This document shows, one piece after another, positions 1-32,459 of a DNA stretch of 32,459 nucleotides. Every line of letters starts with the position of its first letter. The first letter of the stretch is position 1. The position numbers were made by a program, and so were the translations under genes. This stretch comes from Desulfobacula sp. (GTDB lineage Bacteria > Desulfobacterota > Desulfobacteria > Desulfobacterales > Desulfobacteraceae). The notes below the pieces were generated by a model. That model did no database searches and was not told the origin of the DNA. It saw only the letters and a program-made list of their open reading frames with translations. The stretch covers positions 1 through 32,459 of the forward strand of contig JAAUSZ010000023.1 of the NCBI GenBank assembly GCA_012031875.1, written 5' to 3'.

Positions 1-158
1 TTCCCGGTTGACCGTATCGCCTCGCCCCTTCCCCCAGAGAGGTCAGGAGCATCGACCGAGGCCACGCCCATGGCCATGGCCAGGAGAACCAGAAAGGTCC
101 GGGCAGGATAGCCGGATAGGGCCCGCAGGCTGAATATAAAAGTATTTCCGGCTTTCAT
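1..158 (-). CDS. ABC transporter permease, MacB/FtsX type (partial, frameshifted)
   Basis: Only the N-terminus lies in the window; the gene runs off the left edge. It starts at ATG (156-158), and that ATG overlaps the TGA of the ATPase gene by 4 bp, so the two are translationally coupled. The readable start (MKAGNTFIFSLRALSGYPAR, then a hydrophobic helix FLVLLAMAMGVASV) is the cytoplasmic N-tail and first membrane helix of MacB-like permeases. After GVASV the frame reads an unlikely peptide. Another frame gives the family-like MLLTSLGEGARRY, and a second shift then gives VNRE. So the sequence appears to carry two small indels, near 53 and near 12-13. The likely role is the membrane subunit of the export system formed with the next two genes. 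The family call rests on about 50 residues and on context. Confidence 0.72.
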   Translation of the reverse strand, partial: MKAGNTFIFSLRALSGYPARTFLVLLAMAMGVASVDAPDLSGGRGEAIRSTG

Positions 159-841
159 GAACTGGGGTCCGGTGGCCTGTCGGACAGGATACGGCCGTCG
201 GTCATGACAATGCTTCGCCGGGCCCGCTTCCCCAGGGCCGGGTCATGGGTGACGATGATGAGCGTAATCCCGGACCGGTTAAGATTTTCCAGGATTTCAA
301 TGACATCGCTGCCGGAATGGCGGTCCAGGTTGCCCGTGGGTTCATCGGCCAGGATCAGGGAGGGCCGCATGATGGTGGCCCGCGCAATGGCCACCCGCTG
401 GCGCTGACCGCCGGAAAGTTGGTCCGGCCGGTGCCTGGCCCGGTCTTTCAGTCCGAGGACCTCCAGGGCGTTGGCGACCCGGGATTTCCTCTCCTTTGGA
501 TCCATTCCGGCCAGGATCAGGGGAAGCTCCACATTTTCCGCAGCCGTGAGCCTGGGGATGAGGTGAAAAAACTGGAAGACAAAACCGATCCGGTTTCTCC
601 GGACCAGGGCCTGGGCCTCGTCCGAGAGAGAGGTGATCCGGTCCTTTTCAAATTCATAGGTGCCGGTGGTGGGCCGGTCCAGGAGGCCGAGGATATTGAG
701 CAGGGTGGATTTTCCCGAGCCCGAAGGCCCCATGACGGAAATATACTCGCCGGGCTTGAATTCCAGGTTGACATCCTTCAGGGCATAGACCTCTTCTTCC
801 CCCACCTTGAAAACCCGGTCGATATTTGAGAGGCGGATCAC
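155..841 (-). CDS. ABC transporter ATP-binding protein, MacB/LolD family
   Basis: A 228-aa ATPase that powers an inner-membrane export or lipoprotein-release type transporter. All nucleotide-binding motifs are intact: Walker A GPSGSGKST (residues 38-46), Q-loop FVFQ (about 87-90), signature LSGGQRQRVAIARA (from 142), Walker B LILADEP (from 162), D-loop GNLD and the H-loop THD. The TSLSDEAQALVRRNRIGFVF region and the DEPTGNLD motif are typical of the MacB/LolD/FtsE branch. The start is GTG (839-841), overlapping the upstream adaptor gene's TGA by 4 bp, and the stop overlaps the permease start by 4 bp. The gene is therefore the middle cistron of an adaptor-ATPase-permease operon. The substrate cannot be told from the sequence. 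Confidence 0.93.
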   Translation of the reverse strand: MIRLSNIDRVFKVGEEEVYALKDVNLEFKPGEYISVMGPSGSGKSTLLNILGLLDRPTTGTYEFEKDRITSLSDEAQALVRRNRIGFVFQFFHLIPRLTAAENVELPLILAGMDPKERKSRVANALEVLGLKDRARHRPDQLSGGQRQRVAIARATIMRPSLILADEPTGNLDRHSGSDVIEILENLNRSGITLIIVTHDPALGKRARRSIVMTDGRILSDRPPDPSS

Positions 842-2004
842 TTTTTTCCACCCGGGAGAATGGCCTTGACCCCGTCTTTTATCCCGGCCTGGTCCACATT
901 CACCACCACGGTTTCGCCGGCTTCAAGGCCGGACAGAACTTCGGTGAAATCCCAGTTGGAAATGCCGGGGGTTATGGCTTTCTCCCGGACCCTGCCCTCA
1001 ACCCGGGAAAAGACAAAGACCCGGTTGCCGTCCAGGATGGCCTCGGTGGGGATGCGAAGGGTGTCGGGATGAACCTTGAGAATGATTTCCACATCTGCGC
1101 TGTAGCCCGCCAGCAGCTGCCTCATGACATCGGCGCGGCTGAATTCAACCTCCACATCAACGGTCCGGGCCTGTTTTTCCCGGTCCAGGACAAAGACCCC
1201 CACCCGGCGGACCCGGCCGTCGTAGTCCCTGTCCCGGTAAGCGTCCAGGCTGATCCTGGCGGGCAGGCCCACGCTGATGAGCGGCGCATCCACCTCATCC
1301 ATGGGTGCGGTCACATAAAAACAGGTATTGTCCACCAGATCCACGGCCGGGGGGGTGGGAATGCCCACGGGAGAAGGCGTCACATATTCATTCAATTCCC
1401 CGTTGATCTCCGCGATGATCCCGCTGAAGGGGGCCGTCAGCCTTGTCCGCTCAAGATTGGCCCGGATCACGCCCATCCGGGACCGGCTCATGAGGGCCGA
1501 GGCTTTGGACGCCTCGCACTCTGCCTTCAGGGCCTTGGCCTCGGTCCTGGCCCGGTCCAGCTTTTCCAGGGAGAGGAGGTTGGCTTTATGAAGCTCGCCA
1601 AAGCGGTCCGCCTCCCGCTGGGCGATTTCCGCCCTGAGACACGCGGCCCTGGACCGGGATTCCATGGCCCCTGCTTCTTTTTCGGCAAAGCCGGCCTCTT
1701 CCCGGAGGTCTTCATTCCAGAGTTCCAGGAGAAGGTCGCCTTTTTTAACTAAATCACCTTCTTTGACGGGCAGGTTAATGATCTGCCCGCCGATGCCGGG
1801 GGAGAGTTTGGCCCGCCGGCAGGCATTGACGGTTCCGGCCCGGGTATTGGCCGCGGTTTTTTCAACCAGGCCTTTTTCAACGGGTTTCACCACCACCTGG
1901 ATGGGTTTTTCACGTGTAAGCCAGAAGGCTGCCGCGCCTGCCGCAACGACTGACAATATCAGGATGATCCATCGGAATTTGATACGGGGCATGGTCCTGT
2001 CCAT
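838..2004 (-). CDS. Periplasmic adaptor subunit, HlyD/MacA family
   Basis: A 388-aa membrane-fusion protein, the first gene of the export operon. It has a short cytoplasmic tail, then one membrane anchor (about residues 11-27, WIILILSVVAAGAAAFW). A biotinyl-lipoyl-like half follows (GGQIINLPVKEGDLVKKGDLLLEL region, about 71-95), then a long Ala/Arg/Glu-rich alpha-helical hairpin (about 98-185). The second lipoyl half is LTAPFSGIIAEINGELNEYV, followed by beta-barrel and membrane-proximal domains ending ILPGGKK. The protein should bridge the inner-membrane permease and an outer-membrane channel; no TolC-like gene is in the window. Two starts are possible, ATG 2004 or the fourth codon after it (ATG 1992, behind AGGA). 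The choice does not affect the domain call. Confidence 0.9.
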   Translation of the reverse strand: MDRTMPRIKFRWIILILSVVAAGAAAFWLTREKPIQVVVKPVEKGLVEKTAANTRAGTVNACRRAKLSPGIGGQIINLPVKEGDLVKKGDLLLELWNEDLREEAGFAEKEAGAMESRSRAACLRAEIAQREADRFGELHKANLLSLEKLDRARTEAKALKAECEASKASALMSRSRMGVIRANLERTRLTAPFSGIIAEINGELNEYVTPSPVGIPTPPAVDLVDNTCFYVTAPMDEVDAPLISVGLPARISLDAYRDRDYDGRVRRVGVFVLDREKQARTVDVEVEFSRADVMRQLLAGYSADVEIILKVHPDTLRIPTEAILDGNRVFVFSRVEGRVREKAITPGISNWDFTEVLSGLEAGETVVVNVDQAGIKDGVKAILPGGKK

Positions 2005-2084
2005 TCATTTCTGATCAGAGGGTTGATAAAAATCTATCTTAACGCCACAGTCCATATATCATGACGCCCTTTGATTTACAATTG

Positions 2085-2912
2085 TTATGGCGGGGCAAGC
2101 GATGGGGCCGACAGCCCCTTTATAAATTCAGCCTCAATGGAAGAGAGCATCCTGTACAAAGTCGGCTTGGTGGTGCCAAGGGTTTTGACAATAGACACAG
2201 AGATTCCCCCCTTAAATTTGAGTCTGATAAATTCTCTGATCTTTGCCTCTGTGAGGCCGTGATGGCCCCGTTTAAATTTAGGGCGTTTAAAATACGCATC
2301 AACACCCGATTCCACAATCATTAATGAAATGAAAAACACGGTGGTATTCAATCTGTCGGCAATGGTTTGTTTGTCCTGCCCGTTTTTCAAGAGACGGATC
2401 AGCTCATCGGTTTCATTTTTTGTCGGCTTAAAATCAATGCGCGGTTTGGTCCGGTCAATTTTAAAAAAATGGTAATGCAGGGAATTCTTTGAAACCCCGA
2501 TCTTTTTGCCGACCTGGTCATAGGTCAGGCCGTTCCTGAAAAGCTTCACGGCCAGGGCCTTTTGTTCCCTGGTGATTTTGTCTTTGGACCACTGGGGATC
2601 AATTTTAATGTCTTTGATTCCCAGAGCCCTTTTGAGGGTTTTCAGATTCACCCGGATTTCCTTGATTACTTTTTGCTGGGACATTCCGCCCTGCAGCAAT
2701 TTCACGGCTCTTTCAATATCCCTGTCAGACATCGCGGTCCGGTTTTTATGGATTTCTTTGATTTCAAGGTGGTGTGCCTTTAATGCCGTCTTTATGATCT
2801 GGTAGTTAAGGCCAAATATTTCGCCGGCGCTTTTATAGGAATTCCCGGCCAAAAGATACCGGTGGATTTTTTTTGTGTCTTCAAGACTTAGGTTTGGTTT
2901 TTTTATGATCAT
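2085..2912 (-). CDS. Protein of five tandem helix-turn-helix units, function unknown
   Basis: A 275-aa protein that I do not recognise as a named family. The start is ATG 2912, with GAGGA six bases upstream; a TTG two codons earlier is less likely. The whole chain reads as five degenerate copies of a Hin/resolvase-like HTH. Each copy has a leucine-rich helix, an L-x2-G-(x)-S/T turn, a second helix with a conserved hydrophobic-Gly step, and a recognition helix ending in a hydrophobic-Leu pair. The turns fall at about residues 23, 76, 128, 178 and 236 (LLAGNS, LLQGGMS, LFRNGLT, LLKNGQD, KFKGGIS), a spacing of 50-58. No catalytic domain, membrane segment or oligomerisation domain is visible. The gene is lysine-rich and more AT-rich than its neighbours, which suggests recent acquisition. 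It could be a multi-finger DNA-binding regulator or a domesticated transposase DNA-binding array. Confidence 0.75.
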   Translation of the reverse strand: MIIKKPNLSLEDTKKIHRYLLAGNSYKSAGEIFGLNYQIIKTALKAHHLEIKEIHKNRTAMSDRDIERAVKLLQGGMSQQKVIKEIRVNLKTLKRALGIKDIKIDPQWSKDKITREQKALAVKLFRNGLTYDQVGKKIGVSKNSLHYHFFKIDRTKPRIDFKPTKNETDELIRLLKNGQDKQTIADRLNTTVFFISLMIVESGVDAYFKRPKFKRGHHGLTEAKIREFIRLKFKGGISVSIVKTLGTTKPTLYRMLSSIEAEFIKGLSAPSLAPP

Positions 2913-3103
2913 TTTCAATCCTCAAACAATTCAATTCGTTGAGCCTTTTTAAAATAAGGAACGGTTCAATTGACACATAATCGAAAAGAAAACCCTTTGC
3001 AAGATATTTTAAAAAACCGGTGTTTCTTTGATCTCCATGGGTTTACGGTCCGGTCGGCATCCCGGGCCGGCCATTCTATCTTATTGCCGGTTCCAGGGGA
3101 TAA

Positions 3104-5962
3104 TCAGTCGTGAGCAGCGCTTTCGGTTTTATCCAGAACCCCCCGCACCTTTTCCGCCAGGTCTGCCATTGAAAAGGGCTTCTGGATAAATGCCACACCT
3201 TCGTCCAGCACGCCCTGATGGGCAATGACATTGGCGGTATAGCCGGACATGAATAAGAGTTTGATATCCGGATGAATTGCTGTCAAGCGCCTAGCCAGAT
3301 CCCGGCCGTTCATTCCGGGCATGACCACGTCCGTCATGAGAAGATGGATTTTTCCGGTATGCTCGCCGGCCAAGGCCATGGCCTCCACGGGCGTTGCCGC
3401 GGACATTACCGAATATCCTTTCCGCTCCAGCATCACCCGGGTGAGTTTTAAAACGGCTGGTTCATCTTCCACCAAAAGGATGGTTTCATTACCGGAAGGG
3501 ATTTTTTTCTCCGTATGGGCAAGTGCGGATATCTGATCCGCGGCAAAGAACCGGGGCAGATAGATCTTAAAAACGGTGCCTTGGCCCGGCTCGCTGTAAA
3601 CATTGATAAATCCTTTGTTTTGTTTGACAATACCATATACGGTGGCCAGGCCGAGCCCGGTGCCCTTGCCCATTTCCTTTGTGGTGAAAAAGGGCTCAAA
3701 TAAATTACCCAGAGTTTCTTTGTCCATGCCGGACCCATTATCACTGACCCCCAGCAGGACAAAATCACCAGGGATAAATCCGGCATGGTCAGTGCAGTAA
3801 ACCTCATCAAAGCAGACCATGTCCGTTTCGATGGTGATCTTACCCACGCCGGTAATGGCGTCCCGGGCATTTACACACAGGTTGGCCAGGATCTGATCAA
3901 TCTGGGAAGGGTCCATTTTTACCGGCCACAAATTTTTAGCGGGTTTCCAGAGAAGATCGATGTCCTCACCGATGAGCCTTTGCAGCATGGTGATCATCTG
4001 TTTGACGGTCTGGTTCAAATTGAGCATTTTAGGCTCAATAATCTGTTTTCTGGCAAAGGTCAGCAATTGTTTGGTCAACTCAGCCGACCGCTTTGCCGCG
4101 TTTTGAATTTCTTCCAGGTGTGAATGGATGTCGTAATGCTCTTCCGTCTGTTCCAGAGCCAGTTCCGCGTGCCCCAGGATGACCCCCAGCATATTGTTGA
4201 AATCATGGGCCACGCCGCCGGCCAAGCGGCCGACGGATTCCATTTTCTGGGCCTGGGTGAGCTGCTCCTGAAGTTTTGCTCTTTCCGATTCAGCCTGTTT
4301 CCGTTCGCTGATATCCCGGAATTCAGTCGTTCTGACCTGTTTCCCCTTGTAGGGGATATTCCGGGCTTCCAGGTGTATGGGAAATTCTTCCCCGTTTTTC
4401 CGCAATCCCAGGGCCTCATAGGGTTTTTCATAACCGGATAAAATATTGTCCATGACAACGGGCCTTGATTTTTCCGCAATGAGCAGCAATCCGTCCATCC
4501 CGATCAATTCATCCATAGAATACCCGGTCATCTCCGACAGACCCTGGTTGCACTCCAGGATAACCCCCTTGTCATGGATGGCGATCCCACCGAAAGAAGC
4601 GTTGTGAAGGGCTTTGAAACGGGCTTCGCTCTCCCTGAGGAGTTCATCGGCCCGCTTGCTTTCGGTAATATCCTGAAACGCGGATACCAGGGCAGGTTTT
4701 CCCTGGTACCGGATGCAAGAGGTATTGGCCAGGACAAAAATTTTCCGGCCATCCCGCCGGATAAGGCACATTTCAGTAGTTTTGACCGATTTTCCTTCCT
4801 CCAGAACCTCATGCCGCCGCTGGGATGCCTGTTCAGTGAATTCGGAATGGATCCAATCATCGGGGCTGGTGCCGATGATCTCATCCTTGTTTCCCGCTCC
4901 AAAGAGACTGATCACGGAAGGATTGGCAAACACGATCTTTTCTTCCTGCGTAACCAGAAAAGGCAGGGGTGAGAAGTCTATCAGAGACCGGTATCTCTCC
5001 TCGCTTTCCCGCAGCGCGGTTTCTATGGTTTTCCGAAAATCCGCTTCCGATTTGAGGCGTCTGTTCCGGATTAAAACAAACCCGAGAAGAAGCGAGGCAA
5101 CGCCTGTAACACCGATAACCCATTTTAGAACATAGACCTTATTGATCCCGTATTCATATCGGATGGAAAGCCACCGGTTGCGGATGGCGGCATGTTCATC
5201 CGATGTCATGGCAGCCATGGTCTGATTGATGATACCGGCCAGTTCCGGCCAGTCACTCCGTATGGCCATGGCCTGATTATGATCGTCAAAGGGGGTGGGG
5301 GCGGCTACTTTTACATTTGCATATCCCCGGGTCTGTATCGTATATGTTGTCGATAAGAGGTTGCCGATGTAGGCATCCGCCAATCCTGCGGAGAGATCTT
5401 TAACAGGCATTTCAGCATAATTTTTCAGACTCGCGGGGATGACTTTGAGTTTGATTTGGGGATAGTCCTGTTTCAGCCTCTGGTGCATGACATATCCTTC
5501 TTCCACGGCCACTGTTTTTCCGTTCAGGTCATCTATGGAACTGATGAAATCCGAATCCGTCCGGGTGAATATAACCCAGGGCGCAAAAATATATTCGTCT
5601 GTAAAAATCATATCTTTTTTACGCGCTTCGGTAATTTTCGCAGTGGGAACCATATCCACGATTTCATGGCGTTTGATATATTCCAGGGCCTGGGGCCAGG
5701 ACACGTCGGCCTCGCTGACATACTGAAACCGGATACCGTTTGTGTTGAATATATGGACCAGATAATCAATGGAGATCCCCCGGATCTTTCCATCCGTCAG
5801 CATAAAGGGCGGAGAATGGCCGATCCGGACCCGGACGGTATGATGCTCATTCAGCCAGGCTTTTTCTTCGGGGCTCAGGTTTATGTTTGAATCACTGCCT
5901 GAACACAGGGATGGGATAATGAAAAAAAGAATCCAGACAAGAGCGCTTATCGGTTTGTGCAT
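3104..5962 (-). CDS. Hybrid sensor histidine kinase with periplasmic SBP_bac_3 domain, two PAS domains and C-terminal receiver
   Basis: A 952-aa membrane sensor. The chosen start (ATG 5962) gives a clean signal/anchor ([20 protein letters not shown]); an in-frame start 47 codons upstream would bury it. Domain order is as follows. A periplasmic amino-acid-binding-like domain covers about residues 28-268 ([15 protein letters not shown] near the start, [11 protein letters not shown] in the middle). A membrane helix lies at about 279-298. Two PAS/PAC domains cover about 320-436 and 445-555. A coiled region leads to the HisKA box AHDFNN (His586). The HATPase follows with NARDAI, DNGSGM and [14 protein letters not shown] receiver domain starts near 826 (VEDEP, phosphoacceptor Asp878 in TDVVMPGM, Lys in KPF). 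The protein should sense a small periplasmic ligand and relay phosphate internally. No separate output regulator adjoins it; the RR at 6146 belongs to its own kinase. Confidence 0.92.
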
Positions 5963-6145
5963 TATTTTAAAGCTTCCATTTTTTTTTGACGGATTAACAT
6001 AATTGAACCATGCGTTACCCCTGGGTTTTGCAGGTATTATACGTTCATTTGTCCGGAGGCATACCTGGGCGAAATAAACGAGATCCGAAAGTACTTCCGC
6101 CATAAAAGCTACATCAAGAAACCGGGGAATGCAAACAAATTTAAA

Positions 6146-6843
6146 TCAGTCGGGGTCCAGGCTGAACCGGTAGCCTGCGCCATAGACGGAATGGATGACG
6201 TCTTTGTCCGGCAGGTGCCCGGCTATTTTTTTGCGAAGATTTTTTATATGGGTGTCAATGGTCCGGTTATACCCTTCAAATTCGTAGCCCTGGACCATGC
6301 CCACCAGTTCCGTGCGTGAAAAACCCGGCCCTGGGCCGTCATCAGGGCCTTCAGGATGCCGTATTCATTGGGCGTGATTTTGAGCAAAACCTTGTGGATC
6401 CGGACTTCCCGGCTCTGGGTGTTCAGGGAAAAGGGCCCGGTCTCCAGGGTCCGGGGAAGGGGTTCCTCCCCGCTTCTTCGGAGAACGGCCTTGGCTCTTG
6501 CCACCACCTCTCTGGGGCTGAAGGGCTTTACGATATAATCGTCGGCCCCCAGGTCAAGGCCCAAAAGGATATCGGCTTCTTCCACCCGGGCCGTCAGCAT
6601 GATGATGGGGACCCTGGAGGTCTTCCGGATGTCCCGGCACAGGCTGATGCCGTCCATGCCCGGAAGCATGAGGTCCAGAAGAATCAGGTCCAAGGGCTGA
6701 CCCTTCATAAAGGCAAGGACATGGTCTCCCCGGTAAAGGACGGAGACATGGAAACGGTGGCTTTCAAAATAGTCGGATAAAACCGAGGCGATTTTGACCT
6801 CGTCTTCCACAATGAGTATCCGGGGGCGGTTCATGGGGTCCAT
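6146..6843 (-). CDS. OmpR-family response regulator, BaeR-like (frameshifted)
   Basis: The DNA-binding response regulator partner of the kinase just upstream. The receiver domain is intact: acidic pair in LIVEDE, phosphoacceptor Asp57 in LLDLMLPGMDG, Thr in IIMLTARV, and Lys in VKPFSPREVVAR. The winged-helix domain begins normally (TPNEYGILKALMTAQGRVF), then the frame breaks. In the next frame the family sequence resumes as SRTELVGMVQGYEFEGYNRT and continues through DTHIKNLRKKI to YGAGYRFSLDPD, ending at TGA 6146-6148. Adding one base to the five-A run at 6319-6323 restores a 232-aa protein. The kinase stop lies four bases upstream, so the pair is one transcript with the kinase gene first, which is less common than regulator first. 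The frameshift is probably a sequencing error; if real, the regulator would have lost DNA binding. Confidence 0.85.
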
Positions 6844-6847
6844 GGTG

Positions 6848-8287
6848 TTAGATCAGCGGCAGCCGGAGGGTGACGGCAAGGCCGGAGCCCGCTGCATTCA
6901 CGGCTGAGATTTCGCCGTTGTGGGCCGATACAATGGTTTTGCAGATGGAAAGGCCCAGCCCGGACCCGCCGGTCCGGGTCCGGGAAGGATCCACCCGGTA
7001 GAGCCGGTCAAAGAGCCTGTCCACGGCATGGGGCGGGACCCCGGGGCCGGAATCCTCAAGAACGATGACCAGCATCCGGTTTTCGACCCTGTCTTCAAGG
7101 GTCAGGGTGCAGGGTTTGTGAGCGTATTTCAGGGCATTGTCAATGAGGTTTGAAAAAAGCTGCCTGATCCTGTCCCCGTCCCCGGATATTTCTTCCCGGA
7201 GGCAGCTTAGGCGGTTGACAAGGGACAGCCCCTCGGTTTTAAACCGGGTTTCAAAGAGGGCCAGCACCATTTTCAGGATTTCCACGGGCCGGACAGGCTC
7301 TGTTTTAAGGGTCAGGGCCCCGGCATCGGCCACGGACAGGAAATGGAGGTCATTGACTATATGTTCAAGATAGAGGATTTCAGAATGAAGGGAGTCCATC
7401 CTTTCCGGAGAAACGGGCCTTATCCCGTCCAGGATGGCCTCGATTTCCCCCTTCAGAACGGACAGGGGGGTCCGGAGTTCGTGGGAGATATCCATCATCC
7501 ATTGCTTTCTCATGGTTTCATAGGTTTCCAGGGTTTCGGCCATGTGGTTGAAATCCCGGGCCAGGAGCCCCAGTTCATCCTTTGTGCGGACATGGATCCG
7601 GGTATCAAACCTGAACCCGGCCAGGGCCCGGGTCCCCCTGACCAGCTCATGGACCGGGGAAAGGATGTACCGGGATAATCCATAGGATACCAGGCCTGCA
7701 AGGATGAATACAATCACGCCCACGGTATAGAAGATTTCAGCCCGTTCCCTGAATGCCGGTTTCCTGCCGGCGCGGGGCGAGCCCTCATTCTGCCGGAGCC
7801 CGATCCATCCCAGGGTCTCGCCGTGAAGGGAGACGGGGTTGAATTTGACCTTTGAATCCGGACTATCGTCCGGAAAATCCGGCCCGGCAACCCTGGTTTT
7901 TTCGGCATCATAAAGTGCGATGTTAAGCCGGGGAGGGAAACCCGAGGAGCCGGAAGGTCCGGGCCGGTCCGGGGGAAGGGGCGGTTCGGGCCGGGCCTTT
8001 GGGCCGGGCGGTTCGTGAAAGGCCGGGAGAGGGCCCTTATTTCTCAGGGTGGTCTGGATGAAGCGGTCAAAGGCATTGGGAATATTTTTAAATTCATCCC
8101 AACTTTTATTGCGTTGAAATTCCAGGGCCAGTTCATAGGAGAGAATGGTCAGGATTTCATTTTCAATCCGGTCCGCCATTTCCTGAAAGTGCCGGGATAA
8201 ATAAAACTCAAAGGTGGCCCCCACTAAAATCAAGAGGACAAAGGAGACCACCAGGTGAACCCCGAATAATTTATGTGAAAGCCTCAT
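6848..8287 (-). CDS. Sensor histidine kinase, BaeS-like
   Basis: A 479-aa two-helix membrane sensor. TM1 is at about residues 10-28 and TM2 at about 186-205, enclosing a periplasmic domain of about 155 residues. That domain contains a Pro/Gly-rich stretch (about 86-118, with PEPPLPPDRPGPSGSSG) that looks like a flexible linker. A HAMP domain follows (about 206-258), then HisKA with His269 in DISHELRTPL. The HATPase domain has LIDNALKYA, EDSGPGVP and GGSGLGLSICK. It is the first gene of a kinase-regulator operon with the downstream OmpR-type regulator. The BaeS/CpxA-like architecture suggests envelope sensing, but no ligand-binding motif is recognisable. The start is ATG 8287. Confidence 0.9.
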   Translation of the reverse strand: MRLSHKLFGVHLVVSFVLLILVGATFEFYLSRHFQEMADRIENEILTILSYELALEFQRNKSWDEFKNIPNAFDRFIQTTLRNKGPLPAFHEPPGPKARPEPPLPPDRPGPSGSSGFPPRLNIALYDAEKTRVAGPDFPDDSPDSKVKFNPVSLHGETLGWIGLRQNEGSPRAGRKPAFRERAEIFYTVGVIVFILAGLVSYGLSRYILSPVHELVRGTRALAGFRFDTRIHVRTKDELGLLARDFNHMAETLETYETMRKQWMMDISHELRTPLSVLKGEIEAILDGIRPVSPERMDSLHSEILYLEHIVNDLHFLSVADAGALTLKTEPVRPVEILKMVLALFETRFKTEGLSLVNRLSCLREEISGDGDRIRQLFSNLIDNALKYAHKPCTLTLEDRVENRMLVIVLEDSGPGVPPHAVDRLFDRLYRVDPSRTRTGGSGLGLSICKTIVSAHNGEISAVNAAGSGLAVTLRLPLI

Positions 8288-8367
8288 TCATACTGTTTAA
8301 TACCCTTTTGGCATCTTGGCAAGACAGGCTGAAAAATCTTCATTTTTTCTTCATAATCCGGCTGTAA

Positions 8368-8392
8368 GGGGCGGTTCTTTTAAAACCGCCCC
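8368..8392 (-). terminator. Hairpin downstream of the EF-hand gene
   Basis: A perfect 9-bp GC-rich stem (GGGGCGGTT / AACCGCCCC) with a 7-base loop, starting 28 bases past the stop of the EF-hand gene. No long U tract follows on the minus strand, so it may act as a weak or Rho-assisted terminator or a 3'-end stabiliser. It separates the EF-hand gene from the kinase-regulator operon. Confidence 0.6.
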
Positions 8393-8420
8393 CTTGACGG
8401 GCAAATATCAATAGAGCAAT

Positions 8421-9071
8421 TTATGCAACGGCATTCAGAAGTGAAGCCAGGCTGCCGGAACTGGTGCTGTCTCCTGCATAAGTCAGGAGAAAGGATTGAA
8501 TGGCCTGCTGGTAAGCCTTTAGGGCCACGTCCTGAGTCACGGTCGCGCCGGTGGAACCAAGGCTCTGGCTCTGATCCGTCTGCCGGTGTTGGGTTTCACG
8601 GCCGGCTTCAATCTCTGCGGCCGTGAGAAACCCGTCCTGATCCGTATCAATTTCAGAAAAGATCTCATCGGGCAGGGCGGATTCATCCGCACTGATGAGT
8701 TCATCGCCGTCCGCGTCTTCTGTTTCAAAGATGGATTCGATACTCATGGGCTCCTTGCCCACACCGCGGCCTCCGCCCATACCGCCCATACCGCTGGCCG
8801 GGGGGCCTGCGGCCAGCATTTCCTCAAGCTCTTCCAGCGTCAGCGCGCCATCCGAATCCGTATCGGCATTGGAAAACATTTCCTCTGTCAGGCTCGTCTC
8901 TTCAATGGTGAGGGTCCCACTCTCATCCGCGTCCTCTTTTTCAATGATGGAGGCGGCGTCGGGAGGCGCGGGCGGGGTAAAACCGCCGCCCTGCGTACCC
9001 TGTGTTCCTGATGATGAATAGGAAGACGTGTAGTAGGCGGCATACGATTGTCCGATTCCCTGGATATTCAT
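8421..9071 (-). CDS. EF-hand calcium-binding protein, four loops
   Basis: A 216-aa acidic protein. The start is fixed at ATG 9071 by a strong AAGGAGA (9077-9083) six bases upstream; an in-frame ATG 13 codons earlier has no such site. Four EF-hand loops are readable: DADESGTLTIEE, DTDSDGALTLEE, DADGDELISADE and DTDQDGFLTAAE. They are arranged as two pairs separated by a Gly/Met/Pro linker (ASGMGGMGGGRGVG). All have Asp at loop position 1 and Glu at 12, so calcium binding is plausible. The N-terminus (MNIQGIGQSYAAYYTSSYSS) is a Ser/Tyr-rich segment and not a Sec signal. The C-terminus (AYQQAIQSFLLTYA, then a Ser/Leu-rich end) is amphipathic, which would fit non-classical secretion. Function is unknown; the C-terminal tail is not a classic RTX signal. 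Confidence 0.82.
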   Translation of the reverse strand: MNIQGIGQSYAAYYTSSYSSSGTQGTQGGGFTPPAPPDAASIIEKEDADESGTLTIEETSLTEEMFSNADTDSDGALTLEELEEMLAAGPPASGMGGMGGGRGVGKEPMSIESIFETEDADGDELISADESALPDEIFSEIDTDQDGFLTAAEIEAGRETQHRQTDQSQSLGSTGATVTQDVALKAYQQAIQSFLLTYAGDSTSSGSLASLLNAVA

Positions 9072-9134
9072 ATTGGTCTCCTTGTTAAAATTTAGGTTCA
9101 TGTGAATCAACAGTTTTGTGTCGGCTTTATTTTT

Positions 9135-9188
9135 CCATAGGCATCACCTTCTTTCATAAACAGACAGATTTCCCGTCAGGGCCTATGG
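9135..9188. repeat. 8-bp inverted repeat at the 3' side of the transposase-like gene
   Basis: CCATAGGC (9135-9142) and GCCTATGG (9181-9188) form a perfect inverted pair separated by 38 bases. The right copy includes the stop codon of the transposase-like gene. It could be a 3'-end hairpin or the remains of an element end, or chance. I found no matching copy upstream of the gene, so it is not evidence of a complete insertion sequence. Confidence 0.3.
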
Positions 9189-10184
9189 TTCAAGAAAGAT
9201 ACCAGGCCCGGGACCAGGGTCTTCCAGCCTTGAAATTGTCCCAAGGGATTGTTCCGGCCCGGACCTGAAGCCGCCCGGAAAAAGCAGATACCGCCTTTGC
9301 AGGGCCTGTTCCGGTGTTTTGCCCCTGAGAGCCCTCTGGCAAAGCCGGGTATTATAAAAGAGCAGAGAATCCAGGAGCCTGGTTTTAAACCCGGTACAGG
9401 AGTCCTCACCATTCAGAACCCCATTTCCCGGACCCGGCGCCCCGGGCTTTTCAAGCTGCCTCCGGGTCAAGGAATGGCTGTGATCCGCGTTGATATAAAA
9501 GGGCTGCCCGGTTTTGCCCAGGTCATGGATGAAACGGCTGTGGGCGTCGTGGAAACGGGGCTTTTCCGTATCCCGGCCGGAAAGATCGATCAGGTCTCCT
9601 GCAATCATGCCCAGGATTCTGGACGGGAAACGAGCGGCCATGGTTTCCATGAACCTGCCGGGGTCATCCAGGTATGAATCAGGGGTGAATTCAACCTGGG
9701 CCAGACGGGTCGGGCAGTCTAGAAAAATATGGAGAAATTCTCCTTGCCCGCCTTTAAAAACATGGGGCAGGCGGATCACGGAATAATACAGGAGGCTTCC
9801 CCGGTGGTCATGGATATGGTCCGGCGGGTACAGGGGCTCCAGCCGGGAGACCCCATACCGTTTCAGGCACCGGTTCAGGGTGGATCTGGCATAGCCCGGA
9901 TAAATAAAGCCCCGGACAAGGGCATGGAGATCATCCAGCCCGGACCGGAGACACAGGCGGAGCAGTACCGTCAGGGTTTCCTGGAGCGGGGTCAGGACGG
10001 CCGCAAGCCTTTGGGGGACATGGGGCCTGTCATAGACCGAGGTTCTTTTTTTCCATTTCCTCACCGTGGTGGGGCTCACCCCGAGTTTTCGGGCCAGGTC
10101 ATCGGTGCTGAGAGCGGTATCGGCCTGGATAAAGGCCCTTTGGGCCGGGGTGGTTTTTGCGTTTTTATGAAGATGGATTTTCAT
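9183..10184 (-). CDS. IS481-like transposase relative, probably inactive
   Basis: A 333-aa protein. The N-terminus (MKIHLHKNAKTTPAQRAFIQ, then LSTDDLARKLGVSPTTVRKWKKR) is the HTH of IS481-type transposases. The next segment (SGLDDLHALVRGFI and STLNRCLKRYGVSRLEPL) matches the second HTH. An RNase-H-like core follows: FLDCPTRLAQVEF carries a candidate first Asp. The position where the family has TDNGSEF reads AGDLIDLSG, and the family's NGMVER step reads NGVLNGED. The C-terminus (LLFYNTRLCQRALRGKTPEQAL) is again family-like. The ORF is intact, but two of the three DDE positions look altered, so it is more likely a relic or a repurposed DNA-binding protein than an active element. No terminal inverted repeats or target duplication were found. 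Confidence 0.7.
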   Translation of the reverse strand: MKIHLHKNAKTTPAQRAFIQADTALSTDDLARKLGVSPTTVRKWKKRTSVYDRPHVPQRLAAVLTPLQETLTVLLRLCLRSGLDDLHALVRGFIYPGYARSTLNRCLKRYGVSRLEPLYPPDHIHDHRGSLLYYSVIRLPHVFKGGQGEFLHIFLDCPTRLAQVEFTPDSYLDDPGRFMETMAARFPSRILGMIAGDLIDLSGRDTEKPRFHDAHSRFIHDLGKTGQPFYINADHSHSLTRRQLEKPGAPGPGNGVLNGEDSCTGFKTRLLDSLLFYNTRLCQRALRGKTPEQALQRRYLLFPGGFRSGPEQSLGTISRLEDPGPGPGIFLEP

Positions 10185-10463
10185 GGATGAAAAACGCCTC
10201 CCGGCTCCTGAAGAACAATCCCATGGGACTTTTCTCGGAAAATATTTTTTTCTCCGGTTAAATGGGAGGCCGGTCCCGGTCTGAACCGGCAGATTTTTCC
10301 CCCCGGCATATGGAAGAATCGGTCATGGATCATGGGACCATATTAGGCCCTGGGTCATATTGTTCAAGAACCCGGCGAAATCTTCACGGTTTCTCCATAT
10401 TTCAGTGCCTGATATTTTGTGCCCGATCTTGACAAAAAACCGTTTCAGGCCTAATGGAAAGGA
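10185..10463. other. Intergenic region between the divergent transposase-like and dgkA genes
   Basis: 279 bases without a gene. It holds a short hairpin (CCGGT, loop CTGA, ACCGG at 10276-10289) followed by CAGATTTTT on the plus strand, which resembles a weak terminator although no plus-strand gene precedes it. It also holds a TTGACA at 10429-10434. No convincing -10 element at a sensible distance from dgkA was seen, and no tRNA or small RNA was recognised. Confidence 0.4.
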
Positions 10464-10838
10464 ATGAAAAATGAAAATAATAAAGGGTTTCAGCGGCTGA
10501 TCAACGCCACCCGGTTCACCGGCAAAGGGATCAGGTCTGCCTGGTCCAATGAAGAGGCCTTCCGCCAGGAAGCCCTTGTCCTGATCCTTGTCATCCCGGC
10601 CGGGCTTTTCCTCGGAGAGACCTTTGTCCAGAAGGGATTGTTCATCTGTGTCTGGCTTCTGGTCATGATCATTGAACTGTTAAACTCAGCCCTGGAATCC
10701 GTGGTGGACCGGATCGGCTATGAAAAACACCCCCTGTCCGGCCAGGCCAAGGATATGGGGTCAGCCGCGGTATTCATCGGCATCTGCATGTCTTTTATTA
10801 TCTGGGGTTCCATCATCTGTGAACGCTTTGTTTTCTAA
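10464..10838 (+). CDS. dgkA: Diacylglycerol kinase, prokaryotic DgkA type
   Basis: A 124-aa integral membrane enzyme that phosphorylates diacylglycerol to phosphatidic acid. It has the three-helix layout and the family's key residues with a constant +2 offset from E. coli DgkA: Glu30 in NEEAFRQE (E. coli Glu28), and Glu71, Asn74 and Glu78 in IELLNSALESVVDRIG (E. coli Glu69, Asn72, Glu76). The C-terminal KDMGSAAVFIGI segment is also typical. The start is ATG 10464, in GGAAAGGAATG. It is the first gene of a plus-strand group; the next gene is a phosphoglycerol-transferase-like protein, whose reaction would release diacylglycerol. That pairing suggests DgkA recycles the lipid by-product, as it does for MdoB in E. 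coli. Confidence 0.95.
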   Translation: MKNENNKGFQRLINATRFTGKGIRSAWSNEEAFRQEALVLILVIPAGLFLGETFVQKGLFICVWLLVMIIELLNSALESVVDRIGYEKHPLSGQAKDMGSAAVFIGICMSFIIWGSIICERFVF

Positions 10839-10875
10839 ATTTTGCATCAAGGCTCAATGGATAAAGGGGGCCGTG

Positions 10876-12530
10876 GTGAACCGGTATGTGATGTTCATGG
10901 GGTTTTTGCTCCTCCTGACTTGGGCCATGAGCCTTATCGGCGGGATGCCGCCGCTTCGCCTGGCCTGGCGCCTGGAAATTCCCCTGATCCTGGGCCTGTA
11001 TTATTATTTTAACTCGGTCACCCGTCCTTCCAAATGGCAGCCGCTGGTGGCGGCCCTTCCCATTGTCCTGGTGTACGGGATTTTTGAAGCCAATTTCATG
11101 TCCCTGGGAAGGCTTCTGCGCATCATTGAGATCAAAGAATTTCCCGAACTGCTGAATGTTCTGCCGGTTTGGATCATCATTTCCACCGGGTTGATTTTCA
11201 GCCTGTCGTTTATTATTTTTGTAAAACATCTGCGATTCAACCGGATTCCCGGCATGGCCCTGGGGCTCCTGCCTTTCCTGTTCCTCGTGCTCATGGTGGA
11301 AGCAGCCCCGGATTATTTTCTCTTTGCCTTTGAAAGGGTTCAGAAACCGGTAACGGAATGGTCGGATATCCAGAGCGCGGAAGACAACGGCCGGATCTGG
11401 ATGATGCTCTATCATGAGGCCAAGCGGAATTCCAATCTTAAAAAGATAGCCGACTACCGGGATGACCCGGCCTTTATCAAGAAGACGGAAGATATTGTTT
11501 CCCGGATTCAGACCCTTGAAACCCCAAAAAATGTCCATCTCATTGTATTGGAAAGCTTTGTTGATCCCGAGCTGTTCAAGGGCCTGTCCTTTTCCCGGAA
11601 ACCCATGCACCCGGAATTTGAGAAAATTTTTAAAAAACAGGGCTCCCTGACCATTTCCCCGGTCTTCGGCGGCGGAACGGCCCAGGCCGAATTCGAGCTG
11701 CTCTGCGGGGTCCCGGCCTTAAGGAAAATGTCCGGGATGGAATTTGATGTATTTACCGGGAGACAGACCTACGCCCTGCCGGCCCTGCTTGCAAGGGCCG
11801 GGTATCATACCCTGGCCACCAATGCCTATAAACCGGATTTTTTCAATTCCATCAACGCCTACAGCGGCCTGGGATTTAAAAACAGCTATTACCCCAAGGA
11901 ATATGCCTCGGGCCGGGAGACCTATCTTTCCACGGGTGATGTTACCGGGGAAAAATACATGTTTGACGGGGATCTCTTAAAACAGAACCTGGCTTTTATC
12001 TCGGAGTGGAAGGCCTCAAATCCGGGAATCTCCCTTTTCAACTATGTCATCAGCATTTACGGCCATTTTCCCCATCAGATGAATGCCCAGAAACGGCCAA
12101 CGGTCATTGACGTCAAGGCGCCATCCGAGACGGGCATCTTGAAAACTGCATCAACCAGTTCTATTACCGGACCGAGGCCCTGGCCGCATTTATCAATGAC
12201 CTCAGGGTCCAGGACCCTGAAAGCCTGGTAATCTTCATTTCCGACCATCTTCCCTGGGTTTACGGGCCCGAAACCTATAAAAAACTGGGGTATGCCGCAG
12301 GGGCTCAGGGTTTCGAGCATATCAACCGGGTGTTCTTTTTTGAAGACGGCCGGGCTGTGCATTATGATAAGATCCACCATTATGATATCCCGGATCTCAT
12401 CCTGAATTATATTACGGGCAAAAGCCATTGCAGGGATTACCCATGCAGTTTCAAGGCGCCCAGGAAAGCCCTTGAAAAAAAAGAGTATGAAAACGCCTAT
12501 ATGACCATCATGGCCAATGCCATGAAATAA
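10876..12530 (+). CDS. LtaS/MdoB-like phosphoglycerol transferase, alkaline-phosphatase superfamily (frameshifted)
   Basis: A membrane enzyme predicted to move phosphoglycerol from phosphatidylglycerol to an extracytoplasmic acceptor. The start is taken as GTG 10876 behind AAAGGGGG (10863-10870); the frame is open further upstream but there it overlaps dgkA. Five membrane helices occupy about the first 170 residues. The sulfatase-like catalytic domain follows. The candidate Thr nucleophile is in GGGTAQAEFELLCG, a metal-binding His in SIYGHFPH, and the Asp-His pair in FISDHLPW. Around 12121 the frame breaks: upstream ends VIDVKAP, and the next frame continues GHLENCINQFYYRTEALAAF to the stop at 12528-12530. 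One missing base, possibly a C at 12121-12122, restores 551 residues. The spacing (37 bases after dgkA, 13 before the glycosidase-like gene) supports one operon. Confidence 0.82.
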
Positions 12531-12543
12531 ATGGAATCTATCT

Positions 12544-13808
12544 TTGATGAAACCCTATGCCCTATTCGCTTTATGGATCATGCTGAGCCTGCTGACGCTT
12601 GCCGCTCCCTTTCCCGGTCCGCCTGCCCTGGCCGGACAAAATACGACCCCCGCCACCGGGATATCTGAATCCACCCCGGCGCCCCTGAGATTTGTAGCAA
12701 AGGGGTCCCAGATTGTTGATATGAAAACACGGAAACCCGTCTTCTTCAAGGGAATGGGCTATTCCCCCTATCTGTCCCATGAAACCCCTTTGAAGGGAGA
12801 CCCTCCGGGCAATGACGGCCGTTACAGGGAACACCTGGGCCTGATGAAGGATATGGGGGTCAATTATCTTCATGTTTTTCCCATGAAAATGCCGCCCGGA
12901 TTTTTTGAAGAGCTGGATAAAACCGATATGGTCTACGGCCAGGACATCTGGGTCTGGGCCTATGAACCGGATTTTTTATCCGAGCCTTTTCTGGCCAAAA
13001 CCCTGGAGGATATCAAGGCGGCCATTGACCATGTGTATAAAGTGGGCCGTCCGGACCGGCTGGTCTTGTTTTCCATTGGCGACGAAATTCAGCCCGATTC
13101 CGTGGTCCGGACCGATTCCCTCCATCCCGAGGTCCGCAGTTACAAAGGCAAGCACCTGACCGTCGTCAACCGGACCCCCACGGAAATCGCCCTGGCCCGG
13201 CTCATTGACGGGGCCATGGACTATGAACTGACCCGGTATGGCCGGCGGCACCTGTACTGCCATACCAGCTATACCCATATCGGCCCCATCTCAGACCGGC
13301 CCGATATCGAGGTGCCCAAGGCCAACGTACTTACCCCGGATCTGGGGGATCTGGTCTGCCTCAATGTCTATACCTATGCCCGGGGGGTCCGCACCTCGCC
13401 GCCGGGGTCCGTCACCGGCACCCCTTACCAGGGCTATTTGGAAGAACTGACGGCCATGACGGACAAGCCTGTATTCATCACCCAGGTGGGCCTCTCCACC
13501 TCTCCCTTTGAACCCAAATCCTGGGTGCCGGGATTTGGCGGCCACAACATCGAAGATGTGCCCAAAGCCTTTGAGGCTGTCTGGAAGGATATCCGGACAG
13601 CCAAGGGGAAGGAAAAATCTGCGGGGTTTCCTTTTTCGAGCTGAATGACGAATGGTGGAAAAGCGGCGAAGAACCCACGGATTCCACCCGCCATGAGCTG
13701 GAAGACCCCGAGGAATGGTTCGGCATTTTTGAGGTGGGGCCGGATCACCGCCTGAAGCCCAAGGGCCGGATCCCGGAAACCATTCAAAAACTGTACCGCA
13801 ATCCCTGA
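12544..13808 (+). CDS. Exported TIM-barrel glycoside-hydrolase-like protein (frameshifted)
   Basis: A 421-aa protein once the frame is restored. It has a signal peptide of about 30 residues (cleavage near PALAG). A clan GH-A-like barrel follows: FFKGMGYSPYL (strand 1), MGVNYLHVFP (2), LVLFSIGDEIQ with candidate acid/base Glu181 (4), HLYCHTSYTHIGP (5), LVCLNVYTYA (6), PVFITQVGLST (7) and, after the shift, KICGVSFFELNDEWW (8). At the strand-7 position where the nucleophile Glu is expected there is Gln314 (CAG 13483-13485). Five A's at 13613-13617 should be six; the other frame then runs through WWKSGEEPTDST to a TGA at 13806-13808. The strand pattern recalls GH72/GH17/GH2 barrels, but I cannot fix the family. 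Its likely substrate is an envelope or periplasmic glucan made or decorated with the neighbouring phosphoglycerol transferase. Confidence 0.75.
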
Positions 13809-13840
13809 AGACCGGGGAGTTGAAAATCCGTCCCCGGTCT
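13809..13840. terminator. Bidirectional hairpin between convergent genes
   Basis: A perfect 10-bp stem (AGACCGGGGA / TCCCCGGTCT) with a 12-base loop, beginning directly after the stop codon of the glycosidase-like gene and ending 18 bases before the stop of the convergent iron-sulfur gene. There is no strong T tract on either side, but its position suits a shared terminator. Confidence 0.6.
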
Positions 13841-13858
13841 CGCTTAACATGAGCCTCT

Positions 13859-14773
13859 TCAGGCCAGGGGCGGCGGAGGCGGCGGTTTTATGCCCCGCCT
13901 GACGGCTTCCCGGGCCGCTTTCACCGGGATGCCGCTCTCGCAGGGCACTCCCACCTGGCAGAGCCCGCAGCCATAGCCCTCGAATCCATAGGTGTCCTTG
14001 ACATGTTCCCTGGAACGGACCAGATGCTGCCGGCATTTTTCCTTGTCGTGCCCGGCTTCGGTGATGGCCCGGGCCGGGCACCGGTCAATGCATTTGCCGC
14101 AGGTGCCTTCGGCAAAAAACAGGCACCAGGCCCGATGGTCCGAATAGAGCCGGTCCGAGGGCGGGATGGAGATTTTCGCCACCACGGACCCGGTCCGCAT
14201 GGCCTTTCCCTTTTGGGTGATGAGCCCGTCGCAAAGGCCGAAGGTGCCGAGGCCGGCTGCATGGGCTGCATGGCGTTCGGACCAGGACGAGGCATAGGAA
14301 AACCGCTGGGATTGGACAATGGTCCAGTTGGGGGTGAGCATGGGGGCCACGGCCGGATGGCCGTTGTCCTGAAGGCATTGCACCACATGCCGCCGCAGGG
14401 CCGCATTGAATGCTTCGCCAAATACCCGGATGCGGGCCCATTCTTCCGAGGGAAAGGTTCCGGATTTCCGGTTGGATTTGCGGACCTCCCGGCGCTGGGG
14501 CAGGACCCAGGAGATCACCGTGAGGTCTTCGGCATTGGCCGGGGTCTGGGAGCAATTCTGGTGAAAGACTTCCCAGGGAGTCCAGTGGAAGGGGCCCACA
14601 TATTCCTTATATTGCTGCCAGATGGGGTCCGACCCTGACGCGAATCCCACCAGGACCTGGTCCCAGGCCGGGTCCCGTGTTTTGTTTCCCATGGTATTCA
14701 GGGAAGATTCTGAAATGAACTTTTCAATCAGGGATTGAAGGGTTTCTTGCGTCGGATGGATCTTTTCCGTCAT
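13859..14773 (-). CDS. QueG-like double [4Fe-4S] reductase-family protein
   Basis: A 304-aa cytoplasmic protein. The start is ATG 14773 with GAGGTG six bases upstream; a GTG three codons earlier overlaps that site. The central part (ERHAAHAAGLGTFGLCDGLI, then MRTGSVVAKISI) matches the corrinoid-binding core of epoxyqueuosine reductase relatives. The C-terminal ferredoxin-like part has cysteines in GTCGKCIDRCPARAI and YGCGLCQVGVPCESGIPV, enough for two clusters. An extra Cys precedes the first set (AWCLFF). It ends in a Pro-rich tail (GIKPPPPPPLA). The N-terminal half differs from true QueG, so a role in queuosine synthesis is doubtful. It could be one of the many anaerobe QueG paralogues that act as reductive activators or B12-dependent reductases. 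Confidence 0.7.
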   Translation of the reverse strand: MTEKIHPTQETLQSLIEKFISESSLNTMGNKTRDPAWDQVLVGFASGSDPIWQQYKEYVGPFHWTPWEVFHQNCSQTPANAEDLTVISWVLPQRREVRKSNRKSGTFPSEEWARIRVFGEAFNAALRRHVVQCLQDNGHPAVAPMLTPNWTIVQSQRFSYASSWSERHAAHAAGLGTFGLCDGLITQKGKAMRTGSVVAKISIPPSDRLYSDHRAWCLFFAEGTCGKCIDRCPARAITEAGHDKEKCRQHLVRSREHVKDTYGFEGYGCGLCQVGVPCESGIPVKAAREAVRRGIKPPPPPPLA

Positions 14774-14862
14774 TTGATTCACCTCATGTTTTATGGGAAT
14801 GCCTGCCTGACATTTTTAAGCAGAATAGCAAGGCTTGCCCCCTCAACGCAATGAAAAATCCA

Positions 14863-14891
14863 TTGACCCTTTATGATGGGAGGGATAGTAT
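14863..14891 (+). promoter_or_regulatory. Probable sigma-70-type promoter of the DUF2179 gene
   Basis: TTGACC (14863-14868), a 17-base spacer and TAGTAT (14886-14891). The start codon lies 40 bases past the -10. The -35 matches five of six consensus bases and the -10 four of six. The same TAGTAT -10 with a 17-base spacer recurs upstream of the phosphatase at 31260. Confidence 0.55.
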
Positions 14892-14930
14892 CAGCTTTTT
14901 TATGGATGAACCTAAATAATAGAGGCACCT

Positions 14931-15490
14931 TTGCTGTTTTCCGACTCCCATATTTTAATCACCGGTTTTATTGTTTTTTTTGCAAGAATCCTGGATGTTT
15001 CCATCGGTACGGTCAGAACCATTGTAACGGTCCAGGGACGGGCCGTGGCTGCTTTTTTTCTGGCCGTGCTGGAAATTCTGATCTGGATTTCCGTTGCCGG
15101 AACCGTCATCAGCCAGATCCATGACAGGCCTGAGCTGGCCGTATTCTATGCCTTTGGCTATGCCACCGGCAATGTCATCGGCATCCTGGTGGAGCGAAAG
15201 CTGGCCTTTGGCCTGGTGATTTTCAAGGTGATCACATCCAATTCCGGACTAGGGCTTGCCGATGCCATCAGAAAAAGGGCCAGCCCGTGACCGTGTTCAG
15301 GGGCGAGGGCATGAGCGGGCCTGTATCGGAACTCTATATGGCCTGCAAACGCAAGCATTTGAAATGGATCCTACCCCTGGTCACGCGCATGGACCCGAAA
15401 GCCTTTTATATTATTGAGCAGGCCCGGGATATGCGAAAGGGAATGATCCCGCTGACCGCCGCTTTAAAATGGACCGGAAAGGATAGATAA
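14931..15490 (+). CDS. UPF0316 / DUF2179 membrane protein (frameshifted)
   Basis: A 186-aa protein when the frame is restored. The start is TTG 14931 with GAGG six bases upstream. Three membrane helices fill the N-terminal half (FIVFFARILDVSIGTVRTIV, AFFLAVLEILIWISVAGTVI, VFYAFGYATGNVIGILVE). The C-terminal DUF2179-type domain then begins VIFKVITSNSGLGLADAIR. Five A's at 15272-15276 where six are expected shift the frame. The next frame continues KKGQPVTVFRGEGMSGPVSE to HLKWILPLVTRMDPKAFYII and TAA at 15488-15490. The family occurs widely, and its C-terminal domain resembles ligand-binding domains of YitT-type proteins; no biochemical role is established that I can name. The gene converges on the ABC transporter gene with only a 12-base gap and no clear terminator. 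Confidence 0.82.
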
Positions 15491-15502
15491 TCCTGACCCG
15501 GT

Positions 15503-18500
15503 TCAGGCCATGGCGGACAGCAAGCCCGCGGGTTTTGAATTCAGGACCTTTTGTGAAGCGAAAAAGGCAGTGCCCATGGAGATGAGGGTGGTCAGAACCA
15601 GGATCAAAAGGGAGGCCCCGGGATCAACCCGCCAGAGGCTGTCGAAAAAATACCAGGCAACGGCAAAGGAAAAACCAAAGCTCAACCCCAGGCCGGACAA
15701 GGCCGCGGCAAATCCTGTAAACCCGAATTCCAGGAGGGTGATGGCCCGGACCGCTGCATTCCCCGCGCCCAGGACCTTGAGCAGATTGACCTGGTTCCGG
15801 CTTTTCAGGGCTTCGTGGCGGGCAATGGAAAAAATCAGGACCAGCCCGGCTGCAATGAAAAACCAGGCCATGAACTGAACCGAGATGGAGAGCCGGTCCG
15901 TTACGGATAAAATTTTTTCCGCCATCCGGGTCACGTCAATGACGGACACATTGGGAAAGGCCTCAGTGATTTTTTGTTTCAACTCCCGCCGCCTGTCTTC
16001 TGAATCATGGGAAACCGAGGCCAGGAAGGTTTTGGGGGCCTCATCCAGGACCCCGCCTTGAAACAGGAGAAAAAAATTGGGCTGGAAACTGTTCCAGCGG
16101 ACCTTTCGAAGATTGACCACCCGGCCTTCCAAGGCAATTCCCTGGACATCAAAGCCCAGGACATCCCCCAAAACAATGCCGTATTGTTCGGCAAAGGAGA
16201 CTTCGACAGAGACCTCAAAGGGAAGCCCGGATTCGAAATTCCATGGGGTTTCGGACAGGGGAGGGCCTTTGACAAGGGTTTCGGAGACATCCAGGGTTTC
16301 CCGGTGGGAAAAATTAAATTCCAGGCGGCGGCTTTGGCCTGATCTTTCCCGGCCGGAACGGGTCTTTTGCCCCAAAGCCTTGCTCTCTTGGCCAAAGGGC
16401 TGCCCGTTGACGGAGAGTATCCTTCCCCGGACCATGGGGGAGAGGTTTGAAAGCTCCGCCCTTTCCTTTTGGATAAGATCAAGAAAGGGAGCCTTCTGTT
16501 CCTCCTGGAGGTCCACCAGGAAAAAAGCCGGGATTTTCAGGCCCTCCGGTCTTGAGATTTCCTCTTGCAGGCCCTTTTGAATCTGGGGGATGACGGAGAT
16601 GAGAAAAACGCCCATGGCAATGCCGGAAAAACAGGACAGGGACGACCATTTGTTCCTGAAAAGGTTTCTGAACGCGATTTTTCCCACCATAAAAGGCAGG
16701 CGGGAAAAAATTCCGCAGCCTGAGAAAATCAGGGCCCCCATGGCATATAAGAGGCCCAGGGCCAGGGCAAATCCGGCCGTGAAAAGACCGCCGTCCCGGA
16801 CAGACCCGGCCGCCACGCAGGAAATCTGGAAAAAGGAGACCATGACCGGCAAAAAACCGGCCCCGAGAACCAGGGCCTGTTTGGGGGAAAAGCCCTGCTC
16901 CGGCCGGAGTTCCCGGAGCAGCATCAACGGCTTGATCCGGAAGATGCGGATAAAGAGGGGAAGGCAGAAGATCAGGCTTCCGGCCATGCCCATGAAAAGG
17001 CAGACCATGAGGGTGAACCCGTCGGTCCGGACCTGGAGAAGGGGCGGGATCAGGCCTTTGAAAATAAGGGGAAAGGCCGGGATCAGGGCCTGGGAAATGA
17101 GAACGGCCAGGAGGGAGGCAAGGCTTCCCAGGGCTATGAGTTCCGTGCTGACGGAAATATAAATCCGGGTTTTCGAGGCCCCTAGGCTTAAAAGAACCGC
17201 CATGTCTTTTTTTCTGGAATTAAGGTATCCCCGGAAGAGGTAGGCCGAGGCAATGCCGGAAAGAAAGAGGCCCGTGATGCTGATGAGCCCCATGAACCGG
17301 GTGAAATACCCTGTGACTCGGCCCAGGCGCAGGTTGACATCCCGGGTGGTAGTGACGCGCAGCCGGGGCGGGCCGGGAAAGTGCCGTGAATACCGTTCCC
17401 GGAGTTTTTGGGCCAGTGCCGGGGCGTCCGCGGCAGGGGCGGTCTTGTAAAAATACGAATACCTGACCCTGGAGCCGGATTTTATGAGGCCTGTTCCTTC
17501 CAGTTGCCCGATGCCCATATAGATCGAGGGCGCAAATTCAAAGGAGGAAAGGGAGGTGTCCGGGTCTTCCGAAAAAAAATCCAGGGCCTCAAAGGCCTTG
17601 CCGCCCAGAACCAGGGAGGAGGTTTGATTGGCTGAAAGGCCAAAGGTCCGGGCCGTGTCAAGGGTCATGAAAACCGCGGGTTTTTCATTAAGGAGGCGGA
17701 CCGGGCTCTGGTGTAACAGCGCAAAATTTCCGTAGAGGGGGTAGGTTTCATCAATGGCCAGGACCTCGGCCAGGCGGGCCTCATCCCCGGCCCGGGCCAT
17801 GGTGTAAAACCGGATCAGCCTTGCCTTGGCAGCGTCTTTTCCCAGGACTTCATCGGCCGGGGAAAGTTCATCCGGTGTCAAGGGATGGTTGGCCGAGAGT
17901 TCAATATCGGCTGTCAGGATGTCCTTTAAATGGGCTTCCATGTGACGGTCCATGGACCGGCCGAATGAAAGCACCGCGATAAAACCGGCCAGGCCCATGG
18001 CAAGGTTCAGGATGAAAAAAGGGCAAATCCTTTGTTTCTTATGATTTGCCGGAAGGCCATGCGTATTTGGAGCATCAGACAAGGCATCCTTTTCAAGGGT
18101 TTTGATGTCCCGGCAGCGGCCGGCAAGCAGGGGATTGTGGGTGACCAGGATCAGGGTTTTGTTTTCCTTTTCCACCAGATCAAAAAGCAGCCCCGCGATT
18201 TTTTCCCCGGTGTCCATATCCAGGTTTCCGGTGGGCTCGTCGGCCAGGAGCAGGCCGGGTTTAATGATCAAGGCCCTGGCAATGGCCACCCGCTGGCATT
18301 CCCCTCCGCTGAGCTGGGCCGGGAGATGATGCCTTCGATCCTGGAGCCCCACCTTTTCCAGCATTTCCCAGGTGAGTTCCCGGATTCTTTTCTGCTTCAG
18401 GATTTCCAGGGGCAGGCTGATGTTTTCCTCTGCCGTCAGATGGGGCATGAGGTGGAATTGCTGGAAAACAATACTGGTTTTCATGGCCCTGTATCTTGAC

Positions 18501-18736
18501 AATTCGCTTTCCCCCATGGCTGAAATGTCCTTTCCTTCCAGCATGATTTGCCCGGAATCCGGCCTGTCCAGCCCCGCGATCAGGGAGAGAAGGGTGGTTT
18601 TGCCGCTGCCGGACTGGCCAGTGATGGCCATGGTGCCTCCCCGGTCAAGGCTGAGGCTGATGTTTTTCAGGACGTGGATCCGGCCGGAGCGGGGCTGCTG
18701 ATAAGATTTTGAGACATTCAGGACTTCAAGGATCAT
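15503..18736 (-). CDS. Fused ABC ATPase-permease, YbbA-YbbP type
   Basis: A 1077-aa single polypeptide. Residues 1 to about 220 are a complete ATPase: Walker A GQSGSGKTT (40-48), FQQFHLMPHLTAEENISLPL, signature LSGGECQRVAIARA (from 142), LLLADEPTGNLD and VTHNP. A linker of about 20 residues leads into an FtsX-type permease of about 840 residues. It has a first helix near 245-260, a large extracytoplasmic domain, a three-helix group, more helices mid-protein (FLPVMVSFFQISCVAAGSV), a second large extracytoplasmic domain, and three final helices (FMAWFFIAAGLVLIFSIA, FAAALSGLGLSFGFSFAVAW, LLILVLTTLISMGTAFF). In E. coli the ATPase YbbA and permease YbbP are separate and encoded beside TesA. Here they are fused, and the start overlaps the tesA stop by 4 bp (ATGA 18733-18736). 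The complex probably extracts or clears hydrophobic compounds from the inner membrane together with TesA. Confidence 0.9.
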   Translation of the reverse strand: MILEVLNVSKSYQQPRSGRIHVLKNISLSLDRGGTMAITGQSGSGKTTLLSLIAGLDRPDSGQIMLEGKDISAMGESELSRYRAMKTSIVFQQFHLMPHLTAEENISLPLEILKQKRIRELTWEMLEKVGLQDRRHHLPAQLSGGECQRVAIARALIIKPGLLLADEPTGNLDMDTGEKIAGLLFDLVEKENKTLILVTHNPLLAGRCRDIKTLEKDALSDAPNTHGLPANHKKQRICPFFILNLAMGLAGFIAVLSFGRSMDRHMEAHLKDILTADIELSANHPLTPDELSPADEVLGKDAAKARLIRFYTMARAGDEARLAEVLAIDETYPLYGNFALLHQSPVRLLNEKPAVFMTLDTARTFGLSANQTSSLVLGGKAFEALDFFSEDPDTSLSSFEFAPSIYMGIGQLEGTGLIKSGSRVRYSYFYKTAPAADAPALAQKLRERYSRHFPGPPRLRVTTTRDVNLRLGRVTGYFTRFMGLISITGLFLSGIASAYLFRGYLNSRKKDMAVLLSLGASKTRIYISVSTELIALGSLASLLAVLISQALIPAFPLIFKGLIPPLLQVRTDGFTLMVCLFMGMAGSLIFCLPLFIRIFRIKPLMLLRELRPEQGFSPKQALVLGAGFLPVMVSFFQISCVAAGSVRDGGLFTAGFALALGLLYAMGALIFSGCGIFSRLPFMVGKIAFRNLFRNKWSSLSCFSGIAMGVFLISVIPQIQKGLQEEISRPEGLKIPAFFLVDLQEEQKAPFLDLIQKERAELSNLSPMVRGRILSVNGQPFGQESKALGQKTRSGRERSGQSRRLEFNFSHRETLDVSETLVKGPPLSETPWNFESGLPFEVSVEVSFAEQYGIVLGDVLGFDVQGIALEGRVVNLRKVRWNSFQPNFFLLFQGGVLDEAPKTFLASVSHDSEDRRRELKQKITEAFPNVSVIDVTRMAEKILSVTDRLSISVQFMAWFFIAAGLVLIFSIARHEALKSRNQVNLLKVLGAGNAAVRAITLLEFGFTGFAAALSGLGLSFGFSFAVAWYFFDSLWRVDPGASLLILVLTTLISMGTAFFASQKVLNSKPAGLLSAMA

Positions 18737-19359
18737 GGGTTCTCCAGGATATAGGGAAGAACATGGGCCGCAATGATCCTGTGGCCTTCCGCATTGGGAT
18801 GGATGCCGTCGGCCTGGTTCAGAGACGGGTTCCCGGCCACATCCTTCAGTAAAAAGGGCATAAAGGCAAGGTCATGCTTCCGGGCCAGGGCGCCGAACAC
18901 CTCCCGGAAGGCCCGGGTATATTCCGGCCCGTAATTGGGAGGGATTTCCATGCCGGCCAGGATGACCCGTATCCGGTTTTCCTTGGCCAGGAGAATGGTG
19001 TTGTCCAGGTTTTTAGCCATTTCATCCAGGGACAGCCCCCTTAACCCGTCATTGGCGCCCAGGGCCAGGAAAAGGACCTGGGGGGGAGTCCGTAAAAACC
19101 ATTTGAGCCTGGATACGGCGCTTGCCGTGGTGGACCCGCTGATGCCGCCGTTGGTGAGGGTGATATGGGTGAGCTGTTTTTCATCCAGCATGTCCCGGAT
19201 CACGGACGGGTAGGCTTCATGGGGTTCCACCCCGAGACCCGCGGTAAGGGAATCCCCGAGAAAGAGGATGCGGACCTCTTCTTCTGCAGCAAAAACAGGG
19301 GATAAAACCAGGGCGGAAAGGATAAGCAAAGCTGAATAAATGAGGGAAAATCGTTTCAT
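18733..19359 (-). CDS. tesA: SGNH-hydrolase esterase/lysophospholipase, TesA family
   Basis: A 208-aa periplasmic esterase with a signal peptide (MKRFSLIYSALLILSALVLS, cleavage after PVFA). All SGNH blocks are present: Ser37 in GDSLTAG, the Gly block in NGGISGST, Asn103 in LGANDG, and Asp184/His187 in ADGIHPNAEGH. Length and motifs match E. coli TesA (thioesterase I/lysophospholipase L1). Its start overlaps the stop of the kinase-like gene and its stop overlaps the start of the fused ABC gene, each by 4 bp, so the three are coupled. This supports a joint role: the transporter presents lipidic substrates, which TesA hydrolyses in the periplasm. Confidence 0.93.
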   Translation of the reverse strand: MKRFSLIYSALLILSALVLSPVFAAEEEVRILFLGDSLTAGLGVEPHEAYPSVIRDMLDEKQLTHITLTNGGISGSTTASAVSRLKWFLRTPPQVLFLALGANDGLRGLSLDEMAKNLDNTILLAKENRIRVILAGMEIPPNYGPEYTRAFREVFGALARKHDLAFMPFLLKDVAGNPSLNQADGIHPNAEGHRIIAAHVLPYILENP

Positions 19360-20225
19360 GATGCAAGCCTGCTGTAGAATAGTTTTTCAAGGCGTTTGAC
19401 CTCTTTTTTTCTTTCAGGGGTCAAAAAATGAAGGTAAAGCGGATCATCCGGGGGGACATCCGTTTGCAGAATGTCTTTTTCCAGGATGGACAGGACCTCC
19501 ACGGACACGTCACAGGAAGGATATCCCTTGTCGTCGATGAGAATAGTGTCGTCCGGTTTCAGGGGAACGATATTATTGATGTCCACCAGCTTGAAACGGC
19601 CGTCCGCGGTTACGATAAGGTTGCCGATACCGGCCAGGTCCGGGATGTATCCGGTGCAGGTGATCATTTCCCGGATCTTTTCAACAAACCGGGCCATGTT
19701 CTGTCTGATTTTTTCGGACCAGTCCGCCGGTCCTGCGCCGGTCTCGGGCAGGGAGGCGAAGAGGTCCCGGAGAAGGCCCCTGTCCGGGAGCCGCCAGGGA
19801 TCAAGGATTTCTCCCTCAATATATTCCTGGAGACCGCAGAGAACGATTTCCCGTTTTCCCCGGACTGCATAATCGACGATGAATTCTTCCGATGTCGCCA
19901 TGAGGCCGGGGCCGAGACAATCCAAAAGGAGGGTGTATTTCCGGATTTCCTTCAGGACTTCTTCCTTTGATGTGAACCGGTTGCGAAGGATCCTGAACAT
20001 TTTTCGAGGCCTGGCCCGGGGAAAGACCCGGATACCGTCGGAGATCCGGCCTTGGGTTTCCTTTTCCACATCCCCGGCAGACAGAACTTCAAAGATGAGG
20101 GACCGAAGTCCGGACCGGTAATACCTGCGGAATATAAAAGGCCCGGTGCCCTTGATAAAATTGAGCCCCAGGACCTCCTCCCCGGAGATGATATTCCGGT
20201 CCCTGATATCCATTGCCTTGTCCAT
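19356..20225 (-). CDS. Putative protein-kinase-fold (APH/YrbL-like) protein
   Basis: A 289-aa soluble protein without signal peptide or membrane helix. I see a weak kinase-like layout. QEYIEGEIL (about 133-141) resembles the hinge of aminoglycoside-phosphotransferase and YrbL-like kinases. YIPDLAGIGNLIV (193-205) resembles a catalytic loop with Asp196 and Asn202, and KLVDINN (Asp215) resembles the metal-binding DFG/D-x-D position. The Asp-to-Asn spacing is one residue longer than usual, and no glycine-rich loop is clear, so the activity is uncertain. Its stop overlaps the tesA start by 4 bp (ATGA). It is the first gene of the TesA/ABC operon and could modify a lipid or sugar substrate or regulate the system. 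ATG 20225 and ATG 20213 (behind AAGG) are both possible starts. Confidence 0.6.
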   Translation of the reverse strand: MDKAMDIRDRNIISGEEVLGLNFIKGTGPFIFRRYYRSGLRSLIFEVLSAGDVEKETQGRISDGIRVFPRARPRKMFRILRNRFTSKEEVLKEIRKYTLLLDCLGPGLMATSEEFIVDYAVRGKREIVLCGLQEYIEGEILDPWRLPDRGLLRDLFASLPETGAGPADWSEKIRQNMARFVEKIREMITCTGYIPDLAGIGNLIVTADGRFKLVDINNIVPLKPDDTILIDDKGYPSCDVSVEVLSILEKDILQTDVPPDDPLYLHFLTPERKKEVKRLEKLFYSRLAS

Positions 20226-20331
20226 GGCTCAAAAGTTTACAAGGTTTCCCGTCAATTTACAAGCACAGGGAATGAAATGCGGCAGACCCCACCCCGGCAG
20301 GACAATTAAACAAGACACAGGGAGTTGGCGG

Positions 20332-20383
20332 CTTCTTGGGTCCCCGGATGCCGGTTCTGGGCAGGCTCCGGGAACCCAAAAAG
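20332..20383 (-). terminator. Long hairpin terminator downstream of katG
   Basis: Arms 20332-20347 and 20368-20383 pair over 16 bp with two G-U pairs when read as minus-strand RNA, enclosing a 20-base loop with its own short GCC/GGC pairing. It begins 18 bases past the katG stop. On the opposite strand the pairing is poorer (two A-C mismatches), so it suits minus-strand transcription. It separates katG from the kinase-like gene. Confidence 0.65.
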
Positions 20384-20400
20384 CTGTTTATGCGCCGGGA

Positions 20401-22614
<2,214 letters not shown>

Positions 22615-22642
22615 TTATGGTTTGTGGAAACAAAATACTATG

Positions 22643-22657
22643 TGATAAACATTATCA
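22643..22657. promoter_or_regulatory. PerR/Fur-type operator upstream of katG
   Basis: The perfect palindrome TGATAA-ACA-TTATCA, 15 bases, fits the 7-1-7 PerR/Fur box pattern. It lies 43 bases before the katG start, in the perR-katG intergenic gap and next to a TAGTAT that could be a -10 (minus strand). Confidence 0.72.
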
Positions 22658-22677
22658 ATTAATGGCAAAAAAATATA

Positions 22678-23121
22678 TCAGATTTTTTCTGCCGAACAAT
22701 TGCTGCAAATACCAAAAAAGTCCAGCCGATGATTCAGAATTTTAAAATCAGTTTCTTCAGCCACTTCATTTTCCATATCATCCAGGCTATCCAAATCCAG
22801 GTCCACAATTTTCTTGCACCTGACACAGATGATATGCGGATGGGGGTAAGGCTTATTCCCATCATATCGGTTGCTCCCGTCCGGGAATCCCAATTCAAGA
22901 AGTTCATCAAGTGATTTAATTAATACAATATTCCTGTATACCGTGGCAAGACTCATGGTCGGAAAATCTTTCTGCACCCCGGCATGAATATCTTCAACAC
23001 TGGGGTGCCCCTCACTCCTGGCAAGAATTTTGACGATGGCCAGCCGCTGAGGTGTCATCTTGTGGCCGTGATCCCTCAATTTTTGAATCATAATGTCAAA
23101 TCTGTTTTGATGTTCTGCCAA
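22678..23121 (-). CDS. perR: Peroxide-responsive repressor, PerR/Fur family
   Basis: A 147-aa metal-dependent repressor. The winged helix is at the N-terminus (KMTPQRLAIVKIL, then SLATVYRNIVLIKSL). Two CxxC pairs, Cys99/Cys102 and Cys139/Cys142, form the structural zinc site. The regulatory site residues match PerR: His39, Asp87 (Asp where Fur usually has Glu), His94, His96 and an Asp in VDLDLDS. The start appears to be TTG 23121 with GGAGA upstream. An operator-like box lies just upstream at 23143-23157 and another before katG, so it probably represses itself and katG until peroxide oxidises the metal site. Confidence 0.92.
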   Translation of the reverse strand: MAEHQNRFDIMIQKLRDHGHKMTPQRLAIVKILARSEGHPSVEDIHAGVQKDFPTMSLATVYRNIVLIKSLDELLELGFPDGSNRYDGNKPYPHPHIICVRCKKIVDLDLDSLDDMENEVAEETDFKILNHRLDFFGICSNCSAEKI

Positions 23122-23142
23122 AGGTGATCTCCAAATTACAAA

Positions 23143-23157
23143 TAATAATGATTATCA
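23143..23157. promoter_or_regulatory. PerR/Fur-type operator upstream of perR
   Basis: TAATAAT-G-ATTATCA, a 7-1-7 palindrome with one mismatch, lies 21 bases before the perR start and one base past the end of the LysE-family gene. It shares its ATTATCA half-site with the katG box, which points to autoregulation. Confidence 0.65.
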
Positions 23158-23158
23158 A

Positions 23159-23860
23159 TTAACATTCGTTTCCTTTTAAGTCAACCCCTGTTTTATTTTT
23201 TTTAATGACGGCCGTTTTGCACTCAACGATTCTTTTCCCTGTTTTTTTCATGGTTCGGACTGCTCTTGATACGCCGTAACAGACCAGTACAATGCCCACA
23301 ACGCAGTTTAAAACCTGCACCATCATGCCGGGAATGTTGGATCTCAGCAGGGACAGGATCAGCATGCTCAATGACAAGAAGACAAAGGTGGATAAGCCGG
23401 TGCCGATCCCAAAGAGGACCAGTTGGTTTTTTTTATAATTTTTTTCAAGGGCCTTGGCCGAAAACACGCTGCTCCAGAAGACAATGGTCAGCGGGCTGGA
23501 GACCGTCAATACAAAACAAGCGGTGAAGCTGCGGGCAGGGGTCCAGAAAGCAGGCCCGGCCTCTCCGGGGCCATTGATAAAGACCAGCCCCTTGTATAAA
23601 ATCATCAGGCCGAAGAGGATCAGGATGAGGGAGCTGATGATTCCGAAAATTTTTTTTATCTTGTCTTCCTGGAGCAACCTGCTGATCCCGACCAGGGAGA
23701 GGACAATATATATATAATCGACCAGGGTGACCGCTATGATGCCGGACAAACTGTTGATGTAACTGCCGGCCAGGGTGATTCCGAGGATATAGAAAAACAC
23801 GGGTCCCAGGGCCAGTTGAAGAAACATGCCGGTCATCATTCCGTTCAGCAAAGGGGCCAT
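23159..23860 (-). CDS. LysE/RhtB-family exporter
   Basis: A 233-aa inner-membrane protein. The start is ATG 23860 behind GGGAGA (23865-23870); an in-frame ATG 11 codons upstream lies beyond that site. The N-terminus (GMMTGMFLQLALGPVFFYIL) carries the LysE-type GPVF motif. About six hydrophobic helices follow, including VTLVDYIYIVLSLVGI and FTACFVLTVSSPLTIVFWSS, the last corresponding to the conserved NP-like loop (here SSPLTIVFW). The C-terminal tail is Lys-rich. The family exports amino acids and similar small molecules. The divergent Lrp/AsnC gene 128 bases away is the usual type of regulator for it. Its 3' end abuts the perR operator. Confidence 0.87.
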   Translation of the reverse strand: MAPLLNGMMTGMFLQLALGPVFFYILGITLAGSYINSLSGIIAVTLVDYIYIVLSLVGISRLLQEDKIKKIFGIISSLILILFGLMILYKGLVFINGPGEAGPAFWTPARSFTACFVLTVSSPLTIVFWSSVFSAKALEKNYKKNQLVLFGIGTGLSTFVFLSLSMLILSLLRSNIPGMMVQVLNCVVGIVLVCYGVSRAVRTMKKTGKRIVECKTAVIKKNKTGVDLKGNEC

Positions 23861-23988
23861 TTTATCTCCCAAAAAAAAATGGATATTTCTCAAATTTAAA
23901 ATTATGATATATGATCAAAGCAAACGAGGGAAGGACGGGTTTAAGTTTAATGGCCGGATTGGATTAATAATTTAAGGAATGACGGGCA

Positions 23989-24432
23989 ATGAAGGCTAAA
24001 TTTGAAAGTCCGGTGGATACCCTGGGCATGGACATTCTCCGGGAACTTCAGATGAACGCCCGGTCCGGGTTCAGTGAAATCGGCAGGCGGGTGGGGCTGT
24101 CTTCGCCTGCCGTGGCCGAGCGGGTGTATAAAATGGAGGAGGCCGGCATCATCAGGGGATATCATGCGGATATCCACCCCGGTCTACTCGGCCGGGACAT
24201 CACGGCCTTCATCACCTTAACCACCCGGCCGGAAAGCTACCCGAAAATTTACGCCTTTGCCGAAAAGCAGATGGAAATCCTTGAATGCCATCATATCAGC
24301 GGAAATGAATCCTTGATTTTTAAGGTGGCCTCAGGTTCCATCCCCCAGTTGAACACCCTGGTTGAAAAACTGGGCCGGTTCGGAGAGACCAAAACCTCCA
24401 TTGTGTTCTCTTCCCCGGTCCAAAAAAAATGA
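23989..24432 (+). CDS. Lrp/AsnC-family transcriptional regulator
   Basis: A 147-aa regulator. The N-terminal HTH reads LGMDILRELQMNARSGFSEI and RRVGLSSPAVAERVYKMEEAG, followed by the hallmark IIRGYHADIHPGLLG. A RAM (ligand-binding) domain follows (ITAFITLTTRPE, ILECHHISGNESLIFKVA). It is divergent from the LysE-family exporter and separated from it by 128 bases, the typical arrangement for an amino-acid-responsive regulator of its exporter. Binding sites in that gap could not be defined by eye. Confidence 0.92.
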   Translation: MKAKFESPVDTLGMDILRELQMNARSGFSEIGRRVGLSSPAVAERVYKMEEAGIIRGYHADIHPGLLGRDITAFITLTTRPESYPKIYAFAEKQMEILECHHISGNESLIFKVASGSIPQLNTLVEKLGRFGETKTSIVFSSPVQKK

Positions 24433-24515
24433 CCTCATCTATTCGAAATGATGTCCGATAATCTTCAGGCCCGGGGCCGGGCTTGACTCCAACCAACAAA
24501 AAAAAGGAGACGACA

Positions 24516-24725
24516 ATGCCCTATGTGAACATCAAAATCACCAATGAAGGGGTCACCCCAGAAAAGAAGGCCGAACTGATTAAAGGGGCCACGGATCTGC
24601 TTTTCAAGGTCCTGGGGAAAAACCCGAAGACCACCTTTGTGGTCATTGACGAAGTGGATACGGATAATTGGGGGGTTGGGGGAGAAACAGTTACCGTGCT
24701 GCGCAGGCGGGAAAATAAAGGATAG
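24516..24725 (+). CDS. 4-Oxalocrotonate tautomerase-family protein
   Basis: A 69-aa protein. The start is ATG 24516 with AAGGAGA five bases upstream, which places Pro directly after Met (MPYVNIKITNEGVTPEKKAE), as needed for the catalytic N-terminal Pro1. An in-frame start 11 codons upstream would destroy this. The length and the TTFVVIDEVDTDNWGVGGETV region fit the small 4-OT group that forms hexamers. The natural substrate is not known. Its last nine codons and stop lie within the left copy of a 69-bp direct repeat (24698-24766), so its 3' end was duplicated when the adjacent toxin cassette arrived. Confidence 0.88.
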   Translation: MPYVNIKITNEGVTPEKKAELIKGATDLLFKVLGKNPKTTFVVIDEVDTDNWGVGGETVTVLRRRENKG

Positions 24726-24766
24726 GCACAATTACTGAAAATATGCATCCCCGGGAAAATGAGTTC
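24698..24766. repeat. 69-bp direct repeat, left copy
   Basis: Aligns without gaps to 25509-25577 with six mismatches (63 of 69 identical). It covers the last nine codons and stop of the tautomerase gene, the spacer, and the first eight codons of a hydrolase gene (MHPRENEF). Together with the right copy it encloses the toxin-antitoxin pair. Confidence 0.9.
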
Positions 24767-24796
24767 TGTGAGGGAGCAGGTTTTAAGGGTAAGTAA
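24743..24796 (+). pseudogene. Duplicated 5' stub of the EEP-family hydrolase gene
   Basis: A 17-codon ORF (MHPRENEFCEGAGFKGK) whose first eight codons equal the start of the intact hydrolase gene at 25554, at an exact 811-base offset. It then runs into unrelated sequence and stops at TAA 24794-24796, two bases before the toxin start. It marks the point where the cassette split the old tautomerase-hydrolase junction, and it may couple translation into the toxin gene. Confidence 0.65.
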
Positions 24797-24798
24797 TT

Positions 24799-25320
24799 TT
24801 GGCAAAAGAAAAATTGAAATGCTATATTATCGCTGGGCCAAATGGGGCCGGAAAAACTACCTTCGCTGAAAAATTTCTTCCGGTAGAGGCAGAATGCCTG
24901 AACTTTTTAAATGCCGATCTGATTGCCAAAGGGATATCTCCCTTTAATCCGGAAGGTGTTGCTTTGGAAGCCGGAAAACTGTTTTTAAAAAGAATGAGTA
25001 CCATCGTTTCAAATAGAGAGTCCTTTGCATTTGAGACAACATTAAGCGATTTGAATTATATTGAAAAAATCAAAAATTGGAAAAAAAACGGTTATGAAGT
25101 AATTTTATATTTTCTCAGCCTTCCCAATGCAGAAATGGCTGTGAAGCGTGTTCATCTGAGAGTTGCCCAAGGCGGACACAATGTCCCCGTTGATATTATT
25201 GAGAGACGATATCAACGGGGCTGGAAAAATTTTCAAGATCACTATAAGAAACTGGTTGATACCTGGGTTATTTTCGATAATTCAGGAGAGATTCCATTGG
25301 TATTAGAGGAAAAAATATGA
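24799..25320 (+). CDS. Zeta-toxin-like P-loop kinase
   Basis: A 173-aa protein. The start is TTG 24799 with AAGGGT upstream; there is no in-frame ATG before the P-loop. The Walker A motif GPNGAGKTT is at 13-21. Other zeta-like features are Asp40 in NADLIAKGISPF, Glu79 in FAFETTLS, basic residues Arg117/Arg121 (VKRVHLRVAQGGHNVP) and the RRYQRGWKNF segment (136-145) typical of this branch, then VIFDNSG. Zeta-family enzymes phosphorylate UDP-activated amino sugars or other small molecules and poison cell-wall synthesis; whether this member is toxic is an inference. It overlaps the next small ORF by 4 bp (ATGA). The gene is clearly more AT-rich than the flanking genes and sits between 69-bp direct repeats, so it was acquired as a unit. 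Confidence 0.83.
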   Translation: MAKEKLKCYIIAGPNGAGKTTFAEKFLPVEAECLNFLNADLIAKGISPFNPEGVALEAGKLFLKRMSTIVSNRESFAFETTLSDLNYIEKIKNWKKNGYEVILYFLSLPNAEMAVKRVHLRVAQGGHNVPVDIIERRYQRGWKNFQDHYKKLVDTWVIFDNSGEIPLVLEEKI

Positions 25321-25484
25321 AAAAAGAATCATATTCACAAATAGCTTTAAAAGCGATGCATCGGGCATCAAAATCGGCAATTGAAAATGCGGCAAGGCTG
25401 GATTTGAAAATACCTGAATGGAAAGATGGTAAAATTATTTTTGTAGATGCTAAGGAAAAATTGAAAAAATTCAGTTGCCCCTGA
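25317..25484 (+). CDS. 55-aa putative antitoxin partner of the zeta-like kinase
   Basis: A small ORF whose ATG overlaps the toxin stop (ATGA 25317-25320). The sequence begins MKKESYSQIALKAMHRASKS and has a predicted helix (about 6-28, IALKAMHRASKSAIENAARL) followed by a short strand pair around IPEWKDGKIIFVDA. Small proteins with an Ala-rich helix and a W-x-D/N-G-K hairpin often follow this type of zeta-like kinase, which suggests an antitoxin. The order here is toxin first. It is Lys-rich and AT-rich like the toxin gene. No DNA-binding motif is visible. Confidence 0.6.
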   Translation: MKKESYSQIALKAMHRASKSAIENAARLDLKIPEWKDGKIIFVDAKEKLKKFSCP

Positions 25485-25508
25485 CCATAACCGCTGAGCA
25501 GAGGGCGA

Positions 25509-25577
25509 GCTGCACAGGCGGGAAAATAAAGGATAAGCAAAATTTCTGCAAATATGCATCCCCGGGAAAATGAATTC
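25509..25577. repeat. 69-bp direct repeat, right copy
   Basis: The partner of 24698-24766, in the same orientation, starting 24 bases past the antitoxin stop. Its right end carries the true start of the EEP-family hydrolase gene. Its left part contains a non-coding copy of the tautomerase gene's 3' end. Confidence 0.9.
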
Positions 25578-26333
25578 ACCGTCATCACCATGAATCTTAG
25601 GTTCGGACTGGCCGAGGACGGGGAAAACTCGTGGGTGAACAGGGAAGCCTTGTATGCCGAGGTGCTCAAACGCTATCCGGCAAGCTTTCTGGGCATCCAG
25701 GAGTCCAATCATTTCCAGACCCGGTTTTTAATGAAGAATCTGTGCGGCCATGGGGTCATCGGCCGGCACAATCCTGACAAGGAACGCTGGCAGAGCAATT
25801 TGATCTTTTACCACAAATCCTGGGCCTGCCTGAGGCACCGGCATCATTTCATCAGCGACACACCCCAGGCCGAATCCCGGCTGCCGGGCAGCAAATGGCC
25901 CCGGCAATGTGTCATCGGTCTTTTTGAAAAGGATTCCCGCAGGATCATTATGGTTAATACCCATTTTGATTTTGACGAAACCGTCCAGGAAAAAAGCGCC
26001 CAGTTGGTCATGGATTTTTTGTCCGGTTTTCCGCCGGACTGCCCCGTGGTCATCACTGGGGATTTTAATGCAAACCCCGGCGGAAAAGCAGATGCCGTGT
26101 TCAGGGGCCGGGGATTTTCCGAAGTCTTTGACGGGGCCCATGCCACCACCTTCCATCAATTCAGGGGGGAAGAGACCCTGGAACATATCGACTGGATCCT
26201 GTACCGCGGGCTGGAGCTCTGCCAAAGAAAGATCATCACGGATTCCTTTTCCGGCCGTTACCCGTCGGACCATTACCCGGTTCTGGGGCGGTTCCGCTTA
26301 TCAATTCCGGATCAGGCTATTTTTTCAAGCTGA
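25554..26333 (+). CDS. Endonuclease/exonuclease/phosphatase (EEP) family hydrolase
   Basis: A 259-aa protein of the metal-dependent EEP fold. The conserved sites are readable in order: Asn in TMNLRFG, Glu in GIQESNHFQ, NTHFDFD, GDFNANPGG (catalytic Asp/Asn), IDWILYR and the C-terminal Asp-His in SDHYPV. No signal peptide is present, so it is probably cytoplasmic. Substrates of the family range from DNA to phospholipids and sugar phosphates, and none can be chosen here. The start at ATG 25554 is embedded in the right direct repeat; ATG 25590 is a possible alternative. The 3' end overlaps the convergent formate dehydrogenase gene by 22 bp. Confidence 0.87.
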   Translation: MHPRENEFTVITMNLRFGLAEDGENSWVNREALYAEVLKRYPASFLGIQESNHFQTRFLMKNLCGHGVIGRHNPDKERWQSNLIFYHKSWACLRHRHHFISDTPQAESRLPGSKWPRQCVIGLFEKDSRRIIMVNTHFDFDETVQEKSAQLVMDFLSGFPPDCPVVITGDFNANPGGKADAVFRGRGFSEVFDGAHATTFHQFRGEETLEHIDWILYRGLELCQRKIITDSFSGRYPSDHYPVLGRFRLSIPDQAIFSS

Positions 26334-29071
26334 ACCGCGCAGGCCTTGTATTCCGCGGTCAGGGTAAAGGGATCAAGGGCCGCATGGGTGAGCCAGTTGG
26401 CATTGCCTTCCGTAAAATGAAAGGCCATCCAGACCATTCCCGCCGGCACTTCCGGCGTGACATGGGCGGTGACGCAGACCTCCCCCCGCCGGGATTTTAC
26501 CCGGATGCGCTCTCCCTGAAGAATACCGAGTTGTGATGCATCAGCCTGGGAAATATCGGCCCGTTCTTCTCCCAAAAGGTCATTGAGCCCGTCGCACCGG
26601 CCGGTCTGGGTCCGGGTGTGGTAATGGTAGAGCCTTCTTCCCGTGCTGAGGACAAAGGGGTATTGGGCATCGGGCACCTCGGCCGGGGGAGTCCACTGGG
26701 CCGGCATGAAAACGCCCTTTCCGTGGGTGAAATTTCCGTCCTTGTGCAGGAAGGCTGTGCCGGGATGGTCCGGGGTGGGGCAGGGCCATTGAAGGCCGTC
26801 CTGTTCTATGCGGCCGTATTTGATGCCGCCCAGGGCCGGGGCCAGGGCGCTGATTTCATTGTCCCACAATTCCTGGCCGCTGGAGGAGGGCCAGTCATGG
26901 CCGAAGCGCTTTGCAATTTCTTTGAAGATCCACCAGTTGGGTCTGGCCTGGCCCGGGGCCGGGCTAGCCTTGCGGACCCGGCTTACCCGCCGTTCGCTGT
27001 TGGTGAAGGTGCCGTTGTTTTCGCTCCAGGCCGCCGCCGGCAACACCACATGGGCGAACCGGGTGGTTTCCGTGAGAAAGAGATCCTGGCAGACGATGAA
27101 TTCCGCCGAAGAAAGTTCCTGGGCCACCTTGTTCATATCCGGTTCCGTGTTGGCCAGGTTTTCGCCGAAGATATAAAATCCCCGGACCTTGCCGTTGGTC
27201 AGGCCGTGCATCATCTGGGGGATCATAAGGCCGGGCTTGTCCGGAAGATCCGTCACCTGCCAGGCCTTTTCAAATTTAGTCTTTGCAACCAGGTCATCCA
27301 CCCTCTGGTAGCCGGGGTATACATTGGGAAGAGCCCCCATGTCACATGCGCCCTGGACATTGTTCTGGCCCCTGAGGGGATTCACCCCGCCCAGTTCCAT
27401 GCCCAGGTTGCCGAGAAGCATTTGAAGATTGGCAACGGTCATGACATTGTTTTTCCCGCAGGTGTGCTCGGTAATGCCCAGGGTATAACAGGCCATGGCC
27501 GGTTTGACCGAGGCCAGGAGCCGGGCCGTTTGGATAATGGTGTCTTCGTCCACCCCGGAGATTTCCGCGGCCCGCTTGGGCGGGTATTCGGCAACGGTTT
27601 TTTCAAGAGCCTCGAACCCGGTGCATTTGTTCAGGGCAAAATCCTTGTCATAGAGATCTTCTTTGATCAGCACATGCATGATCCCGTTGAGAAGGGCGAT
27701 ATCGCTGCCGACCTTTAACTGGAGATGGATGTCGGCAAAATCCGCGAGCCTGTGCTTCCTGGGGTCCGCCACGATGAGCCGGGCCCCGTTCCGCATCGCA
27801 TTTTTCAAAAAGGTGGCGGCCACGGGATGGGCCTCGGTCATATTGGACCCGATGACCAGAAAGAGGTTTGCCTTGGCAAATTCCGAAAAGGAATTGGTCA
27901 TGGCGCCTGAACCGAAAGTGGTCGCCAGCCCGGCGACAGTCGGGGCATGTCACGTTCGGGCGCAGTGATCAATATTATTGGTTTTGAACACGGCCCTGAA
28001 CAATTTCTGCATCTGGTAGGAGTCTTCGTTGATGCTTCGGGCGCAGGAAACCCCGGCCAGGGCGTCGGGGCCGCTTTCCCGGATGATGGTCTTGAATTTT
28101 TGGGCCACCAGGTCCAGGGCCTCATCCCAGGAGGCTTCCCTGAATTCTCCGTTTTCTTTGATCAAAGGGCTTGTCAGCCGCTCTTCCGAATAAATGAAAT
28201 CATAGCCGAACCGGCCCTTGACGCAGAGCCTGCCTTTGTTAGGAGAGCCGTCTTCCACCCCCGTGACTTTGAGGATTTTTCCGTCCTTGACGTGGAGCAA
28301 TTGCTGGCAGCCCACCCCGCAATAGGGGCAGGTGGTCCGGATCTGCTCCATTTCGTTGGCCAGGGCTTTGCCGAAACTTTTCCGGTCAAACAGGGCGCCC
28401 ACGGGACAGGCCTGGACACATTCCCCGCAATGGGTGCAGGCCTCGTAATCCGCCGCCGGGTACCAGCCTTCCGGGTGGTCGGCCCGGCGGCCCCAGGGCG
28501 GGGTAATGGCCAGGTTGACCTGGACGTCGTTGCAGGCCTGGACACACCGGCCGCAGAGGATGCACCGGGAAAAATCCCTTACAATGATGGGGGTGGCGTC
28601 ATCCAGGGGATGGCCTTCCCAGCTCAGATGGTCCTGGTTTACATGCACATCGTATTCAATGGCCAGGTCCTGGAGCCGGCAGTCACCGTAGGCCGGGCAA
28701 AGGCCGCCGTGCCAGGGCTGTTCCATGATGCCCTTCTGGTTCGAATTCCAGGAATCGGCCGAGGATTGCATGACCAGGCAGTTATGGGCGCCGGAGGCCA
28801 CCAGCATCTCGATGATGGTTTTTCTGGCTTCATGGACCCTGGGGCTGCGGGTCATGATCTTCATGCCTTCACCGGCCGGGGTCTCGCAGGCGGGCAAAAG
28901 TTCCTCGGCCCCGTCCACTTCCACCACACAGATCCGGCACTGGCCCGTGGGCGTACAGCCGGACAGGTGGCACAGGGTCGGGATATGGATATTGTTTTTC
29001 CGGGCCACTTCCAGAATGGTCATGCCCGGCTGGAATTCCAGGGGGTTATTATTAATGCTGAGAATCGGCAT
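26312..29071 (-). CDS. fdhA: Selenocysteine formate dehydrogenase catalytic subunit with NuoG-like N-terminus (in-frame TGA = Sec374)
   Basis: A 919-aa protein, read as one gene through TGA 27950-27952. The start is ATG 29071 with AAAGGA six bases upstream; an ATG five codons earlier lacks a site. The N-terminus is NuoG-like: a [2Fe-2S] site (Cys34, 45, 48, 62), a His/Cys region with Cys98, Cys125 and Cys131, two [4Fe-4S] motifs (from Cys170 and Cys212), then the molybdoenzyme cluster CPYCGVGC with Cys283. The reading DHCART-Sec-HAPTVAGLATTF is the catalytic loop of formate dehydrogenases, with the metal-ligating residue at the TGA; upstream and downstream parts share one frame. The C-terminal half continues as a molybdopterin-binding oxidoreductase (LFLVIGSNMTEAHP, GNLGMELGGVNPLRGQNNVQ). 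No signal peptide, so it is cytoplasmic. It oxidises formate or reduces CO2 with the diaphorase-like partner encoded 35 bases upstream. Confidence 0.95.
27921..27952 (-). promoter_or_regulatory. Bacterial SECIS-like element for selenocysteine insertion
   Basis: Directly after the TGA (27952-27950, minus strand) the RNA can form a perfect 6-bp stem GUCGCC / GGCGAC with the 5-base loop GGGCU. The loop begins about 19 bases past the TGA, within the spacing used by bacterial SelB-binding hairpins, and has G at its first positions as in E. coli fdhF. The element lies inside the coding sequence. Selenocysteine machinery (selA, selB, selC) is not in this window. Confidence 0.75.
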
Positions 29072-29106
29072 TTGAATTCCTTTCATCGTAAATCGTCCGC
29101 CCTCCC

Positions 29107-31020
29107 TTAGAGGGCAGCCATAAGAATACGGTAACAGCGCAGGCAGCGGTTGGCCTCCTGTCTGGCCCGGGCCGGGGATAATCCGGATTCCACCTCGTCA
29201 AAACTCTGAACCCGGGTTTCGGGCGCCAGAACCGGAGCTTCCTCTTGCCGGGTCACCCCTGGGTAAGGCAGGGGCGGGTCGGTTTCAAACAGGGCCGGAT
29301 TTTCAGTCAGGGTTTCCATCAGGTCTTCAGGCCCGGGTGTGCAATCCCCGGTGTCCAGGTAACGGACAATGGATTTGGCCCCATTCTTTCCGGCGGCCAG
29401 GGCCCGGATCAGGATATCCGGTCCGGTGGCGCAGTCTCCACCGCCAAAAATATGGGGCAGGTTGGTCTGGCCCGTGGTTTTATCCGCCACCAGGGTGTTC
29501 CATTCACTGACCACGGCCTGGGGCAGGAATTGGTCCACAGCGCAGGCCTGGCCGATGGCCGGGATAACGGCGTCGCAGGCCATGACAAATTCCGAGCCTT
29601 CAATGGGCACGGGCCGCCGCCGGCCGCTTTTATCCGGTTCCCCCAGTTCCATTCTCAGGCATTTGAGACCCGAGACTTTTCCGTCGGCATCGGCCTGGAC
29701 CTCGATGGGGGCCATGAGCATGTGGAAATGTACGCCTTCTTCCCGGGCTTCCTTGATTTCCAGGGCATCGGCCGGCATCTCGGCTTCCGTGCGGCGGTAG
29801 ATGAGGTTCACATCGGTGAAACCCAATCGCCGGGCGGTTCTGACGCAGTCCATGGCCACGTTGCCGCCGCCGACCACCGCCACCCGGTTGCCGTTGAGGG
29901 GTTTTTCCCCCCGGGCGGCCCGGGCCAGGAAATCCACACCGGGCATGAAATTCTCATACCCCTGGTCCTCCCCCTTGCAGTTCATGCGGGTGGGACCCGG
30001 GGCGCCGGCCCCTACGAACACGGCCTTATATCCCTGTCCGGCCAGGTCTTCCAGGGTGATGTCCCGGCCGATTTTGGTATTATATCGGATGACAGCTCCC
30101 AGGGCTTCGACTCTGGCGGTCTCGTGGGCGATGACCGACCTGGGAAGGCGGTAGGAGGGAATCCCATAGGCCGCCATGCCGCCCGGGCCTTCCTGGGCCT
30201 CGAAAATGGTGGCTTTTATGCCTTGGCGTCCCAGGTAATAGGCGCAGGACAGACCGGCCGGGCCAGCACCCACAATGGCCACCTTTTCCGGCCGCGGGGG
30301 CGGCGTCAAGGGCTTTGGCGTCAGTTTTCCTTCCATTTCCCGGTCCGCCAGGAAGCGTTTCAATCCCTTGATGGCCAAAGCCTCATCCAGGTTGCCCGCC
30401 GGCACCGGGTTTCACAGGGCCGCACGCAGACCCGGCCGATGGTGCCGGGCATGGGGCAGTCCTCCCTCACCCGGTCCATGGCTTCGGACCAGCGGCCCAT
30501 GCGGATGTTTTCCAGGTAAAAGGGGATATCCACATGGGAGGGGCAGGCGGCCACGCAGGGGGCGGTGACCAGGGAGGTATAGGCTTGACCCTCTTCCGCC
30601 ATTTTTGTACCCTTGGCGGCTGCCTCAAAATTCTCGCTAAAGGCTTCCATCAGGTCCAGGACCGGGCGGGCCAGGGTCCGGCCGATATCGCACCGGGCGG
30701 TTTGGCTGATCTGGACGGCCAGAAATTTGAGGCGGGTCAGGTCCTCGGCCTTGCCCCGGCCTTGTGTCAGGCCTTTGGCCAGGCCCGCCATCTGCACGGT
30801 GCCCAGGCGGCAGGGGGTGCATTGGCCGCAGGATTCATCTTTGGCCTTTTCCAGATAGGCGGCCAGCAGAGCCACGGCATCCACGGTCCTATCCCAGACT
30901 TTGACGCCGTTCCATCCCATGATGGCCCCTGGGCGGCCCCAGCCATTTTTCCATATCCAGAACGGACAGATCCGGGTCCCGGCTCGTTCCGTTCCATGTA
31001 TCGATTTCCGGATGACGCAT
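29107..31020 (-). CDS. GltD-type FAD/NAD(P) oxidoreductase fused to a NuoF iron-sulfur fragment (two indels)
   Basis: 637 residues when corrected. The start is ATG 31020 with AAAGGGGG upstream (MRHPEIDTWNGTSRDPDLSV, then MEKWLGRPGAIMGWNGV). The next part is only the C-terminal NuoF-like cluster domain: DESCGQCTPCRLGT and a fourth Cys in ARCDIG. The FMN/NADH domain of NuoF is absent. Then follows a GltD-type module: cysteines in CVAACPSHVDIP and GRVCVRPCETRC, an FAD Gly motif in VAIVGAGPAGLSCAYYLG, a second Gly motif in VAVVGGGNVAMDC, and a C-terminal CLRCYRI. Two frame breaks are inferred. One base is extra near 30937-30940 (C4), and one is missing at 30399-30400, restoring CRAGNLDEALAIKG. 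It precedes fdhA by 35 bases on one transcript and probably passes formate electrons to NAD(P) or ferredoxin. Confidence 0.85.
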
Positions 31021-31120
31021 ATAAGCCCCCTTTGCATGAATGGATCAAAACTCATCCATTATATCCGTATGCCCGCTTCCCGTCCAGGCAGGGCGTCGAT
31101 TTAATGTTTATGGTTATGCC

Positions 31121-31149
31121 TTGACTGACATAACGATTCTATTTAGTAT
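31121..31149 (+). promoter_or_regulatory. Probable promoter of the phosphatase gene
   Basis: TTGACT (31121-31126), 17-base spacer, TAGTAT (31144-31149), on the plus strand. A transcript start near 31156 would give a leader of about 100 bases. The element overlaps the minus-strand promoter of the formate dehydrogenase operon. Confidence 0.5.
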
Positions 31150-31168
31150 GGGTTGCCGGGTTTGTCAA
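31140..31168 (-). promoter_or_regulatory. Probable promoter of the formate dehydrogenase operon
   Basis: On the minus strand: TTGACA (31168-31163), 17-base spacer, TAAATA (31145-31140). The -35 is a full consensus match. A start near 31133 gives a leader of about 110 bases before ATG 31020. Its -10 overlaps that of the divergent phosphatase promoter by two bases. Confidence 0.6.
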
Positions 31169-31259
31169 GAACGGAGAAACATGAAAAACTTTCTTTTTTA
31201 AGAGTACGGCGGTAGAGTCTACGACAAGGAAAAGGACAACCCGAAAAAAGGAGGGTCAA

Positions 31260-32459
31260 ATGACAGGATTTTTACGGATAAAAAGCCATATGATCGTTGC
31301 GGGCCTTTGCCTGCTCCTGTGGGCCGGCCGGGGCCTTGCCGGGGATACGGCCCTTCCCGAACGGATCATTCTGAATCTTACCGAAACCCCCTTCAGCAGC
31401 CAGGCCGTTACCTGGCGGACAAGGGAGAAAGGCCTTTCCCCAGGGGCTGAAATCATCCCGGTATCGGATCTCCTGAATCCGGAGATCAGGCCCGGGACCT
31501 TTCCAGCCCTTTCCACCCCCGTAGCCCTGGATGACAAAACCGGGGTTTTTCAGCATTCCGTTGTCTTTAGCGGCCTGCTTCCGGGAACAGTTTATGCCTA
31601 CCGGGTGGGGGAGGACCCGGCCTGGAGCGAATGGAACCGGTTCAAAACCGCGAAGGATGCGCCGGAGCCCTTTACCTTTCTGTATTTCGGAGATGTCCAG
31701 GAAGAGGTGCTTTCCATGTGTTCCCAGGTTTTCCGGGCGGCTTTTCAGAAGGAGCCTGAAGCCAGATTCTGGCTTTTTGCCGGGGACATGGTGGACAACG
31801 GCCCCGATGACCGGCTCTGGGGGGAATTTTTTTCAGCCCTGGGATGGATCTCCCGCACCACGTCCCTGGTTCCTGCGGCGGGCAACCATGAATATCCTGA
31901 CCCACGGAAAACCCCGGCGGACCAGCGTCGCATCACCTCTTTGTGGCGGCCCCAGTTCACCCTGCCGGAAAACGGGCCCGAAGGCCTTGAGGAAACCACC
32001 TTCAGCTTTGATTACCAGGGCCTGAGGATGGTGGTCTTGAACGGGAATGAAAAGATACCGGAACAAGCCCTCTGGCTTGAAGGCGTTTTATCCAACAACC
32101 CGCAGGCCTGGACCATCGTAGCCATTCACCAGCCCGTCTATTCCATTTCACAGCGCAAAACCAACACCGATTTCCAGGATCTTCTGGTTCCGGTGTTTGA
32201 CCGGTATTCCGTTGATCTGGTTCTCCAGGGCCATGACCACGGCTATGCCCGGACCCTGCCGCTCAAAAATCACCAACCGGTTTCAGAGGGGGGGACCGTC
32301 TACCTCATTTCCAACAGCGGGCCTAAATTTTATCCGCCGGGCGGCCGGTATGGCCGGCTCATGGTAAAAACCCTGTCCGAGACCATGGGATTTCAGTCCG
32401 TCCGGGTGAGGGCAAGACCTTGCAGTATCGGGCCTATTCCCTGGCCAAAGAGCCGGTGG
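31260..32459 (+). CDS. Purple-acid-phosphatase-like metallophosphoesterase (partial at window end)
   Basis: The frame is open from ATG 31260, behind a near-perfect AAGGAGGG five bases upstream, to the window edge. It has a signal peptide (MIVAGLCLLLWAGRGLAGD region), then an N-terminal fibronectin-like domain ending in GTVYAYRVGEDPAWSEWNRF. The calcineurin-type core motifs appear in order: FGDVQEE, AGDMVDNGPDD, AGNHEY, IHQPVYS and GHDHGYARTLP. These supply the two-metal ligands. It is a predicted exported phosphatase. Near 32407 the frame probably breaks: the current frame gives VRARPCSIG, while the next gives EGKTLQYRAYSLAKEPV, the more likely C-terminal sequence. The gene is transcribed away from the formate dehydrogenase operon. 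Confidence 0.87.
   Translation, partial: MTGFLRIKSHMIVAGLCLLLWAGRGLAGDTALPERIILNLTETPFSSQAVTWRTREKGLSPGAEIIPVSDLLNPEIRPGTFPALSTPVALDDKTGVFQHSVVFSGLLPGTVYAYRVGEDPAWSEWNRFKTAKDAPEPFTFLYFGDVQEEVLSMCSQVFRAAFQKEPEARFWLFAGDMVDNGPDDRLWGEFFSALGWISRTTSLVPAAGNHEYPDPRKTPADQRRITSLWRPQFTLPENGPEGLEETTFSFDYQGLRMVVLNGNEKIPEQALWLEGVLSNNPQAWTIVAIHQPVYSISQRKTNTDFQDLLVPVFDRYSVDLVLQGHDHGYARTLPLKNHQPVSEGGTVYLISNSGPKFYPPGGRYGRLMVKTLSETMGFQSVRVRARPCSIGPIPWPKSRW

Follow-up and report, generated by a model that had tools for sequence, protein, structure and literature searches.

An in-frame TGA in a bacterial gene may be a genuine stop, a sequencing error or the codon for selenocysteine (Sec), and this question is raised by a formate dehydrogenase gene in a stretch of 32,459 nucleotides of a Desulfobacula sp. 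genome (contig JAAUSZ010000023.1), hereafter called the window. The initial annotation had proposed that one gene runs across the TGA, with the codon placed in a CART-x-HAP loop. From the sequence data discussed below, it appears practically certain that this is a selenoprotein gene of the normal bacterial kind, in which UGA 27952-27950 would be recoded to Sec via SelB and a hairpin, probably in a Desulfobacula-like sulfate reducer. The reading frame, homology, codon conservation, Sec machinery and hairpin covariation were all computed. The features concerned, for which the initial annotation gave no strand, are on the minus strand and are listed in Table 1.

Table 1. Coordinates in the window of the fdhA locus, with the basis of each assignment.
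Feature	Position	Strand	Basis
fdhA, predicted Sec-containing formate dehydrogenase alpha subunit	26312..29086	-	924 residues with TGA(379) read as Sec; frame, TIGR01591, Pfam
In-frame TGA, predicted selenocysteine codon, UHAP motif	27950..27952	-	frame and codon in relatives
Predicted SECIS hairpin	27921..27937	-	third-base pairs, covariation, covariance model R1
Probable beta subunit with NADH_4Fe-4S, Fer4_20 and GltD-like FAD/NAD(P) domains	29107..31058	-	PF10589, PF14691 and PF07992 over cut-off

The fdhA frame starts at ATG 29086 and is interrupted only once, by TGA 27952-27950 at the position of residue 379 of 924. Apart from this codon, the frame contains no TGA except the one that terminates the gene (26314-26312), and the matches of fdhA to relatives in a scan of genome contigs stop at residues 921-925. 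When the interrupting TGA is read as a residue, a single continuous frame is obtained with the sequence CART-U-HAPTVAGLATTFGSGAMTNSF and U at 379, in agreement with what had been proposed. A mechanical ORF list splits the gene at the TGA into one ORF of 378 amino acids at 27950..29086 (-), which ends in ...NNIDHCART, and another of 529 amino acids at 26312..27901 (-), which starts with MTNSFSEF...; both the splitting and the two pairs of coordinates had been predicted exactly. Without recoding, the gene thus falls apart in two, and a key enzyme of formate/CO2 metabolism is missed in the annotation.

The whole FdhA protein reached 805.1 bits with TIGR01591, which is above the curated cut-off of 666.25. 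The Pfam domains Fer2_4, Fer4, Molybdop_Fe4S4 (PF04879), Molybdopterin (PF00384) and Molydop_binding (PF01568) were all found over cut-off, the order being N-terminal 2Fe-2S and 4Fe-4S domains followed by the Fe4S4, molybdopterin and dinucleotide-binding domains. PF04879, PF00384 and PF01568 are all located in one frame that spans the TGA. The initial annotation had referred to FdhF/FdhN-type enzymes as using Sec at this position. Its placement among the Sec-containing formate dehydrogenases stands, but its class is that of TIGR01591 with N-terminal Fe-S domains and not FDH-N, as the score with TIGR01553 (FDH-N/FdnG type) was 298.6 bits against a cut-off of 814.2. UHxP has been listed as the Sec motif of formate dehydrogenase alpha subunits (PMC13188914), and U-H-A-P is found at residues 379-382.

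Relatives were collected by scanning genome contigs; 260 were found and the best 80 were kept, so that more distant Cys forms are perhaps under-counted. Among these best 80 of 260, the top relative is a Desulfobacula MAG with 94% identity, and the others belong mainly to the Desulfobacteraceae, the Syntrophaceae and other Deltaproteobacteria. At the homologous position, 77 of these 80 relatives have TGA, and the other three, i.e., L040, L044, and L073, have TGC. These three are Cys-type versions of the enzyme with a continuous frame at this position, extending from stop to stop over 980, 950, and 947 codons, respectively. The motif around the codon was found in 79 of the 80 relatives (76 with TGA), and the codon is either TGA or TGC in every one of them; the remaining relative, L091, was read separately and has TGA as well. 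The relatives with TGA include complete genomes, e.g., that of Desulfosarcina widdelii (L030). Within the window's own family, 48 of 59 genomes contain a match with an E value of at most 1e-100. All 20 aligned rows from this family that show at least 66% identity and cover the codon, among them that of the window itself, carry exactly one TGA. One more row, with 75% identity, begins past the codon, and the rows at 45-50% identity include some without a stop, Cys forms among them. Since 77 of 80 relatives share the TGA and 20 close rows each carry a single one, a base error is very unlikely.

The absence of selB or selC from the genome had been named initially as an argument that would count against Sec. 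In the window's assembly (4.95 Mb in 357 contigs, 87.4% complete, 5.99% contamination), the genes for tRNA-Sec (75.7 bits, cut-off 47), SelA (606 bits, cut-off 268), SelB (356 bits, cut-off 242), and SelD (311 bits for the larger piece, cut-off 125) were all found over cut-off, and ARAGORN called the same tRNA as Sec with anticodon TCA. For comparison, among 14 control genomes, tRNA-Sec was over cut-off in five, selA in one, selB in two and selD in two. All four genes are located on contigs other than the window's, and their origin from the same organism therefore rests on binning, at the level of contamination given above. The selD gene (L018/L019, contig C260) contains itself an in-frame TGA, in the motif GAGUASK, and thus encodes a Sec-type SelD; further on, it is frame-broken in this assembly, either by error or by damage.

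The initial annotation also pointed to a perfect 6-bp stem with a GGGCU loop at SelB spacing. This hairpin is present, but its evidential weight is less than it looks. On the minus strand, it is composed of the stem half GTCGCC (27937-27932), the loop GGGCT (27931-27927) and the stem half GGCGAC (27926-27921), the UGA being separated by 12 nt from the stem and by 18 nt from the loop. According to a published consensus, bacterial SECIS elements (bSECIS) have a loop of 3-9 nt, an upper stem of 4-16 bp, a G in the first two loop positions and a UGA-loop distance of 16-37 nt (PMC13188914). The loop GGGCU of 5 nt, the stem of 6 bp and the distance of 18 nt all fall within these limits. However, four of the six stem pairs are fixed, because the first and second codon bases of V-A-G-L-A-T force them. 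Furthermore, a hairpin of equal grade, i.e., with 6 bp or more in a perfect stem, a loop of 3-9 nt, a G in the first two places and SelB spacing, is found at 36 of the 1210 TGA triplets on both strands of the window. The predicted energy with the hairpin is -14.0 kcal/mol for 44 nt and -17.6 kcal/mol for 52 nt, and the best fold of a 71-nt stretch is a different structure. As these folding energies are unremarkable (z scores of -0.58, -0.42, and -0.72, with 54, 68, and 48 of 200 shuffles folding equally well or better), stability was dropped as evidence. An Rfam scan of the window at gathering scores gave no match. By itself, the hairpin is weak evidence; what lifts it beyond chance is its conservation and covariation. 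The informative pairs are the two formed by third codon bases, i.e., between Val and the second Ala and between the first Ala and Leu.

For the analysis of the stem, 83 distinct sequences were used, 80 with TGA and three with TGC, the window's own included; 15 loci that are identical over 60 nt, L105 and L106 (by hand) and loci without the codon motif were left out. All six pairs are standard in 75 of the 80 distinct TGA sequences. None of the 80 deviates from Watson-Crick pairing at either third-base pair, whilst the codon use of these genes predicts such pairing in 28.2 and 31.4 sequences for the single pairs and in 11.5 for both. The pair types vary on both sides, with CG, TA, and GC at one pair and CG, AT, and GC at the other. 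In the region from -60 to +90 nt around the codon, two or more Watson-Crick types occur in 1849 column pairs; apart from these two, none is perfect, and the next-best reaches 74 of 80. When paralogs were added, Watson-Crick bases were present at both third-base pairs in all 106 distinct TGA genes, one of the two pairs occurring in four types and the other in three. In contrast, both pairs are found in two of seven Cys genes, or in three if G-U is allowed, this contrast set consisting of seven genes only; the Val-Ala pair is lost in the Cys-type genes L044 and L073 and kept in L040. The counts of 106 and seven comprise matches to CARx-[U/C/S]-[H/Q]-xx-[T/S/V]-VAGLA, one per distinct 48 nt. Outside this pattern, and not counted, are L091, L113, L156, L157, and L158; the last three have no in-frame stop, and the codon motif was not found in them. 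L138, L141, and L171, which have their first 36 nt in common, have no rows of their own in these counts.

Since the relatives are not independent, these counts are not counts of events; simple inheritance would not explain the occurrence of four and three pair types in the sequences compared. In a subset of 29 sequences, whose figures are flattered because they were picked for stem variety, 13 two-sided changes were found, as compared to a mean of 2.4 after shuffling (reached in 0 of 500 shuffles), and three of five covariation measures stood out (0 of 500 shuffles each). The other two measures, i.e., the number of pairs with a two-sided change and the number of pair types, did not stand out in this subset, as they were reached by 204 and 92 of 500 shuffles, respectively. 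Taken together, the third-base contrast between Sec and Cys genes and the fact that these are the sole perfect columns identify the element as a normal bacterial SECIS. With two third-base pairs preserved in 106 of 106 Sec genes, these genes offer a clean and testable case of synonymous-site selection for Sec insertion. A more specific proposal, which we regard as doubtful, is that the SECIS in these formate dehydrogenase genes consists of a 6-bp helix free of bulges and a GGNCU loop placed exactly 18 nt past UGA, under very strong synonymous-site selection that is relaxed once Sec is replaced by Cys, and that their SelB may read the helix by a code different from the bulged-U code of E. coli.

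A covariance model of the element (R1) gave four matches in the whole genome at E 4.6e-7 or better, the next one being at E 1.58 (150 of 2361 first-look candidates were scored). The four matches are this gene and formate dehydrogenase paralogs on contigs C204, C81, and C141, each at an in-frame TGA; as the paralogs are homologous, the matches are not independent of protein homology. In these paralogs (L105, L104, and L103, respectively), all six stem pairs are kept, with one G-U. R1 missed three other formate dehydrogenase-like rows with an in-frame TGA, on C183, C245, and C16. In the one on C183 (L113), the stem pairs are, as judged by eye, not kept, and a different hairpin would be needed.

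How do other explanations of the TGA compare with these data? The codon could be a sequencing or assembly error, or the stop of a pseudogene, in a Cys-type formate dehydrogenase, and both the fragmented state of the assembly (357 contigs, 87.4% complete) and the frame changes in the beta-type neighbor and in selD would fit such an error. However, TGA recurs in 77 of the best 80 of 260 relatives, complete genomes among them, both third-base pairs are perfect in the 106 TGA genes as compared to two of seven Cys genes, and the remainder of the 924 codons is open, which together make this explanation very improbable. Alternatively, the codon might be read through without SelB, by suppression or in a reassigned code, with Trp or another residue being inserted. 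The open frame is all that speaks for such a mechanism, whilst the full Sec gene set is present, fdhA itself terminates at TGA, all relatives in which the motif was read have either TGA or TGC here, and conservation of the hairpin is accompanied by compensatory changes; hence, we give it hardly any credence.

It is similarly hard to believe that the two ORFs encode two separate proteins, the second one starting from ATG 27901 (Met 396). A mechanical ORF search does yield two ORFs, and the alpha subunit of a Moorella enzyme has been described as two genes (PMC13040438), but the break falls within the molybdopterin domain (PF00384, residues 303-727), the 16 codons from the TGA to the second ATG are largely conserved at the protein level (HAPTVAGLATTFGSGA), and the three TGC relatives have a continuous frame.

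On the preferred reading, i.e., Sec insertion via SelB, a ribosome arriving at UGA 27952-27950 would encounter SelB with Sec-tRNA(Sec) bound to the hairpin, the GGGCU loop being located 18 nt downstream. Sec would then be delivered, and translation would go on until the true stop codon at 26312 is reached. This would yield the alpha subunit of a formate dehydrogenase that depends on tungsten or molybdenum, with Sec379 acting as a ligand of the metal and joining in the interconversion of formate and CO2. Electrons would pass via the Fe-S clusters of FdhA to a partner, the likeliest one here being the NAD(P)H oxidoreductase-like subunit encoded next to it. The recoding in vivo, the cytoplasmic location, the metal, the catalytic role of Sec (from known formate dehydrogenases), the direction of the reaction and NADP(H) as the electron partner are what we infer. 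A reverse Wood-Ljungdahl pathway proposed for Deltaproteobacteria related to Desulfobacula is described as including a Sec-containing formate dehydrogenase (PMC8318568), and FdhA likely has a role in such a pathway here too.

The beta-type gene has the same orientation as fdhA and precedes it; the NCBIfam matches of its protein were all below cut-off. The gene is split into ORFs at 30360-31055 and 29107-30405, with a change of frame near 30390-30411. In L022, a relative with 92% identical DNA over this stretch, it is one uninterrupted ORF of 647 codons, and the break in the window therefore points to assembly error or decay. Among the best 80 of 260 relatives, six have a beta-type homolog immediately before fdhA in the same orientation (L022, L023, L025, L039, L040, and L027, where it is cut by the contig end), and two have it elsewhere in the locus, i.e., on the other strand in L064 and downstream in L075. 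It was not found in the other 72 loci, 13 of which hold less than 2 kb upstream. A shared beta-type neighbor as a general rule was rejected, since it is directly upstream in only six of the 80. On the 3' side of fdhA, L028 and L030 encode aldehyde-dehydrogenase-like proteins, with scores below the cut-offs of the families.

Elsewhere in the window, a small ORF at 24799-25320 (+) encodes a Zeta-toxin-like kinase domain (PF06414, 49.7 bits, cut-off 22.3), and a small protein with EF hands (PF13499 and PF00036) is encoded at 8421-9110 (-). The ORFs at 14931-15290 (+), which contains DUF5698, and at 10720-12231 (+) have ends that, by eye, are apparently cut by frame changes, which suggests an error-rich assembly. 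In a plasmid search, 1530 records were obtained, all with less than 60% identity.

The SECIS stem of E. coli FdhF contains a bulged U, whereas the six pairs are continuous here. FdhF (FDH-H) of E. coli is a Sec-type formate dehydrogenase with its SECIS just past the UGA (PMC4513850). Its structure (PDB 1aa6) matches residues 246-924 of FdhA, whilst residues 1-245 are without counterpart. The closest solved structure by sequence is PDB 7qv7 (674 bits), FdhF of the hydrogen-dependent CO2 reductase, which is, however, a subunit of another complex; other formate dehydrogenases also match. SfrB is a protein of the GltD-like domain type. The NADP-dependent formate dehydrogenase of Moorella thermoacetica is described as a tungsten-selenium-iron enzyme with SfrB2 as its beta subunit (PMC13040438). 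Like here, its alpha subunit is found beside a GltD-like beta subunit, and the Pfam domains of the neighbor of fdhA are those of an SfrB/GltD-type protein; unlike there, the frame of the beta gene is broken in the window's assembly, the likeness being one of domains and description. The Moorella alpha subunit is described as two genes, sfrA2 and fdhF3 (PMC13040438, 2026); perhaps, and this is a guess, they are split at the same UGA. In Desulfococcus multivorans, a cytoplasmic formate dehydrogenase alpha subunit with a UGA followed by a SECIS is reported to be spread over two locus tags, dmul_C16320/30 (PMC5109826). This organism is another species, but it is likewise a sulfate reducer of the Desulfobacteraceae, as the family is named in that paper, and, as far as the published description goes, its UGA-SECIS gene in two tags resembles the one found here. 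Formate dehydrogenase alpha subunits have been described as the most widely distributed family of bacterial selenoproteins (PMC13188914), and the gene in the window, which the initial annotation read correctly, is an ordinary, already known kind of Sec-containing formate dehydrogenase.
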